Positions 1 to 64,000 of a stretch of 64,000 nt of DNA are shown here, in pieces. Each line of letters begins with the position of its first letter. Within the stretch, counting starts at the first letter, position 1. The notes under the pieces were generated by a model. That model saw nothing but the letters and a program-made list of their open reading frames with translations, made no database searches and was not told where the DNA came from. The DNA is from Sphingomonas sp. S2-65. Lineage in GTDB: Bacteria; Pseudomonadota; Alphaproteobacteria; Sphingomonadales; Sphingomonadaceae. Both the position numbers and the translations under genes were made by a program. The stretch covers positions 1,607,001-1,671,000 of the forward strand of contig NZ_CP090953.1 of assembly GCF_021513175.1 (NCBI RefSeq), in the 5' to 3' direction.

Positions 1-576
1 TGGGGCAGCGCGGGCGACTATACGATCGACTGGACCGTGACGCACCAGACCGGCAAGTTCGGGGTCCGCGACATCGACGCGACTCAGGTTTTTCTGGCGC
101 AGAACGTCCTGCTCAGCCCGTCGCCGCTCAAGCCGCGGCTCGGCTTCCACTTCGACTATGGCACCGGCGACAACAGCCGCGGCACCGGCACGCTGGGCAC
201 CGCCGCTGCCCCGTTCGGCAATACGATCTACTTCGCCTACACCACTGCGATCGGCCCTACCAATCTCCGGATGATCGCCCCCACCTTCGCCTTCGCGCCC
301 GCCAAGACGGTCAAGGTCTCGACCGAATATAGCTGGGCGATGCGCGACAACGTGAACGAGCCGGTCTATCGCGGCAACGCGTCGGCGTACGCCCGCACCG
401 CCACGGTCGAAGGCCGCGACGTCGCGCAGCTCGCCCGCCTGCAGGTCGTGTGGAACCCGACCCGACGCCTGTCCTTCACCGGCCGCTACGAGCATCTGTT
501 CACCGGCGAAGTCTTCGAACGCGCCGGCTACACCGACTATGACTTCCTCGCGCTCTGGACGAACTGGCGCTTCTGA
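1..576 (+). CDS. Alginate-export family outer membrane porin, C-terminal part
   Basis: The reading frame is open from the first base, so this is the 3' end of a longer gene; a GTG at 37 is internal. The visible 191 residues have the alternating pattern of outer membrane beta strands and end in Asn-Trp-Arg-Phe; a terminal Phe is the usual outer membrane barrel signal. The ending and overall style match the alginate_exp porin family, which forms a 16-18 strand barrel for anionic or sugar-like solutes. A second, complete member lies at 37398-38750. The substrate cannot be told from the sequence. Confidence 0.7.
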   Translation, partial: WGSAGDYTIDWTVTHQTGKFGVRDIDATQVFLAQNVLLSPSPLKPRLGFHFDYGTGDNSRGTGTLGTAAAPFGNTIYFAYTTAIGPTNLRMIAPTFAFAPAKTVKVSTEYSWAMRDNVNEPVYRGNASAYARTATVEGRDVAQLARLQVVWNPTRRLSFTGRYEHLFTGEVFERAGYTDYDFLALWTNWRF

Positions 577-608
577 GCTGGCTAAGCTCCGAGAACCAGA
601 TGCTCCTC

Positions 609-637
609 CGTCACCCCGGCCTTGAGCCGGGATGACG
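609..637. repeat. Single copy of CCGGCCTTGAGCCGG dispersed palindrome
   Basis: A short palindrome, CGTCACCCCGGC...GCCGGGATGACG, lies between two convergent porin genes. The same core recurs in paired, inverted form at 25139-25246, 51137-51238 and 52793-52875. Here it could act as a bidirectional hairpin terminator. It is a solo half-element. Confidence 0.7.
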
Positions 638-687
638 GGGCCGTTCAAAGGGCATGTGGCGCTCTCGATCCTGAGAGCGCTTCCCAC

Positions 688-2160
688 TTACAGCGTCAGT
701 GCCGCCTTCAGCCCCACCACGCCGACATCGTCCGCCGAACGGATGCCGCCGGGATGGTGGATCCACTGGAGGTTCGGGCGGACCTCCAGCCATTCCGCCG
801 GGTGGACGCTGTAGTAGAGCTCTGCGGCGTATTCGGCGTCGCGCACCGGCGTGCCCGGCAGCAGCCGGTCGCCCGCCGCCGCGCGACCGTTGACGTTGGT
901 GCGCGCCACGCCCACGCCGATCACGTCGCCGGGCACCTGCGGCACGAGTCCCTTGTAGAACAGCCCCAGCGACACCTGGTTGTCGGTCACCGATGTCTTC
1001 CGGTCCGCTTGCGTCACATTGGCGAAGAACCCCAGGCCGGTCAGCGCCTTGCCCTCCTTCGACGTGCCGGTCAGCTGCTGCTGCACGGTCAGGTACACGC
1101 CATAGCGGCTCGACCGGCGCAGCGGGTCCAGCCCGGTGACCGGCGCGGGCTGACGGTCGCGATCGAAATACACGTCGTCGCCGTCCGCCGTGCCGATCCA
1201 GCCGCCGACCTTCACCGATCCGACATGCCCGTCGTCGCCGCCGCGCGACCAGCCCGCCTCTACCGGCACCAGCACTCCCGTCGCGCCCTTGAAGTGGCCG
1301 ATGAAGAAATCGTTCTCCAGGTTGCGCGGATTGATCTCGTACACGCCGGCCTGGACATACAGGTCGTCGCGCACATCGGCATGCACCCGCCCGCCCCATT
1401 GGCTCACCGGCCAATTGTACCAGTAATCGCCGACCAGATTGCCCGGCTGCGCCCCGCAGAAGCTCAGATTCATGAAGTGGCACGAAAAGCCGGCGAAATC
1501 CTCACCCGGGTTAGTTCGGCCGATCTTCACTTCCACCCGCTCGCCGATCCGCTGCTCGTACCAGAACTGCGTCAGCCGCACCGTCTGCCCGCGGCCATAG
1601 ATTTCCTGCACCTGTTGCAACGCGCCGAGCCCGGCCGAGCTCGTCAGGTCGCGCCCGCGCCGCCAGGTCAGCGTCGCCTGGAACGCCCCGCCGCTCAGCC
1701 CCATTACCTTTTCCAGGTCGAGCAGCACGCCGACGTCGAACTGCCCGGTCTCGGTCAGCAGCTTCCGTTCGCCGCCCGCGAAATTATAGCCGCTCTCCGA
1801 CGCGTAGCGCGCGCTCACGCCGATACCTCGCTCGCCCAGCCGGGTGCGGATCTTCTGCCAGTCGCCGATCAGCCCGGGCGGCGGGGCGCTCTGGGTGTCG
1901 CCCGCCAGCGCCGATGGCAAGAGATCCCGGACGTGGACATAGCTGCGTGTCCTCTGGGTGCCGCCAGTGGCATTCGCAGCGGGACGCTGGGTGTCGATCT
2001 GCGGCGCCCCGGCCGCGGGCTTCAGTGCCTCCTCGGCGGGCGGCGGCGGCGCCCCGATGTCGACGTCTTGCGCTTGCGCCGCGCCGCCCATCGCCAGTGC
2101 CGCCGCGCCCCACATCGCTGCCCCGCGCCGCGCTGCTCGAACCCGCATGTGAACCTTCAT
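688..2160 (-). CDS. OprB-family carbohydrate-selective porin
   Basis: A 490-residue exported protein. The N-terminus after the chosen ATG is a clear Sec signal peptide (basic start, Ala-rich core, AQA cleavage site near residue 30). A Pro/Ala-rich linker of about 60 residues follows, then an OprB-like barrel with the blocks FSCHFMNLSFCG and WPVSQWGG, ending in Leu. OprB porins let glucose and related sugars across the outer membrane. The open frame extends to 2337, but only the 2160 ATG puts the signal peptide at the N-terminus. It is divergent from the inositol cluster. Confidence 0.85.
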   Translation of the reverse strand: MKVHMRVRAARRGAAMWGAAALAMGGAAQAQDVDIGAPPPPAEEALKPAAGAPQIDTQRPAANATGGTQRTRSYVHVRDLLPSALAGDTQSAPPPGLIGDWQKIRTRLGERGIGVSARYASESGYNFAGGERKLLTETGQFDVGVLLDLEKVMGLSGGAFQATLTWRRGRDLTSSAGLGALQQVQEIYGRGQTVRLTQFWYEQRIGERVEVKIGRTNPGEDFAGFSCHFMNLSFCGAQPGNLVGDYWYNWPVSQWGGRVHADVRDDLYVQAGVYEINPRNLENDFFIGHFKGATGVLVPVEAGWSRGGDDGHVGSVKVGGWIGTADGDDVYFDRDRQPAPVTGLDPLRRSSRYGVYLTVQQQLTGTSKEGKALTGLGFFANVTQADRKTSVTDNQVSLGLFYKGLVPQVPGDVIGVGVARTNVNGRAAAGDRLLPGTPVRDAEYAAELYYSVHPAEWLEVRPNLQWIHHPGGIRSADDVGVVGLKAALTL

Positions 2161-2309
2161 CCCGTTGCTGAGGACCCGTCGCCCAGTCGCTAAACGCCGC
2201 CACACGGCAAAGTTGCCATCCCGTAACGAAATCGCCCCACAGTGCCGCTGCTGATGACCACCGCAAATCGCTTGCTGAGAAGGTGTGCGGCGCTGTAGGT
2301 GACAGACCG

Positions 2310-3182
2310 ATGACAGCTCCTCCGCCGGACCGGTCACGGGATCGCCGGATCGAGGATCCGACGAATCTCTGGATCATTCACCCCGCAGGCCGTGCGCTCC
2401 TGCCGGGGTTTCTGGCGCGTGGGATTTCGGCGAACGCAGTGTCGCTGGGCGGGCTGGCATTGGGCACCGCTGCCGCGCTCTCGTACAGCCAGTGGCACGC
2501 CTGGCCGTTCGCGCTGCTCGGCCTGCTGTTTTCGGTAGGCTGGCTGATCGCCGATGGCCTGGACGGGATGATCGCCCGCGCCACCGGCACCGCCAGTCCG
2601 CTCGGCCGCGCCCTCGACGGACTGTGCGATCACGGCGTATTCGCGCTGATCTATGTCGTCCTCGCCATATCGGTCGGCACTACCGAGGGTTGGATCGTGG
2701 CCTGGGCCGCCGGTGCGGCGCACGCCGTCCAGTCGAACCTCTACGAAAGCGAGCGCGCGCGCTTTCATCGGCGGTGCAAGGTTGTCGCGGTCGCGCCGCC
2801 GCCCGCTCCCAGCCGCAACCCGCTGGTGCGGCTGTACGACCATGCCGCGGGCACGCTCGATCGTTTCGCTTATCCCTTCGACGACGCGCTGCGCCGCCAG
2901 GGGGACGCGACTCGCCTCGCCGACGCCTATGGCCGGCAGGCCACTGCGCCGATGCGGCTCCTGAGCCTGCTCACCGCCAATGTCCGGGTATCGGCGATCT
3001 TCCTCGCCTGCCTGGCCGGCAGCCCCAGCCTGTTCTGGTGGTTCGAGCTCGTACCGCTTACCATCATCCTCGTCATCGGCCTGATCTGGCACCGCGTCGT
3101 CGAGACGCGGCTCGTACAAGGCCTGGGCATCCCGCCCGGGCAATCCGCACCTTCTGAACAATCACCCACGCAAAGGACGTGA
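2310..3182 (+). CDS. CDP-alcohol phosphatidyltransferase family membrane enzyme
   Basis: A 290-residue integral membrane protein carrying the complete CDP-alcohol phosphotransferase signature DG-x2-AR-x8-G-x3-D-x3-D (DGMIAR...GRALDGLCD), whose aspartates bind the metal and CDP-alcohol. Hydrophobic segments flank the motif and recur near the C-terminus. The ATG at 2310 was chosen over an in-frame GTG at 2283. It ends 7 bases before the inositol-phosphate synthase gene and is followed by an inositol-phosphate cytidylyltransferase-like gene. The likely reaction therefore uses CDP-inositol with a phosphate or lipid acceptor, or CDP-diacylglycerol with inositol phosphate. The acceptor is not resolvable here. 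Confidence 0.85.
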   Translation: MTAPPPDRSRDRRIEDPTNLWIIHPAGRALLPGFLARGISANAVSLGGLALGTAAALSYSQWHAWPFALLGLLFSVGWLIADGLDGMIARATGTASPLGRALDGLCDHGVFALIYVVLAISVGTTEGWIVAWAAGAAHAVQSNLYESERARFHRRCKVVAVAPPPAPSRNPLVRLYDHAAGTLDRFAYPFDDALRRQGDATRLADAYGRQATAPMRLLSLLTANVRVSAIFLACLAGSPSLFWWFELVPLTIILVIGLIWHRVVETRLVQGLGIPPGQSAPSEQSPTQRT

Positions 3183-3189
3183 AGTAGTA

Positions 3190-4281
3190 ATGTCGAGCAT
3201 CAACATCGCCGTCGTCGGCGTCGGCAATTGTGCCAGCTCCCTGGTTCAGGGCCTTTCCTATTACCGGGAAGGCGCGAACGACACCGTCGGGCTGATGCAC
3301 TGGGATCTGGGCGGCTACCGCCCCAGCGACATCCAGGTCGTCGCCGCCTGGGACGTGGACAAGCGCAAGGTCGGCAAGGACGTCGCCGAGGCGATCTTCG
3401 CCAAGCCCAACAACACCGCCATCTTCTGCGCCTCGGTCGAGCCCACCGGCGCCACCGTCCGCATGGGCAAGGTGCTCGACGGCGTCGCCGATCACATGGC
3501 CGAGTATAACGACGACCGCACCTTCATCGTCGCCGAAGAGCGCGAGCCGACCAAGGAAGAGGTCGTCGCCTTGCTGCGCGAGACCAAGACCGACGTGCTG
3601 ATGAACTATCTGCCGGTCGGCTCCCAGGCCGCGTCCGAGTTCTACGCCGAATGCGCGCTCGAAGCCGGCGTCGCCTTCGTCAACAACATCCCGGTGTTCA
3701 TCGCCAGCAACCCCGAATGGGCGCAGCGCTTCACCGATGCGGGCGTCCCGATCATCGGCGACGACATCAAGGCCCAGCTCGGCGCCACCATCGTCCACCG
3801 CGTGCTGACCGATCTGTTCGCCAAGCGCGGCGTCAAGCTGGAGCGCACCTACCAGCTCAACACCGGCGGCAACACCGACTTCCTCAACATGTCGAACCAC
3901 CGCCGCCTGGCGTCCAAGAAGATCTCGAAGACCGAGGCCGTCCAGTCGGTCGCGGCCGAGCGCCTCGACGACGAGAACGTCCATATCGGCCCGTCCGACT
4001 ATGTACCGTGGCAGAACGACAACAAGATCTGCTTCCTGCGCATGGAAGGCTCGATGTTCGGCGGCGTGCCGATGAACCTCGAACTGCGCCTCTCGGTCGA
4101 GGACAGCCCGAACAGCGCCGGCGTCGCGATCGACATGATCCGCTGTGCCAAGCTCGCCAAGGATCGCGGCATCGCCGGCCCGATCGACGCCGCCTCGGCC
4201 TATTTCTGCAAGCATCCGCGCACGCAGATGACCGACGATCTCGCCCAGCTCGCGGTCGAAGACTTCATCGCCGCCGCCTAA
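3190..4281 (+). CDS. ino1: Myo-inositol-1-phosphate synthase
   Basis: A 363-residue protein that converts glucose-6-phosphate to inositol-1-phosphate with NAD recycled in the active site. It has the N-terminal nucleotide-binding loop GVGNCASS, the family motif NTGGNTDFLNM, and the segment GDDIKAQLGAT seen in bacterial and archaeal members. The length is that of the short prokaryotic form. It sits in the middle of a tight cluster: 7 bases after the CDP-alcohol transferase and one base before the cytidylyltransferase-like gene. Together these can make and activate inositol phosphate. Confidence 0.95.
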   Translation: MSSINIAVVGVGNCASSLVQGLSYYREGANDTVGLMHWDLGGYRPSDIQVVAAWDVDKRKVGKDVAEAIFAKPNNTAIFCASVEPTGATVRMGKVLDGVADHMAEYNDDRTFIVAEEREPTKEEVVALLRETKTDVLMNYLPVGSQAASEFYAECALEAGVAFVNNIPVFIASNPEWAQRFTDAGVPIIGDDIKAQLGATIVHRVLTDLFAKRGVKLERTYQLNTGGNTDFLNMSNHRRLASKKISKTEAVQSVAAERLDDENVHIGPSDYVPWQNDNKICFLRMEGSMFGGVPMNLELRLSVEDSPNSAGVAIDMIRCAKLAKDRGIAGPIDAASAYFCKHPRTQMTDDLAQLAVEDFIAAA

Positions 4282-4282
4282 G

Positions 4283-4996
4283 GTGATCGACACTGCGATC
4301 CTGCTCGCGGCGGGCGAAGGCAGCCGCCTTCGCTCGGCCGCTCCGTTCAAACCGTTGTGCCGGGTGGGCGGGCATACCCTGCTCGCCCATGCCCTGCACG
4401 GGCTGGCGCAGGCGGGGCTGTCGCGGGCGGTGATCGTGCTCGGTTACGGCGCCGACAGTATCGAGGCGCATCTGCGCGCCCGGCGCTGGCCGATCACGAT
4501 CGAGACGGTCCGAACCAAGGATCATCTCAAGCCCAACGGCACCTCGGTGCTCGCCGCCGAACCCCATGTCGCCGGCGGCGAGGCGCTGCTGGCGATGTGC
4601 GACCACCTCGTCGACCCCGCCCTCTACGCCCGCATGGCCCAGGTCGGCGCAGGCGGCGGCACCCGCCTCGCCATCGACCGCCGTCTTGGCAGCGACTGGG
4701 TGGACCTGGACGACGTCACCCGCGTCCAGACCCAGGGCGAGCACATCGTCGCCATCGGCAAGGGCCTGGAGCCCTATGACTGCTTCGACGCCGGTGTCTT
4801 CGCGATGGGCCCGGCGCTGTTCGCCGCTTTAGGCCAACTCGCTGCCCCCTCGCTCACCGAAGGCATGCGCGTCCTCGCCGCCGTCGGCGCGGCCATGGTC
4901 ACCGACTGCAGCGATCTCGACTGGATCGACGTCGACGACCAGCCGGCGCTGGACAAGGCGGAGCGCTGGCGTGGGATGGCTGTCGCTCGGGCGTAA
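4283..4996 (+). CDS. Nucleotidyltransferase, likely CTP:inositol-1-phosphate cytidylyltransferase
   Basis: A 237-residue sugar-nucleotidyltransferase fold protein. The N-terminal signature is LAAGEGSRLR...FKPL (nucleotide binding). The middle has NGTSVLAAE followed by LLAMCDHLVDP, which resembles the NG-S-LLA and M-GDH blocks of archaeal inositol-phosphate cytidylyltransferases of the di-inositol-phosphate pathway. The start is a GTG one base after the synthase stop, implying translational coupling. With the neighbouring synthase and CDP-alcohol transferase, the simplest product is CDP-inositol. The assignment rests on motif recall and context; another sugar-phosphate substrate is possible. 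Confidence 0.75.
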   Translation: MIDTAILLAAGEGSRLRSAAPFKPLCRVGGHTLLAHALHGLAQAGLSRAVIVLGYGADSIEAHLRARRWPITIETVRTKDHLKPNGTSVLAAEPHVAGGEALLAMCDHLVDPALYARMAQVGAGGGTRLAIDRRLGSDWVDLDDVTRVQTQGEHIVAIGKGLEPYDCFDAGVFAMGPALFAALGQLAAPSLTEGMRVLAAVGAAMVTDCSDLDWIDVDDQPALDKAERWRGMAVARA

Positions 4997-5122
4997 TCAG
5001 GCCCTCGTGCCCATCCCTGACGCGCTCAGGTAGCCAATAAAGTTGTCTCCGATCTGCTAGCCGACTGCTGGCCAATTTACCTGTTCGTAAAGGCTCTCCG
5101 ATCCGCATCGTGTCTCGACTGC

Positions 5123-5764
5123 TTGCCACGGGGACAGGAGCTGGCGCATGTTTGCTACGTGGGCGAGCGGGATGATGGGACCTTGATTAACACCTATGGG
5201 GATCGACTAATCGAGGAAGAGCTTTCCTTCGAGCCGGCGGGGCTCGGACGCTTCCTCCGCGAAGACTCCTCGGGGCTCGCGGGCGATGATAGCTTCGGCT
5301 TCTTCGCCTATTCTTACGCTCGGGCTTTTGAAGTGCTGTTTGAGGCGGCCATGAAGCGTCCGCACCATCCGATGCTGATGCATCCGCTGCTGCTATTGTG
5401 CCGCCATTCCATCGAGCTATCCTTGAAGGAAGGCCTGCGACAGTTGGCTACGTTCAACGGCGGGTCCGAAAGGAAAATCACTCACAACCTAGAAACGCTG
5501 TGGGCTCAGCTTCGCGCGGCCCTCCGGGAAGCCGGGCTTGAGGCAGACGATGATTATACGGCCCTCTGCACCGAAGCAGTCACCCTTCTTCACGGGCACG
5601 ACCTTCGAGGCGACCGCTTTCGTTACCCGGAGAGCACCACCGGATTCGCTTTCGCAAGCACGCTCACCGACCTCGACGGTCTTTTTAAGGCTCATCATCG
5701 CGTGACGACCTACTGCGGCTCGATCGGCGACATGCTCGCCGAAATGTCTCCTCCGGCATATTGA
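5123..5764 (+). CDS. HEPN-like hypothetical protein
   Basis: About 200 residues, no family recognised with certainty. The centre has LLCRHSIELSLKEGLRQL followed about 20 residues later by HNLETLWAQL. This is the pattern of HEPN-type four-helix proteins (R-H-x-IE-x-LK, then H-x-L-x-LW), many of which act in RNA cleavage or toxin-like roles. The start is uncertain: the open frame begins with TTG at 5123, an in-frame GTG is at 5159, and the best Shine-Dalgarno sequence serves an out-of-frame ATG at 5148. GC is clearly lower than in the flanking genes. It lies 16 bases before a second low-GC gene on the same strand. Confidence 0.6.
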   Translation: MPRGQELAHVCYVGERDDGTLINTYGDRLIEEELSFEPAGLGRFLREDSSGLAGDDSFGFFAYSYARAFEVLFEAAMKRPHHPMLMHPLLLLCRHSIELSLKEGLRQLATFNGGSERKITHNLETLWAQLRAALREAGLEADDDYTALCTEAVTLLHGHDLRGDRFRYPESTTGFAFASTLTDLDGLFKAHHRVTTYCGSIGDMLAEMSPPAY

Positions 5765-5780
5765 TGTAGGCCACTAAGAG

Positions 5781-6611
5781 ATGCCGACATCTTACGAGCC
5801 TGAGCCGCTAATTAGCGCTGCCGACATGAAGGTGGTCGAGCGGGTTCTAAACATGCGGACCGGCTACGTGCTCGACATGAACAACAATGACTTCGACGCC
5901 TTCATTGCGCGCGAAGTTGGAGTAGACGCGACCGCACCACGGTATGCCGAGGACGGTGAATCCAAGGCGAAGCGCTTGCGGCGGATCCTACCCTCACTGT
6001 CAGCCGAGATGCAGGCGAAGCTGCTTCGAGCCTTCCTTAAATATCGAGATGGACCCGGACGGGATAGCCGAGTGGACTTGCTCGATCAGGAATGGCGAGA
6101 CGCTTACGAAGAGGTGATCGCTGGCCTTGAGGGGCTAGTCGCATCGGAGAAAACGGAACCGATCCCAGCAAGTTCATGGACTGGCGTGCGCACCTTCCGC
6201 GAGCAGATCGTGGTCGTCCGCGGACTGGTACCTCTTGCATCAGCCGAGATCGACGCGCTCGCTCGCCTGGTCGAGGAGCGGCGGTTCAACGATCCCGTCA
6301 CGGCGGATGCAGTGGCGTGCCTGCGAGAACTTCATGCCCAGCTTGGCAAACTGCTCGCGGCTGTCGATCGTGGATCGCTAACCAAAGAGGCGGTCGCGGC
6401 GATCGAAGCGAATAGGATCGCGCTAGTGCAGAAAATCCGGGAGGGAGCAAAGATCGCAACAGTCGCGCCGGTAATGACGCTTGGCCTTGTACATATGCTG
6501 TCGCTGCTGACGGGCGTAGCTATCGACAGCACGATGATCACCGGCGTATTCCAAGCCTTGGTCGCAGCGGATGTGCTGAAGCCCTTGATCAAGAAGTCGT
6601 CTTTGGGCTGA
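5781..6611 (+). CDS. AbiJ-N-like protein with C-terminal membrane helices
   Basis: A 276-residue protein. The first 90 residues (GYVLDMNNNDFDAF, then R-Y-x-E-DGESKAKRLR) resemble an N-terminal domain recurrent in abortive-infection (AbiJ-type) and other defence proteins. The middle is charged and helical. The last 50 residues hold two hydrophobic segments (around VAPVMTLGLVHMLSLL and MITGVFQALVAADVL), so the C-terminus is probably in the inner membrane. It follows the HEPN-like gene by 16 bases and shares its low GC. Domain recall is from memory and needs a profile search. The function is inferred as antiviral or stress-related, not shown. Confidence 0.55.
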   Translation: MPTSYEPEPLISAADMKVVERVLNMRTGYVLDMNNNDFDAFIAREVGVDATAPRYAEDGESKAKRLRRILPSLSAEMQAKLLRAFLKYRDGPGRDSRVDLLDQEWRDAYEEVIAGLEGLVASEKTEPIPASSWTGVRTFREQIVVVRGLVPLASAEIDALARLVEERRFNDPVTADAVACLRELHAQLGKLLAAVDRGSLTKEAVAAIEANRIALVQKIREGAKIATVAPVMTLGLVHMLSLLTGVAIDSTMITGVFQALVAADVLKPLIKKSSLG

Positions 6612-6702
6612 CGTAGAGGTCCGCCGCTTATAAAGGGGGCGGACGTGATAACTACCCCCCTGCGCTGATGGTGGCCAGGGACTTCAATACACCCGACACG
6701 GC

Positions 6703-7401
6703 TTAGAACGCCACTTCCTTCCCCTCATAATCAAACAGCTTCCCGCTATCCGGCACCTTCAGTTCCTCGATCACGTCAAGCAACTGCATCGCGGCACGGT
6801 CGGGAGTGAACAGCCGCCCCGCCTGCACATTGCCCTGGAACGGCTTCGACAACTCCGTGTCGACCGTGCCCGGATGCAGCGCCACCACGATCGCGCGGCT
6901 GCTGCGGCGGCGCTCCTCGATCGCCAGCGTGCGGACCATCATGTTGAGCGCCGCCTTCGACGCGCGATAGCCGTACCAGCCGCCGACCTGGTTGTCGCTG
7001 ATCGACCCCACCCGCGCCGACAGCGCCGCAAACACCGCGCGTCCGTCCTTGGGCATCAGCGGCAGGAAATGCTTCGCCACCAGCGCCGGGCCGATCGTGT
7101 TGACGGCATAGACCTGCGCCAGCCACGCCGCGTCCAGATCGCGCGCCGCTTTCTCCGGGCCATGGCCCTCCGCGTGCAGCACTCCCGTCGCGACGATCAC
7201 CAGCCCGGGCGCCGGCCCCTTCGCGACCAGCGCCGCCGCGGCGGCGATGCTGGCTTCGTCGAGGAGGTCCAGATGCTGCGCCCCGCCGCGCGACCGGGCA
7301 AAGCCGTGCACCACGCCGAACGCGCCTTCCTCAACCAATGCCGCTTCGAGTGCGCCGCCGATCCCGCCGGAAGCGCCGATGATGACTGCCGAACTGTTCA
7401 T
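6703..7401 (-). CDS. SDR-family NAD(P)-dependent oxidoreductase (CsgA/C-factor-like)
   Basis: A 232-residue short-chain dehydrogenase. It shows the N-terminal cofactor loop IGASGGIGGAL and the catalytic YGYRASK (Tyr-x3-Lys) motif with an upstream Ser in the ALSARVG region. The size and the DTELSKPFQGNV segment fit the C-signal/CsgA-like branch of SDRs. The start overlaps the stop of the upstream gene by 4 bases, so both belong to one operon. The substrate is unknown. Confidence 0.85.
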   Translation of the reverse strand: MNSSAVIIGASGGIGGALEAALVEEGAFGVVHGFARSRGGAQHLDLLDEASIAAAAALVAKGPAPGLVIVATGVLHAEGHGPEKAARDLDAAWLAQVYAVNTIGPALVAKHFLPLMPKDGRAVFAALSARVGSISDNQVGGWYGYRASKAALNMMVRTLAIEERRRSSRAIVVALHPGTVDTELSKPFQGNVQAGRLFTPDRAAMQLLDVIEELKVPDSGKLFDYEGKEVAF

Positions 7402-7982
7402 CGCCGCGCTCCTAGACCGCTATCGCCGACCATGCCAGACATCCCCTCGCCCCGCTCCAGCGCCGCATACAGCGCCATCCAGCGCGGCGTGATCGCGTCC
7501 AGCCGCGCCTGGTCCTGCGGCGTGATCGCATGCTCCACCCCCGGCTCGCCATAGGCGTTCAGGATCGCCGCCCGCTCCCGCGCCACCGCGACATACGCCT
7601 CGGCCACTTCATTGCCCGCCTCCGCCCCCAGCACATTGGGCCGATACCGCGCGGGATCGAACACCGCGCCGGGATCGCTCAGGAACAGCGTGCGGGTCTG
7701 CCCGTACAGCATCGGCGTCACGTCGATCAGCGTGCCGTCGGGCCGCCGCCAGATGCCGTGATGCTCGGCCTCGAAATAGCGCCCCGGCCAGCGCCAGATC
7801 GCCCAGCCATAGGCCACTTCGCCTCCGCTCCGCGCCACCGCCGCCGCGGCATTGTCGAAGCAATAGGCAACGCGCGCACCCTCGCCCGGCACCACGTCGA
7901 CATAATCGGGCACGCCCGGCGCCACCGTGGCGCAGAACGCCAGCACCGCCGCGTCGATCACCTGCGGAGTATCCGTACCCAA
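7398..7982 (-). CDS. Hypothetical protein, possible papain-like fold
   Basis: A 194-residue protein of no clear family. A TTG at 7982 is preferred because AGGAG lies 7 bases upstream; the open frame runs on to 8042 without a ribosome site. A Cys (YCFDNA), a His pair (AEHHGIW) and an Asp (DGTLIDVTP) come in the order and spacing of small papain-like thiol hydrolases (C...H...D), so a peptidase-type fold is possible. This is inference from three residues. It is translationally coupled to the downstream SDR gene. Confidence 0.6.
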   Translation of the reverse strand: MGTDTPQVIDAAVLAFCATVAPGVPDYVDVVPGEGARVAYCFDNAAAAVARSGGEVAYGWAIWRWPGRYFEAEHHGIWRRPDGTLIDVTPMLYGQTRTLFLSDPGAVFDPARYRPNVLGAEAGNEVAEAYVAVARERAAILNAYGEPGVEHAITPQDQARLDAITPRWMALYAALERGEGMSGMVGDSGLGARR

Positions 7983-8052
7983 ACACCTGCTCCTGCGCGC
8001 ATCCAACCCCGAGCACTTCGGCGCAACCGGGCCATCTCGCAAGGCCGTCTGC

Positions 8053-8315
8053 CTACAGCAAGCTGGCCTGCGCGCCCGGCTGGTGCGAGGCCCGGGTCTC
8101 GACGCGCGCCGCCCGGCGATTGGGGCTCACCAGCGGCGGCAGCTTGGGCTTCACTCCCCGGAACAGCTCCGCCAGCGTGAAAATCTGCAGCCGCGGAAAG
8201 CGGCCAAACTCCATCTCGGCCAGCCCGTGCGCCGCGGCTTCTTCCTCCATGCCGCGCGTCGGCAATCCGGCACAAACGAACAGCCCCAGGCTATGCTTGT
8301 CCCGCTGCATCACGC
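8053..8315 (-). pseudogene. Detached C-terminal part of methyltransferase-nuclease fusion
   Basis: After the TGA at 8310-8312 of the methyltransferase frame, the protein similarity continues in another frame: VMQRDKHSLGLFVCAGLPTRGM, then FPRLQIFTLAEL. This is the standard continuation of the Mrr-like restriction-endonuclease tail of this family (in relatives, a segment on precedence of methylation-related nuclease residues such as R-D-L-x-x-V then PTRPM and PRLQILT). Adding one base near 8312-8315 would join the frames. The fragment has no start of its own. Either a one-base deletion or a sequencing error is responsible. Confidence 0.7.
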
Positions 8316-9665
8316 CCAAAGCTCGCGCACCATTGCCGGGTTGATGTGGTTGCCGGCCTTGACGGAGATCACCCCCGTCTCGGCCTTGGCGCCGCGTCCG
8401 AGATAATAGAAATACCCGTCGACGCCCTTGTCCCCGCCCTTCTTGCCGCCCATCCACGGCCACCCACCCAGCTTCAGCGTGATCCACGCCTGGAACTGGT
8501 GCGGATCGTCGCGCGCGAGCCGCTGGGCCGAGGCGAGGTCGCGCGGCACGCCCACCGTCTCGAAGTCGACGCCGTCGCCATAGCCCTCCCGCAGCCGCTT
8601 CTCGATCAGCCCGATCGCCAGATGCGTGACGTCAATCCCGATCCACCGCCGCCCCAGCTTCTGCGCCGCATCGACGGCCGTGCCGCACCCGCAGAACGGG
8701 TCGAGCACGACATCGCCGGGATTGGAGGAGGCGGCGATGATCCGCTCGAGCAGGGCGCGCGGCTTCTGGGTGGGATAGCCGAGCCGCTCGGCGCTCGCCG
8801 CCTGTAGCGGTGGCAAGTCAGTCCAAACGTCTGCCAGCTTTCGGCCGCCTTGCTCACGAAGGTAATGCTTTCGAGCTATCCGCCCGTCGTGCGATCGAGG
8901 AAACGCTAGCCGCCCCTCCGCCTCGAGCCTTTCCATCACATTCCGGCTAACTCGCCAGCCCTTTGCGGGCGGTAGGTAGCCGTTGTATTCGTACGTCAAA
9001 TTCGGTCGCGGATTTGGGCTGTCCAAGGGCGCGAGACGATAAGGGCCTCGACCATCTTGGTCATCCAGTCGAAACCGGGCAGTATACGCCTCGTCTTTGA
9101 TCGCGAAGACGGGCCTCATCTGCGCCAGTGCTGATTTAGCATAGAACAAGACCGTGTCGTGAACGGCACCAAACTTGTTCTTCGCATCGCCCTTAGCAGT
9201 CGTCCGCTGCCAAATGATCTCGTTCCTGAAATTGTCGGCCCCGAACACCGCGTCCAGAACCCACTTTAAATAGTGGCTCGCCGTCGGATCGCAGTGCAGG
9301 TACAGGCTCCCGGTCGGCTTCAGCACCCGGTGCAGTTCCACCAGACGCACCGCCATCATCGCCAGATAAGCCAGCATCGCGTTGGTGCCGATCGACGCGC
9401 GCATCGCCTGCATCAACGTATGCAGCGCATGGTTGCCGCTATGGGTGATGTCGAGCAGCGCCTCCTCGGCGGCAGGTCCCCACACCCACGTGTCGTCGAA
9501 CGCCTCGATGCTGGCGTCGGCGCCTGAACCCGTCGGCGACTTGAACAGGATATTGTAGCTGGCGTTCGAATTGAACGGCGGGTCCAGGTAGATCAGGTCG
9601 ACGCTCTCGTCCGGAACATGCTCGCGCAGCACGTCGAGATTGTCTCCATAATAGAGCTGGCTCAC
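8310..9665 (-). CDS. Beta-class DNA methyltransferase, nuclease tail frameshifted
   Basis: A site-specific DNA-methyltransferase. From the GTG at 9665 (GGAGAG 8 bases upstream) it begins SQLYYGDNLDVL. The catalytic DPPF is at residues 28-31 and the SAM-binding DPFCGCG lies near residue 320, so the motif order is that of beta-class N4-cytosine/N6-adenine enzymes. The C-terminus enters a PD-(D/E)xK-like nuclease domain (KKGGDKGVDG, then VISVKAG) but stops early at 8310. The remainder lies in another frame to 8053. The central target-recognition part (about 8820-9240) is lower in GC than both ends. It is divergent from uvrA, with a LexA box 56 bases upstream of the start. Confidence 0.85.
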   Translation of the reverse strand: MSQLYYGDNLDVLREHVPDESVDLIYLDPPFNSNASYNILFKSPTGSGADASIEAFDDTWVWGPAAEEALLDITHSGNHALHTLMQAMRASIGTNAMLAYLAMMAVRLVELHRVLKPTGSLYLHCDPTASHYLKWVLDAVFGADNFRNEIIWQRTTAKGDAKNKFGAVHDTVLFYAKSALAQMRPVFAIKDEAYTARFRLDDQDGRGPYRLAPLDSPNPRPNLTYEYNGYLPPAKGWRVSRNVMERLEAEGRLAFPRSHDGRIARKHYLREQGGRKLADVWTDLPPLQAASAERLGYPTQKPRALLERIIAASSNPGDVVLDPFCGCGTAVDAAQKLGRRWIGIDVTHLAIGLIEKRLREGYGDGVDFETVGVPRDLASAQRLARDDPHQFQAWITLKLGGWPWMGGKKGGDKGVDGYFYYLGRGAKAETGVISVKAGNHINPAMVRELWA

Positions 9666-9720
9666 CGCGTCGTCTCTCCAATGACGGGACACGGTGCGAG
9701 GCGGTACTCGATCAAAACGT

Positions 9721-9735
9721 GAACGGTTGACGAAC
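9721..9735. promoter_or_regulatory. LexA (SOS) box, distal
   Basis: A perfect GAAC-N7-GAAC, the reverse complement of the alphaproteobacterial LexA operator GTTC-N7-GTTC. It lies between the methyltransferase start (9665, minus strand) and uvrA (9929, plus strand), 56 bases from the former. It would allow LexA to control the methyltransferase, or to act jointly with the proximal box on uvrA. Confidence 0.75.
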
Positions 9736-9906
9736 ATTGTCCGTTACGGAGCGGCGCTCCCCTCCCCAAGACCCCACAACAGCATGGGCAGCGAGGGCCC
9801 GCAGGCCAGAACAGGTAGGTTCGTTTCGGGTCTTTCGGTTCGCCAAGTCACCGCGCTGGCGAAAGTGGATCCCCCTCCCTATCTCACCCCTCTGGAACTC
9901 CCTTCG

Positions 9907-9921
9907 GAACAAAGCTAGAAC
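9907..9921. promoter_or_regulatory. LexA (SOS) box at uvrA start
   Basis: A second perfect GAAC-N7-GAAC, ending 7 bases before the uvrA ATG at 9929. Its position directly over the start region is fit for repression of uvrA by LexA. It supports 9929 as the start region and suggests the transcript begins close to the coding region. Confidence 0.75.
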
Positions 9922-9928
9922 CCACCGC

Positions 9929-12970
<3,042 letters not shown>

Positions 12971-12973
12971 GAC

Positions 12974-13696
12974 TTACTCTGCCACGCCCTTCCTTGCTGC
13001 GAGTTCACGGAGGATGATTGGAACAGCGTCGTCTAGCGCATTGCCATAGCAATCAAATTGTCGCCGCAACTCATCGTCGGTAAGAAGCCAAGTTTTATTA
13101 ACCCATACTTCTCTCACTTCGCGCACACTCTTGGAGAACCGTAATCGCGGCACAAACAGGATGAGCGCGTCCGAACCCTCAAAATCTTCTTGCGTCAAAA
13201 TCACGCGCTGAATCATAGTAGCGAGAAGACGTTTTTGAAAATCGCTCAGAGAGACCGACGACCAGCCAATGATAAAGACAGGAGTTAGCTTCCCCTCCCG
13301 ATTGTAAACAAAGGTGGGGCGAACCGGTATCGTGATATTTCGACCAATCGGATAGCGCTCGATCATGCCATCAAACGCTCTGAGGCCTTTGATGCCATTC
13401 TTGTCTAGCCATGGCAGCAGGGCGGTAGCGATTTCGTGGCCCAGTTTACGAACTAAAGGATCAAGAATCAGATTGATTCCGCTCCGGGTAGTTGCAGCTG
13501 AAACACCAAGGGTCACGTAGTCCGCTACGAGCCTGTAAATCTGCGCAAGCGCATGTCGGGGCTTAGCCAGCGCAAACCTTGTGATGCGCAACGTCGTCTC
13601 GTCACGGCGACGATCATTCAAGCGAACCCAATTGGCCAGCGAGGGTGGCCGCCGCATTTCTTCAACACGTTCTTGGGCAGTCTTCGACTTCTTCAA
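12974..13696 (-). CDS. Unrecognised protein, putative toxin partner of Panacea antitoxin
   Basis: A 240-residue protein with no family I recognise. It is rich in basic residues at the N-terminus (MKKSKTAQERVEEMRRPP) and has an alpha/beta middle (PVFIIGWSSVSLSDFQKRLLATMIQ, then SDALILFVPRLRF). It shows no signal peptide or obvious membrane helix. The start is TTG at 13696, overlapping the stop of the Panacea gene, with GGGAGG 5 bases upstream. Low GC and A/T-ending codons mark it as recently acquired. Panacea-domain proteins usually neutralise an adjacent toxin, so this gene is the natural toxin candidate. It is convergent with uvrA, 3 bases away. Confidence 0.65.
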   Translation of the reverse strand: MKKSKTAQERVEEMRRPPSLANWVRLNDRRRDETTLRITRFALAKPRHALAQIYRLVADYVTLGVSAATTRSGINLILDPLVRKLGHEIATALLPWLDKNGIKGLRAFDGMIERYPIGRNITIPVRPTFVYNREGKLTPVFIIGWSSVSLSDFQKRLLATMIQRVILTQEDFEGSDALILFVPRLRFSKSVREVREVWVNKTWLLTDDELRRQFDCYGNALDDAVPIILRELAARKGVAE

Positions 13697-14226
13697 TCGT
13701 GCCTCCCGCCACCAGCTTCCATTAGAAGAGACGGACTAATCTCCATCCCCGGATTCGCATGTCCTTCGTACCACCAAACTCGATACCATGCACCATTACG
13801 TTCATGCGACAAAGCGCGAAGCTCAGCTGCGCTGTGAAACATCAACGGAGTGATTACTTCTCTCAAGAAGCTCTCTTCTTGGTCTGATAAGCAAATCAGC
13901 GCCTCTTGAAACTCCTCCGACGCGGTCGAGAAGACCTTCGCGCGGCCGAGGACTGAGCCATTGCCGTAGCTTTTAAAGCTTTGATATAGCTCCCTAAATA
14001 CCGGGCCATGCTCCCAGGCTTCAATCTTGGCGTTCGTTAGTAGTTGATCACGTTTGAGTAGAAATGCCTCAACTGCGAAGAACGCCAGCTTGTTGATACC
14101 CATGTTGGTATGTCGCACGCCGAGTTGCTCAGCATAGTCTAATATCCAATTGGCTAGCCCCCTGACGCTGTGGCCGAGTCGTTGCGGCCCCTGGTAGGCA
14201 TCACCGGGTTCTCGATCCAATCTCAT
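13693..14226 (-). CDS. Panacea-domain (DUF4065/SocA-like) antitoxin
   Basis: A 177-residue protein. The core VRGLANWILDYAEQLGV...NMGINKLAFFAVEAFLL, then IEAWEHGPVFRELYQSFK, and SAAELRALSHERNGAWYRVW, is the Panacea/DUF4065 (GepA, SocA) pattern. This domain is known to serve as a versatile antitoxin against many unrelated toxins. It is the first gene of a two-gene unit, its stop overlapping the TTG start of the next gene. Its GC is lower than the surroundings. The start at 14226 is the first ATG of the frame; a later start that keeps LANWILDY is possible. Confidence 0.8.
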   Translation of the reverse strand: MRLDREPGDAYQGPQRLGHSVRGLANWILDYAEQLGVRHTNMGINKLAFFAVEAFLLKRDQLLTNAKIEAWEHGPVFRELYQSFKSYGNGSVLGRAKVFSTASEEFQEALICLSDQEESFLREVITPLMFHSAAELRALSHERNGAWYRVWWYEGHANPGMEISPSLLMEAGGGRHD

Positions 14227-14260
14227 AGCATCCCGCCATGTAGCTTTGCTCGAGGTTCAA

Positions 14261-14584
14261 TCATATGACTTCGATATACCTCTCAGAAGCAGCCAGCAAT
14301 CGTTGCACCTGATCCCAGCGGGCCTCCAACCAAGCAAGTAGCGCTCGGTTCGTCGCATTCCCACAGCGCAGCCACACGAACGCAAACCGATCGGGCAGTC
14401 GCAGCGTGACGAAATCCTCATCCTTGCTGACCAGCACCGCGCCGTCCGCTTCAGCCCGAGCCGCAATATCGGCGTCGCTCGCTGCCACCATGCCGATCTC
14501 GAACACATGCTCCGCCTCATGGCCACGCTCGCGCAACCACCCGCACAAAGCGGGCGGCAGTTGCGCGTCGACCAGGAACTTCAT
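14261..14584 (-). CDS. DUF5615 PIN-like toxin
   Basis: A 107-residue protein with the PIN-like fold of DUF5615: N-terminal FLVDAQLPPAL (first acidic residue), D-A-DIAARAEADGAVLVSKDEDF (DxDF second acidic site), and a following LRLPDRFAFVWLRCGNATN. Such proteins are predicted ribonuclease toxins of type II modules. It overlaps the upstream DUF433 gene by 4 bases (ATGA), the usual order of antitoxin before toxin. Confidence 0.8.
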   Translation of the reverse strand: MKFLVDAQLPPALCGWLRERGHEAEHVFEIGMVAASDADIAARAEADGAVLVSKDEDFVTLRLPDRFAFVWLRCGNATNRALLAWLEARWDQVQRLLAASERYIEVI

Positions 14585-14814
14585 TCGGCGGCGAGCACTA
14601 CCGGATGGTCAGCCTGCCGCGCGGCATAGGCAAGCACCGCCCGCACATCTTCCTCGCTGAGGTAGGGAAAGTCCCCGACGATCTCGCCCGGGCTGGCGCC
14701 GCCCGCCAGCATCTCGAGCACATCGGTCACCCGAACACGGGTACCGGCCACGATTGGCCTGCCTCCGCACACCAGCGGATCGACTGCGATGCGGGGAAAG
14801 CCAGCCAGCGTCAT
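14581..14814 (-). CDS. DUF433 antitoxin
   Basis: A 77-residue DUF433 protein. IAVDPLVCGGRPIVAGTRVRVTDVLEML, then EIVGDFPYLSEEDVRAVLAYA, gives the family pattern (G-RP-I-GTR, and F-P-L-EDVRA-L-YA) of a small winged-helix antitoxin. It is coupled to the DUF5615 PIN-like gene. It likely represses its own promoter in the stretch 14815-14870. Confidence 0.85.
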   Translation of the reverse strand: MTLAGFPRIAVDPLVCGGRPIVAGTRVRVTDVLEMLAGGASPGEIVGDFPYLSEEDVRAVLAYAARQADHPVVLAAE

Positions 14815-15166
14815 TGCAACAACATGGGCAGATTATGCGGAAATCGCAAATGTTCGACCCGTTCAAATCAACGCCGCCGCCGCCCGGGCGGCAGGAAAGA
14901 CCGCGTGCCGCTATCCTGCCGCTGCGCGGCTTTCCCCCTCCTCCGCGCCTCCGCGCCTCCGCGTGAGCACCCCTCCCTCCTCCGCGCCTCCGCGCCTCTG
15001 CGCGAACCCCTTCTTCCTCCCCGCTCATAGAAGAACAAAAAAAGAACTTTCCTACAGCCCCCGTTCCGGCATATCTGACGAGTCGCATTGCACCAGAACA
15101 GGAGCAGCCGACCATGTCCAAGCACCTCGCCCCACCCACGCGCCCCGCGCAATCGGGAGCGCCGCG
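14815..15166. other. Intergenic stretch with hairpin and direct repeats
   Basis: No gene is supported. It holds a 9-base inverted repeat (GCGGCAGGA at 14888-14896 with TCCTGCCGC at 14914-14922) and two near-identical copies of a CCTCCTCCGCGCCTCCGCG-type repeat (14937-14966 and 14976-15006). An A-rich run follows near 15030-15050, which may be part of the promoter of the gene at 15167. Confidence 0.6.
14937..15006. repeat. Two direct copies of a CCTCCGCG-rich unit
   Basis: Two 30-base copies, starting at 14937 and 14976, differ at about three positions. Each unit itself repeats CTCCGCGC. There are only two copies and the spacer is 9 bases, so this is not a CRISPR array. Confidence 0.6.
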
Positions 15167-16321
15167 ATGAACGCCCCCGCCAACCTGCCCCACCCCACCG
15201 CCGCCGCGCGCGAGCGGGCGCAGCGGCACGATGGCTGGACGCCCGACCGCCAGCGCTATTTCCTTGAGGCGATCGCCGAGGGGCAGACGGTGGAAAGCGC
15301 CGCGCGGCTGGTCGGCATGTCCGCCGCCTCGGCCTATGCGTTCCGCCGCCGCGCGCCCGCCACCACCTTCGCGATGGGCTGGTCCGGCGCCAACCTGCTG
15401 GCGCGCGAGCGACTGGCGGCGATGCTGTTCTCGCGCGCGATGGAGGGCCAGGTGGAAACGCTCACCCGCCCCGATGGCTCGACCATCGCCCGCCACAAAT
15501 TCGACAACCGCCTTGCCGCGACGATGCTCGCCCGGCTCGACCGCCAGGCCGACGATCCGGTATGCGGCCCCGCGCTCGAAGCCGCCCGGCTGATCGCGCA
15601 GGAGTTCGACGCGTTCCTCGACATGGTCGAGCGCGACGAGGGGCCGGCGCGCACCGGGCTGTTCCTCGGCACCCGCGCCGCCGGTTCGGTCGACCTGGCG
15701 CCGATCGTCAGCCTCGCGCGCGCCGACCGCTATCTGCGCACCGGCGTCCCGCGTGCCGAGGATGTCACCACCGCCGATCTCGACGTCACGCGCCGCACCG
15801 AATGGAGCGCCGAGCAATGGCAGCGCGCCGAGGCCGCCGGACTGCTCGTGCTCGGCCCGCCTCCGCGCGATGGTGCGTCAGGACCGCAACTTCCTCAACT
15901 TCACGATGGCGAGGAAGGCGACGAGGACGAGGATGCCGACGGACTGCCCCCGGTGTGGTGGGCCGACGGGGAATGGCGCACCAGCTATCCGCCGCCCGAG
16001 GATTTCTGGGGCGACGAGAGCGGCAGCTTCGGCAACCCGGAATATTCGCGCTCGCTCACCGAGGAGGAAGAGGCCGCGCACGAAGCGATCCACACCGCCA
16101 TCAACGACGAGGACCGCGCGATCGCCGAGCGGAGGCGCGACCGCTATTTCGGCTTCGCCACTGCTCCCGCCGCCGAGGAGGATGCACCCGAACCGCCCGC
16201 CGCCGCCCCGGACCGCGTCCCCGACGCCGGCGTCGCTGCCGCACCGGACCTACCGCCCGATATCCAGGGGCCTGACGCCGAGTGGCTGGCGCAGACCGAC
16301 CTTTATCGCGGAGCGGGTTGA
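15167..16321 (+). CDS. Hypothetical protein with N-terminal helix-turn-helix
   Basis: A 384-residue soluble protein. Near residues 20-55, RQRYFLEAIAEGQTVESAARLVGMSAASAYAFRRR reads as a helix-turn-helix like those of terminase small subunits or Sphingomonas-type regulators. The remainder is acidic, with a Glu/Asp-rich central part and a Pro-rich end, and has no recognised domain. The ATG at 15167 has CGGGAG 8 bases upstream; the frame is open from 14789 but crosses repeats. The role is unknown; DNA binding is inferred only from the HTH. Confidence 0.7.
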   Translation: MNAPANLPHPTAAARERAQRHDGWTPDRQRYFLEAIAEGQTVESAARLVGMSAASAYAFRRRAPATTFAMGWSGANLLARERLAAMLFSRAMEGQVETLTRPDGSTIARHKFDNRLAATMLARLDRQADDPVCGPALEAARLIAQEFDAFLDMVERDEGPARTGLFLGTRAAGSVDLAPIVSLARADRYLRTGVPRAEDVTTADLDVTRRTEWSAEQWQRAEAAGLLVLGPPPRDGASGPQLPQLHDGEEGDEDEDADGLPPVWWADGEWRTSYPPPEDFWGDESGSFGNPEYSRSLTEEEEAAHEAIHTAINDEDRAIAERRRDRYFGFATAPAAEEDAPEPPAAAPDRVPDAGVAAAPDLPPDIQGPDAEWLAQTDLYRGAG

Positions 16322-16464
16322 ACCGGCGGGGCTACGCCCGGGGACAGCGATATCCGCTGGCTGCGTCCTTTATACGTGCGACCGAAAAACGCGGTTCGCC
16401 GCCAAGTTTTGCCGAAATCACGCGGCGGATCGTCCGCGATCTGCGGCGTGCCGCGGGCAAACCC

Positions 16465-16492
16465 TTGTAATTCTCGAATAAGTTGTCATATA
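16465..16492 (+). promoter_or_regulatory. Candidate promoter of the cold-shock gene
   Basis: TTGTAA, 16 bases, then CATATA. It lies about 120 bases before the cold-shock ATG, which leaves the long 5' untranslated leader typical of cold-inducible csp messages. Confidence 0.45.
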
Positions 16493-16610
16493 GGAGATGC
16501 TTCAGTCGCAATTGACGGTCTTCGGCGCTTTGCGGCCCTTCTTCCTTCTCTCTGCCTTGCAGCACGAGGTTCGTCCGGATTGGGCGCGCCGATCATAGAA
16601 GGAATATCCC

Positions 16611-16826
16611 ATGAGCAATAACGGCACCGTCAAGTTTTTCGACGCCACCAAGGGTTTTGGTTTCATCGCTCCGGACAATGGCGGCGCGGATGCGTTCGTT
16701 CATATCAGCGCTGTGGAGCGTTCGGGTCTCGGCACGCTGAACCAGAACCAGCGCGTCAGCTATGACATGGAGCAGGACAAGCGCGGCCGCGCGTCGGCTT
16801 GCAACCTGAACGCCCTCGACGGCTGA
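16611..16826 (+). CDS. cspA: CspA-family cold-shock protein
   Basis: A 71-residue single cold-shock domain that melts RNA structure. It has the RNP1 motif KGFGFI and the RNP2 motif AFVHIS, and begins NNGTVKFFDATKGFGF like other alphaproteobacterial Csp proteins. It is preceded by a long leader and followed by a strong hairpin terminator at 16842-16877. The particular csp paralogue cannot be fixed from the sequence. Confidence 0.95.
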   Translation: MSNNGTVKFFDATKGFGFIAPDNGGADAFVHISAVERSGLGTLNQNQRVSYDMEQDKRGRASACNLNALDG

Positions 16827-16841
16827 TCTCCCCCTCTAAAC

Positions 16842-16877
16842 CGGCGCGCTCCGTTCGCGGGGCGCGCCGTTTCTATT
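16842..16877 (+). terminator. Rho-independent terminator of csp
   Basis: CGGCGCGC pairs with GCGCGCCG across a short loop and is followed by TTTCTATTCT. It lies 16 bases after the cold-shock stop. Confidence 0.75.
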
Positions 16878-16897
16878 CTCAGACGGGAGTGTTCATC

Positions 16898-17101
16898 ATG
16901 GGTAATCAACCCGATTATCGCGCGCAGGCCGCCAAGTGCCGCGCCGACGCTGATACCTCCACGCTCGACAATGTCCGCGACCGCAACCTGCGCGCGGAAG
17001 CCGCCTGGCTCGAAATGGCCGTGCGTCAGGACCGCGTCACTGCCTCGCGCAGGGACCGCGAGCCGGCGCTTCAGGAAATACCCCTTCAGGAAACTGCATG
17101 A
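16898..17101 (+). CDS. Small hypothetical protein
   Basis: A 67-residue charged, helical protein (MGNQPDYRAQAAKCRADAD...) with no recognised domain. The N-terminal Y-x-x-x-A-x-x-C/A-R-A-x-A style recalls other very small sphingomonad proteins, including the one at 57179-57340. GGGAG lies 8 bases before the ATG at 16898. Its stop overlaps the ATG of the next small gene at 17098, so the two are co-translated. Confidence 0.6.
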   Translation: MGNQPDYRAQAAKCRADADTSTLDNVRDRNLRAEAAWLEMAVRQDRVTASRRDREPALQEIPLQETA

Positions 17102-17244
17102 ACTTCTTCGACAAGATCCACGAGACTCAGATTACCCGCCGCGCACGCCGGCCGCTTTCCCTCTCCTTCGGTCGCCCGGTGCTCGCCATTGCGCCCTGCC
17201 CGCGCGAAACCGCCCGCGCCGCGGTCCTCGAAATTCTGGGCTGA
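17098..17244 (+). CDS. Very small paralogous protein (48 residues), copy 1
   Basis: It starts MNFFDKIHETQITRR and ends with PCPRETARAAVLEILG. The same beginning and end occur in the gene at 17592-17744 (MNFF-x-x-I-x-E-x-QITRR and PCPRE-x-ARAAV-x-E-x-LG), while the middle differs. This conservation supports real translation. It overlaps the upstream gene by 4 bases (ATGA). The protein is basic, with no transmembrane segment. Function unknown. Confidence 0.65.
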   Translation: MNFFDKIHETQITRRARRPLSLSFGRPVLAIAPCPRETARAAVLEILG

Positions 17245-17591
17245 GCAGCCTAAAGGCACGGCTGGCGCCGTGCCACGCGCCGCCTCACTCTTTGCCCGGC
17301 AGCCCTGACAGGGCCAGCTGCGCCGCCTGACCCAGCCGCGCTGAAGCAAGACCGGATCGCGCTCCACCCGCTGAGCTGCACCGCCTTGCACGCCGCTGCA
17401 CGGGACCCCACATAACTGACAGGGCGCGGGCTCTATGCGGCACGGTTCCGCCGGAACCTTCGCGCCCCTAAATACTTCCGACGCCTGCATGGGATCGGAC
17501 GGTCGGTCCGGCCGTTATCGCTGCATCCGCTGATCGGAATGTCGCCGCCGCCGTCTCTGCGCGGCGCTTGCAAACACAACACAGGACCACA
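17245..17591. other. Intergenic stretch between the two small paralogues
   Basis: No gene supported. It begins with a hairpin of 8 pairs (GGCACGGC at 17255-17262 with GCCGTGCC at 17267-17274) lacking a T-run. Further on there is an imperfect dyad around GGTTCCGCCGGAACC (17444-17458). The region before 17592 probably holds the promoter of the second small gene. Confidence 0.5.
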
Positions 17592-17744
17592 ATGAACTTC
17601 TTCACGAATATCCAGGAAATGCAGATTACCCGTCGTAGCAACCATCCGTTCTCGGCCTTCGTGCCGATGCATCGCCGCCTCTTCCCGATCGAACCCTGCC
17701 CGCGCGAAGTCGCGCGCGCCGCGGTCCGCGAAGTGCTCGGCTAA
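17592..17744 (+). CDS. Very small paralogous protein (50 residues), copy 2
   Basis: MNFFTNIQEMQITRR at the start and EPCPREVARAAVREVLG at the end, shared with the 17098-17244 protein; the central 20 residues are divergent. The matching ends with a variable centre point to a duplicated gene under selection. The ATG follows a purine-rich ACAGGACCACA. No function can be named. Confidence 0.65.
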   Translation: MNFFTNIQEMQITRRSNHPFSAFVPMHRRLFPIEPCPREVARAAVREVLG

Positions 17745-17825
17745 GCCCAAAGCGGGCGTCCCGAAGTCGCGTGACAGCGACTCGGCCGCCCGCGCCAAGG
17801 CTCCTTGGGAGCCATTCGTTTTGCG

Positions 17826-17850
17826 GGAACACCACCCCACCCCGCCCGTT
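17826..17850 (+). promoter_or_regulatory. EcfG-type general stress promoter
   Basis: GGAAC, 16 bases, then CGTT: the consensus of the alphaproteobacterial general-stress sigma factor. It ends 36 bases before the ATG at 17887, a fitting distance for the start of the stress-type gene cluster downstream. Confidence 0.7.
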
Positions 17851-17886
17851 GAAGCCAGCAACCCCAATCATCACGGGATTGTAACC

Positions 17887-18387
17887 ATGGCAGCGAAGAC
17901 ACCCCGCAAGCGCGCCCCGCGTGCGGAAAACGGCGACACCAACACCCCCACCAAATCTCAGGCTTCCACAGCCAAGACCAGCGGCCGTTCGCTTGCGCTC
18001 GGCACCTTGTCGGCCGGCGCCGTGATCGGCGCGGTAGCCGCCGCGCTGTTTGGCGCGAAGAAGCTCGGCAAGCGCAGCTACACCGATGGCCAACCGCTCG
18101 CTCCCGGCGCACAGCCTGATCCCGTCGCGACGCCCGCCACGGGCCCGGCCGCGGCACAGAACACCCAGACCGCCGGCTCGGCCGAGCACGTCCCCACCGA
18201 TCTGATGGGCGACAAGCATCCCGGGTTCGAGGATCGCGCGGTCGACGCCTTCCGCCCCGATCCCACTGCGCCGATCCCGGAGGGCGAACGCGATGCCTTC
18301 CGCCCCGCGCTCGCTGGTGCTCAGGCGCCGACGCTCGTCTCCGGCCAGGCGCAGGAGAACGAACGCATCAACGCCATGCCGTCCTGA
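17887..18387 (+). CDS. Hypothetical single-pass membrane protein, stress locus
   Basis: A 166-residue protein. A basic N-terminus (MAAKTPRKRAPR) and a Ser/Thr-rich stretch precede one hydrophobic segment with small residues (LALGTLSAGAVIGAVAAALFGAKKLGKR). An acidic, Pro/Ala-rich tail follows. It is preceded by an EcfG-type promoter and followed at 17 bases by the DUF3597 gene. No family is recognised; envelope stress is inferred from promoter and context. Confidence 0.65.
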   Translation: MAAKTPRKRAPRAENGDTNTPTKSQASTAKTSGRSLALGTLSAGAVIGAVAAALFGAKKLGKRSYTDGQPLAPGAQPDPVATPATGPAAAQNTQTAGSAEHVPTDLMGDKHPGFEDRAVDAFRPDPTAPIPEGERDAFRPALAGAQAPTLVSGQAQENERINAMPS

Positions 18388-18404
18388 ATCGGGAGAAAAC
18401 TGAC

Positions 18405-18872
18405 ATGAGCATCTTCGGCAAGATCAAGGACGCCATCTTCGGCAAGAGCGGCGGCCCGTTCAGCGACAATTATCTCGGCCACAGCAACAATCGCCGCGAC
18501 ACTCCCGCTGCCGCGCCGGCTTCGCACCCCGCGCCGGCAGCGCCCCAGGCGCAGGCTCCGGTATCGCCCCAGGCACAGCAACCTGCGCCTGCAGCGCCTG
18601 CCCAGTCGCAACCGGTGGATGTCGAGCAGGTCCTGACCACCATTTCTGCCGGCAAGGGCAATCCGGACCTGAACTGGCGAACCTCGATCGTCGACCTGAT
18701 GAAGCTGCTCGACCTCGACTCGAGCCTCGACAACCGCAAGGAACTGGCGACCGAACTCGGCTATACCGGCGAGAAGAACGGCTCGGCCGAGATGAACATC
18801 TGGCTTCACAAGGCCGTGATGCAGCAGCTCGAGAAGAGCGGCGGCAAGGTGCCGGCTTCGCTGAAAGACTGA
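18405..18872 (+). CDS. DUF3597 domain protein
   Basis: A 155-residue protein. The N-terminal MSIFGKIKDAIFG is typical of DUF3597. A Pro/Ala/Gln-rich linker follows (about 40-65), then the conserved domain VDVEQVLTTISAGKGNPDLNWRTSIVDLMKLLDLDSSLDNRKELATELGY. The function of the family is unknown; it often contains LysM-like companions in relatives. It lies between two membrane proteins of the same stress-type cluster, 3 bases before the next gene. Confidence 0.85.
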   Translation: MSIFGKIKDAIFGKSGGPFSDNYLGHSNNRRDTPAAAPASHPAPAAPQAQAPVSPQAQQPAPAAPAQSQPVDVEQVLTTISAGKGNPDLNWRTSIVDLMKLLDLDSSLDNRKELATELGYTGEKNGSAEMNIWLHKAVMQQLEKSGGKVPASLKD

Positions 18873-18875
18873 GCC

Positions 18876-19343
18876 ATGGCCGTCGACTACAAGCAGTTGT
18901 CGAAAGGCCTTGGCTGGTTTTCGCTCGCTCTGGGTGCGGCCGAGTTGCTGGCGCCGCGCAAGATCACGCAGGCGCTCGACGCTGGAGGTAATGAGCGGCT
19001 GGTAAGGGCGTTCGGCGCGCGGGAGATCGCCGCCGGGCTCGCCATCCTCGGTGCGCCGGCGCATGCCGAGCGCGTCGGGTCCCGCGTCGCCGGCGATGCG
19101 CTCGATCTCGGCGCGCTGGCGCTGGCGGCTCGCAATTCACCGCGCAACCCGTGGGTGTGGGGCGCGATCGGATTCGTGGTCGGCGCAACGGTCGCCGACG
19201 TGCTCGTCACCCGCGGCCTGAAGCAGACGCCGGATGCCGGAAACTCCGACCTCACCGGCTTCCTGCCGCGCGCCGGCTCGGGCCGCGCCACCTCCGCGGA
19301 ACCTGCACACACTGCGAAAGGAATTGCGCCGGTCGTCGGCTGA
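18876..19343 (+). CDS. Small membrane protein
   Basis: A 155-residue protein with hydrophobic segments near residues 9-25, 45-60 and 90-110 (WVWGAIGFVVGATVADVLV). The early part resembles the N-terminal membrane part found in some cyclase/dehydrase-like sphingomonad proteins, but no soluble domain follows. It is probably in the same transcript as the DUF3597 gene. Function unknown. Confidence 0.65.
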   Translation: MAVDYKQLSKGLGWFSLALGAAELLAPRKITQALDAGGNERLVRAFGAREIAAGLAILGAPAHAERVGSRVAGDALDLGALALAARNSPRNPWVWGAIGFVVGATVADVLVTRGLKQTPDAGNSDLTGFLPRAGSGRATSAEPAHTAKGIAPVVG

Positions 19344-19389
19344 CGCCTATCCGAACCTTCAGTTTACGTAGCCACCCAAGGAGACTCGC

Positions 19390-19818
19390 ATGACGACGCG
19401 TACAGCGACTGCCCGCTACGAAGGCTTCGGCAAGGAAGGCAAGGGTCAGCTCACCACACAATCGGGTGTGCTCGAGGCGACCCCCTACAGCTTCAACACC
19501 CGCTTTGGCGATGAGAAGGGCACCAATCCCGAGGAACTGATCGCCGCGGCCCATGCCGGCTGCTTCACCATGGCGCTCAGCTTCGCACTGGCCCAGGCCG
19601 GGTTCAACGGCGGCACGCTGGAAACCAAGGCGGCAGTGAAGCTCGATCAGGACGGCGAAGGCGGCTTCAAGATCACGCGCTCAGACCTCACGCTCACCGC
19701 CAGCATACCCGGCATCTCCGAAGAACAGTTCGAAGCCCTGGCACGAGGCGCCGAGCAGAATTGCCCGGTCTCCAAGCTGCTCAAGGCGGAAATCAACCTC
19801 GACTATACCCTGAGCTGA
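19390..19818 (+). CDS. osmC: OsmC-family peroxiredoxin
   Basis: A 142-residue organic hydroperoxide reductase. Both catalytic cysteines are visible: HAGCFTMAL (first) and QNCPVSKLL (second), with the upstream NPEELIAAAHA block. The thiols reduce hydroperoxides using a lipoylated dihydrolipoamide or similar donor. AAGGAGAC precedes the ATG. It follows the stress-type membrane genes and is convergent with the cupin gene, overlapping it by 16 bases. Confidence 0.93.
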   Translation: MTTRTATARYEGFGKEGKGQLTTQSGVLEATPYSFNTRFGDEKGTNPEELIAAAHAGCFTMALSFALAQAGFNGGTLETKAAVKLDQDGEGGFKITRSDLTLTASIPGISEEQFEALARGAEQNCPVSKLLKAEINLDYTLS

Positions 19819-20252
19819 CCATCGCCCGCGCCTGGGGCCCACCCCGGCGCGGCAAGCTCGAAGCCGCCGAACTCGAACCCCGGCACGACTACGCAGCTCA
19901 CCAGTGTCCAGCCACTGCTGCCATGGGCTGCCTGCCACGCCCCGGCCGGCACTCGCGCCTGCGGCGCCTCGCCATGCAGCACGTCACCGCCAAGGGTTGT
20001 AACCCGCACTTCCCCGTTCTCGGCGGCTCCGATCCGCAGTTCCAGCGGCGCGCCGGCATGCCACAGCCAGAGCTCGTCGGCATCCACTCGGTGCCAGTGC
20101 GAGCGCTGCCCCGCCTCGAGCAGGAAGTGTATCGCCGTCCCCGCCGCGCGCTCGCCCGGCGCCGCATCGGCCCGCCACGTCTCGCGATACCATCCGCCTT
20201 CGGGGTGCGGCCGCAGGTGCAGGGCTGCGATGATCGACTGGGCTTCGTTCAA
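19803..20252 (-). CDS. DUF985/cupin-5 family protein
   Basis: About 149 residues. The N-terminus (IIAALHLRPHPEGGWYRETWR) and the cupin core (TAIHFLLEAGQRSHWHRVDADELW, then PAGAWQAA) match the DUF985 cupins. A TTG at 20252 is chosen because GGAGG lies 5 bases upstream; the frame extends to 20339 but overlaps the neighbouring divergent gene. The metal and substrate are unknown. Confidence 0.8.
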   Translation of the reverse strand: MNEAQSIIAALHLRPHPEGGWYRETWRADAAPGERAAGTAIHFLLEAGQRSHWHRVDADELWLWHAGAPLELRIGAAENGEVRVTTLGGDVLHGEAPQARVPAGAWQAAHGSSGWTLVSCVVVPGFEFGGFELAAPGWAPGAGDGQLRV

Positions 20253-20359
20253 CCTAACCTCCGATGACCGCGCTGTAGTTCTGGGTTCATGAAACCCACG
20301 GTACAGGCGGGACGTTTCGTTACCGGTTCTGAAATTCAATGTTCAAGGGAGTAGTTCAA

Positions 20360-20701
20360 ATGCGTAATCTGATGCTTGCTGTTGGTGCGATGTCGCTGCT
20401 CGCGCCCGTCTCGATGGCTTTGCCCACCGCCAAGGCGGAAGCCAAGTCGTACACCTACAAGGACGATCAGCGCCGTTCGCGCTATCGTGAGTGGCGCGGG
20501 CGCGACGGCCGGACCTATTGCAAGAAGTCCAACGGCACCACCGGGCTGATCGTTGGCGGCGTGGGCGGCGCGCTGGTCGGCCGCACGATCGATACCCGCG
20601 GTGACCGCACCGGCGGTACCGTGCTTGGCGCCGTGGCCGGCGCACTGGCCGGCCGTGAAATCGACCGCAGCAACAGCAACAACCGCCGTCGCTGCCGCTA
20701 A
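20360..20701 (+). CDS. Glycine-zipper 2TM domain envelope protein
   Basis: A 113-residue protein with a Sec signal peptide (MRNLMLAVGAMSLLAPVSMA). A basic stretch with one Cys follows, then a glycine zipper repeat (GLIVGGVGGALVGRTID and GTVLGAVAGALAGREID) and a basic C-terminus. Members of this family sit in or at the envelope. AAGGGAG precedes the ATG. Confidence 0.8.
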   Translation: MRNLMLAVGAMSLLAPVSMALPTAKAEAKSYTYKDDQRRSRYREWRGRDGRTYCKKSNGTTGLIVGGVGGALVGRTIDTRGDRTGGTVLGAVAGALAGREIDRSNSNNRRRCR

Positions 20702-20757
20702 GGCCTGACCGGTCACGCGGGGCATGGTGTTAACCCTTACGCGCTACAAGCGCGGCC

Positions 20758-21939
20758 ATGCTCCGCGTGCTGGTTCTTTCCACGCTCTTCCCTGACGCAT
20801 CTCGGCCGAACTTCGGCATCTTCGTTGAGCGTCAGACCCACGCGCTGGCAGCGCGCGACGATGTTGAGGTGCGGGTAGTGTCACCCCGCGGCATCCCGCC
20901 CTGGCCCTTGTCGCGCCTGGGCCGTTATGCGCCCCTTTCCGTGCTCCCTACACGCGAGCAGTGGAACGGGCTGCAGGTCCACCGCCCAACCTTCCTCAAT
21001 CTCCCGGGTACGAGTGGGCGCTTCCATGCCGCCGCGCTTGCTCGTGCAGTCACGCCTGTGCTCGACCGCCTGCGGGACGAGTTCCCGTTCGACGTCATCG
21101 CCGCCGAGTTCTTCTTTCCTGACGGCGTCGCGGCGGTCGCGCTCGGCAAGCGCTACGGAGTACCGGTTTCGATAAAGGCGCGCGGCTCCGACATTCATCG
21201 CTGGAGCAAGATGCGCGCAACCCGCGGCCAGATCGTGAGGGCAGGACAAGCCGCCGATGGCTTGCTGGCGGTATCAGAAGGACTTCGCGACGACATGGCG
21301 GCGCTGGGTATGCCTCGCGAGCGGATCACCTGCCTCGTTACTGGCGTCGATCTTTCCCGCTTCTCGCCGGTCGACCGGCCCGCGGCCAAGGCAAAGCTTG
21401 GGATAAGCGGGCCATTGGTGCTGTCCATCGGCGCTTTGATTCCGCTCAAGGGCCATGAGATCGTCATCGACGCGCTCGTGTCCTTGCCCGGAGTGTCGCT
21501 GTGGATTGCTGGCGAAGGACCGCATCGGCCGTATCTCGCTCGAAAGATTGCCAGGCTCGGCCTTGGGAATCGCGTTCGCCTGCTCGGCGCGGTGCCCCAC
21601 AATGTCGTTGCGGACCTGCTCGCGGCGGCCGACGTCATGGCCCTGGCTTCCGAGCGTGAGGGCTTGGCCAACGCCTGGGTCGAGGCGCTCGCCAGCGGTA
21701 CGCCCGTCATTATTCCTGATGTCGGTGGCGCCCGCCAGGTCGTGCGCACGCACCAGGCCGGGCGGATCGTACCCCGCGATGCCGCCCACTTTGCCGTGGC
21801 TATCCAGGATCTGATCGCCACTCCGCCATCCGCAGCCGCGACCCGTGCAACTGTTGAACCCTTCACCTGGGAGGCGAACAGCAGCACCTTGAGCGATTTC
21901 CTCCAGCACCTCGTCAACCAGCGCTCCAGCAAGCGCTGA
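20758..21939 (+). CDS. Glycosyltransferase family 4 (group 1)
   Basis: A 393-residue GT-B fold enzyme. The N-terminus is LRVLVLSTLFPDASRPNFGIFVERQ. The C-terminal donor site has the EREGLANAWVEALASGTPVI block, i.e. the E-x7-E pattern of retaining GT4 enzymes. It transfers a sugar from a nucleotide donor; acceptor and sugar are unknown. It has no polysaccharide genes next to it. A general stress promoter for the following small gene starts right after its stop. Confidence 0.88.
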   Translation: MLRVLVLSTLFPDASRPNFGIFVERQTHALAARDDVEVRVVSPRGIPPWPLSRLGRYAPLSVLPTREQWNGLQVHRPTFLNLPGTSGRFHAAALARAVTPVLDRLRDEFPFDVIAAEFFFPDGVAAVALGKRYGVPVSIKARGSDIHRWSKMRATRGQIVRAGQAADGLLAVSEGLRDDMAALGMPRERITCLVTGVDLSRFSPVDRPAAKAKLGISGPLVLSIGALIPLKGHEIVIDALVSLPGVSLWIAGEGPHRPYLARKIARLGLGNRVRLLGAVPHNVVADLLAAADVMALASEREGLANAWVEALASGTPVIIPDVGGARQVVRTHQAGRIVPRDAAHFAVAIQDLIATPPSAAATRATVEPFTWEANSSTLSDFLQHLVNQRSSKR

Positions 21940-21940
21940 C

Positions 21941-21965
21941 GGAACGGGGCCGCCGCTGCTCCGTT
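21941..21965 (+). promoter_or_regulatory. EcfG-type general stress promoter
   Basis: GGAAC, 16 bases, then CGTT, beginning one base after the glycosyltransferase stop and ending 28 bases before the ATG at 21994. Confidence 0.7.
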
Positions 21966-21993
21966 CGTCACCGGGAGCACGACGGAGATTCCC

Positions 21994-22194
21994 ATGGAAG
22001 ACGACACTCTGCCTCAACACGGCGCAACCACCCGCAAGGATGGCGACGCGCTTGCCGAACAGTTGAACCAGACGACTTCGGTAGATGCGGGCGGCACCGT
22101 ATCCGGTACGGGCGACAAGGCCGCGTCGCCGGTACCAGGCGGCGAATTGGACGTTGTGTTTGACGCGGAAGAGGACGAGCATGACGGCCATTGA
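21994..22194 (+). CDS. Small acidic hypothetical protein
   Basis: A 66-residue, hydrophilic, probably disordered protein (MEDDTLPQHGATTRKDG...) with an acidic end DAEEDEHDGH. No family recognised. The EcfG-type promoter directly upstream supports expression under stress. Confidence 0.6.
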   Translation: MEDDTLPQHGATTRKDGDALAEQLNQTTSVDAGGTVSGTGDKAASPVPGGELDVVFDAEEDEHDGH

Positions 22195-22282
22195 GCCGTG
22201 AACGGAACCCTCTGCCCCCCGCTCCGCGTTGACGGCTTGAACGCAGGGTGTCGACCGCGGCGCCCGATGCCTGGAGGATTGC

Positions 22283-22864
22283 ATGGCGAGTAAGAAGAAA
22301 AAGGGCGAGGAACGCACGGCCAAGCCGGACAAGGCCGCCAAGCCGAAGCTCGAGAAGAGCAAGGGCGTGCTTCCCAAGACGATCAACGGGGTGAAGCTGC
22401 CTAAGGACGTACGCGAAAAGCTCACCGATTTGGCCAAACATCCAATCGTCGCCGAACTGCTCGCCGCTGGCCTGGTCGCAGTCGCCGCGCGGCTCAAGAA
22501 CGAGCCGAAGATCAAAAACGGCGCATCCAAGGCAGTCAGCAAGGCACTCGATGCCGCCGAAGGCACCGGCCAGGACATGGCGCACGTCGCCGCGAACATC
22601 GCCGCTGCAGTCGTGAAACCGGTGGTGAAGCGGATCCGTACCGCTGCCGCCGCCGCTGCGGCAGCCCCGTCGGCGGATGAGCAGGACGCAGGCGCTGCGA
22701 CGCCCCCTGCTCCCAACCCCAAGCCAATCGCCGCCACCCCGCCGACACGCCGGCCCAGGGCCGCGACCACCGGCACCGCACCGGTCAAGCCCCGCGCCTC
22801 TCGCCGCGCGGCGCCTAAACCTACAACCTCGGCGCCGAACGCCTTGGAGAGTGACGATGCCTGA
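22283..22864 (+). CDS. Lys/Ala-rich hypothetical protein
   Basis: A 193-residue protein. A strongly basic N-terminus (KKKKGEERTAKPDKAAKPK) is followed by a helical middle that includes VAELLAAGLVAVAARL, and an Ala/Pro/Arg-rich tail resembling histone-H1-like or polymer-granule-associated tails. No domain recognised. GGAGG lies 6-7 bases before the ATG. The stop overlaps the next small gene. Confidence 0.65.
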   Translation: MASKKKKGEERTAKPDKAAKPKLEKSKGVLPKTINGVKLPKDVREKLTDLAKHPIVAELLAAGLVAVAARLKNEPKIKNGASKAVSKALDAAEGTGQDMAHVAANIAAAVVKPVVKRIRTAAAAAAAAPSADEQDAGAATPPAPNPKPIAATPPTRRPRAATTGTAPVKPRASRRAAPKPTTSAPNALESDDA

Positions 22865-23039
22865 CACGCCCGGCGGCACCGATCCGCACAACCTGTCTAC
22901 CGAACACCAGAAGTCCGGCGACGCGACGCGTCCGAAGGACACGATGGACAGCCCGAACGACGAGACGCATTGGGCCAAGGACTTCGACCCTGCCGGCGAT
23001 GTCGGCAAGGCCAAGCCCAGCGGCAATCCGACCGACTGA
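22857..23039 (+). CDS. Small hydrophilic hypothetical protein
   Basis: A 60-residue polar protein (MPDTPGGTDPHNLSTEHQK... ending in KPSGNPTD), likely disordered. It starts inside the end of the upstream gene, so it is co-translated. It is followed by a strong bidirectional hairpin terminator. No family recognised. Confidence 0.6.
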   Translation: MPDTPGGTDPHNLSTEHQKSGDATRPKDTMDSPNDETHWAKDFDPAGDVGKAKPSGNPTD

Positions 23040-23045
23040 ATCGAA

Positions 23046-23078
23046 GAAGGGCCTCCCGATCGTCTCGGGAAGCCCTTC
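23046..23078. terminator. Bidirectional hairpin between small gene and hslU
   Basis: A 14-base arm GAAGGGCCTCCCGA pairs with TCGGGAAGCCCTTC with one mismatch and a 5-base loop. It is placed between two convergent genes, 6 bases from one stop and 6 from the other. Confidence 0.75.
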
Positions 23079-23084
23079 TGGTTC

Positions 23085-24377
23085 CTACAGCACGTAGCGG
23101 CTGAGGTCGGTGTTGCGCGCCACGCTCGACAATTGCTTGTCGACATAAGCGCCGTCGATCACCAGCGTCGAACCCGAACGATCCTCGGCCTCGAAGCTAA
23201 CTTCCTCGAGCAGCTTCTCCATCACCGTCGAGAGCCGACGCGCGCCGATATTCTCGATCTCGGCATTCACTTCGGCCGCGATCTTCGCCACCGCGCGGAT
23301 GCCGTCGTCGGTGAAGTCGATGCTGACGCCCTCGGTGCCGAGCAGCGCGGCATATTGCTGCACCAGGCTCGCCTTGGTGTCCGACAGGATCGAGACGAAG
23401 TCCTCCTCGGTCAGCGCCTTGAGCTCGACGCGGATCGGCAGGCGCCCCTGAAGCTCGGGCAGCAGGTCCGACGGCTTGGCGACGTGGAACGCGCCCGATG
23501 CGATGAACAGGATATGGTCGGTCTTCATCGGCCCGTACTTGGTCGCTACGGTCGTGCCCTCGATCAGCGGCAGCAAGTCGCGCTGGACGCCCTCGCGGCT
23601 CACCGAACCGCCACGCACATCGCTCACGGCGATCTTGTCGATCTCGTCGAGGAAGACGATCCCGTTCGCTTCGGCATCGGCCAGCGCCACACGGCTGACT
23701 TCGTCCTGGTCGAGGCGCTTGTCGGCTTCTTCCTCGACCAATTTGTCCCACGCCGCGCGCACGTTGAGCTTGCGCCGCTTGAGCGGGCTGCCGGCCAGCC
23801 CCTTCATCATCTCGGACAAATTGATCATCTGCGGCGCGCCGCCGGGCACGTCGAACGGCATGGCCGGGGCCTGCTCGATTTCGATCTCGATCTCGGTATT
23901 GTCTAGCACGCCGTCGTGGAAGCGCTGCTTGAACGCCTCGCGCGTCGCGGTGCTCGCATCCTTGCCGGTCAGCGCGTCGAGCAGGCGGTTCATCGCCGCC
24001 TCTTCGGCCTTGTCCTTCACCGCGGAACGCCGGCGCTCCTTTTCCAGCCGGATCGCTTCCTCGACCAGGTCGCGGGCGATCTGCTCGACGTCGCGGCCGA
24101 CATAGCCGACCTCGGTGAACTTGGTCGCCTCGACCTTCACGAACGGCGCGTCGGCCAGCTTCGCCAGCCGGCGGCTGATCTCGGTCTTGCCGCAGCCCGT
24201 GGGCCCGATCATCAGGATGTTCTTCGGCGTTACCTCGTCGCGGAGATCGGCACTGAGCTGCTGCCGGCGCCAGCGGTTGCGCAGCGCGACGGCAACGGCC
24301 TTCTTGGCATCGCGCTGCCCGATGATGTGGCTGTCGAGCGCGGCGACGATCGTCTTGGGGGTAAGGTTCTGGTTCAT
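23085..24377 (-). CDS. hslU: ATP-dependent protease ATPase subunit HslU
   Basis: A 430-residue AAA+ unfoldase. It begins [34 protein letters not shown]. It has Walker [10 protein letters not shown], the pore loop GYVGRDVEQ, Walker [11 protein letters not shown], and ends RYVL, the C-terminal tail that docks into HslV. It feeds unfolded proteins to HslV in the cytoplasm. It is the second gene of hslV-hslU, with a 143-base repeat in the gap. Confidence 0.97.
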
Positions 24378-24388
24378 CTTCTACTCGT

Positions 24389-24531
24389 TCCCCTCCCTGC
24401 AAGGGAGGGGCTAGGGGTGGGTTTGCGGCGGGCGAGGCTCGATGCCTCGACCGGCGCGCTGTTGGTGAGGACAGGGCTCGCCTTCGGCTCGCACCCACCC
24501 CTACCCCTCCCTTGCAGGGAGGGGAGACTGA
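24389..24531. repeat. REPIN-like element between hslV and hslU
   Basis: Inverted pair of hairpin units: CCCCTCCCTGCAAGGGAGGGG followed by a TAGGGGTGGG tail on the left, and CCCACCCCTACCCCTCCCTTGCAGGGAGGGG on the right. Two smaller dyads lie in the centre. It lies within the probable hslVU operon, where it may affect the ratio of the two products or mRNA stability. Confidence 0.8.
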
Positions 24532-24534
24532 CAA

Positions 24535-25089
24535 TCAGTTCACGCTATCCAGCGTCTCGATCGTCAGCCGGTCATTGGTATAGACGCACAGCTCGCCGGC
24601 GATCTTCATCGCCTGGCGCGCGATCTTCTCGGCGTCGCTCTCATAGTCGACCAGCGCGCGCGCCGCAGCCAAGGCGAAATTGCCGCCCGATCCGATCGCC
24701 GCGACGCCGCCCTCGGGCTCGAGCACGTCGCCATTGCCGGTGACGATCAACGTCACTTCCTTGTCGGCGACGATCAGCATCGCCTCCAAATTGCGGAGAT
24801 ATTTGTCGGTCCGCCAATCCTTGGCGAGTTCGACCGCCGCACGCAGCAGTTGGCCGTGATGCCGCTCCAGCTTGCTTTCCAGCCGCTCGAACAGGGTGAA
24901 CGCATCCGCGGTCGCCCCGGCAAAGCCGGCGATCACCGATCCGTCGCCCAGCGGCCGCACCTTGCGCGCGTTGGGCTTCATCACGGTGTTTCCGGCCGAG
25001 ACCTGGCCGTCGCCGGCGATCACCACTTTGCCCGATTTGCGCACGGAGAGAATGGTCGTGCCGTGCCACGCATTGCTGTTGTCGCTCAT
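24535..25089 (-). CDS. hslV: ATP-dependent protease peptidase subunit HslV
   Basis: A 184-residue proteasome-like peptidase. The nucleophile Thr follows a short propeptide ([18 protein letters not shown]). It has the [21 protein letters not shown] and [10 protein letters not shown] blocks and a C-terminal [10 protein letters not shown]. It forms a double hexameric ring with HslU caps. The gene precedes hslU. Confidence 0.97.
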
Positions 25090-25138
25090 AGCCGGCGCAT
25101 ATGGGGAGCGCGTTTGCCAAGCGCAAACAGCCCTTCTT

Positions 25139-25246
25139 CGTCACCCCGGCCTTGTGCCGGGGCGCACCCTACGGCACGGGAAAGCCAAGGAACCTCAACG
25201 CCCTCGCGGGCCGCGCGGTGGCCCCCGGCACAAGGCCGGGGTGACG
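25139..25246. repeat. Paired CCGGCCTTGTGCCGG element between hslV and threonine synthase
   Basis: CGTCACCCCGGCCTTGTGCCGGGG on the left and CCCCGGCACAAGGCCGGGGTGACG on the right are exact reverse complements, with about 60 bases between them. It fills the gap between the divergent genes hslV (start 25089) and the threonine synthase gene (start 25261). Confidence 0.8.
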
Positions 25247-25260
25247 ATGGAAGAAGCACC

Positions 25261-26487
25261 ATGCGCCACGACGACAATCTCACCACCGACCGCCAGACCT
25301 TCGTCAGCCATCTCGAATGCTCGATGACCGGCGAGCGCTATGAGGCCGATCAGCTTCACGGCCTGTCGGGCGTCGGCCGCCCCTTGCTGGTGCGCTACGA
25401 CCTCAAGGGCGTGAAGGCCGCGCTCACTCCCGACACGCTGTCGCAGCGCCCGGCGGATCTGTGGCGCTACCGCGAGTTGCTGCCGGTGCGCCGGACGCAG
25501 AACATCGTCTCGCTCGGCGAGACCGCGACTCCGATCATCCCGCTCGAAAAGGAACCCGGCAATGTCTGGGTCAAGGACGAGGGGCGGCTGCCGACCGGAT
25601 CGTTCAAGGCGCGCGGGCTGGTGATGGCGATCGCCATGGCCAAGGAGCTCGGCGTCACGACGATCGCGATGCCGACCAACGGCAATGCCGGCGCCGCCGC
25701 CGCAGCCTATGCCGCCCGCGCGAATATCGAGGCGATCATCTTCTGCCCCGCCGACACCCCCGAGATCAACGTGCGCGAGATCGCCGCGCAGGGCGCCCGC
25801 GTCTACCGCGTCAACGGCCTGATCGACGATTGCGGCAAGATCGTCGGCCAGGGCAAGGAGACACGCGGCTGGTTCGATCTGTCCACCCTAAAGGAACCAT
25901 ATAGGATCGAAGGCAAGAAGACGATGGGGCTCGAGCTCGCCGAGCAGTTCGGCTGGGAGCTGCCCGATGCGATCTTCTACCCCACCGGCGGCGGCACCGG
26001 GCTGATCGGCATGTGGAAAGCGTTCGACGAGATGGAAGCGCTCGGCTGGATCGGCGCCAAGCGTCCGCGCATGGTCGCAGTCCAGGCGGAGGGCTGCGCC
26101 CCAATCGTCCGCGCCTTCGAAGCCGGCGAGCGCCACGCCACCCGCTGGGAAGACGCACACACCGTCGCCGCGGGCATCCGCGTTCCCCAGGCAGTCGGCG
26201 ACTTCCTGATCCTCGACGCCGTCCGCGCGAGCGGCGGCAGTGCGATGGCAGTCAGCGACGCGGCTCTGGTCCAGGCCGTCGACGATGCCGCGCGTAAGGA
26301 CGGGCTGCTGCTCTGCCCCGAAGGCGGCGCGACGCTGGCCGCCTATCGCGACGCGCTGGCCAGCGGCCTGGTCGATGCCGAGGAGCGCGTGGTGCTGTTC
26401 AATTGCGCGACCGGGCTGAAATACCCGCTGGCGGACAATTCGCACTATCTCGACCGCCACCAGCCCATCGACTGGGCAGCGCTTTAA
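25261..26487 (+). CDS. thrC: Threonine synthase (PLP-dependent)
   Basis: A 408-residue PLP enzyme of the cystathionine-synthase-like fold. The lysine is in LPTGSFKARG (about residue 116), the phosphate-binding loop is PTGGGTGLIG, and an N-terminal region has the CSMTGERY element. It makes L-threonine from phosphohomoserine. The start ATG follows GGAAGAAG. The dispersed palindrome ends 14 bases before the ATG. An alternative, threonine dehydratase-like function cannot be fully excluded. Confidence 0.85.
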   Translation: MRHDDNLTTDRQTFVSHLECSMTGERYEADQLHGLSGVGRPLLVRYDLKGVKAALTPDTLSQRPADLWRYRELLPVRRTQNIVSLGETATPIIPLEKEPGNVWVKDEGRLPTGSFKARGLVMAIAMAKELGVTTIAMPTNGNAGAAAAAYAARANIEAIIFCPADTPEINVREIAAQGARVYRVNGLIDDCGKIVGQGKETRGWFDLSTLKEPYRIEGKKTMGLELAEQFGWELPDAIFYPTGGGTGLIGMWKAFDEMEALGWIGAKRPRMVAVQAEGCAPIVRAFEAGERHATRWEDAHTVAAGIRVPQAVGDFLILDAVRASGGSAMAVSDAALVQAVDDAARKDGLLLCPEGGATLAAYRDALASGLVDAEERVVLFNCATGLKYPLADNSHYLDRHQPIDWAAL

Positions 26488-26491
26488 GTTT

Positions 26492-26625
26492 CTCCCCTGC
26501 AAGGGGAGGTGGCGCGCGCGAGCGCGACGGAGGGATGTCACCGTCAAAAGCGGAGTACCCCGCTTCGAGCGGGATACCCCTCCGTCAGCCCTTCGGGCCG
26601 CCACCTCCCCTTGCAGGGGAGGATC
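26492..26625. repeat. REPIN-like element after thrC
   Basis: An outer hairpin CTCCCCTGCAAGGGGAGG on the left and its inverse CCTCCCCTTGCAGGGGAGG on the right. Each is followed inwards by a short hairpin (GCGCGCGAGCGCG, and the inverse GCCCTTCGGGC) and a CGGAGGG tail. It is the subtype B of the family seen in this window. Confidence 0.8.
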
Positions 26626-26704
26626 AGGACTCGCCTCGCCCCACAACCGACTCGCACCAGCGCAACCACCTGGAACCGGCGATTCCTCCGCACGCTCCAC
26701 GCCC

Positions 26705-26938
26705 ATGCGTGCCAAGCGGCTCAACTCCTCGATGATCGACCGCATCGTCTTCGACGACGACGCCGAGACGCTGGTCATCGCGTTCAAGAACTCGGGGCGC
26801 TACATCTACTCGGGCGTGCCCCGCGCGATCTACGACGCGCTCGCCAGAACAGCCTCGGCCGGCACGTACTTCAACCAATATATCAAGGGCCACTTCCCCT
26901 GCCGCCCCGAACGCAAGCGGCACCGGCCAGACAACTGA
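26705..26938 (+). CDS. KTSC domain protein
   Basis: A 77-residue protein that matches the KTSC domain: SSMIDRIVFDDDAETLVIAFKNSGRYIYSGVPRAIYDAL, then AGTYFNQYIKGHFPCR. The domain is often fused to lysyl-tRNA-synthetase-like or other proteins but here stands alone. Its function is unknown. The ATG at 26705 lies just after a GC-rich repeat. Confidence 0.85.
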   Translation: MRAKRLNSSMIDRIVFDDDAETLVIAFKNSGRYIYSGVPRAIYDALARTASAGTYFNQYIKGHFPCRPERKRHRPDN

Positions 26939-26960
26939 TCCTCCCCACAAAGGGAGGATA
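26938..26960. repeat. Solo hairpin of the REPIN-like family
   Basis: TCCTCCCCACAAAGGGAGGAT: a single outer hairpin with no partner, between convergent genes. It probably serves as a terminator. Confidence 0.5.
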
Positions 26961-26964
26961 GAAG

Positions 26965-27630
26965 CTACCCCAGCACCCGTGTCACGAAATCGGACCCAAG
27001 CTGCAGCCCGGCCGGATCGACGCTGTGCCCCAGCCCGCGCGACACATGCCCCTCGATCGGGAAGCCCAGGCGCTCCAGCTCACTCACCGCATGATGGTAC
27101 GCCGACACCGGCACCACCGGATCGGCATCGCCATGCACCAGCAGCACCGGCGGCTTGCTGCGCACGGCATCCGCCTCCAGCGACGGTCCGGCGATCATCC
27201 CGGAATAGCCCAGGATCCCCGCGACCGCGCGCGCACGCCGGACCCCGACATGCAGCGCCATCATCGTCCCCTGGCTGAAGCCGGTCAGCACCAGCCGGTC
27301 GTCGCTCAGCCCATGCTTTGCCAGCAGCCCATCCAGATAGGCATCGAGCACCGGTGCAGCCCGCGCGGCGCCCGCCGCCAGCGCCGCACGCGAGAGATCC
27401 TGCAGCCCCCACCATTGGTACCCGCCCGGCGCCCCGTAACAACGCTCGGGCGCGTTCGGGGCGACGAACAGCGTGTGCGGCAGCATCCGCTGCCACATAG
27501 GCGCGAAGGAAAGGAGATCGGCTCCGTTCGAACCATAGCCGTGCAGCAGCACGACCACGGAGTCGGGCTTACCACCCGAAGCAGGAAGGCGCTTGGGCCC
27601 GTCGAGTTGCGGCATGGCCGACTGCTGCAT
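26965..27630 (-). CDS. Carboxylesterase/phospholipase-type serine hydrolase
   Basis: A 221-residue alpha/beta hydrolase of the Est/acyl-protein-thioesterase type. It shows the oxyanion loop LLHGYGSNGADL, the nucleophile elbow GFSQGTMMA, the acid VHGDADPVVP and the catalytic His in RGLGHS. All three triad positions are present. It probably acts on short acyl esters in the cytoplasm; the substrate is unknown. Confidence 0.9.
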   Translation of the reverse strand: MQQSAMPQLDGPKRLPASGGKPDSVVVLLHGYGSNGADLLSFAPMWQRMLPHTLFVAPNAPERCYGAPGGYQWWGLQDLSRAALAAGAARAAPVLDAYLDGLLAKHGLSDDRLVLTGFSQGTMMALHVGVRRARAVAGILGYSGMIAGPSLEADAVRSKPPVLLVHGDADPVVPVSAYHHAVSELERLGFPIEGHVSRGLGHSVDPAGLQLGSDFVTRVLG

Positions 27631-27832
27631 GAACTATCACCGGAGATTGCTTGGGCGGAGGCAAGATTGCCGAACGGGAGCGGACTGACGCGGGTGCAAT
27701 GCTTCAAGCGGAGGGGAAAGGGCAATGCCGATGAGGTTACCGCGACGCCGTGGTCGACAGACTTGGACGCTGATCGGTCCCGGCCTTCGCTTCACGGCGC
27801 CACCGCGTGACATCGGCTTCTTGATGGTGCGC

Positions 27833-28408
27833 TTAGCTTTCTGCCGCGTGGGCAAAGCGGCGGTCGGGTACCAGCCACAGGGCGATGACCGCGACGTACA
27901 GGCCGATGGCGACCCACCGGCTGACATAAGCGAGCGGGACCGCCGCGACGTACAGCGCAATGCTGCCCCACCCCTTCCAGTCCCTGCCGATCGCGCGTGC
28001 GATGCGCGAGTTCTTGCCGTTGCAGGCGATGATCGCGCGTTCAGTGAGCGTGTAGCCGATCGCCGCCAGGCCGAGCACGATGCCGTAGCAGGCAGTGGCG
28101 CCGGGCGAGAACGCGCTCTCGTCGAGCCAGCGGATCACGAAGGGCACAAGACTCAGCCAGAAGAGCAGGAACAGGTTCGCCCACAGCACGCGGCCGTCCA
28201 CCCGCTCGGTGATGTGCAGGAGATGGTGGTGGTTGTTCCAATAGAGCCCGACATTGATGAAGGCGAGCACATAGGCGAGCAGCAACGGCATGCTGCCGCT
28301 CAGATCGGCAAGATTGCCCCCGGCCGGCACCTTCAGCTCCAGCACCATGATCGTGATGATGATCGCGATCACGCCATCGGTGAATGCCTCTAACCGTCCC
28401 GGCCGCAT
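27833..28408 (-). CDS. TMEM175-type potassium channel family protein
   Basis: A 191-residue membrane protein. The first segment RLEAFTDGVIAIIITIMVLELKVP carries the conserved F-x-DGVxAI motif of TMEM175/DUF1211 channels. The following segments include LLAYVLAFINVGLYWNNHHHLLH, which is the N-H-H-H-L motif of the family. Bacterial members form tetrameric K+-selective channels. The ATG at 28408 gives the family start; the frame is open further upstream. Confidence 0.85.
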   Translation of the reverse strand: MRPGRLEAFTDGVIAIIITIMVLELKVPAGGNLADLSGSMPLLLAYVLAFINVGLYWNNHHHLLHITERVDGRVLWANLFLLFWLSLVPFVIRWLDESAFSPGATACYGIVLGLAAIGYTLTERAIIACNGKNSRIARAIGRDWKGWGSIALYVAAVPLAYVSRWVAIGLYVAVIALWLVPDRRFAHAAES

Positions 28409-28553
28409 GCAATGGCTCCTCTTCCGAACACCGCAGAGTTCAGTGCGGGCGATCGCGCGCCGGCTCAACCGAAACTTGCAGCGTCGCTGTGCACGATGTT
28501 GCGGGCGAAACAAAAGCAGGTACGAGACGGAGAACTCCCGATCCGCGCCGAGA

Positions 28554-31013
28554 ATGACCGACATGCCCAGCACGCGCTACCGCTTCGGCGCCTTCCTACT
28601 CGAGACGCCGCAACTGCGCCTCACCCGCGACGGAGAGCCGGTGAAGCTCGGCGGACGCGCGCTCAACCTGCTGGCCGCGCTCGCCGAAGCCCAAGGCGCA
28701 CTCGTCCCGCGCGACGCGCTGATCGCGCGGGTGTGGCCCAACCAGGCGATCGACGAGACCGCGCTGCGGGTGCACCTCTCCGGCGCGCGCAAGGCGATGG
28801 GGCAGGATGGCGGCAGTCCGATCATCGTGGCCGAACCCGGGCGAGGCTATCGGCTGGGAATCGCCGTGACCCGCGAAGAGGATAACCCGCAGCCGGAGGT
28901 TGGCCTCCCGGCGCGCGCCCGGCTGCCGGGGCGGATCGGGAAACTGTTCGGGCGGGACGCAGTGACCGCTGCATTGGCCGGCGAACTGGTCGAGCGCCGG
29001 TTCCTCTCGCTGGTGGGACCCGGCGGGATCGGCAAAACGACCGCAAGCCTGGCGATCGCGCAAGCGGTGGCGGAGCGCGGCGACCTGGACGCGTGGTTCG
29101 TCGACCTGGCACCAGTCGGCGACGGCACCTTGGTACTTGCGACGATCGCCACCAAGCTGGGCATCCCGGCTTCGGGAGCCGACCTCGCTGACCGTATAGC
29201 CGCGCGCCTGGCTGAACGGCCGGCAGTTATGCTCCTCGACAATTGTGAGCATCTGGTTGACGCCGCGGCAGTCGTCGCGGAGGCTCTGCTGCACGGGGCG
29301 CCCAACCTGCTGCTGCTCACCACCAGCCGTGAGCCGCTGCGGGCCGAGGGCGAGTGGGTCCACAGGATCGCCGCGCTCGAATTCCCCGGCGATGCGGAGC
29401 GCGCGAGCGTCGACGCGGTGGCGCGGTGCTCCGCGACGGCCTTGTTCGCCGAGCGCGCCTCGGCGGTGAACAAGGGTTTCGCCGTAGACGCGCACAATGC
29501 GCCGGCCATCATCGATATCTGCCGGCAATTGGACGGGATTCCGCTTGCGATCGAACTGGCCGCGGCGCGCAGCGACACCATGACGCCGCAGGCGATCGCC
29601 GCCGGTCTGGACGACCGGTTCGCGCTGCTCACGCGCGGGCGGCGCACCGCGCTTCCCCGCCACCGCACGCTGCGCGGGGCGCTGGACTGGAGCTATGACC
29701 TGCTCGATCCGCCGATGCGGGCATTGCTCGATCGGCTGTCGCTGTACCGCGGAGACTTCGATGCGGATCGGGCCCAGCGGATGGCCGACGGCGCCGGCAT
29801 CCTGCCGCCGGCTGCCGAAGACATGGTGGCCGAGCTGGTAGCGAAATCGATGGTCGTGGCGTCGGTGACATCCGCGGGGGCGCGCTACCGGCTGTTGGAC
29901 ACGACGCGGCATTACGGGCTCGAACGCTTGACCGCGTCGGGCGCGATCCAGGCGGCCCGGCGCGATCATGCGCACATCATCCTGCGCGGGCTGGGCGACA
30001 GCGCGGCGGCATGGGAAGGCAAGGCGCCGCGCGAGTGGCTGGCCGAATATAGCGCGCAGATCGACGATGTCCGCAGCGCGATCACCTGGGCCAGCGGCAC
30101 GGACGGCGACGCCCTGCTCGCGGCAGAACTGGTGATCGCGGCGGCACCCTTGTGGTTCCACCTGTCGCTGCCGGGCGAGTTCCTGAAACATGCCGAGGCC
30201 GCCATCGCCGTGATGGACGCAGGCGGCGTCGATCCGTCCCGCCAGGTCGAGCTGCTGTCGGCCTATGGCCACGGGCTGTGGCACACCCAGGGCCCCGTTC
30301 CTGCCATGGCAGAAGCCTTTGCGCGCGCACTGGCCTTGGCCGAAGAAATGGGATCGCCGGCGCTGGCGCTGCGTGCGCTCTGGGGTGTCTGGGCGCAGCG
30401 GATCCTGGACGGGCACTATGCCGAGAGCCTGGCGCTCGCGCAGCGTTTCGACGCGGCAGTCGGTGCCGAAGGCGCCTTGGGAGACCGGCAGACGGCGGCG
30501 CACATGCTGGCGCTGTCGCATCATTTCTCGGGCGACCACGCTCGAGCCATGGCGATGCTGGAGCGCGTCATGGCGGGCGACGCCGTGCCGGAGCGGGCAA
30601 ACCACGCCAACCATGCCCAGATCGACGGAAAGATCGCCGTGATGAGCCTGTTGATGCGGCTCTACTGGATGCGCGGCGACCTGGACGGTGCGCTCGCCAT
30701 CGCGCGCGAGTGCGCCCAGGATGCGGCGCGCATCGATCATGCGCTGTCGGTCTGTTACGGGCTGGCGGTCGGCTGCATTCCCGTTGCGATCGCTGCGGGC
30801 GAGCCCGTGCTCGCCGCGGCCTGGATCGACGCACTGGCCGACCGTACCGAGCGCCACGGCCTGGATCATTGGGGCGCGTTCGTGTCGGGCTATGCGCGCG
30901 CACTGGGCAAGGACGCCCCCTTGCCTGCCTGGATCAGCGGGATGCAGGCAGAGATGTTCGCAGTCGCTTTGGACCCAAAGGCCGCCGTGCCCTGGCGGCG
31001 CGAACCGGCTTAA
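28554..31013 (+). CDS. Winged-helix transcriptional regulator with AAA-type ATPase and TPR-like region
   Basis: An 819-residue protein. Residues 1-105 form an OmpR-type winged helix (RYRFGAFLLETPQLRLTRDGEPVKLGGRALNLL...GYRL). A nucleotide-binding domain follows: GPGGIGKTTAS near residues 157-164, Walker B PAVMLLDNCEHL, and the sensor LLLTTSREPL. The C-terminal half is alpha-helical repeat-like. This is the arrangement of AfsR/MalT-like STAND regulators that oligomerise on a signal. It is divergent from the TMEM175 gene and precedes a hydrolase-like gene by about 100 bases. Its target is unknown; the operon at 32283-39474 is a plausible one. Confidence 0.85.
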   Translation: MTDMPSTRYRFGAFLLETPQLRLTRDGEPVKLGGRALNLLAALAEAQGALVPRDALIARVWPNQAIDETALRVHLSGARKAMGQDGGSPIIVAEPGRGYRLGIAVTREEDNPQPEVGLPARARLPGRIGKLFGRDAVTAALAGELVERRFLSLVGPGGIGKTTASLAIAQAVAERGDLDAWFVDLAPVGDGTLVLATIATKLGIPASGADLADRIAARLAERPAVMLLDNCEHLVDAAAVVAEALLHGAPNLLLLTTSREPLRAEGEWVHRIAALEFPGDAERASVDAVARCSATALFAERASAVNKGFAVDAHNAPAIIDICRQLDGIPLAIELAAARSDTMTPQAIAAGLDDRFALLTRGRRTALPRHRTLRGALDWSYDLLDPPMRALLDRLSLYRGDFDADRAQRMADGAGILPPAAEDMVAELVAKSMVVASVTSAGARYRLLDTTRHYGLERLTASGAIQAARRDHAHIILRGLGDSAAAWEGKAPREWLAEYSAQIDDVRSAITWASGTDGDALLAAELVIAAAPLWFHLSLPGEFLKHAEAAIAVMDAGGVDPSRQVELLSAYGHGLWHTQGPVPAMAEAFARALALAEEMGSPALALRALWGVWAQRILDGHYAESLALAQRFDAAVGAEGALGDRQTAAHMLALSHHFSGDHARAMAMLERVMAGDAVPERANHANHAQIDGKIAVMSLLMRLYWMRGDLDGALAIARECAQDAARIDHALSVCYGLAVGCIPVAIAAGEPVLAAAWIDALADRTERHGLDHWGAFVSGYARALGKDAPLPAWISGMQAEMFAVALDPKAAVPWRREPA

Positions 31014-31114
31014 CGACTCTTCACGACGCTTAACTCGCGGGCCCGTCCGGGCACCGGCATATCCCTCCTTGCCAAGTCGGTCCCCCACCGGCGCGAAGGT
31101 CAAGGAAGAAGCCC

Positions 31115-31960
31115 GTGTCCCCACCCGTCTCCCGCATCAACCCCGAGCCCCTGCGGATCGCGCCTGCCTCCGCGCATCCGCAGCTCGATCCGGCGGTGCA
31201 GTCGTTCCTCGACCGGTGGGAAGAAGGCGCGGAGACGCCGGCACGCGACGCGCCGGTACCCGACATCGCCCTGATCCATCCGGCCGCGGCAGAGCGCACC
31301 CTTCCGCTCTATCTCTACCTCGAAGTCCCCTCCGACCGCGCCGAGGACCGCACCCCCGCGCTCCAGGCATTGGCCGACCGTGCCGGCGTGGCCGTGCTGC
31401 GGCACATGGTGCCGCTCGGCGCAGACCTGCACACCACCCGTGCCGCGCTGCATCAGACGGTGGAGCGGATCGCCGCAGACGCTGCCCAGCTCGATCCCGC
31501 ACGGATCGCGATCGGTGGCGACGGGCTGGGCGCAGCGGTGGCGCTGGCCGTGGCGGCCAACCCCGCGCTGCCACGATGGCCGTTCCGCCTGCTCATCCTC
31601 GCGACGCCGATCCTCGGCCCGCGCACCGACGTATCGGGCACCGCCTGGCTGACGGCGGAGCGCGCCGCGATGCTCGCCGCCTATGCCGAGCCCATCGCGG
31701 CCGACGCCAACATTCTGCCGCCGATCCTGGTCCTCACGGCGGAAGCGGACCCGTTCCGCGATGCCGCCGAGGCGCTCGCCCGGCGCTTGATGGCCGACGG
31801 GGCGGACGTGTCGGCGATCCGCACGATCGGCACCATTCACGATTTCACCTGGCTGCCGCCGCTGCGCGACGCGCCCGGATCGCTCGACGCGGCCCGGTTG
31901 ATGGCAGGCGCCCTGCACCATCGTCTTCACGCCTGCGAGGAAAAGAGCCAGTCATGCTGA
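31115..31960 (+). CDS. Alpha/beta-hydrolase-fold protein lacking its nucleophile
   Basis: A 281-residue protein resembling the HSL/acetyl-esterase branch. The position of the nucleophile elbow GDSAGG is occupied by GDGLGAAVAL (around residue 134), so the catalytic Ser is replaced by Gly. The HGGG oxyanion block is absent (LYLEVPSDRA). The Asp (TAEADPFRD) and a His (IHDFTWLPP) positions remain. It is therefore likely a non-catalytic relative, perhaps a binding or sensory partner of the upstream regulator. The start is GTG at 31115, with AAGGAAGAA upstream. Confidence 0.75.
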   Translation: MSPPVSRINPEPLRIAPASAHPQLDPAVQSFLDRWEEGAETPARDAPVPDIALIHPAAAERTLPLYLYLEVPSDRAEDRTPALQALADRAGVAVLRHMVPLGADLHTTRAALHQTVERIAADAAQLDPARIAIGGDGLGAAVALAVAANPALPRWPFRLLILATPILGPRTDVSGTAWLTAERAAMLAAYAEPIAADANILPPILVLTAEADPFRDAAEALARRLMADGADVSAIRTIGTIHDFTWLPPLRDAPGSLDAARLMAGALHHRLHACEEKSQSC

Positions 31961-32166
31961 TGCCCCTGAACACGCCCGGGCGATCCGCCGCGTCGTCGAA
32001 CGATCTGCCCACCCGCCTCCTGATCGGCTTTGCCGGCATCGCGCTGGTGGTGCTGGTCTGCATCGCACTGGGCAACCAAGGCACGCTGGCGCTGCTGATC
32101 TTCCTCTATCTGAGCGGTCTGGCGCTCGTGCTGCGGGCGATGTGCGCCTCGCACGACGGCGCCTGA
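31954..32166 (+). CDS. Small membrane protein
   Basis: A 70-residue protein with two hydrophobic segments (LLIGFAGIALVVLVCIALG and LALLIFLYLSGLALVLRAM) joined by a short turn. It overlaps the preceding gene's end by 7 bases, so it is translationally coupled. No family recognised. Confidence 0.6.
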   Translation: MLMPLNTPGRSAASSNDLPTRLLIGFAGIALVVLVCIALGNQGTLALLIFLYLSGLALVLRAMCASHDGA

Positions 32167-32175
32167 CCATTCAAC

Positions 32176-32211
32176 AATATCGAACGAATAGGTCGATCTT
32201 ATCGGGATATT
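32176..32211. promoter_or_regulatory. AATATC/GATATT dyad upstream of the catabolic-type operon
   Basis: AATATC (32176-32181) and GATATT (32206-32211) form an inverted repeat separated by 24 bases. TATCG occurs in both halves as a direct repeat. It lies about 70-105 bases before the first gene of the operon at 32283. It is a candidate operator, perhaps for a LysR- or winged-helix-type regulator. Confidence 0.45.
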
Positions 32212-32282
32212 CGGGAGAAACGGCGCTGCCTAACGTCCAGTCAGTCGCTGAAACATCGCATCACCAACGAAGGGAACCCACC

Positions 32283-32942
32283 ATGACCATCACCGCCACC
32301 GCCACCCCGGGCAAGTCGCTGCTCTCGCCGAGCGACCACACTCTGATCCTCATCGACTTTCAGTCGCAGATGGCCTTCGCCACCAAGTCGATCGCGGCCG
32401 AAGTACTGCGCAACAACGCGGCGTTGGTGTCGCACGCTGCGGCGTCGTTCAATGTCTCCACGATCCTGACCACCGTTGCCGAGAAGAGCTTTTCCGGCCC
32501 GATGTTCGACGAGATCACCGACGCATTCCCGGGTCAGGCGATGCTCGACCGTACGTCGATGAACACCTGGGAAGACGCCGCGGTGATCGAGGAAGTGAAC
32601 CGGATCGGCAAGGAGCGGATCGTGTTCGCCGGCCTGTGGACCAGCGTCTGCATCGTCGGCCCCGTCGCTTCGGCGATCGATCAGGGCTTCGACACCTACT
32701 TCATCGCCGATGCCTGCGGCGACATCTCGCCCGAGGCGCATGAACGTGCGGTGCAGCGGATGATCCAGCTCGGCGCGAAGCCGATGACCTCGCTCCAGTA
32801 TCTGCTCGAGCTGCAGCGCGACTGGGCCCGCACCGAAACCTACGACTCCACCACCGGCATCGCGAAGAAGTGGGGCGGCGCCTACGGCCTGGGCATATCA
32901 TACGCAAAGATGATGTTCGGCGCCTCCGAAGCCAGCCACTGA
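32283..32942 (+). CDS. Isochorismatase-family cysteine hydrolase (YcaC-like)
   Basis: A 219-residue protein. The Asp is in LILIDFQSQM and the nucleophile Cys is in GLWTSVCIVG; the C-terminal insertion WARTETYDSTTGIAKKWGGAYG is typical of the YcaC branch. The natural substrate of this branch is not known. Start ATG at 32283. It is the first gene of a co-directional run up to 39474 and follows the AATATC/GATATT dyad. Confidence 0.88.
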   Translation: MTITATATPGKSLLSPSDHTLILIDFQSQMAFATKSIAAEVLRNNAALVSHAAASFNVSTILTTVAEKSFSGPMFDEITDAFPGQAMLDRTSMNTWEDAAVIEEVNRIGKERIVFAGLWTSVCIVGPVASAIDQGFDTYFIADACGDISPEAHERAVQRMIQLGAKPMTSLQYLLELQRDWARTETYDSTTGIAKKWGGAYGLGISYAKMMFGASEASH

Positions 32943-33012
32943 TCTGCCCCACGGAGGCCGCGCCCCGGCCTCCCCAGCCATCCTCACCCACGTTTTTTCG
33001 GAAGGTTTTACC

Positions 33013-33849
33013 ATGAGCACCATCACCACCCAGGACGGCACCGAGATCTTCTTCAAGGATCTGGGGCCCAAGGACGCCCAGCCGATCATGTTCCACCATG
33101 GCTGGCCCTTGTCCTCGGACGATTGGGACACGCAGATGCTGTTCTTCCTCGCCAACGGCTTCCGCGTTGTGGCGCATGACCGCCGCGGCCATGGCCGTTC
33201 TGCCCAGGTCGCCACCGGCCACGACATGGATCATTATGCCGCCGACGCGGCAGCGGTGGTCGAGCATCTCGACCTGAAGAACGCCGTGCATATCGGCCAC
33301 TCCACCGGCGGCGGCGAAGTCGCCCGCTACGTAGCCAAATACGGCCAACCGCAGGGCCGCGTCGCCAAGGCGGTGTTGGTGAGCGCGGTGCCGCCGCTGA
33401 TGGCGAAGACCGACGCCAATCCCGACGGCCTGCCGATCGAGGTGTTCGACGGCATCCGCGCCGGGCTTGCCGCCAACCGCGCCGAGCTGTTCCGCGACTT
33501 CGCCTCGGGGCCGTTCTACGGCTTCAACCGCCCGGGCGCGAAGGTGAGCCAGGCGGTCATCGACAATTGGTGGCGCCAGGGCATGATGGGCAGCGCGCTC
33601 GCCCATTACGAGGGAATCAAGGCGTTCTCCGAAACCGACCAGACCGAGGATTTGAAGGCGATCACCGTGCCGACCCTCGTCCTCCAGGGCGATGACGACC
33701 AGGTGGTTCCGTTCAAGAACGCCGCCGTCCGCCAGGCCGAGCTGCTGCAGAACCCGACGCTGAAGATCTATCCCGGCTTCTCGCACGGCATGCTGACCGT
33801 CGATGCCGCGGTGATCAACGCCGATCTGCTCGCCTTCATCCGCGCCTGA
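33013..33849 (+). CDS. Alpha/beta hydrolase, non-heme haloperoxidase/arylesterase type
   Basis: A 278-residue hydrolase. The oxyanion loop is HHGWPLSSDDW, the nucleophile elbow is GHSTGGGE, the Asp is in LQGDDDQVVP, and the His in PGFSHG. This set is the one seen in cofactor-free haloperoxidases/arylesterases. The real substrate is not known. GGAAGG precedes the ATG by about 6 bases. It is preceded by the isochorismatase-like gene and followed by XapX. Confidence 0.9.
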   Translation: MSTITTQDGTEIFFKDLGPKDAQPIMFHHGWPLSSDDWDTQMLFFLANGFRVVAHDRRGHGRSAQVATGHDMDHYAADAAAVVEHLDLKNAVHIGHSTGGGEVARYVAKYGQPQGRVAKAVLVSAVPPLMAKTDANPDGLPIEVFDGIRAGLAANRAELFRDFASGPFYGFNRPGAKVSQAVIDNWWRQGMMGSALAHYEGIKAFSETDQTEDLKAITVPTLVLQGDDDQVVPFKNAAVRQAELLQNPTLKIYPGFSHGMLTVDAAVINADLLAFIRA

Positions 33850-33873
33850 ACCACACGCCGAGGAGTTCCCAGG

Positions 33874-34113
33874 ATGAAGCCATACCTCATCTCGCTTGCC
33901 GCCGGGTTGCTGGTCGGCATCGTCTACAGCCTCCTCGGCGTCCGTTCGCCGGCACCGCCGACCATTGCCCTGGTCGGCCTGCTCGGCATCCTGCTTGGCG
34001 AGCAGGCACTGCCGCTCGCCAAGCGGCTCGGCTCGCGGCACGAAACCGTCGCCTATCTTCGCACCGAATGCACCGAGCATGTGCTCGGCCGGCTGCCCGG
34101 CGACCAGGCATGA
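33874..34113 (+). CDS. XapX domain protein (DUF1427)
   Basis: A 79-residue membrane protein with two hydrophobic helices: SLAAGLLVGIVYSLLGVRSPAPPTIALVGLLGILLGEQA, which is the XapX domain pattern. The domain often accompanies hydrolases and amidohydrolases. The final four bases overlap the next start. Confidence 0.85.
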   Translation: MKPYLISLAAGLLVGIVYSLLGVRSPAPPTIALVGLLGILLGEQALPLAKRLGSRHETVAYLRTECTEHVLGRLPGDQA

Positions 34114-36044
34114 GCCTCACTCGCCGCCAGACGCTTGCCGGCGTCGCCGCCACCGCCCTCACCGCCCCGCTCTACGCAAGGACCCCGCTCATGGCCGCCA
34201 CCGACCTGATCCTCGTCAACGCCAAGGTCACCACGCTCGACCGCGAGAACCCGCAGGCCGAGGCGATCGCCATCCGCGACGGCAAGTTCCTGGCGGCGGG
34301 CAGCGAGGCCGAGGTGCGCGCCGCCGCCGGTCCCGGCGCTACCGTGATCGACGCCGGCCGCCGCCGGGTGATCCCCGGGCTGATCGACAGCCACATGCAC
34401 ATCATCCGCGGCGGGCTGAACTACAATATGGAGCTGCGCTGGGACGGCGTGCCGACGCTGGCCGACGCGATGGCGATGCTCAAGCGCCAGGTCGACAACA
34501 CGCCCGCGCCGCAATGGGTGCGCGTGGTCGGCGGCTTCACCGAGCACCAGTTCGCCGAAAAGCGCCTGCCGACGATCGCCGAGCTCAACGCCGTCGCGCC
34601 CGATACGCCGGTGTTCATCCTCCACCTCTACGATCGCGCGCTGCTCAATGCCGCCGCGCTGCGGGTGGTGGGCTATACCAAGGATACGCCGAACCCACCG
34701 GGCGGCGAGATCGTGCGCGACGCCGCCGGCAACCCGACCGGGCTGCTGCTCGCCCAGCCCAATGCGACCATCCTCTATTCGACGCTGGCCAAGGGCCCGA
34801 AGCTGTCGCCGGACTATCAGCTGAATTCCACGCGCCACTTCATGCGCGAGATGAACTCGCTCGGCGTGACCGGCGTGATCGACGCCGGCGGCGGCTTCCA
34901 GAACTATCCCGAGGATTACGACATCATCGGCAAGCTCCACGACGAGGGGCTGCTGACGCTGCGCATCAGCTACAACCTGTTCACCCAGAAGCCGAAGGAA
35001 GAGCTGGCCGATTTCTCCGGCTGGGTGAAGCAGGTCTCGCCGGGCCAGGGGGACGACACCTATCGCCACAATGGCGCGGGCGAGATGCTGGTCTATTCCG
35101 CCGCCGATTTCGAGGATTTCCGCGTCGAGCGCCCCGACATGCCCCCCAGCATGGAAGGCGATCTGGAGCCGGTGATCCGCCTGCTCGCCGAGCATCGCTG
35201 GCCCTGGCGGCTGCATGCCACCTACGACCAGACGATCGGCCGCGCGCTCGACGTGTATGAAAAGGTCAACCGCGACATTCCGCTGACCGGCATCAACTGG
35301 TTCTTCGACCATGCCGAGACGATCAGCGACCGCAATATCGACCGCATCGCTGCGCTGGGCGGCGGCATCGCCGTGCAGCACCGCATGGCCTATCAGGGCG
35401 AATATTTCGTCGAGCGCTACGGCGCCAAGGCGGCCGAGCGCACGCCGCCGATCGCCAAGATGCTCGCCGCCGGCATTCCCGTCGGCGCCGGCACCGACGC
35501 GACCCGCGTCGCCAGCTACAACCCGTGGGTTTCGCTCAACTGGCTCGTCACCGGCAAAACCGTCGGCGGGCTGGGCCTCTATCCCAGCGCCAACCGCATG
35601 AGCCGCGAAAAGGCGCTGCGCATGTGGACGCACGAGAACACCTGGTTCTCGAGCGAAGTCGGCAAGAAGGGGCAGATAAAGGCCGGCCAGCTCGCCGATC
35701 TGGCGGTGCTTACCGGCGATTATTTCAGCGTCTCCGAAAGCGAGATCCCGCATTTGCGCTCGGCGCTGACGATGCTCGGCGGCAAGGTGGTTTACGGCGA
35801 GGGCGAGTTCGCGCCGCTGTCTCCGCCCATGCCGCGGCCGATGCCCGACTGGTCGCCGGTCGCGACGTTCGGCGGCTATCACCGCGATCCCGCCAACGAC
35901 GCCAAGCTCGCCAGCGCGTGCGGCTGCGCCTCGGCCTGCGGCGTCCATGGCCACGACCATGCCGCGGCGCTGGGCGCCAGCGTCCCTGCCGCCGATGTCC
36001 AGAGCTTCTGGGGCTCGCTTGGCTGCGGCTGCTGGGCCGTCTGA
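34110..36044 (+). CDS. Tat-exported amidohydrolase (YtcJ-like) with Cys-rich tail
   Basis: A 644-residue metal-dependent hydrolase. The N-terminus TRRQTLAGVAATALTAPLYA is a twin-arginine signal. It has the N-terminal metal motif DSHMHI, the beta-sandwich LILVNAKVTTLD, and a late Asp metal site in GAGTDATR. The C-terminal 40 residues contain ACGCASACGVHGHDH and GCGCWAV, a CxC/His cluster unusual for this family and fit to bind a metal. It starts within the end of XapX (ATGA). The substrate is unknown. Confidence 0.88.
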   Translation: MSLTRRQTLAGVAATALTAPLYARTPLMAATDLILVNAKVTTLDRENPQAEAIAIRDGKFLAAGSEAEVRAAAGPGATVIDAGRRRVIPGLIDSHMHIIRGGLNYNMELRWDGVPTLADAMAMLKRQVDNTPAPQWVRVVGGFTEHQFAEKRLPTIAELNAVAPDTPVFILHLYDRALLNAAALRVVGYTKDTPNPPGGEIVRDAAGNPTGLLLAQPNATILYSTLAKGPKLSPDYQLNSTRHFMREMNSLGVTGVIDAGGGFQNYPEDYDIIGKLHDEGLLTLRISYNLFTQKPKEELADFSGWVKQVSPGQGDDTYRHNGAGEMLVYSAADFEDFRVERPDMPPSMEGDLEPVIRLLAEHRWPWRLHATYDQTIGRALDVYEKVNRDIPLTGINWFFDHAETISDRNIDRIAALGGGIAVQHRMAYQGEYFVERYGAKAAERTPPIAKMLAAGIPVGAGTDATRVASYNPWVSLNWLVTGKTVGGLGLYPSANRMSREKALRMWTHENTWFSSEVGKKGQIKAGQLADLAVLTGDYFSVSESEIPHLRSALTMLGGKVVYGEGEFAPLSPPMPRPMPDWSPVATFGGYHRDPANDAKLASACGCASACGVHGHDHAAALGASVPAADVQSFWGSLGCGCWAV

Positions 36045-36073
36045 TCCCCTCCCCTTCTTCAGGAGTTTTCGAG

Positions 36074-36973
36074 ATGAAACGCTTTGCCTTGCTGATCGCC
36101 ACCGCGCTGGTGAGTGCCGCGCCGCTGGCGCCCGCCGCTGCCCAATTGGCGCCCGCCACCGCCGACTTCTCGGTCGGTCCGCAATATGACACGACGCATG
36201 TCTATGTCGCGCCGGGCGATTTCGACCGGTTCGTCACCAGCCTGCTCGCCACCTTCGGCGGCACCGCCACCAAAAAGGGCGAGTTCCAGGTGACGCCCAC
36301 CAGCAGCAAGACCATGTCGCAGCTGGTGCTGACCCCGGTCGGTTCGCTGTCGGTGTTCGGCTTCGTGACGCCGATCCCCTATCCGTTCGGCGGCGAGCGG
36401 ACCGGCTATCTGGTGGCCGATATGGACAAGGCGGTCGAGGCGGCGGTGAAGCATGGCGCCGCGCGCCTGATCACCACCTTCCCCGATCCGATCGGTCGCG
36501 ATGCGGTGGTGCAATGGCCGGGCGGCGTGAACATGCAGCTCTACTGGCATACCGCCAAGCCCAACTACCCCGCTCTGGCAAGCGTGCCGGAGAACCGCAT
36601 CTATCTGACGCCGGACGCCGCCGACAATTTCGTGCGCCGCTGGGCCGCCTATGCGCATGCCAGGATCGTGTCGGACGAAAAGGCCGCGCCGGGCGTCGAG
36701 ATCGGGCAGCAGGGCAAGACCTATCGCCGCATCCGGCTCAGCTCGGGCTATGGCAACATGGCCGTGCTGGTCTCCGATGGGCAGCTGCCCTGGCCCTATG
36801 GCCGCGACATGACCGGGTACGAAGTGCCCGATCTGGCCGCGACGCTTGCCAAGGCAACCACGGCAGGCGTCGAGACGCTGGTGCCGGCGCATGCCGAACA
36901 GGGCCGCACCGCCGCCATCGTGCGCTTCCCGGGCGGCTATGTCGCCGAGATCCACGCGAAGACGGGGGCCTGA
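36074..36973 (+). CDS. Exported VOC/glyoxalase-fold protein
   Basis: A 299-residue protein. It has a Sec signal peptide ([24 protein letters not shown]). Two VOC (vicinal-oxygen-chelate) repeats follow: ATFGGTATKKGEF with WPGGVNMQLYWHT near 150, and RIRLSSGYGNMAVLVSDG with FPGGYVAEIH near 290. Export of a VOC protein is unusual. AGGAG precedes the start by about 8 bases. The neighbours point to a periplasmic catabolic function. Confidence 0.8.
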   Translation: MKRFALLIATALVSAAPLAPAAAQLAPATADFSVGPQYDTTHVYVAPGDFDRFVTSLLATFGGTATKKGEFQVTPTSSKTMSQLVLTPVGSLSVFGFVTPIPYPFGGERTGYLVADMDKAVEAAVKHGAARLITTFPDPIGRDAVVQWPGGVNMQLYWHTAKPNYPALASVPENRIYLTPDAADNFVRRWAAYAHARIVSDEKAAPGVEIGQQGKTYRRIRLSSGYGNMAVLVSDGQLPWPYGRDMTGYEVPDLAATLAKATTAGVETLVPAHAEQGRTAAIVRFPGGYVAEIHAKTGA

Positions 36974-36976
36974 GCG

Positions 36977-37405
36977 ATGCGGGGAACCGGCACGCCACGC
37001 TTCGTCGACGCCGTGCTCGACTGGCGCCCGATCTGGTTTCTCGCCAGGCTCGCGCTGGTCGGCGCGTATCTTCTCGGCGGGCTGGTCAAGCTCAGTGACT
37101 GGCCGGCCGCGGTCGCCGAACAGGCGCATTTCGGGATGAACCCGCCCGCGCTGTGGTCGGGGCTCACCATCGCAGTCGAGCTGATCGGGCCGGCGCTGAT
37201 CCTGTGGGGCCGCTTCGTCTGGCTGGGCGCGGGCATGCTCGGCGTGTTCACGCTGCTCGCCGCCTGCGTCGCCAACGCCTTCTGGGCGATGCCCGCCGGG
37301 CACGAGCGCTTCATGGCGACCAACAGCTTCTTCGAGCATGTCGGCCTGATCGGCGGCTTCGTGCTGGCGGCCCTGGTCGCTCGGATGGAGCAGCGGCGTG
37401 CGTAA
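36977..37405 (+). CDS. DoxX-family membrane protein
   Basis: A 142-residue membrane protein with four hydrophobic segments. The start RPIWFLARLALVGAYLLGGLVKL and the segment AVELIGPALILWGR match the DoxX/DUF417-like fold. Such proteins are often linked to thiol or quinone redox. It starts 3 bases after the VOC gene and overlaps the porin gene's GTG start. Confidence 0.85.
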   Translation: MRGTGTPRFVDAVLDWRPIWFLARLALVGAYLLGGLVKLSDWPAAVAEQAHFGMNPPALWSGLTIAVELIGPALILWGRFVWLGAGMLGVFTLLAACVANAFWAMPAGHERFMATNSFFEHVGLIGGFVLAALVARMEQRRA

Positions 37406-38750
37406 GGCGCTGCTGCTGGGCTTCCTGGTCGCCGGCCCCGCGGCCGCGCAGACTCGCGAAGCCTGGCAGCCGCCGGTCCTGTCGATCACCCGCTATGACG
37501 AGGATTGGTCCAACCTCGCCGATGCCGAAAGGCGGGAGCATCACTGGACCGGCCCGCTCAAATACATCCCGCTCGGCGACGGCGGCGCCTATCTGACCAC
37601 CGGCGTGGAAGTGCGGCTGCGCGAAGAGGCGTATCGCAACAATCTGTGGGCCGATGGCCCGGCGCCCGACGATGCCTATCTATGGGCGCGCGCACTGCCT
37701 TATGCCGATCTGCATGTCGGCAGAGTCCGCGCCTTCGTCCAGCCGATGGCGGCCTTTGCCGCGGGCGTACGGCCCGCGGCGGGTCCGGCCGATCAGACCC
37801 GCATCGACCTGCTGCAGGGCTTTGCCGACGTGACGCTGGGTCCGGTTACGCTGCGCGGCGGCCGGCAGATGCTCTCGCTGGGCAGCGAGCGGCTGATCGG
37901 CACTCGCTATGGCCCCAACGTCCCGCTGGCGTTCGATGGCGTCCGCGGCATCCTGCACCATGGCCAGGCGAGCCTCAGCCTGTTGGCAATGCGCCCGGTG
38001 TCGCCCGGTCTGGACGATTTGGACGATCGCAGCTCGCCGACTAAGGCATTGTGGGGCGCCTATGGCAGCGTCCCCGGCCTCGATTTCTATTACCTGGCCT
38101 ATCGCAATCGCGCGGCGCGCTTCGGCGGACGGAGCGGGCATGAACTTCGCCACAGCCTGGGTCTGCGCTGGTATGGCAGCGCGGAAGGCTGGCACTGGAA
38201 CATCGAGGGGGTCGCCCAATTCGGGCGCTTCTCCGACCAGCGGATCGGCGCCTGGACGCTCGGCACCGAAGTCGGCCACCGCTTCGCGAACGCGCCGCTG
38301 AGGCCCGACGCGACGCTGCGCTTCAACATGGTTAGCGGCGACAAGCATCTGGGCGACGCCCGGCTGGGCACGTTCAACGCGCTGTTCCCCAAGGGCAAGT
38401 ATTTCGGCGAGCTGTCGCCCGTCGGCCCGGCCAATATCGTCAGCCTCAATCCCAGCGTGGCCTTGGCGCTGAGCGACACGGTGTCGGCCAGCGTCGCCGG
38501 CATGGCCTATTGGCGCTATTCGCGCGCCGACGGCGTCTACGACATTCCGGGCAACCTGATCCGCGCGCCCGGCGGCGCGCGCAGCCGCTTCATCGGCAAG
38601 GAGGCCGAGATGACGCTGGCCTGGCAGGCGACGCCCGAGCTCGAGCTTTCCACCTCGCTGTCCGCTTTCCAGGCCGGCAGCTTTCTGCGCGAGACCGGAC
38701 CGGCAAAGACCATCGCTATGCTCGGCCTCGAAAGCAATTTCCGTTTCTAG
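37398..38750 (+). CDS. Alginate-export family outer membrane porin
   Basis: A 450-residue protein with a signal peptide (MRKALLLGFLVAGPAAAQ) and a barrel-like remainder. Key parts are YLTTGVEVRLREEAY, LLQGFADVTLGPVTLRGGRQMLSLGSERLIGTR (characteristic of the alginate_exp domain) and a C-terminal Phe. It would let an anionic or sugar-like compound pass the outer membrane. It starts with GTG inside the DoxX gene, so it belongs to the same transcript. Confidence 0.88.
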   Translation: MRKALLLGFLVAGPAAAQTREAWQPPVLSITRYDEDWSNLADAERREHHWTGPLKYIPLGDGGAYLTTGVEVRLREEAYRNNLWADGPAPDDAYLWARALPYADLHVGRVRAFVQPMAAFAAGVRPAAGPADQTRIDLLQGFADVTLGPVTLRGGRQMLSLGSERLIGTRYGPNVPLAFDGVRGILHHGQASLSLLAMRPVSPGLDDLDDRSSPTKALWGAYGSVPGLDFYYLAYRNRAARFGGRSGHELRHSLGLRWYGSAEGWHWNIEGVAQFGRFSDQRIGAWTLGTEVGHRFANAPLRPDATLRFNMVSGDKHLGDARLGTFNALFPKGKYFGELSPVGPANIVSLNPSVALALSDTVSASVAGMAYWRYSRADGVYDIPGNLIRAPGGARSRFIGKEAEMTLAWQATPELELSTSLSAFQAGSFLRETGPAKTIAMLGLESNFRF

Positions 38751-38772
38751 ACCGCCTTCCAAGGAGCCCGTC

Positions 38773-39474
38773 ATGGCCACGTCCCCCGCCCCTCGCTCGT
38801 CGCTGCCCGGCCTGCTGCTGTTCCTGTCCGCGACCACCGGCCTGGTGGATGCCGCCAGCGTGCTGGGGCTAGGCAAGGTGTTCACCGCCAACATGACCGG
38901 CAACATCGTCTTCCTGGGCTTTGCCGCCGTCGGTACGCCCGGCTTCAAGGTGGCGCCGTTCGTGGTGGCGATCGCCGCCTTCATGCTTGGCGCGCTGATC
39001 GCCGGCCGCGTCGGTACCGCGCATGCCAGCCTGCCGCTGCGCCACTGGCTGATCCGCGCCGCTATCGTCGAGACCGTGTTGCTGTGGATCGCCGCGGGAA
39101 TCGCGCTGGTGCTGCACGTGCCGAGCCAGGACCCGCAATGGGCGGTGTTCGCGATCATCGCACTGACGGCGGTCGCAATGGGCTTCCGCAACGCCACGGT
39201 CCGCCAGCTCAAGGTGCCGGACCTCACGACCACCGTGCTGACGCTCACCGTGACCGGCATCGCCGCCGATTCCAAGCTGGCCGGCGGCGCCGGCGCCAAT
39301 CTGGGCCGCCGGATCGGTGCCATCGTGTCGATCTTCGCCGGGGCGGCAGTGGGCGCGGTGCTCGTGATGCATAGTGGCCTGGCCGCACCGCTGGCATTGG
39401 CCGGGCTGATGGTGTTGGTCGGTACGCTTGTCTGCGCACGCCATCCCAGCGCCGCCCTCCCGCGCACCGCCTGA
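38773..39474 (+). CDS. DUF1275 (YoaK) family membrane protein
   Basis: A 233-residue membrane protein of six hydrophobic segments. The first part LLLFLSATTGLVDAASVLGLGKVFTANMTGNIVFLG is the DUF1275 signature. Function unknown. It is the last gene of the co-directional run that begins at 32283, 22 bases after the porin gene. Confidence 0.88.
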   Translation: MATSPAPRSSLPGLLLFLSATTGLVDAASVLGLGKVFTANMTGNIVFLGFAAVGTPGFKVAPFVVAIAAFMLGALIAGRVGTAHASLPLRHWLIRAAIVETVLLWIAAGIALVLHVPSQDPQWAVFAIIALTAVAMGFRNATVRQLKVPDLTTTVLTLTVTGIAADSKLAGGAGANLGRRIGAIVSIFAGAAVGAVLVMHSGLAAPLALAGLMVLVGTLVCARHPSAALPRTA

Positions 39475-39535
39475 CGCAGAGCGGCGGCAGCGCGCTTCAT
39501 ACCGCCGGTGCCACGGACGTGAGCACCAAGCGACA

Positions 39536-39549
39536 GTGACATTTGTCAC
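39536..39549. promoter_or_regulatory. GTGACA-TT-TGTCAC palindrome upstream of ABC operon
   Basis: Two perfect 6-base arms with a 2-base centre. It lies about 75 bases before the ATP-binding protein start, in the only gap of the transporter/two-component block. Likely the operator of the NarL-type regulator encoded at 42416-43021. Confidence 0.6.
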
Positions 39550-39622
39550 GCGCTGCGCATGACGACCTACACTGGTTCGAGGACCGTCTCCGGCTGATGC
39601 TGACGCAGCAAAGGAGCGAGGG

Positions 39623-40531
39623 ATGGTGGAAAACAGTATAGAAGCGGTCGGCAGGCTCGGCGGCATATCGAAAACGTTCGGAAGCCGGCTCGTACTCGAC
39701 AACATCGCGCTGGAGATACGCCGCGGCGAAGTCACCGCGCTGCTGGGCCCGAACGGCGCGGGGAAGACGACCCTGGTGGGCATGCTGACCGGAAGGCTCG
39801 CGCCCGACCACGGCCATGTAGCGCTGTTCGGCCTCGATCCCGCACGTCCCGCGGCGCGGGCGCGCATGGGCGTCATGCTCCAGAGCGCCGGCCTTCCCGA
39901 CGTGCTCACCGTGCGGGAGCTGGTGGCGCTGCAATCGGGCTATTACCGCAATCCGCGACAGGTCGCCGCGACTATCACCCTCGCCGGACTTGACGGCCTG
40001 GAGGCGCGGCCGGCCGGAAAGCTTTCCGGCGGGCAGCAGCGGCGGCTTTTGTACGCGCTCGCGATCTGCGGCCAGCCCGACCTGCTCGTGCTCGACGAAC
40101 CCACCACAGGGCTGGATCACGAGGCGCGGCGGCGGCTGTGGACCACCGTGCGCGCCGATGCCGACGCGGGCGCCGCGATCCTGCTGACCACCCATTATCT
40201 CGAAGAAGCCGATGCCCTGGCCGATCGCATCGTCGTGATCGACGGCGGAAGGATCATCGCGGACGATACGCCGTCGTGGATCAAGGCACAGGTGGCCGGA
40301 TCGACGATCCGCTGCCGCACCGCGCTGCCCGACGCCACGCTGCTGTCGCTGCCGGGGATCCGGTCGGTCGCCCGTAACGGCGCGGCAACCACGCTGCTGG
40401 CCACCGACGGCGCAGCCTCGGCCCGGGCGCTGCTCGGCGCCGATTCCGCGCTGTCGGACCTGACGATCACCGCCGCGTCGCTCGAGGACGCACTGGCAAA
40501 TCTCCCCACAGACACGCGAAAGGCCGCTTGA
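39623..40531 (+). CDS. ABC transporter ATP-binding protein
   Basis: A 302-residue ATPase. Walker A GPNGAGKTTL, the Q loop VMLQSAG, signature LSGGQQRRL, Walker [14 protein letters not shown] and the switch TTHYLEEAD are all present. The form is that of DrrA/Nod-type exporters, with an extra C-terminal domain. AAGGAGCGAG precedes the ATG. It partners with the permease at 40531. Confidence 0.95.
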   Translation: MVENSIEAVGRLGGISKTFGSRLVLDNIALEIRRGEVTALLGPNGAGKTTLVGMLTGRLAPDHGHVALFGLDPARPAARARMGVMLQSAGLPDVLTVRELVALQSGYYRNPRQVAATITLAGLDGLEARPAGKLSGGQQRRLLYALAICGQPDLLVLDEPTTGLDHEARRRLWTTVRADADAGAAILLTTHYLEEADALADRIVVIDGGRIIADDTPSWIKAQVAGSTIRCRTALPDATLLSLPGIRSVARNGAATTLLATDGAASARALLGADSALSDLTITAASLEDALANLPTDTRKAA

Positions 40532-41283
40532 TGGAAACCGCACTCGCCAGTCCGCTCGGTGTGTTCGGGCGCGAAAGCGTCGCCGAACTCCGCAAAAGCC
40601 TGCGGCTCCCGCAATTCGCCTTGCCGACGATCATAACCCCGGCGATGTTTTACGGGCTGTTCGCAATCGCGCTCAACAAGGGCGGACCCGCCGCCGCGGC
40701 CTATTCGCTCGCGACCTTCGGCGTGTTCGCCGCCACTGGCCCGGCGCTGTTCGGCTTCGGTGCAGGGGTCGCGGTGGAACGCGAAAGCGGGTTGATCGAG
40801 CTCAAGCGCGTCTCCCCGCTCCCCGCGGGCGCCTATGTCTTCGCCAAACTGGTGTCGGCCGGAGCAATGGCGGCCATGGCGCTGGTGCTGATCTACGCAC
40901 TTGCGCTCTTCGGCGGCGTCCGGCTCCCGCCCGAACAATGGGCCCTGCTGGTTCTCGTCCATCTGCTGGCAGTGGTGCCGTTCGCGCTGTTCGGGTTCGC
41001 GATCGGCATGCGCATGGGCTCAAAGGGTGCGATCGCGGCGGCGAACGCCTTGTATCTCGGCTTCGCGATCCTCGGCGGATTGTGGATGCCAATCTTCCTG
41101 CTCCCCGCCTGGATGCAGCATCTCGCCTGGATCACGCCATCCTTTCACCTCGGCCAGCTCGCACTCGCGGCAACCGGCGTTCCTTCGCAGGCGGCGATCC
41201 TCCTGCACCTGGCGACGCTGATCCTCATCACCGCGGCAGCGGGCTGGCTCGCGGTCCGCGGATGGCGGCGCAGCCCGGCTTGA
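40531..41283 (+). CDS. ABC-2 type permease
   Basis: A 250-residue membrane protein with six hydrophobic segments in the ABC-2 pattern, including MFYGLFAIALNKGG and LFGFAIGMRMGSKGAIAAANALYLGFAILGGLWMP. The ATG at 40531 overlaps the stop of the ATPase gene (TGATG). It pairs with the ATPase for export of an unknown compound. Confidence 0.88.
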   Translation: METALASPLGVFGRESVAELRKSLRLPQFALPTIITPAMFYGLFAIALNKGGPAAAAYSLATFGVFAATGPALFGFGAGVAVERESGLIELKRVSPLPAGAYVFAKLVSAGAMAAMALVLIYALALFGGVRLPPEQWALLVLVHLLAVVPFALFGFAIGMRMGSKGAIAAANALYLGFAILGGLWMPIFLLPAWMQHLAWITPSFHLGQLALAATGVPSQAAILLHLATLILITAAAGWLAVRGWRRSPA

Positions 41284-41306
41284 CCATCGCCCGGCCCCAG
41301 GCGAGC

Positions 41307-42419
41307 ATGACCTGCATGCAGTTCCCCACGGCACCGACGGCCACGGGCCAGCATTGGTACCAGCGGATCGCCGATGTCCGCAGTCCATGGATCTGGCTGG
41401 CCTATCTTCCCTTGTTCGGGGCGACATGGTTCGGCCATCCGCCAGGCGTGCGCGATCTCATCGTCTCGGCGGTCGGGCTGCTGATCTTCCTCGCCCTCTA
41501 TGTCTATGCGGCGCGGGCGCCGGCCCGGCGGGCGCTATCGGCATCCATTCTGATCATGGCGCTTGCCTTCGCCATGATCCCGTTCGGCGGCAATTGGACC
41601 GTGCTCGCGGTGTACGCCTGCTCGACGGCAGCCGAGCGCCGCCCGGCACGCGCGGCGGTCCAGCTCGTCGGGATCCTGGTCCTCGTATCGGTCGCCGCCA
41701 CGATCCTCGCGCGGCTGCCTTGGTACGCCGTCGCGATGCTCGCCTTGTTCGAGTTGATGGTCGTGTACGGCAAGATGGCAGGCATGGCGCTGGGCGAGAA
41801 GCACGGCGCACTGCTGCGCGCGCAGGAGGAAGTTCGGCTCCTCGCGCGAGAGGCCGAACGCGAGCGGATCGCGCGCGACCTCCACGACGTGCTGGGGCGG
41901 ACGCTGACGCTCATCGCCCTCAAATCGGATCTCGCGGCGCGGCTCGCCGCGTCCGATCCGGCGGCGGCGGAGCACGAGATCCGCGACGTGGCCGAAGCCG
42001 CGCGCGGCGCCCTAGCGGAGGTTCGCGCCACCGTCGCCGGCATGAACCACGCCGGGCTGGGACGCGAGATCGAAGCGTCCCGCGATGCCCTGGCGACCGC
42101 CGGCATCGCCTGCGACGTCGATGGCGAGGATCTGGCGATATCCGCCGAGGACGGCGCAGTGCTGGCGATGGCGCTGCGCGAGGCCGTGACCAACGTGATC
42201 CGCCACGCGGCGGCTACGCGCTGCACGATCCTGCTGGAGCAGGAGGACGGTGCCGCGCGCCTGACCGTCTCCGACAATGGCCGCGGCGGCGATTTCCGCG
42301 AGGGCTCCGGGCTGCGCGGCATGCGCGCACGCCTGTCCGCATCGGGCGGGCGCCTGCGGGTCGATGTGAGCGACCGCGGAACCCAGGTGACGGCGGCGGT
42401 CCCGGCGGTGGCGGCATGA
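41307..42419 (+). CDS. DesK-type sensor histidine kinase
   Basis: A 370-residue protein. It has five or so hydrophobic segments in the first 150 residues, then the HisKA_3 site REAERERIARDLHDVLGRTLTLI (phospho-accepting His) and an ATPase domain with ALREAVTNVIRHA (N box) and SDNGRGG, then SGLRGMRARL. DesK-type kinases sense the membrane. It is 23 bases after the permease gene and overlaps the regulator's ATG, so all four genes are one unit. Confidence 0.9.
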   Translation: MTCMQFPTAPTATGQHWYQRIADVRSPWIWLAYLPLFGATWFGHPPGVRDLIVSAVGLLIFLALYVYAARAPARRALSASILIMALAFAMIPFGGNWTVLAVYACSTAAERRPARAAVQLVGILVLVSVAATILARLPWYAVAMLALFELMVVYGKMAGMALGEKHGALLRAQEEVRLLAREAERERIARDLHDVLGRTLTLIALKSDLAARLAASDPAAAEHEIRDVAEAARGALAEVRATVAGMNHAGLGREIEASRDALATAGIACDVDGEDLAISAEDGAVLAMALREAVTNVIRHAAATRCTILLEQEDGAARLTVSDNGRGGDFREGSGLRGMRARLSASGGRLRVDVSDRGTQVTAAVPAVAA

Positions 42420-43021
42420 TCCGCATCGTCATCGCCGAAGATCAGGGTCTGGTGCTCGGCGCGCTTGCATCGCTGCTCACCCTGGAACCCGACATCGAAG
42501 TCGTGGCGCGTGCGCCCGATGGCCTGGTGGCACTGGAGGCGGTGCGGACGCTCCGCCCCGACCTGCTGCTGTCGGACATCGAAATGCCCGGCCTGACCGG
42601 GCTCGAAGTGGCCGCGCGACTGGCGCAGGAGCGTTCGCCCACGCGCGTGCTGATCGTCACGACCTTCGGACGCGCGGGTTATCTGCGCCGCGCGGTCGAG
42701 GCCGGGGTTTGCGGCTATCTGTTGAAGGACAGCCCGGCGGATCGCCTGGCCGACGCGATTCGCCGAGTCGCGAGCGGCGGACGGGTCATCGATCCGGACC
42801 TCGCGGCCACCGCCGCCTTCGCGCCGCCCGATCCGCTCACCGACCGCGAGCGCGCGGTGTTGCGGCTCGCGCAGGACGGACGTTCCAACAAGGAGATCGG
42901 CCGCGCGCTCGAACTGTCCCCCGGCACGGTGCGGAATTACCTGTCCGAAGCCGCCGCCAAGCTCGGCGCTTCCAACCGCATCGAGGCCGGCCGCATCGCG
43001 CGGAACCATGGCTGGCTGTAA
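42416..43021 (+). CDS. NarL/DesR-type response regulator
   Basis: A 201-residue protein. The receiver (RIVIAEDQGLVLG, phospho-Asp in LLLSDIEMPG, Lys in YLLKDSP) is followed by a LuxR-type helix-turn-helix (LTDRERAVLRLAQDGRSNKEIGRALELSPGTVRNYLSEAAAKLGASNRIEAGRIA). It pairs with the upstream DesK-type kinase. It probably binds the palindrome at 39536 to control the ABC genes. Confidence 0.93.
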   Translation: MIRIVIAEDQGLVLGALASLLTLEPDIEVVARAPDGLVALEAVRTLRPDLLLSDIEMPGLTGLEVAARLAQERSPTRVLIVTTFGRAGYLRRAVEAGVCGYLLKDSPADRLADAIRRVASGGRVIDPDLAATAAFAPPDPLTDRERAVLRLAQDGRSNKEIGRALELSPGTVRNYLSEAAAKLGASNRIEAGRIARNHGWL

Positions 43022-43144
43022 CGCCGATTGCCGCGCGCGCACCCGTTGGCCCGAGCGAATCGGCGACTGGCGACAAGAGGCAAGCCGCGCCGCCGAGGCA
43101 GGTTCCGCCGCAGCGGAGCGCTTTGATTAAGGCATTGAAGTTCT

Positions 43145-43221
43145 TGGTCGGGGCGACAGGATTCGAACCTGCGACCCCCACACCCCCAGTGTGATGCGCT
43201 ACCAGGCTGCGCTACGCCCCG
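43145..43221 (-). tRNA. tRNA-Pro (GGG)
   Basis: On the minus strand a full cloverleaf: acceptor CGGGGCG paired with CGCCCCG, a D arm with AGCCTGGTAGCGC, an anticodon stem TCACA/TGTGG with loop CTGGGGG (anticodon GGG), a T arm with GGTTCGAATCC, discriminator A. The CCA end is encoded at 43145-43147. Confidence 0.95.
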
Positions 43222-43361
43222 ACCGAGGGAGCGCCCTCTATGCCCCTTCGCCGCGCGATGCAAGCGCCCGTGACAATAGTTGCGCAGGGCCGAGACGCAT
43301 GTTAGCGCCCGCGGCTTCAACGGGGGCGATTTTCGCTCCCCCTTTTTGGCATCCGGAAACC

Positions 43362-43703
43362 ATGTTCGTCACCCCAGCATATGCACAGACCGCAGGCGCG
43401 GCAGCCCAGGGCGGCGGCACCGCCGGCGCGATCGTGTCGCTCCTGCCGCTCGTCCTCATCTTCGTCGTCTTCTATTTCCTGATGATCCGCCCGCAGCAGA
43501 AGCGGATGAAGTCGCTTCAGGACTCGATCGGCGCCGTCAAGAAGGGCGACACCGTCGTCACTGGCGGCGGCCTGATCGGCAAGGTGACCAAGGTCGATGA
43601 GACCGAAGTCGAAGTCGAGCTGGCCCCCGGCATGAAGGTCCGCTCGCTCAAGGGCAGCATCGCCGAAGTTCGCCCGCTGGGCGGCAAGCCCGCGAACGAC
43701 TGA
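43362..43703 (+). CDS. yajC: Preprotein translocase subunit YajC
   Basis: A 113-residue protein with one transmembrane helix near residues 25-45 (AGAIVSLLPLVLIFVVFYFLMIRPQQKRMK) and a short cytoplasmic part with GDTVVTGGGLIGKVTKV. It belongs to SecDF-YajC. The ATG at 43362 fits family length. It overlaps secD by one base (TGATG). Confidence 0.95.
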   Translation: MFVTPAYAQTAGAAAQGGGTAGAIVSLLPLVLIFVVFYFLMIRPQQKRMKSLQDSIGAVKKGDTVVTGGGLIGKVTKVDETEVEVELAPGMKVRSLKGSIAEVRPLGGKPAND

Positions 43704-45295
43704 TGCTGGATTTTCCCCGCTGGAAAGTGCTGACCATTTCCGCCTTCCTGGCGATCATGGTCCTTCTCGCCGTGCCGAGCTTCGTGCCCAAGACGGTGCG
43801 CGACACCTGGCCCTCCTGGGTGCCCAAGCCCGCGATCAACCTGGGCCTCGATCTTGCCGGCGGCAGCTATCTGCTGCTCGAAGCCGATACCAAGGACGTC
43901 GCCCAGTCCCGCCTGGAGCAGATGCGTGAGCAGGTCCGCAGCGAAATGCGCCGCGATCCCCGCGTCGAAGTCGGCGACATCTCGATCCAGGGCGGCAAGC
44001 TGTCCTTCATGGTCCGCGATCCCGCAAAGGTCGATGCCGCGCGTGAGAAGCTGCTGCCGCTGACCACCGGCGTCGGCACCACCGGCCAGCGCGACTGGGA
44101 AATCGCCGTCGTCGATTCGACTCGCTTCGTGCTCACCCCCACCGGGGCCGGCGTGAACCAGGCGATCGAGACCGCGATGAACGACGCCCGCGAAGTGGTC
44201 GACCGCCGCATCAACGCGCTCGGCACGCTCGAGCCCACCGTGGTGCGCGAAGGTTCGAACCGCATCGTCGTCCAGGTCCCCGGCCTCCAGGACCCGACCG
44301 CGCTCAAGAACCTGCTCGGCAAGACCGCGAAGCTCGCTTTCCACCTGGTCGACACCAACGCCAACCCGGCCGACCTCGCCCGCGGTATCGCGCCCGCTGG
44401 TTCGATCGTGCTTCCTTATTCCGAGACCGGCAGCCCGATCGCCGTGCAGCGCACCGCGATGATCACCGGCGACATGCTGGTGAACGCCAGCCAGTCCTAC
44501 GATCCGCAGTCGGGCGCTCCTGGCGTGACGCTGCAGCTTGACGGCGCCGGCTCGCGCCGCTTCGCCAAGGTGACGCAGGAAAACTCGGGCAAGCCGTTCG
44601 CGATCGTCGTCGACAATGTCGTGATCTCGGCTCCGCGTATCAACGAGCCGATCTTGGGCGGCAGCGCGGTCATCAACGGCGGCTTCACCGTCGAAAGCGC
44701 CAACCAGCTGGCGATCGCGCTGCGCTCGGGCAAGCTGCCCGTCGCGCTCAAGGTGGTGCAGGAATCGACCGTCAGCCCCGAACTCGGCGCCGACTCGATC
44801 AAGGCCGGCATCACCGCATCGGTGATCGCCATCGTCGCGGTCATCGCCTTCATGGTGCTGACCTATGGCCGCTTCGGCATCTACGCGACCTTCGCGGTCA
44901 CGCTGAACGTGCTGGTGATCCTGGCGGTCATGGGCATGCTCACCGCCACGCTGACCCTGCCCGGCATCGCCGGCTTCGTGCTGACCATCGGTACCGCCGT
45001 CGACGCCAACGTGCTGATCAACGAGCGCATCCGTGAGGAGCGCCGGCGCGGGCGGAGCGTTACCCAGTCGGTGGAGCTCGGCTACAAGGAAGCCAGCCGG
45101 ACGATCTTCGAGGCGAACGTGACTCACGCCATTGCCGGCGTGATCATGCTGATCCTGGGTTCGGGCCCGGTCCGCGGCTTCGCGGTGGTGCTGCTGATCG
45201 GTATCGCCAGCTCGGTGTTCACGGCGGTGGTCTTCACCCGCATGCTTGTTTCGCTCTGGATCCGGCGCAACCGGCCCAGCGAAATCCACATTTAA
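43703..45295 (+). CDS. secD: Protein translocase subunit SecD
   Basis: A 530-residue membrane protein. The family motif LGLDLAGGSYLLLE follows the first helix, a large periplasmic region follows, and a six-helix transmembrane end includes GTAVDANVLINERIREE and ALRSGKLPVALKVV. It uses the proton gradient to pull secreted proteins. Coupled to yajC and followed 14 bases later by secF. Confidence 0.97.
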   Translation: MLDFPRWKVLTISAFLAIMVLLAVPSFVPKTVRDTWPSWVPKPAINLGLDLAGGSYLLLEADTKDVAQSRLEQMREQVRSEMRRDPRVEVGDISIQGGKLSFMVRDPAKVDAAREKLLPLTTGVGTTGQRDWEIAVVDSTRFVLTPTGAGVNQAIETAMNDAREVVDRRINALGTLEPTVVREGSNRIVVQVPGLQDPTALKNLLGKTAKLAFHLVDTNANPADLARGIAPAGSIVLPYSETGSPIAVQRTAMITGDMLVNASQSYDPQSGAPGVTLQLDGAGSRRFAKVTQENSGKPFAIVVDNVVISAPRINEPILGGSAVINGGFTVESANQLAIALRSGKLPVALKVVQESTVSPELGADSIKAGITASVIAIVAVIAFMVLTYGRFGIYATFAVTLNVLVILAVMGMLTATLTLPGIAGFVLTIGTAVDANVLINERIREERRRGRSVTQSVELGYKEASRTIFEANVTHAIAGVIMLILGSGPVRGFAVVLLIGIASSVFTAVVFTRMLVSLWIRRNRPSEIHI

Positions 45296-45309
45296 GGAAC
45301 GCGACAGTC

Positions 45310-46275
45310 ATGCGGCTCCTCAAGCTCATCCCGGACAACACGAACATCGGGTTCGTGCGCATCCGCCACATCGCGTTCGCGGTCACTCTGCTGCTTACCA
45401 TCGCCGCAGTGGCGATCGTGGGCATCCGTGGCCTCAACATGGGCGTCGACTTCGTCGGCGGCGTCTCGATCGAAGAAAAGTTCGCGACCACGCCGCACCT
45501 CGATGAGGTGCGCTCGACGGTGAACCGGCTCGGCCTCGGCGAAGCCACGCTCCAGCAGCTCGGCGGCAAGAACACCGTGACGATCCGCATGCCGCTGCCC
45601 GAATCGAACGATCCCGGCGCGGTCGACCAGATGGTCGAGCGGGTGAAGACCGAACTGGCGAGCAAGTTCCCCGGCGCGACCTTCTCCAACTACTCCACCG
45701 TGTCGGGCAAGGTGTCGGACGAGCTGATCCGCAACGGCGTGCTGGCAGTGGTGCTCGCGATCGTCGGCATCGCGATCTTCTCGTGGCTGCGCTACGAATG
45801 GCAGTTCGGCGTGTCGACGGCGGTGGCTATCCTGCACGACGTGCTGATGACGCTGGGCTTCTTCGCGCTCACCTGGATGGTGTTCGATCTCAACATCGTC
45901 GCGGCGGTGCTGACGATCATCGGCTACTCGATCAACGACAAGATGGTGATCGACGACCGCATTCGAGAGAATATGCGCAAGTACCGCAAGATGGGCATGG
46001 CCGAGCTGATCGACCTCTCGGTCAACGAAACGCTGCCGCGCACCGTCATGACCTCGCTCACCATCCTGCTCGCGCTCGGTTCGCTGCTGCTGTTCGGCGG
46101 CCATGTGCTGCGCAGCTTCACCGCCGCGATGATGCTCGGCGTGATCGTCGGCACCTACTCGTCGATCTACGTTTCCTCCTCGCTGCTGATCACCCTCGGC
46201 CTCAAGCCGGGTCCGCGCGAAGAAAAGTCCAGCGTCGCGTCGAACGCCGAGCGCGTCGGACCGCGCGAAGGATGA
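45310..46275 (+). CDS. secF: Protein translocase subunit SecF
   Basis: A 321-residue partner of SecD. It has the GMDFVGG-type motif (NMGVDFVGGVSIEE) after the first helix and a second block with GYSINDKMVIDDRIREN and SLLLFGG. It ends in a helix and a charged tail. The stop overlaps the next gene's ATG (ATGA). Confidence 0.97.
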   Translation: MRLLKLIPDNTNIGFVRIRHIAFAVTLLLTIAAVAIVGIRGLNMGVDFVGGVSIEEKFATTPHLDEVRSTVNRLGLGEATLQQLGGKNTVTIRMPLPESNDPGAVDQMVERVKTELASKFPGATFSNYSTVSGKVSDELIRNGVLAVVLAIVGIAIFSWLRYEWQFGVSTAVAILHDVLMTLGFFALTWMVFDLNIVAAVLTIIGYSINDKMVIDDRIRENMRKYRKMGMAELIDLSVNETLPRTVMTSLTILLALGSLLLFGGHVLRSFTAAMMLGVIVGTYSSIYVSSSLLITLGLKPGPREEKSSVASNAERVGPREG

Positions 46276-46643
46276 AGATGGAACGCCGCAGCGCCGATGG
46301 GCCGGTGATCTCCGGCTTTTCGGGGCGCGGGTTCCGCGTCGACGAAAATGTCTATGAAGGGCTGCTCATCAGCCCGCAGCGCGCCGATGGCTGGTCGCCG
46401 CCCGCGATCGCCGACCTGACCGAGGCGGACCTCGCCCCGGTACTAGCGCTCGACCCCCAGCCCGAGTTCATCCTGCTCGGCACCGGCGAGCGGCTCGTCC
46501 GTCCCCCGCTCGCCCTCACCAAGGCGCTTTCCGCGCGGGGTATCGGGCTGGAGATCATGGACAGCCGTGCCGCAGCCCGCGCCTGGGGCGTGCTGCGCGC
46601 CGAACTGCGCTGGGTAGCCGGCGCACTCTATCCGCTCGGCTGA
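46272..46643 (+). CDS. Mth938-like (DUF498) domain protein
   Basis: A 123-residue protein. ISGFSGRGFRVDENVYEGLLISPQ, then FILLGTGERLVRPP and GIGLEIMDSRAAARAWGVL, form the Mth938/NDUFAF3 pattern. The domain is found near secF in many alphaproteobacteria. It starts inside the end of secF, so it is co-translated with it. Function unknown; the mitochondrial relative aids complex I assembly. Confidence 0.88.
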   Translation: MKMERRSADGPVISGFSGRGFRVDENVYEGLLISPQRADGWSPPAIADLTEADLAPVLALDPQPEFILLGTGERLVRPPLALTKALSARGIGLEIMDSRAAARAWGVLRAELRWVAGALYPLG

Positions 46644-46713
46644 GGCCCCTCCCCTTCACGGCCAAGCTTTGGCACAACCAGCTTTTGTTGCGAATCGCGA
46701 CCGGGGGAACTCC

Positions 46714-48828
46714 ATGACCAAACTGATCGCCGCGCTGGCGCTACTTTCGACCAGCGCGCCGCCCGCGCTGGCGCAGACCGCGCCCAAGCCGCCGGTCGCC
46801 GCCGCCAAGCCCCATCCGGTCAAGGCCCCGTTCGGCGCCACGCGCAACGACGAATATTACTGGCTGCGCGACGACACGCGGAAGAACCCGGAGATGCTGG
46901 CGTATCTCCATGCCGAGAACGCCTATGCCGACGCACTGCTCGCGGGCGAAAAGCCGATGGCCGAGTCGCTTTTCCGCGAGACGGTCGGCCGCATCAAGCA
47001 GGACGACAGCTCGGTTCCGTTCCTGCGCCGCGGCTATTACTATTATACCCGCTTCGCCAGCGGCGCCGACTATCCGCTGTTCGCCCGCCGCAAGGGCAGC
47101 ATGACCAGCCCCGAGGAAGTGCTGCTCGACCAGCCGGCCATGGCCAGGGGCCACAGCTTCTTCTCGGCCTCGGGCATGCGGGTCAGCCCGGACAACCGCC
47201 TGCTGGCTTATGGCGAGGATGTCGTCGGCCGCCGCCAGTACGTGCTCAAGATCAAGGACCTGGCGACCGGCCAGACCCTGGCCGACACGATCCCCAATGT
47301 GGAATCGGGCTTTGCCTGGGCCGCCGACAACAAGACCATCCTGTATGTCGAGAAGGATCCGGTCACCCTGCTCGGCAAGCGCGTGAAGGCGCATGTCCTC
47401 GGCACCCCGGTCGCGTCCGACACCCTCGTCTATGAGGAGAAGGACGAGACCTTCTACATGAGCATCGGCACGACTTCGTCCGAACGCTATCTCTGCATCT
47501 ACCTGCACAGCACCGCCAGCGACGAGCAGCGCTGCGCGCCGGCCAGCGACCCCACCGCGTTTCAGGTGATCGCCCCGCGCGAGCGCGAATTCCTCTACCA
47601 GGCCGATCATCTCGGCGATCGCTGGATCATCCGCACCAATTGGCAGGCGCCCAACTACCGGCTGATGACCGTGGGCGACGCCCATAGCGGGCACGGACGC
47701 GCGATGTGGCGCGACGTGGTCGCCACCAGCGACAAGGTCTTCATCGAGGCATTCCAGCCCTTCAACGGCTTCCTCGCCATCGAAGAGCGGGCCGGCGGCA
47801 ACAAGCGCGTGCGGGTGCTGACCTCCGACGGCAAGAGCCGCGCCGTCGCCACCGACGAGCCCGCTTATTCGATGACGCTGGGCACCAACGAAGAGCCCGA
47901 CAGCGACTGGCTGCGCTACACCTACGATTCGCTGGCCACTCCCACCACGACCTATGAGGTCAACTACAAGACCGGCGAGCGCCGCGTGCTCAAGGTCCAG
48001 CCGGTGCCGGGCTATGACGCGTCGAAATACGTCACCGAACGCGTGTGGGCGACGGCGCGTGACGGTACGAAGATCCCGGTCAGCCTGATCCACGCCCGCG
48101 ACTTCAAGAAGGACGGCACCGCCGCGCTGTTCCAATATGCCTATGGCAGCTACGGCTATTCGTCCGATCCGTACTTCCAGCCCGCGCTGCCGAGCATGCT
48201 CGATCGCGGCATGGTCTATGCCATCGCCCATATCCGGGGCGGCCAGGAAATGGGGCGCGCCTGGTTCGATTCCGGCAAGGTGCTCAACAAGAAGAACAGC
48301 TTCACCGACTTCATCGACGTGACCCGCTACCTCGTCGCCAACGGCTATGCCGCGCGCAACCGCGTCGGTGCGATGGGCGGCAGCGCCGGCGGGCTGCTGA
48401 TGGGCGGCATCGCCAACATGGCGCCCCGGGATTACAAGGTGATCGTCGCGCAAGTGCCCTTCGTCGACGTGGTCACCACTATGCTAGACACCTCGATCCC
48501 GCTCACCACCGGCGAGTTCGACGAATGGGGCAATCCGGCGAACAAGCAGTTCTACGACTATATGCTGAGCTATTCGCCCTACGATAACGTCGCGGCGCAG
48601 GCCTATCCGGCGATGTACGTCTCGACCGGCCTATGGGACAGCCAGGTGCAATATTACGAACCCACCAAATGGGTCGCCCGCCTGCGCGCCAGGAAGACCG
48701 ACGCCAACCCTTTGGTCTACCGCATCAACATGGAAGCCGGACACGGCGGCAAGTCCGGCCGCTTCGAACGCTACCGCCAGCAGGCCGAATGGACCGCCTT
48801 CGTGATGGACCAGCTAGGGGTAAAGTGA
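46714..48828 (+). CDS. Oligopeptidase B-like S9 serine peptidase
   Basis: A 704-residue protein with an N-terminal signal peptide (MTKLIAALALLSTSAPPALAQ) and a beta-propeller domain. The C-terminal catalytic domain has GGSAGGLLMGG (Ser), LWDSQVQYYEPTKW (Asp) and EAGHGGKSGR (His), the S9A oligopeptidase B set. It cuts after basic residues in relatives. The ATG at 46714 gives the signal peptide; the frame opens at 46669. A secreted form is less usual than the cytoplasmic enzyme. Confidence 0.93.
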   Translation: MTKLIAALALLSTSAPPALAQTAPKPPVAAAKPHPVKAPFGATRNDEYYWLRDDTRKNPEMLAYLHAENAYADALLAGEKPMAESLFRETVGRIKQDDSSVPFLRRGYYYYTRFASGADYPLFARRKGSMTSPEEVLLDQPAMARGHSFFSASGMRVSPDNRLLAYGEDVVGRRQYVLKIKDLATGQTLADTIPNVESGFAWAADNKTILYVEKDPVTLLGKRVKAHVLGTPVASDTLVYEEKDETFYMSIGTTSSERYLCIYLHSTASDEQRCAPASDPTAFQVIAPREREFLYQADHLGDRWIIRTNWQAPNYRLMTVGDAHSGHGRAMWRDVVATSDKVFIEAFQPFNGFLAIEERAGGNKRVRVLTSDGKSRAVATDEPAYSMTLGTNEEPDSDWLRYTYDSLATPTTTYEVNYKTGERRVLKVQPVPGYDASKYVTERVWATARDGTKIPVSLIHARDFKKDGTAALFQYAYGSYGYSSDPYFQPALPSMLDRGMVYAIAHIRGGQEMGRAWFDSGKVLNKKNSFTDFIDVTRYLVANGYAARNRVGAMGGSAGGLLMGGIANMAPRDYKVIVAQVPFVDVVTTMLDTSIPLTTGEFDEWGNPANKQFYDYMLSYSPYDNVAAQAYPAMYVSTGLWDSQVQYYEPTKWVARLRARKTDANPLVYRINMEAGHGGKSGRFERYRQQAEWTAFVMDQLGVK

Positions 48829-48835
48829 CCGCAAA

Positions 48836-48967
48836 ATCCTCCCCGGCACGGGGAGGGGGACCACCAGCGTACGCTGGTGGTGGAGGGGGCTATCCGCGCG
48901 CTATTCGCCCGTGGCGCTCCCTCTCCGCCAGCTTCGCTGGTTCCCCTCCCCGTGCCGGGGAGGATTG
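48836..48967. repeat. REPIN-like element after the S9 peptidase gene
   Basis: Left unit: CCTCCCCGGCACGGGGAGG followed by ACCAGC...GCTGGT hairpin and GGTGGAGGGGG. Right unit: the inverse (CTCCCTCTCCGCC, AGC-TTC-GCT hairpin, CCTCCCCGTGCCGGGGAGG). It is subtype A, also present at 62092. Confidence 0.85.
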
Positions 48968-48972
48968 GATGC

Positions 48973-49368
48973 CTATTTACGCTCGTACGGTACGAACTGC
49001 CCGAACCGGCAATATGGCCCCGGGATCGTCGTCCCGGGCTCGAGCACTCGGAACCGATCGTTGCGGCACAGCTGGCCGCCCTGCACTTCGACGATCATCG
49101 TGTTGTACGGCGTCAGCCGCGGGCACGCCGCGGCCAGGTCGTTGCGCCAGATCCGCCCGCCCTCGCGGTACAGCACAATATGCTCGTCGATGACCATCGG
49201 TCGCGTGCTCGTGCTGTTGGCGATGCAATTGGCCGGCGTGCCGGCGATTCGCCCATCCAGTTCGCGCGCAAGATCGGCGGCCGCTTCCGTGCGCTGCGAC
49301 TCGCGCATCTCCGAACTCGATGTGCAGCCGGCCAGCGCCAGAGCACCCATCATCCACGCGGTCCGCAT
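48973..49368 (-). CDS. Small lipoprotein with conserved Cys pattern (copy 1)
   Basis: A 131-residue protein. The N-terminus MRTAWMMGALALAGC carries a lipobox (LAGC). The mature part has R-x-WRNDLAAACPRL and C-RNDRFRVLEPG...G-YCRFGQFVPY. The adjacent gene at 49384 has the same WRND, C, DD-IV and G-x-C-x-x-G-x-FVPY pattern, so the two are paralogues. Anchored in the outer membrane or periplasm. Function unknown. Confidence 0.75.
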   Translation of the reverse strand: MRTAWMMGALALAGCTSSSEMRESQRTEAAADLARELDGRIAGTPANCIANSTSTRPMVIDEHIVLYREGGRIWRNDLAAACPRLTPYNTMIVEVQGGQLCRNDRFRVLEPGTTIPGPYCRFGQFVPYERK

Positions 49369-49383
49369 GCCAACCTCTCCTGC

Positions 49384-49788
49384 TTATTTCTGGCGAGTAT
49401 AGGGCACGAACGGCCCCAGCGAACAGCTGCCGGTCAGCATGCCGCCGGTGCGTGCCCGCGTCCGGATCAGGTCGCCGGCGCAATAGTCGCCTCGGACCAG
49501 GCTCTCGGAAACGACGATGTCATCGCGCCCCAGCCCGGTGCAGCCTTCGCCGACCACATCGTTGCGCCAGGCGCGGTCGCGTCCGGCGACATAGACGATG
49601 ACGTTGCGCGCGGTTCGCAGCTCGGACACCTTGTCGCGGCGCAGGCAGCGCTGCGGCGCCCCGGGCGTCAGCCCGGCAAGCGTCCGCTTGATCCGCGCCA
49701 TCGACGCGTCCGGGCGGCGCTGCTCCGTCGCGGCGCCCGTCGACAGGGCAGTGAGCATCAAGGCGGCAGGCACGGCAAGACGGATCAT
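49384..49788 (-). CDS. Small exported protein, paralogue of neighbouring lipoprotein
   Basis: A 134-residue protein with a signal peptide (MIRLAVPAALMLTALSTGAA) but no lipobox. The mature part has RAWRNDVVGEGCTGLGRDDIVV and DYCAGDLIRTRAR...GSCSLGPFVPYTRQK. It shares the pattern and ending of the 48973 protein. It is 40 bases after gloB on the same strand, so possibly the same transcript. Confidence 0.75.
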   Translation of the reverse strand: MIRLAVPAALMLTALSTGAATEQRRPDASMARIKRTLAGLTPGAPQRCLRRDKVSELRTARNVIVYVAGRDRAWRNDVVGEGCTGLGRDDIVVSESLVRGDYCAGDLIRTRARTGGMLTGSCSLGPFVPYTRQK

Positions 49789-49828
49789 TCGAACCTCGCT
49801 TCAGCCCCCGCCCGTCCGCTATAACCCT

Positions 49829-50557
49829 TCAGCCGCGAAAAGCATCCTTCGCCGCGCGGCGTGCCGCCAAGATTTCCGCAGTCTCCGCGCGCAGGAACGG
49901 GTTCGTCGCCAGTTCCAGCCCGATGCTGGTCGGCACCGTCGCCTCGCCCGCTGCGCGTGCCCGGTCCACGTCGGCCATCCGCTCGGCGATCGCCTGATTG
50001 TCCGGCTCGGCCACCCGCGCATAGCGCCCGTTCGACTGGGTATATTCGTGCGCGCAGTAGACCGTGGTTTCCGGCGGCAACTGCTTCAGCCTGGCCATGT
50101 TGCCGAACATCTGCTCGGCCGTGCCTTCGAACAGCCGCCCGCTGCCCATCGCGAACAGCGTGTCGCCGGTGAAGATCACGCGGTCCTCGGCGAAGTGAAA
50201 GGCGATGTGCCCGGCGGTATGCCCGGGCACTTCCAGCACGCTCGCGGCATGGTCGCCCAGCCGCACCACGTCGCCCTCGCCCACCAGCGTATCGGCGGTC
50301 GGGATCTTCGCGGCCTCGGCCGCCGGCGCGATCACGCGCGCGCCGGTAGCCGCCTTGACCTCGGCATTGCCGCCGGTGTGGTCGGGATGCCAATGCGTGT
50401 TCCAGATCGCCGAGATCGTCCACCCGCGCGCCTCGGCCGCGGCCAGCACCGGCGCCGCCTCGCCGGGGTCCACGACCATCGTCTCGTCCGAGACGGTGTC
50501 ATGGACAAGCCAGACATAATTGTCGCTGAGCACCGGGATGCGGACGATCTCGAGCAT
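49829..50557 (-). CDS. gloB: Hydroxyacylglutathione hydrolase (glyoxalase II)
   Basis: A 242-residue metallo-beta-lactamase fold enzyme. The metal site THWHPDHTGG (H-x-H-x-D-H) and the later GHTAGHIAF and FTGDTLFAMGSGRLFEG are as expected, and YCAHEYTQSN completes the set. It splits S-lactoylglutathione to lactate and glutathione. It lies one base after gloA in the direction of transcription. Confidence 0.95.
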   Translation of the reverse strand: MLEIVRIPVLSDNYVWLVHDTVSDETMVVDPGEAAPVLAAAEARGWTISAIWNTHWHPDHTGGNAEVKAATGARVIAPAAEAAKIPTADTLVGEGDVVRLGDHAASVLEVPGHTAGHIAFHFAEDRVIFTGDTLFAMGSGRLFEGTAEQMFGNMARLKQLPPETTVYCAHEYTQSNGRYARVAEPDNQAIAERMADVDRARAAGEATVPTSIGLELATNPFLRAETAEILAARRAAKDAFRG

Positions 50558-50558
50558 C

Positions 50559-51014
50559 TTACCAGGTCCCGCTATTGGGCATCGACGCCCAGGGCTCGGC
50601 CGGCGGCAGCGCGGGTCCGTCCTGCAGCAACTCGATCGAAATGTCGTCGGGGGTCTTCACGAATGCCATGTTGCCGTCGCGCGGCGGGCGGTTGATCGTC
50701 ACGCCGCCGTCCATCAGCCGCTGGCAAGTCGCGTAGATGTCGTCGACATAATAGGCCAAATGCCCGAAATTGCGCCCGCCGGTATAAACCTCGGGCGCGC
50801 TGCCGTCCTCGGCCGGCCAGTTATAGGTCAGCTCCACCTCGGCCTTCGCGCGCTCGCCCGGCGCGTTCATGTCGGCCTGCGTCGCCAGGAAGATCAGCGT
50901 GAACCGCCCCGCCCGGTTCTCCAGCCGCCGCACTTCCTGCAAGCCCAGCAGATTGAAGAAGCGGATCGTGGCGTCGGGATCGCTGACGCGGATCATGGTG
51001 TGGAGGTAGCGCAT
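50559..51014 (-). CDS. gloA: Lactoylglutathione lyase (glyoxalase I)
   Basis: A 151-residue VOC enzyme. It begins [25 protein letters not shown]. His and Glu metal positions are visible at [22 protein letters not shown] and IELLQDG. It makes S-lactoylglutathione from methylglyoxal and glutathione. The ATG at 51014 (AGGAG shortly upstream) is chosen; the frame opens at 51191. Forms an operon with gloB. Confidence 0.93.
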
Positions 51015-51136
51015 AGGAGCTCCGTGAAATGGGTGTGAGCCGGAGATAAGCACCCCGAAGCCAAGGGCAACCCAATCCCGCCCTGCGCCACCTCGCCGCG
51101 GGCGGACGGCTGAGATCCTAACCTGACCTCCTCCAC

Positions 51137-51238
51137 CGTCATCCCGGCCTTGAGCCGGGATCCCGCTTCTTCTTCTCGCGGATCCTTCCATTCTCGCGGA
51201 TCCTTCCAGCGGGACCCCGGCTCAAGGCCGGGGTGACG
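51137..51238. repeat. Paired CCGGCCTTGAGCCGG element with internal tandem duplication
   Basis: CGTCATCCCGGCCTTGAGCCGG and its inverse CCGGCTCAAGGCCGGGGTGACG flank a 50-base centre. The centre contains two adjacent exact 18-base copies (51173-51190 and 51191-51208) of TTCTCGCGGATCCTTCCA. Element E4 at 52793 has the same arms and start of the centre but not the duplication. Confidence 0.8.
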
Positions 51239-51277
51239 AAGAAGGACCAAAGCTGATCCCCCCCATTCAGGGGAGCC

Positions 51278-52009
51278 TCAACTCCCCGAAAACTGCGCCA
51301 ACGCCTTGCGCGCCGCTTCGGCCACCGGGCCATCCTGGCCAAGCTCTACCGCGCGGCCCCAGGCCGCCCGTGCCCCCGCCTCGTCGCGCTCGGACGCGGC
51401 GATGTTGCCCGCCTCCAGCTGTACCGACGCATCGTTCCCCGCTCGCTTCAGCGCCTCGGCGATGTCCCGATGCGCGCGCGGCAGATCGCCCTGGCGCCGC
51501 GCCAGCGTCGCCGACAACAGCCAGCCGAGCGGATCGTCCCTCGCCTCGACCAGCGCCTTGTCGATGTCCTCGCGCGCGCTTTCCAGTTCGCCCGCCGTCA
51601 CCTGCGCGCGTGCCCGGTCGAGATGCGCCTCGCCCAGCGCCAGCCCGCTCAGCGACCCTCCCGCCAGCGCCGCGTCCAGCGCACGCCGCGCCTTGGCCGC
51701 GTCGCCCGCCGCCAGCCAGGCATTGCCCGACTGCGCCCAGTAATTCGCCGCCCGCGCGTCCTTCGCCGCCTCGGCATCGCGCGCCGCCTCTTCGAACGCG
51801 CCCGCCGCCGCCGCCCATTTCTGCTGGTTGGTATAAGCGACACCCAGGCATTGCCGCGCCAGCATGCCGCCGCCGTCGATTCGCCAGCGCGACGCGTTCA
51901 GCACGCCGGCCGCCGGGTCGGCGCTCGCCAGATCCATGCACTCGGCATAGCGCGGCGGCTCCGCAGTGGCCGCGCCCGCGGCCTGCAGGCTCAGAAGGAG
52001 GAAGAACAT
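51278..52009 (-). CDS. Exported TPR-like repeat protein
   Basis: A 243-residue protein. A short signal (MFFLLLSLQAAGAATA) and one Cys pair (AECMDL and RQCLG) precede helical pairs: AAAGAFEEAARDAEA, NAWLAAGDAAKARRALDAALA, AHLDRARAQVTAGELESAREDIDKAL. These resemble tetratricopeptide repeats. The start overlaps the end of the upstream hydrolase gene by 19 bases. Confidence 0.75.
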   Translation of the reverse strand: MFFLLLSLQAAGAATAEPPRYAECMDLASADPAAGVLNASRWRIDGGGMLARQCLGVAYTNQQKWAAAAGAFEEAARDAEAAKDARAANYWAQSGNAWLAAGDAAKARRALDAALAGGSLSGLALGEAHLDRARAQVTAGELESAREDIDKALVEARDDPLGWLLSATLARRQGDLPRAHRDIAEALKRAGNDASVQLEAGNIAASERDEAGARAAWGRAVELGQDGPVAEAARKALAQFSGS

Positions 52010-52737
52010 AGCGCAAGCACATCCTGAACGGCACGAAGGATCAGCGCGATGTCGCCGTCGCGCGACAGTCGGTGATCGCCGTCCTTGACCAGCACCGTCT
52101 GCACCGCGTCTGAACGGATCAGCTTCGCCAGCGCCGGGGCCCGCTCCCATGGCACTTCGGCGTCGCGCTGGCCCTGAAGCAGCCGCACCGGACCGTCGAA
52201 CGCGATCGGCCCGATCATCACGCGATTGGCCTCGCCCGACGCCCAAAAACCACGCGTCGTCACCGTCGGCGCGTCCGAATAGAGCGAAGGCTCCTCCAGC
52301 CGGCCGTCCTGCAGCATCCGCAGCTTCTGCGCCTCGCTGAAGCCCCAGTCGGTGAAGTCCGGCGCCGCGGCGATCCCGACCATCCCCTTGACCTGCTCGG
52401 CCCGCGCCTTGGCGACCAGCAGCATCACCCAGCCGCCCATCGAGGATCCGACTAGCACCACCGGCCCGCCCACGACTTCATCGATGATCCGCAGCGCGTC
52501 GTCGCGCCAATCGGCGAGCGTCTGGTCCTCAAACGCGCCTTCGCTCGCGCCGCACCCGGCATAGTCGAAGCGCAAAAACCCCCGCCCCGCGCCCCGCGCC
52601 CACTCCTCCAGCGCCAGCGCCTTGGTCCCGTTCATGTCCGACGCATAGCCGCACAGGAACACGATCGTGGGGCCTTCGCCGGGCGTGTGATGATAAGCGA
52701 GCGCGGGTCGGCCGGCAGTTTTGAGGAAGTCAGTCAT
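51991..52737 (-). CDS. Alpha/beta hydrolase
   Basis: A 248-residue hydrolase. The oxyanion region is FLCGYASDMNG, the nucleophile elbow VGSSMGGWV, the Asp LQGQRDAEVP and the His DGDHRLSR. It resembles the bacterial palmitoyl-thioesterase/ABHD10-like group. Coupled to the TPR-like gene downstream. Confidence 0.88.
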   Translation of the reverse strand: MTDFLKTAGRPALAYHHTPGEGPTIVFLCGYASDMNGTKALALEEWARGAGRGFLRFDYAGCGASEGAFEDQTLADWRDDALRIIDEVVGGPVVLVGSSMGGWVMLLVAKARAEQVKGMVGIAAAPDFTDWGFSEAQKLRMLQDGRLEEPSLYSDAPTVTTRGFWASGEANRVMIGPIAFDGPVRLLQGQRDAEVPWERAPALAKLIRSDAVQTVLVKDGDHRLSRDGDIALILRAVQDVLALCSSSF

Positions 52738-52792
52738 AGCCAGGGGTGTAGCCGCCCACGGCCCAGCCTCCTACCCCCATCGCCCCCTTCCT

Positions 52793-52875
52793 CGTCATCC
52801 CGGCCTCGAGCCGGGATCCCGCTTCTTCTTCTGTCGGGCAAGGCAGCGGGACCCCGGCTCAAGGCCGGGGTGACG
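52793..52875. repeat. Paired CCGGCCTCGAGCCGG element
   Basis: CGTCATCCCGGCCTCGAGCCGG on the left and the inverse on the right, with about 40 bases between. It lies between the hydrolase and zinc-metallopeptidase genes. Confidence 0.8.
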
Positions 52876-52903
52876 AAGCAGGAGGGGCCTCAGCCCTGCG
52901 CCC

Positions 52904-53794
52904 TTACCGCGCCGTCTCGAAGGTGTTGCACTGCGCCGGATCCCCCGTTTCCAGCCCGCGCCGCAGCCACTGCATGCGCTGTGCCGAGGTGCCGTGCGTG
53001 AAGCTGTCCGGCACCACCTGGCCCTGCGCCTGCTTCTGCAGCGTGTCGTCGCCGATCGCGTTCGCCGCGGTCATGCCTTCCTCGATGTCGCCGGGCTCCA
53101 GCCGGCTGCGGTTGCGCGCCGCCCACACCCCAGCGAAGCAGTCCGCCTGCAATTCCAGCTGCACCGACAGCCGGTTACCCTCGGTCTTCGACGCGCGTGC
53201 CTGAGCCTGCGACACTTCGCCCGACGTGCCGAGCAAGTCCTGGATATGGTGCCCCATCTCGTGCGCGATCACATAGATGCGGGCGAAGTCGCCCTTGGCG
53301 CCGAACCGGCTCTCCAGCTCGTTGAAGAACGCGGTGTCGAGGTACACGCCGTCGTCGCTCGGGCAATAAAAGGGGCCCACGGCGGACGTCGCCGCGCCGC
53401 AGCCGGTCTGCGCGCCGCCCTGGAAGAAGTTGATCGTCGCCGGCTTATATTGCTGCCCGGAGGCCTGGAAGATCTGCGCCCAGGTCTGGTCCGCGCTCGT
53501 CATCACCCGGCACGCCTCGAGCCGCTCGGGCGAGGCCTGGCACACCGCAGCGCCCGATCCGCCGCTGCGGCTGCCCTGCTGCGTCGTCGGCGCGCCGCCG
53601 CCGCCCAGCAATCCGCCGCCGCCGCTCATCGCCAGATAGATCAGCCCGATCACCAGCACGATGCCGATACCGCCGCACCCCATGCCGCGCCCGAGCAACA
53701 GCGGCAGGAAGCCGAGCAGCCCGAACCCGCCGCCTCCGCCGCCCGAACCCAGGTCGCGTGCGTTGTTGGTCGGATCCAGGTCGTCGAGCCGCAT
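52904..53794 (-). CDS. Neutral zinc metallopeptidase (YpfJ family)
   Basis: A 296-residue membrane-anchored protein. It begins MRLDDLDPTNNARDLGSGGGGG and has one transmembrane helix near residues 30-55. The catalytic HEMGHHIQDLLGT (HExxH) is near residue 180, followed by ELQADCFAGVWA and the late His-region. This is the putative neutral zinc metallopeptidase family. The function is unknown. Confidence 0.92.
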   Translation of the reverse strand: MRLDDLDPTNNARDLGSGGGGGGFGLLGFLPLLLGRGMGCGGIGIVLVIGLIYLAMSGGGGLLGGGGAPTTQQGSRSGGSGAAVCQASPERLEACRVMTSADQTWAQIFQASGQQYKPATINFFQGGAQTGCGAATSAVGPFYCPSDDGVYLDTAFFNELESRFGAKGDFARIYVIAHEMGHHIQDLLGTSGEVSQAQARASKTEGNRLSVQLELQADCFAGVWAARNRSRLEPGDIEEGMTAANAIGDDTLQKQAQGQVVPDSFTHGTSAQRMQWLRRGLETGDPAQCNTFETAR

Positions 53795-53901
53795 CGCAAT
53801 CCCCTTTGTTGGCTGTCCGCAACAATGCCCGAGACGGCGAAGCGTTGCACAGTGCGCACCGATCGGCCTAGACCTTGCGCCACCACCACAAGCGGGGTCG
53901 C

Positions 53902-54687
53902 ATGTTCCTCAAAGGCAAGTCCGCCGTCGTCACCGGCTCCACTTCGGGGATCGGCCTCGCTTATGCCCGCGCGCTGGCCGCCCAGGGCGTCAACGTGATG
54001 ATCAACGGCTTCGGCGACACCGCCGTGATCGAGCAGGCACGGTCGGAATTGGAGTCGGCTGGCGGCGCCCGCGCGCTCTACGATCCCGCCGACATGACGC
54101 AGCCGGACCAGATCGCCGCGATGGTCGCGCGAGCCGAGGCTGAGTTCGGCGCGGTGGACATCGCGATCTCCAACGCCGGCATCCAGCATGTCGCTCCCAT
54201 CGACGAGTTCCCGCTCGACAAGTGGGACGCGATCATCGCGATCAACCTCAGCTCGACCTTCCACCTGATGCGCGCCGTCCTCCCGGGCATGAAGCGCCGC
54301 GGCTGGGGCCGCATCCTCACCACCGCCAGCGCGCACAGCCTGGTCGCCAGCCCGAACAAGTCAGCCTATGTCGCCGCCAAGCACGGCATCGCCGGCCTGA
54401 CCAAGACCGCCGCGCTCGAAGTCGCGCAGCATGGCATCACCGTGAACTGCATCTCGCCGGGCTATGTCTGGACGCCGCTGGTCGAGAACCAGATTCCCGA
54501 CACGATGAACGCGCGCGGCCTCACCCGCGATCAGGTGATGAACGACGTGCTGCTCGCCGCCCAGCCGACCAAGCAGTTCGTGCTGCCGGAACAAGTCGCC
54601 GCGCTGGCGCTATTCCTGTGCAGCGACGAAGCCGCGGCGATCACCGGCGCCAATTATTCGATGGACGGCGGCTGGACGGCGGCATGA
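53902..54687 (+). CDS. 3-hydroxybutyrate dehydrogenase
   Basis: A 261-residue short-chain dehydrogenase. The cofactor loop is TGSTSGIGLAYARALAAQG, the catalytic Ser-x-Tyr-x3-Lys is in SLVASPNKSAYVAAKHG, and the C-terminal GANYSMDGGWTAA is typical. NAGIQHVAPIDEFP matches 3-hydroxybutyrate dehydrogenase (BdhA). It links hydroxybutyrate and acetoacetate in polymer use. The ATG at 53902 is preferred. Confidence 0.88.
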   Translation: MFLKGKSAVVTGSTSGIGLAYARALAAQGVNVMINGFGDTAVIEQARSELESAGGARALYDPADMTQPDQIAAMVARAEAEFGAVDIAISNAGIQHVAPIDEFPLDKWDAIIAINLSSTFHLMRAVLPGMKRRGWGRILTTASAHSLVASPNKSAYVAAKHGIAGLTKTAALEVAQHGITVNCISPGYVWTPLVENQIPDTMNARGLTRDQVMNDVLLAAQPTKQFVLPEQVAALALFLCSDEAAAITGANYSMDGGWTAA

Positions 54688-54698
54688 GGGGATATGCG

Positions 54699-55334
54699 AT
54701 GCCAGGGGCGACCAAGTGGATGCTGTCTGCCGCGGCCTTGGGGCTCGGCCTCACCGGCTGCAGCGTGTACCGCGAGGCGACGTCGCCGCGCCTGCCCAGC
54801 GGCGTGCGCTGGCAAACCGTCGCGACCCCGAGCGATCGCGATCGCCTACGCCATTGGCGCCGCGCCTGGACCACCGCCATTCCCAAGGCGCGCGCCGCCG
54901 ACGCCCGCGCCATCGCCGCCGAACCGCTGCTGTTCGATCCCGACCGCGCGCTCGCTGGCGCGCTGCCGCCGCAGGGCAGCTATCGCTGCCGCGCGTTCAA
55001 GCTCGGCGGCCAGGGCACCGCGATGCGCGACTTCACTGCCTATCCCTGGTTCGAGTGCCGGATCGCCGACGAAGGCGAAGTGAAGAGCCTCCACAAGGTC
55101 ACCGGATCGCAGCGTCCCACCGGCCTCCTGTTCGCCGAAACCGACACCCGCGCGGTGTTCCTCGGCACGCTGGTGCTGGGCGACGAGACCTCGCCGCTGC
55201 GCTACGGCGTCGACGCCAACCGCGACATGATCGGCTATGTCGAGCGCATCGCCGACAAGCGCTGGCGGCTGGTGCTCCCTTATCCCAGGTTCGAGTCCCA
55301 GCTGGACGTCGTGGAGCTCGTCCCGGCTGGGTAA
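54699..55334 (+). CDS. DUF4893-like lipoprotein
   Basis: A 211-residue protein. MPGATKWMLSAAALGLGLTGC is a lipoprotein signal with lipobox LTGC. The mature part has GSYRCRAFKLGGQG, AYPWFECRIADEGEVKSL and GVDANRDMIGYVERI, matching the DUF4893 style. ATG at 54699 has AGGGGA 6 bases upstream; a second in-frame ATG at 54684 overlaps the 3-hydroxybutyrate dehydrogenase stop. The two genes are likely co-transcribed. Function unknown. Confidence 0.75.
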   Translation: MPGATKWMLSAAALGLGLTGCSVYREATSPRLPSGVRWQTVATPSDRDRLRHWRRAWTTAIPKARAADARAIAAEPLLFDPDRALAGALPPQGSYRCRAFKLGGQGTAMRDFTAYPWFECRIADEGEVKSLHKVTGSQRPTGLLFAETDTRAVFLGTLVLGDETSPLRYGVDANRDMIGYVERIADKRWRLVLPYPRFESQLDVVELVPAG

Positions 55335-55495
55335 AGCGTTCGGCCCAAGTCCGCCGGACTAGATCATCGTCGTCACCCCGGGACGCGGGTAGAAGCGGCT
55401 TGCGCCGATCGCCATGCACTGCGCGGCACGGCTCAACCATTTGACTCCCCTCCCCGCCGCCGCAACACTCGCGGCAACAACTCGGGGGACCCATC

Positions 55496-56803
55496 ATGCT
55501 TCGTTCGCTACTCCTCGCCACCGCGGCCATCCTCGCCGCGCCGGCGCTCGCCGATCCGGTCCACGACGCCACCGCAAAGGCGCTTCCCGAGCTGATGACC
55601 TTCTACCGCGACTTCCACGCCAACCCCGAACTCAGCCTCCACGAAGTCAAATCCGCCGCCAAGCTCGCCGCCGAAGCCCGCAAGGCCGGCTTCGAAGTCA
55701 CCGAAAAGGTCGGTGGCACCGGCATCGTCGCGGTGCTCAGGAACGGCCCTGGTCCTGTCCTCCTGATCCGCGCCGACATGGACGGCCTGCCGGTGATCGA
55801 GGATACCGGCCTTCCTTTCGCCTCCAAGGTGCGCGCCACCACCGACGAGGGGCAGGAGACCGGCGTGATGCACGCCTGCGGCCACGACACCCACATGGCC
55901 ACTTGGATCGGCACGCTGCGCAACCTGGCCGCGTTGAAGAGTCAGTGGAAAGGCACGCTGGTCATGATCGGCCAGCCTGCCGAGGAACGCGGCATGGGCG
56001 CGCGGATGATGCTGGAGGACGGGCTCTACACGCGCTTTCCCAAGCCGCAGTTCGCGATCGCCTTCCATGACAGCGCCAGCCTGCCCGCCGGCCAGATCGG
56101 CGTCACCGACGGTTATGCGCTCGCCAATGTCGATTCGGTGGACATCCTCGTGAAGGGCGTCGGCGGTCACGGCGCCTATCCGCAGACCACCAAGGACCCG
56201 GTCGTGCTCGCCGCGCGCATCGTCGGCGCGCTCCAGACTTTGGTGTCGCGCGAAGTCGATCCGCAGCAGCCCGCGGTCGTCACCGTCGGCTCGATCCATG
56301 GCGGATCCAAGCACAACATCATCGGCAGCGAAGTGGCGATGCAGCTCACCGTCCGCTCCTTCGCCCCGGCGGTACGCCAGCAACTGCTCGACGGTATCGC
56401 CCGCATCGCCAAGGGGGAGGCGATCGCCGCCGGCATGCCGGAGGACCGCATGCCGGTGGTGACGGTGATGAACGAGTTCACGCCCTCCACCTTCAACACC
56501 CAGCCGCTTTCCGGACGTCTCAGCCAGCTCTGGACCACCCGCTTCGGCAAGGACCGCGTCGCGGCCACGCCGCCGGTGATGGGCGGCGAGGATTTCAGCC
56601 GCTACTGGCTGGCCGACAAGTCGATCCAGAGCACGATCTTCTGGGTGGGCGGCGTGCCCAAGGCCAAATGGGACGCGGCGCAGGCCAGCAAGGCGCAGCT
56701 CCCCTCGCTGCACAGCGCCTATTGGGCGCCCGATGCCGAGGCTGTGGTCGCCACCGCCACCGAGGCGATGACCGCAGCCGCGCTCGACATCCTCAAGCGC
56801 TGA
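55496..56803 (+). CDS. Exported M20-family amidohydrolase
   Basis: A 435-residue metallopeptidase of the M20D type. A signal peptide (MLRSLLLATAAILAAPALA) is followed by the metal motif HACGHDTHMATW and GQPAEERGMGARMMLEDG. A dimerisation domain follows. The C-terminal metal His is around MGGEDFSRY. It splits N-acyl amino acids or related conjugates in the periplasm. The exact substrate is unknown. Confidence 0.9.
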   Translation: MLRSLLLATAAILAAPALADPVHDATAKALPELMTFYRDFHANPELSLHEVKSAAKLAAEARKAGFEVTEKVGGTGIVAVLRNGPGPVLLIRADMDGLPVIEDTGLPFASKVRATTDEGQETGVMHACGHDTHMATWIGTLRNLAALKSQWKGTLVMIGQPAEERGMGARMMLEDGLYTRFPKPQFAIAFHDSASLPAGQIGVTDGYALANVDSVDILVKGVGGHGAYPQTTKDPVVLAARIVGALQTLVSREVDPQQPAVVTVGSIHGGSKHNIIGSEVAMQLTVRSFAPAVRQQLLDGIARIAKGEAIAAGMPEDRMPVVTVMNEFTPSTFNTQPLSGRLSQLWTTRFGKDRVAATPPVMGGEDFSRYWLADKSIQSTIFWVGGVPKAKWDAAQASKAQLPSLHSAYWAPDAEAVVATATEAMTAAALDILKR

Positions 56804-56868
56804 GCCGGCTATTGCGCGCGATTCACGTCAACCAAGCGAAACGATTGGCACAAACACCGCTAACTCAC

Positions 56869-56882
56869 GTTGGTCAGCCAAC
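56869..56882. promoter_or_regulatory. GTTGG-N4-CCAAC dyad before small gene
   Basis: A perfect 5-base inverted repeat with a 4-base spacer, just upstream of the small gene starting near 56905. Could be an operator or a small hairpin. Confidence 0.35.
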
Positions 56883-56904
56883 AGATTTCGCCGGAGTTGA
56901 TATA

Positions 56905-57102
56905 TTGGTGCAGGACCGGATCGTCGCCGTTGGTCTATTGACCACCCGCGACCTGGAAAGGCTGGGAAGCGGCTTCAGGCGCTGCTTTCCCGTCTCCGAT
57001 GATGAAAAGTTCGAGGATCTGCTGCGGGCGATCGACGAGGCCGACGCGGCCTCCGGCCTGCGGCACATCCGTCTCGACGGAGAAGACATGCCGCCAGCCT
57101 GA
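56905..57102 (+). CDS. Small hypothetical protein
   Basis: About 64 residues: M/L-VQDRIVAVGLLTTRDLERLGSGFRRCFPVSDDEKFEDLLRAIDEAD and a polar end. The motif RDLERLG...FPV-x-DLL-AIDEAD is one I associate with small sphingomonad proteins without assigned function. The start is TTG 56905 or GTG 56908; CGGAG lies 8-11 bases upstream. The open frame extends to 56668 but only inside the preceding gene. Confidence 0.65.
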   Translation: MVQDRIVAVGLLTTRDLERLGSGFRRCFPVSDDEKFEDLLRAIDEADAASGLRHIRLDGEDMPPA

Positions 57103-57178
57103 TCTAGAGCAAGTACCAGCTGCTTGATCTTTTACGATTTTCTGGCAGCCTGGGTCGTCCAGGGAAGGGGAATGGCCC

Positions 57179-57340
57179 ATGGACGAGGTCCACTATTACC
57201 GTATCCGAGCCGACCGCGAACGCGAGCTGGCGACACGCCAGCCCAACATCGCCGCGCGCCAGGCCCATCTCGACATGGCGGCGCATTACGAGCGGCGGAT
57301 CACGGACTCCAGGGGCAGCGAACCCGCCTCACCGCGCTAG
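57179..57340 (+). CDS. Small hypothetical protein (53 residues)
   Basis: MDEVHYYRIRADRERELATRQPNIAARQAHLDMAAHYERRI, a short helical charged protein of a type common as a standalone gene in sphingomonads (Y-x-x-RA-x-E-R-x-A...H-x-D-x-A-x-x-YE). GGGAAGGGG lies 5-10 bases upstream of the ATG. It overlaps the beta-lactamase gene's end by 12 bases, convergently. Function unknown. Confidence 0.65.
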   Translation: MDEVHYYRIRADRERELATRQPNIAARQAHLDMAAHYERRITDSRGSEPASPR

Positions 57341-58138
57341 CCTGCCGATCTCGCGCAGCATCGCCTCGCGGGTCGCGGGTCCGCCGGCCGTGCCGCGCGG
57401 AACCGCCGCCCCGGCTTCGACCCGCGCGAACAGCACCCGCCGCCCGCCCTTGTCGGCCCAGCCGACAAACCAGCCGAGCGGTTCGGCCCGGTCCGGGCGC
57501 AGCCAGCCGCTGCCGGTCTTGCCCCGCACATGCCAGCCGCCGGCCCCCTCGAACGCCGGTACGATCGCTTCGGTCAGCGCATGTGCCTGCGCTGACACCA
57601 GCCGGTGCGCCAGCATCCGCCGCAGGAACGCGACCTGCTCGTCGGGAGAGATCGCCAGCGACGACATCAGCCAGCTCTCGGTCAGCCCGTCGCGCTTGCC
57701 CGGGTTGCCGCGCACGTCGCGATTGCCATAGCCGAAGCGATCGACATACCCCTTGAACCGCGCCTCGCCGAGCCGGCGGGTCAGCGCCTGCGAAAACCAC
57801 ACCACCGAATTCGCCTGCCACTGCGCCGGATTGGTCCGCTGCTTGTCGACCGCGCGGTTCGCCCGGTGCACCGCCGGATCATAGTCCCAGGCCGGGTGAT
57901 GCGCGTCGCGGAGGATCGCCGCATCGAACCCCATCAGCCCCAAGGGAATCTTGAAGGTCGAGCATGGCGAGAACCGCGTCGCGCAGGCGCCCGAGCGATG
58001 CAGCACCCGCCCGCTGGCCCAATCCTGCACCACCATCGCGCGTACCACTCGCGCCGGCGCCGCGCGCGCGATCCCCGACAGCGCCGCGCCTGTGCCCAGC
58101 GCCAGCGCGCCGGCGAACTGTCTGCGATCCATCTTCAT
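57329..58138 (-). CDS. Class D beta-lactamase (OXA-type)
   Basis: A 269-residue serine beta-lactamase. The signal region DRRQFAGALALGTGAALSGIARA has a twin-arginine look. It has the STFK motif (60-63, carboxylated Lys), SVV (111-113), YGN (137-139) and KTG (207-209), and W-x-x-S-S-L-x-I-S-x-x-E-Q as in class D enzymes. It hydrolyses penicillin-type beta-lactams in the periplasm; the spectrum cannot be told. The start is ATG 58138 (or 58132). It is divergent from an AmpR-like regulator gene 105 bases away. Confidence 0.92.
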   Translation of the reverse strand: MKMDRRQFAGALALGTGAALSGIARAAPARVVRAMVVQDWASGRVLHRSGACATRFSPCSTFKIPLGLMGFDAAILRDAHHPAWDYDPAVHRANRAVDKQRTNPAQWQANSVVWFSQALTRRLGEARFKGYVDRFGYGNRDVRGNPGKRDGLTESWLMSSLAISPDEQVAFLRRMLAHRLVSAQAHALTEAIVPAFEGAGGWHVRGKTGSGWLRPDRAEPLGWFVGWADKGGRRVLFARVEAGAAVPRGTAGGPATREAMLREIGRLAR

Positions 58139-58203
58139 CTGCCCTTGGCTCCCATGATCTTGCACCAAGGCTAGGCCGGCCGAGCCGCGCACGACAAAGG
58201 ATC

Positions 58204-58228
58204 AAAGCTGGTAGAAGCCATTAGCTTT
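58204..58228. promoter_or_regulatory. AAAGCT-N13-AGCTTT operator candidate
   Basis: A perfect 6-base inverted repeat with a 13-base spacer, centred 28 bases before the LysR-type ATG and about 78 bases from the beta-lactamase start. Its place between the divergent genes fits a LysR-type (AmpR-like) operator. Confidence 0.55.
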
Positions 58229-58243
58229 TCTTATGGATCGGCA

Positions 58244-59113
58244 ATGGTCCGCCCGCATCTGCCCTTGAACGCACTCCGCGCCTTCGAAGCCTCGGCGCGC
58301 CATCTGTCCTTCACCCGCGCCGCGATCGAGCTGTGTGTCACCCAAGCCGCGGTCAGCCACCAGGTGAAGGGGCTGGAGGCGCGGCTCGGCGCCCGGCTGT
58401 TCCGCCGCCTGCCGCGCGGGCTGGCGCTCACCGACGAAGGCATCGCCCTGCTTCCCGCGCTTGCCGAAAGCTTCGACCGCATTGCCGAACTCGTGGAGGG
58501 CATCGCCGGCGGCACCGCCACCCAGCTGCTGTCGGTCGCCGCGGTCGGCACCTTCGCCACCGCCTGGCTGCTGCCGCGCCTGCCCGCGTTCCACGCCGCG
58601 CATCCGCGCATCGACTTGCGCCTGTTCACCAACAACAACCGCGTCGATCTGGCCGGCGAAGGCCTGGATTTCGCCATCCGCTTCGGCGAAGGCGCCTGGC
58701 ACGCGACCGAAAGCGTGCCGCTGATGGAGGCGCCGCTCACGCCGCTCTGCACCCCGGCGCTCGCCGAACGGCTGCGCACCCCCGCCGACCTGCGCGCGCT
58801 GCCGCTGCTGCGCTCGTACCGCGCCGACGAATGGCCGCGCTGGTTCGAGGCCGCCAGCATCCCCGCACCGCCGCTCAGAGGCGCCGTGTTCGACAGCTCG
58901 CTCGTCATGGCCGAGGCCGCGGTCCAGGGGCTCGGCGTCGCGCTGGCCCCGCCCGCGATGCTCCCCCGCCACCTGGAGGAGGGCCGCCTCGTCCGCCCCT
59001 TCGCGCATCAGGTCGCCAGCGGACGCTATTGGCTGACGTGGCTCAAGTCGCGCAGCACGACCCCGGCAATGGCGGCGTTCCGCGACTGGATCACGGCGCA
59101 GGCGGCCGCCTGA
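58244..59113 (+). CDS. AmpR/GcvA-like LysR transcriptional regulator
   Basis: A 289-residue regulator. The N-terminal helix-turn-helix PLNALRAFEASARHLSFTRAAIELCVTQAAVSHQVKGLEARLGARLFRRLPRGLALTDEG closely resembles AmpR. The effector domain follows. AmpR proteins bind muropeptides and switch on a divergent beta-lactamase gene. Here the divergent gene is a class D enzyme. The regulator could respond in a similar way; this is inference. Confidence 0.85.
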   Translation: MVRPHLPLNALRAFEASARHLSFTRAAIELCVTQAAVSHQVKGLEARLGARLFRRLPRGLALTDEGIALLPALAESFDRIAELVEGIAGGTATQLLSVAAVGTFATAWLLPRLPAFHAAHPRIDLRLFTNNNRVDLAGEGLDFAIRFGEGAWHATESVPLMEAPLTPLCTPALAERLRTPADLRALPLLRSYRADEWPRWFEAASIPAPPLRGAVFDSSLVMAEAAVQGLGVALAPPAMLPRHLEEGRLVRPFAHQVASGRYWLTWLKSRSTTPAMAAFRDWITAQAAA

Positions 59114-59125
59114 GCCCGACCGGCC

Positions 59126-60067
59126 TCAACCGATCGGCGGCGCATCCTCCTGCTTTTCCGGGCGAATGTAGATCGATGTCAGCTGCGGCAAAGTCGCGCG
59201 CAGGCGGTGCTCGATGCCTTCGATCAGCGTCTCGGCCTCGCCCATCGCCAGCTTGTCCTCGAAATCCGCGCTGATCGCCACGAACACCCGGTCGGGCGCG
59301 GTATGGATCGTGCGGACATGGTTCACCGCCGTCACTTGCGCTTCGGCCGCCACCATCGTCCGGATCGTCTCGACCAGCGCGGGATCGGCCCGTTCGCCGA
59401 TCAGCAGCCCCTTGGACTCGCGCGCCAGCAGCGCCGCGACGCACGCCAGGATCACCCCGATGACGATCGACGCGGCGCCGTCGATGCGCGGATCACCCCA
59501 GGCATGGCTCGCCCAGATGCCGACGCCCGCCACCACCAGCCCCAGCAACGCCGCCGAATCCTCGAACAGCACGATGAAGGTCGCCGGGTCTTTCGAGACC
59601 CGCACTGCCCGCCACCAGCCATGGTCGCCCTTCGCGCGGCCGAACTCGCGCACCGCGACGATCCACGACGTACCCTCGAGCAGCACCGCAACGCCCAGCA
59701 CGATATAATTGACCAGCGGGTCGCGGAGCGGCTCGGGCGCCTGGATGTGCTTCCAGCCTTCGTAGATCGACACCCCCGCCCCTAGTCCGAAGATCAGGAT
59801 CGCGACGACGAACGCCCAGAAATACAGCTCACGGCCATAGCCGAACGGATGGACGGCATCGGGCGGCCGCTTGGCGCGATGCTTGCCATAGAGCAGCAGC
59901 AATTGGTTGCCGCTGTCGACCAGGCTGTGCACGCCCTCGGTCAGCATCGAGGAAGAACCGGTGATCGCCGCCGCCACGAACTTGGCGACGGCGATCCCGA
60001 TATTGGCAGTGAATGCCGCGTAGAGAACCAGGTTCGCGCGCCAGCCCGACGCCGGGGACGCGCTCAC
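59126..60067 (-). CDS. Cation diffusion facilitator transporter
   Basis: A 313-residue membrane protein. The six-helix part has SSSMLTEGVHSLVDSGNQLLLLYG (metal site in H-S-x-x-D) and FEDSAALLGLVVAGVG (second site). The C-terminal cytoplasmic domain includes VNHVRTIHTAPDRVFVAISADFE. It exports Zn, Fe, Mn or similar divalent ions; the metal is not given by sequence. Confidence 0.9.
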   Translation of the reverse strand: MSASPASGWRANLVLYAAFTANIGIAVAKFVAAAITGSSSMLTEGVHSLVDSGNQLLLLYGKHRAKRPPDAVHPFGYGRELYFWAFVVAILIFGLGAGVSIYEGWKHIQAPEPLRDPLVNYIVLGVAVLLEGTSWIVAVREFGRAKGDHGWWRAVRVSKDPATFIVLFEDSAALLGLVVAGVGIWASHAWGDPRIDGAASIVIGVILACVAALLARESKGLLIGERADPALVETIRTMVAAEAQVTAVNHVRTIHTAPDRVFVAISADFEDKLAMGEAETLIEGIEHRLRATLPQLTSIYIRPEKQEDAPPIG

Positions 60068-60073
60068 CGGGGT

Positions 60074-60430
60074 TTAGCCCAGGCCGATCTTGGACAGGAT
60101 CTTGCCGACGATGCTCGGTTCCTGGCCGCCGGCCAGCTTCTTCTCGGCCTTGGGGTCATAGCCCGAGCTTTCCGGCAGATCCTGGCTGTGGCCCGGCTGC
60201 GTGGTCGAGGGCGGATCGGACGCATCCATCGATTCGTCCAGCGCCCGGTCGAGATGCGCATCCTTGCTGAGCGGGTTGCGCTCCAGCCGTTCGGTGATCG
60301 ACTTGTCGGTTCCGGCGTCCGCCGAGCCCACCGGCGCCTTCGTGGCGCCGTCGCTCTCGGGTCCCGGCGCTACCGACATCTTGTCCATCGCATTGGCGAT
60401 CGACGCCGGTTCGTTCGGGTTCGAATTCAT
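60074..60430 (-). CDS. Hypothetical stress-associated protein
   Basis: A 118-residue polar, mostly disordered protein (MNSNPNEPASIANAMDKM... ending in SIVGKILSKIGLG, an amphipathic end). A GGAAC-N17-CGTT promoter lies 30-55 bases upstream, so control by the general stress sigma factor is likely. AGGAGAG precedes the ATG. Function unknown. Confidence 0.65.
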   Translation of the reverse strand: MNSNPNEPASIANAMDKMSVAPGPESDGATKAPVGSADAGTDKSITERLERNPLSKDAHLDRALDESMDASDPPSTTQPGHSQDLPESSGYDPKAEKKLAGGQEPSIVGKILSKIGLG

Positions 60431-60459
60431 GGTCACTCTCCTGAGCGTTGCCATCCTGT

Positions 60460-60485
60460 AACGAACCTTGCCGCGCTGGCGTTCC
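60460..60485 (-). promoter_or_regulatory. EcfG-type general stress promoter
   Basis: On the minus strand: GGAAC (60485-60481), 17 bases, CGTT (60463-60460). It ends about 30 bases before the ATG at 60430. Confidence 0.7.
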
Positions 60486-60507
60486 GCCCCGGACAGGCGC
60501 CGGACGC

Positions 60508-60543
60508 AAAAGAAACGGCCCGGCGAGTTTCCCCGCCGGGCCG
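60508..60543 (-). terminator. Rho-independent terminator of the Bax-inhibitor-1 family gene
   Basis: On the minus strand a 10-pair stem (CGGCCCGGCG with CGCCGGGCCG) is followed by TTTCTTTT. It lies 26 bases after the gene's stop at 60569. Confidence 0.8.
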
Positions 60544-60568
60544 CGAACCCTTGATCCTGACGCGAGGC

Positions 60569-61333
60569 TTAGTCGCGCGAGCTGCCGAACAGGCGCAGCA
60601 GGAACAGGAACATGTTGATGAAGTCGAGATAGAGCGTCAGCGCGCCCATGATCACGGCCTTGCCCTGCATGTCGGTCCCGCCGACATAGGCATACATGCT
60701 CTTGATCTTCTGCGTGTCGTACGCGGTCAGGCCCGCGAAGATCAGCACGCCAAGCACGCTGATCACCAGGCTCATCGTGCCCGACTGCAGGAACAGGTTG
60801 ACGATCGACGCCACGATCAGCCCGACCAGACCCATGATCAGGAACGTGCCGAGGCCCGACAGATCCTTCTTGGTAGTATAGCCATACAGGCTCAGCGCGC
60901 CAAAGCCGGCGGCGGTGCCGAAGAACACCTGCGCGATCGAGGTGTCGGTATAGCTCAGGAAGATCGTCGACAGCGACGCGCCGAGCAGACCGGCATAGAC
61001 GAAGAACAGCGTCTTTAGCGTGCCTTCCGACAGGCGGTTCTGGCCAAAGCTCATCGCCATCACCACCGCCAGCGGCGACAGCATGACCACCCAGCCGAGC
61101 AGCGACGGCGCGACCGACGTGCCGCGCGCGGTTTCCTGCACCTGGAACAACAGGGTGATCAGGCTCGTCTTCGCGAACACCAGCGCGATGATCGCCGTCA
61201 GCAACACGCCCGAAAGCATGTAGTTATACACCGAAAGCATGTAGGACCTGAGCCCCGCGTCGCGCGCTTCGGTGCGTGCACCTGCGGTCGCAAACGGCGC
61301 GGCGCCGGTCCGGGGATCCGACCAATTAGCCAT
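60569..61333 (-). CDS. Bax inhibitor-1/YccA family membrane protein
   Basis: A 254-residue protein of seven hydrophobic segments. The first is preceded by LRSYMLSVYNYM. Key parts are LSEGTLKTLFFVYAGLLGASLSTIF and ALTLYLDFINMFLFLLRLFG, the latter the typical C-terminal block. Family members act as pH-sensitive calcium leak channels. The ATG at 61333 is chosen; AGGAG precedes it. Confidence 0.93.
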   Translation of the reverse strand: MANWSDPRTGAAPFATAGARTEARDAGLRSYMLSVYNYMLSGVLLTAIIALVFAKTSLITLLFQVQETARGTSVAPSLLGWVVMLSPLAVVMAMSFGQNRLSEGTLKTLFFVYAGLLGASLSTIFLSYTDTSIAQVFFGTAAGFGALSLYGYTTKKDLSGLGTFLIMGLVGLIVASIVNLFLQSGTMSLVISVLGVLIFAGLTAYDTQKIKSMYAYVGGTDMQGKAVIMGALTLYLDFINMFLFLLRLFGSSRD

Positions 61334-61374
61334 TCTGAACTCCTTTAACCGGACAAGCGTCCGGATACCGTCGA

Positions 61375-61403
61375 ATATCGGCCCTGCAACGATCCTTTTC
61401 AAG
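61375..61403 (-). promoter_or_regulatory. Candidate RpoH/RpoD promoter of the Bax-inhibitor-1 family gene
   Basis: On the minus strand: CTTGAA, 16 bases, CCGATAT, about 40 bases before the ATG. CTTGAA is the typical heat-shock -35; the -10 is intermediate. Confidence 0.4.
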
Positions 61404-61454
61404 CGAAACCGGTGCGGGAGCGCCTGCCAGTTTTGTGAGTTAATGTTGCTGACC

Positions 61455-61991
61455 ATGCACCGTCTGTTTGTCGGCCTTCGGCCACCCCCGGCCATTCGCG
61501 CGCTGCTCCTCGATCTGATGGGCGGGGTTCCCGGCGCGCGCTGGCAGAGCGACGAGCAACTGCACGTGACGCTACGCTTCATCGGCGCGGTCGAGCGCCC
61601 GGTCGCCGAGGACGTGGCGGTCGCGCTCGCCAGCCTCCACGCCCAGCCGATCGAAGTGGCGCTGTCCGGCGTCGGCCAGTTCGACACCCGCGGCCGCGCC
61701 CACGCGCTCTGGGCCGGGCTCACGCCGCACGCCCCGCTCGCCGACCTCCACCGCAAGGTCGACCAGGCCCTGGTCCGCTGCGGCCTCGACCCCGAACGCC
61801 GCGCCTATCGCCCCCACATCACGCTCGCCCGGATGAAGCCCGGCACCGCGATCACCGACGGCTTCCTCCAAGACCACGCCGCCCTGTCGAGCGCCCCCTT
61901 CGCGCTCGACCATTTCCTCCTGTTCGAAAGCCATCTCGGCCACGACGCCGCCAGCTACGAAGCCGTCGAGCGCTATCCGCTAAGGGGGTAA
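61455..61991 (+). CDS. thpR: RNA 2',3'-cyclic phosphodiesterase
   Basis: A 178-residue 2H phosphoesterase. Both HxT motifs are visible: HVTLRF near residue 37 and HITLAR near residue 125. The N-terminus MHRLFVGLRPPPAIRALL fits the family. It opens cyclic phosphates at RNA ends. An ATG at 61443 is also in frame. Confidence 0.9.
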   Translation: MHRLFVGLRPPPAIRALLLDLMGGVPGARWQSDEQLHVTLRFIGAVERPVAEDVAVALASLHAQPIEVALSGVGQFDTRGRAHALWAGLTPHAPLADLHRKVDQALVRCGLDPERRAYRPHITLARMKPGTAITDGFLQDHAALSSAPFALDHFLLFESHLGHDAASYEAVERYPLRG

Positions 61992-62001
61992 CCCCTAATA
62001 C

Positions 62002-62028
62002 CTCCCCGGCAAGGGGAGGATCATCCTT
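62002..62028. repeat. Solo hairpin of the REPIN-like family
   Basis: CCTCCCCGGCAAGGGGAGG followed by ATC. No inverted partner nearby of the same tail type. Confidence 0.6.
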
Positions 62029-62091
62029 CGCGCCAGCCGCCCCTCGATGCGCGCCAGGCCCTCGACGAGCCACCCTCCTGCAGCACCCCTA

Positions 62092-62226
62092 AAATCCTCC
62101 CCGGCACGGGGAGGGGGACCATGCGCAAGCATGGTGGAGGGGGCTCTCCACAAGCCGACCGCCCGCGGCAGCCCCCCTCCACCACGCACTAACGTGCGCG
62201 GTCCCCCTCCCCGTGCCGGGGAGGAA
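62092..62226. repeat. REPIN-like element, subtype A
   Basis: Left: CCTCCCCGGCACGGGGAGG then CCATGCGCAAGCATGG hairpin and TGGAGGGGGC. Right: the inverse with a GCGCACG/CGTGCGC centre and CCTCCCCGTGCCGGGGAGG. Same outer hairpin as at 48836. Confidence 0.85.
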
Positions 62227-62293
62227 TAAGCCAGCCCACACCCACCGCTGCACCGTCCCAGGAACCTCCCCGCAGGCGAATGGCGGACGGGTA

Positions 62294-62438
62294 TCCCTAC
62301 CCTCCCCCACATCCTCCCCCGGAGGGGGAGGGGGACCGCGCCCGAAGGGCGTGGTGGAGGGGTATCCCCGCCCTCGACAGGCCGACACCCCTCCGTCAGC
62401 GCTCACGCGCTGCCACCTCCCCTTACAGGGGAGGACTA
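62294..62438. repeat. REPIN-like element, mosaic of subtypes A and B
   Basis: Left half: CTCCCCCGGAGGGGGAGG then CGCCCGAAGGGCG hairpin and GTGGTGGAGGGG (subtype A). Right half: CCCCTCCGTCAGCGCTCACGCGCTG, then CCACCTCCCCTTACAGGGGAGG (subtype B, as at 26492). Confidence 0.7.
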
Positions 62439-62449
62439 GAAGCCCGGCC

Positions 62450-63607
62450 CTACCCCCGGATCACATGCGGCACGAACCGCGCACCATTGCCGGTAATCAG
62501 CCCGTCCTCGCGGATCCCCATCCCCGCCGCGGCGCCATCCACCACCCAGCACCCCAGCACCGGATAGCCGGCCCCGAAGTCGCGCAGGCGGTACAGCTCC
62601 TGGTACATGGTCAGCCCCTCGCGATACCCGCCGCCGCTCCGCGCCAGCGTCGCCCCACCCGCGACCACTTCGATGTTGGCCCCTTCGCGCGCCAGGAACG
62701 GCTTGGCGACGTAATCCGCCCCCACCTTCTCGCGGATCACCGACGCCGCCAGCAAATTGGGATGCCCGGGGAACATCGCCCACAGCACCTGCAGCACCGC
62801 CTTGTTGCTCCACAGCATCTTCCAGATCGGCTCGATCCAGGCGGTCTCGGGCAGATGCCGGACGATCTCGCGGCCATATTCCTCGCTGACGATCCATTCC
62901 CAGGGATACAGCTTGAAGATCGCGGTGATCCGCTGGTCGTCCGCGTCGACCGCCCGCCCGGTGGCGTCGAGCCCGATATCGTCGATCACCACCCCCAGCG
63001 TCTCCAGCCCCGCCTGCGAGGCGAGGTCGCGCATATAGGTCGCGGTGATCGTGTCCTCGTGCGACGGATCGGCGGCATGGGTGACCCACAGTCGCTGCCC
63101 CGGCAACCGCGCGCGGATGTCGGCCCAGCGCCCGATCAGCTTCTCGTGCAGGCTGTTATATTGGTCGAGCTCGGGAAAGACGTCTTCCTTCCACTCCCAC
63201 TGGATCACCCCGGCTTCCAGCATCGAGGTCGGCGTGTCGCAGTTGAACTCGAACAGCTTGGGCTCGCCGGTCCCGTCATAGCCGAAGTCGAACCGGCCAT
63301 AATTGAGTGCCGGCGGCTCGTTCTTCCACGCCGCCTTCACTGCGCCGTGACACCAGTCGGGTATACCGAACAGCGCCATGACCTCGGGATCGGAAACGAT
63401 GCGTTCGCCGGCCTCGAGGAACAGCTGGTACACGGCCTCGCTGGCCGCCTCGATCCGCTCGACCTCCTCCAGCGTGAAGGAATAATAGGCGCTCTCGTCC
63501 CAATAGCGTTCTTCGCCGTCCGCGTCGCCGGCGCCGTGCCAGATCAGCCCCTGTTCCTCGACCGTCTTCTGCCAGTCGGGGCGCGGCGCGATGCTGTGGC
63601 GCTGCAC
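62450..63607 (-). CDS. Glutathionylspermidine synthase family protein (YgiC-like)
   Basis: A 385-residue ATP-grasp protein. Parts such as KLFEFNCDTPTSMLEAGVIQWEWKEDVFPELDQYNS, VAKPFLAREGANIEV and YPVLGCWVVDG match the C-terminal synthetase domain of glutathionylspermidine synthase; the amidase domain is absent, as in YgiC/YjfC. The peptide-like product is unknown. Start GTG 63607, one base after the stop of the YgiB-like gene, so coupled to it. Confidence 0.9.
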   Translation of the reverse strand: MQRHSIAPRPDWQKTVEEQGLIWHGAGDADGEERYWDESAYYSFTLEEVERIEAASEAVYQLFLEAGERIVSDPEVMALFGIPDWCHGAVKAAWKNEPPALNYGRFDFGYDGTGEPKLFEFNCDTPTSMLEAGVIQWEWKEDVFPELDQYNSLHEKLIGRWADIRARLPGQRLWVTHAADPSHEDTITATYMRDLASQAGLETLGVVIDDIGLDATGRAVDADDQRITAIFKLYPWEWIVSEEYGREIVRHLPETAWIEPIWKMLWSNKAVLQVLWAMFPGHPNLLAASVIREKVGADYVAKPFLAREGANIEVVAGGATLARSGGGYREGLTMYQELYRLRDFGAGYPVLGCWVVDGAAAGMGIREDGLITGNGARFVPHVIRG

Positions 63608-63608
63608 C

Positions 63609-64000
63609 TCAGGAGCGGCCGGAGCCGAAGCTGCGCCCGCGCGAGCCCAGCCCGCCGCGCGACACCGCCTGCGATCGCGTCACCCGGCTGGCGCGCGGCG
63701 CGTCGGCATAGCGCACGCCCTGCGCCGGGCTGAACGATCCCCGCCCGGCATAGCGCGGGTCGCGGATCGAATCGCCATAATAGGGCACCGCCGAATTGCG
63801 CCCGAGATAATACCAAAGGAACGCGCTCGACATGCCGCCACCCCCGCCGCCATAGGCGCCGCGCGCCTGCGGGTTGCATTGGCGGTCGTCGACGCGCTTG
63901 CCGTCCTTGTCGACGCACACCGCGGTGTCGCGGTCGGCGGTCACGCCTTCCCACTCGTCGTTGCGCGACGAACAGGCCGGCAGCGCGAGCAGCGCGGCGG
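63609..64000 (-). CDS. YgiB-like (DUF1190-type) lipoprotein, 5' end outside window
   Basis: The frame is open to the window end; the visible N-terminal part is AALLALPAC, a lipobox, so only the signal start is missing. The mature protein has DTAVCVDKDGKRVDDRQC, a Gly-rich part and a Ser/Arg/Gly-rich end (SRGRSFGSGRS). It precedes the YgiC-like gene as ygiB precedes ygiC in enterobacteria. Likely outer membrane. Confidence 0.75.
   Translation of the reverse strand, partial: AALLALPACSSRNDEWEGVTADRDTAVCVDKDGKRVDDRQCNPQARGAYGGGGGGMSSAFLWYYLGRNSAVPYYGDSIRDPRYAGRGSFSPAQGVRYADAPRASRVTRSQAVSRGGLGSRGRSFGSGRS

Follow-up and report, generated by a model that had tools for sequence, protein, structure and literature searches.

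Which kind of toxin, if any, is encoded by a gene that overlaps a Panacea antitoxin gene in Sphingomonas sp. S2-65 and whose product resembles no named family? The question arises from a window of 64,000 nucleotides of contig NZ_CP090953.1, in which the initial annotation had placed a Panacea antitoxin next to an unrecognised protein that might represent a new toxin class. Both open reading frames were recovered at the same positions; they lie on the minus strand, which the annotation had not given. The features of the locus are:

12974..13696, minus strand: PanT candidate (the partner), a 240-aa SocB-like protein with a predicted PD-(D/E)XK-like fold and a degenerate active site; pI 10.1
13693..14226, minus strand: PanA, a 177-aa stand-alone Panacea (SocA-like) antitoxin with a GPV motif
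13693..13696, minus strand: 4-nt TTGA overlap formed by the PanA stop (TGA) and the PanT start (TTG)
13702..13707, minus strand: GGGAGG ribosome-binding-like site of panT within the panA 3' end

PanA matches the Pfam family SocA_Panacea (PF13274; E 1.7e-13, 51.9 bits, gathering cut-off 25.7), and reaches 97.6 bits against the NCBIfam SocA model NF047745, under its cut-off of 190. The GPV signature, whose role in Panacea is treated in the accessible part of PMC8832971, is found in the window as EAWEHGPV and in all 14 aligned PanA rows from loci of the partner family. The TTG start codon (13696-13694) with GGGAGG five bases ahead of it, noticed earlier, is confirmed and has a counterpart at the panA end of the relative L001 (Sphingomonas sp. 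Leaf20), where GGGAGG is likewise followed by TTG. The partner gene is indeed low in G+C (0.519, compared with 0.67 for the window), as is panA (0.522), and the basic partner is set against an acidic PanA of pI 5.8. A gap of 3 nt separates the 3' end of the pair from that of the convergent uvrA (9737-12970), and on its other side a same-strand DUF433/DUF5615 pair (14261-14814) lies 34 nt upstream. In consensus scans, promoter-like sites (2 versus 1.2 in shuffles) and terminator-like sites (3 versus 2.1) at the pair are at about chance level. The DUF433 gene (14581-14814) and the DUF5615 PIN-like gene (14261-14584), both on the minus strand directly upstream of panA, probably constitute another toxin-antitoxin pair arranged in tandem with panAT. 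On the far side of uvrA, a 475-aa N6/N4 DNA methylase (PF01555) is encoded at 8310-9737, minus strand.

The association of the two genes is conserved. In all 14 distinct loci, the window's among them, the partner gene is immediately preceded by a Panacea gene in the same orientation, and its likely start is offset by about -20 to +18 nt relative to the Panacea gene's end; this count takes in every genome match found except L010, a contig-end fragment with a stop, treats L001 and L019 as one locus and does not extend to metagenome proteins. The earlier comparison of this antitoxin-then-partner coupling with known panAT pairs is thereby upheld, and homologues that mostly lack Panacea neighbours, which had been named as the finding that would speak against it, are not what the genomes contain. 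As far as the accessible text of the panAT papers goes (PMC8832971, PMC10440598), known pairs share with the window a GPV-bearing Panacea, two close or overlapping genes, the antitoxin-first order and conservation across species. The two genes are thus likely to form a panAT pair. Some partner-family PanAs (L012, L022 and L028, the last being the L009 locus) are extended at the N-terminus by a segment containing a DIDTSDIPE..DW-like stretch, perhaps a second antitoxin segment.

The partner family comprises 84 proteins at E<=0.01, including the window's own, in a search of 5.8 billion proteins, and at least 150 by profile search (8000 best candidates scored, best 120 listed). With its own genome counted, the partner occurs in 9 of 397 sampled genomes of the Sphingomonadaceae and 5 of 201 of the genus; the order sample yielded two of 296, of which one was the own genome and the other belonged to the same family, and the class (1/289) and phylum (1/299) samples the own genome alone. 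The family is found here mainly in sphingomonads. A phage or plasmid origin finds no support: tblastn against 50,697 phage and 72,556 plasmid records gave no match, and three stretches picked out of viral contigs by pattern yielded no confirmed relative. Because the pair is absent within about 1.5 kb of the uvrA end at all 29 other loci fetched (60 other genus genomes searched), it is regarded as accessory. Among 13 partner-family loci (L012 lay outside that search), six have nrdB, encoding the ribonucleotide reductase beta subunit, immediately ahead of the pair in the same orientation, four are adjacent to uvrA, and three to neither. A sub-threshold Panacea match (L084; 21.6 bits, model positions 1-35) on a uvrA-containing stretch from a different genome of the family is perhaps a relic of a pair at the same spot.

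Searched as a single sequence at up to E 10, the partner finds nothing in Pfam, PADLOC, NCBIfam or PHROGs, and its best match to PDB sequences is at E 0.18, so that the earlier statement that it resembles no toxin family holds at this level. Comparison of profiles gives a different picture. SocAB of Caulobacter crescentus, a type VI system (NF047746 for SocB, NF047745 for SocA) whose toxin stalls DNA replication, is likewise encoded with the Panacea antitoxin gene first and the toxin second. The window partner has no direct match to NF047746 (cut-off 210 bits) up to E 10, and L011 of the same family reaches 14.2 bits (E 0.017). Aligned with hhalign, however, the profiles of 139 partner-family and 120 SocB proteins reach a score of 38.5, the alignment being colinear across 189 columns. 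With reversed profiles, the scores are 16.1 and 17.0, and a total of 190 shuffles does not exceed 24.0, the maximum of 40 SocB-column shuffles (150 partner-column shuffles, maximum 23.4). A single true SocB sequence, the Panacea partner at L076 (248.6 bits against NF047746 with its cut-off of 210), scores 23.2 against the partner profile, and no single-sequence comparison joins the two families directly. The partner at another locus, L062, is an intermediate, as it matches SocB at E 7.4e-5 and the family of the window protein at E 4.1e-6.

The antitoxins and the genomic positions point the same way. Panacea genes are present in 25 of 199 genomes of the Sphingomonadaceae, 24 of them above the cut-off, and make up 27 loci, 22 with a PanA profile match and listed neighbours and five untyped (L073, L080, L081, L083, L084). 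Ten of the 22 (L060, L061, L063, L064, L066, L069, L077, L079, L082, L086) have short partners with hydrophobic stretches recognised by eye, which are probably membrane-type PanTs. In a maximum-likelihood tree of 33 antitoxins, the 14 partner-family PanAs form one clade (95/96), adjoined by the SocB-type and intermediate antitoxins (83/78) with a joint support of 86/86; the latter two values are moderate, 33 of 34 rows were used (OTH_L078, which lacks GPV, was left out) and L071 is a very long branch. The antitoxins that go with the ten membrane-type partners fall outside both clades. Furthermore, nrdB also immediately precedes the L062 and L076 pairs on the same strand, which puts all three branches right behind it; among the 27 Panacea loci, it is near five of the six SocB-superfamily loci but near none of the 21 others, five of which are the untyped ones. 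One further Panacea partner, the 261-aa protein at L070:1877-2662 (+), contains a stretch, DGVPIIPLLQPRK, that resembles SocB DGQPIVPFIDPRR; despite this likeness by eye, its profile score of 22.2 is within the range of the shuffles.

AlphaFold models of the partner (pLDDT 94.7) and of SocB (90.7) have the same order of elements. Most of the listed PDB structure matches are PD-(D/E)XK nucleases of the RecB/Cas4/lambda-exonuclease type, at 4-14% identity in the listed rows, and the core of the partner is accordingly predicted to adopt the fold of this superfamily. Unlike the AdnA nuclease domain, RecE, Dna2, MGME1 and Cas4, the partner lacks the catalytic (D/E)xK and the acid of the preceding strand, whereas SocB keeps a reduced (D/E)xR. 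The partner family has [KR]PT in columns 126-128 and, where (D/E)xK is expected, GW[AST] in columns 144-146, positions assigned by the order of elements and not by residue-level superposition. Conservation in the 139 rows is found at R192 (invariant), K/R126 (135 rows) and T128, Q154 and S175 (131 rows each).

Since the profile-profile score, the intermediate, the antitoxin tree, the post-nrdB position and the predicted fold agree, we place the partner as a remote branch beside SocB, and on these sequence comparisons it is probably a remote SocB homologue that forms a family of its own. The suggestion of a new toxin class hence gives way to that of an unnamed SocB branch. The partner and SocB are of similar length, align colinearly and share predicted fold and element order; the pairs have neighbouring antitoxin clades and a common nrdB-adjacent position in sphingomonads. 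In contrast, the window pair is under both curated cut-offs, and the partner has neither the (D/E)PR motif nor the conserved C-terminal tail of SocB and is more basic (family median pI 9.39 versus 7.85). The tail (G, one or two residues, GP[LF]) is present in 77 of 121 SocB rows and in none of 139 partner rows; it sits in a low-confidence stretch of the SocB model, and the partner model ends in a helix.

In the accessible parts of PMC12795458, PMC9690074, PMC5812544 and PMC5422525, SocB is described as a toxin that attaches to the DnaN sliding clamp, suppressors mapping to the hydrophobic pocket of the latter, and SocA as delivering SocB to ClpXP. Computation supports the pair, its conservation, remote SocB homology, the predicted fold and motif loss; toxicity, neutralisation and a target in replication are inferred. 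PanA would be a stand-alone Panacea antitoxin, a tree neighbour of the SocA-type antitoxins, and most likely binds and neutralises the partner or, by analogy with SocA, hands it to ClpXP. With GW[AST] in place of the catalytic motif, the partner most likely works through binding and not through cutting. Its target, replication being suggested by the homology to SocB, is plausibly the replication fork or the sliding clamp, as for SocB, or else DNA itself, in keeping with the pI of 10.1; loss of the tail nonetheless argues against assuming the clamp. The most economical reading is that the partner would block replication or a related DNA process and that the acidic PanA would bind it. Taken as a whole, we consider it reasonably probable that the locus is a chromosomal panAT pair of the SocAB kind, with a tail-less, SocB-like, probably non-cutting toxin of nuclease fold and a SocA-like PanA.

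Three other explanations have to be weighed against this one. Some PD-(D/E)XK enzymes carry altered motifs, and with the nuclease-type predicted fold and the residues conserved in 139 rows, an active DNase or RNase with an unusual site made of K/R126, T128, Q154, S175 and R192 can be envisaged; it is unlikely, as the core strands are without a conserved acid (in columns 110-160 of the alignment, no column is D or E in 60% of the 139 rows). A partner that is not a toxin, but the DNA-binding subunit of a regulatory or adaptor complex in which Panacea is the sensor and which is tied to nrdB or repair, would fit the loci after nrdB (6/13) and beside uvrA (4/13), the basic partner and the proposal, in the accessible text of PMC10440598, that Panacea acts as a sensor. 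The patchy occurrence (9/397 in the family, 5/201 in the genus) and the absence after uvrA at 29 of 29 other loci fetched from the genus are more in line with a mobile accessory pair than with a housekeeping complex, which makes this reading quite unlikely. That the partner is after all a wholly new toxin class, its likeness to SocB being chance between small alpha/beta proteins, would agree with the lack of matches in four libraries and among PDB sequences and with the non-significant direct comparison with SocB. We nevertheless find this distinctly improbable, given a profile-profile score above all 190 shuffles, the intermediate L062, the neighbouring antitoxin clades, the common nrdB position and the same predicted element order, lines of evidence that are largely separate.

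Several known toxin types were also considered. A membrane toxin was rejected: 19-residue hydropathy means peak at 1.04 in the partner and do not rise above 1.6 in any of the 89 rows of alignment A2. A GAF/FtsL-like toxin as in Gelidibacter (PMC10440598, accessible part) was suggested by length, and a MazF/PemK-like RNase by a short strand resemblance; neither fold is among the listed structure matches. More generally, for the panAT toxin types named in the accessible text of PMC8832971 and PMC10440598 (membrane, RNase, toxSAS, Fic/Doc, cyclase, GAF/FtsL-like), there is no library or listed PDB match to the partner. A total of 88 toxin clusters is given there (PMC8832971/PMC10440598), and the partner may be an unnamed one among them. 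In the literature covered, to which most subscription journals and the supplementary cluster lists do not belong, neither a description of the partner family nor a PD-(D/E)XK fold for SocB was found. As a candidate clamp-binding motif, Q[FV]xx[FY] (213-217) resembles QL(S/D)LF but was dismissed, being located in a predicted helix (207-239). One family member, L008 (the same gene as in L026), ends in EQDDLFR, which is similar to the clamp-binding QL(S/D)LF; none of the other proteins among the 139 has LF within its final six residues.

Of the toxin-antitoxin systems known, very few have the sliding clamp as their direct target, and SocB was the first of these to be described (PMC12795458, accessible part). 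A related family with the antitoxin lineage and predicted fold of SocB, and without its tail, could show which part of SocB is toxic; a nuclease fold for SocB provides a testable idea of how such a toxin arose, and one Panacea lineage would have kept its toxin through deep divergence. We hypothesize, tentatively and at slightly under even chances, that SocB and the partner family constitute a superfamily of replication toxins derived from RecB/Cas4-type nucleases with lost catalysis, in which a fold that binds DNA ends or forks became a blocking toxin neutralised by a single Panacea lineage, and that the branch of the window, without the tail, grips the fork by the body of the fold or has a new target in replication or repair.

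Pairs of the SocB superfamily are recurrently located directly 3' of nrdB (L020, L023-L027, L062 and L076), at L024 with an overlap of 4 nt with the end of nrdB, and these nrdB-adjacent pairs may share the ribonucleotide reductase operon.
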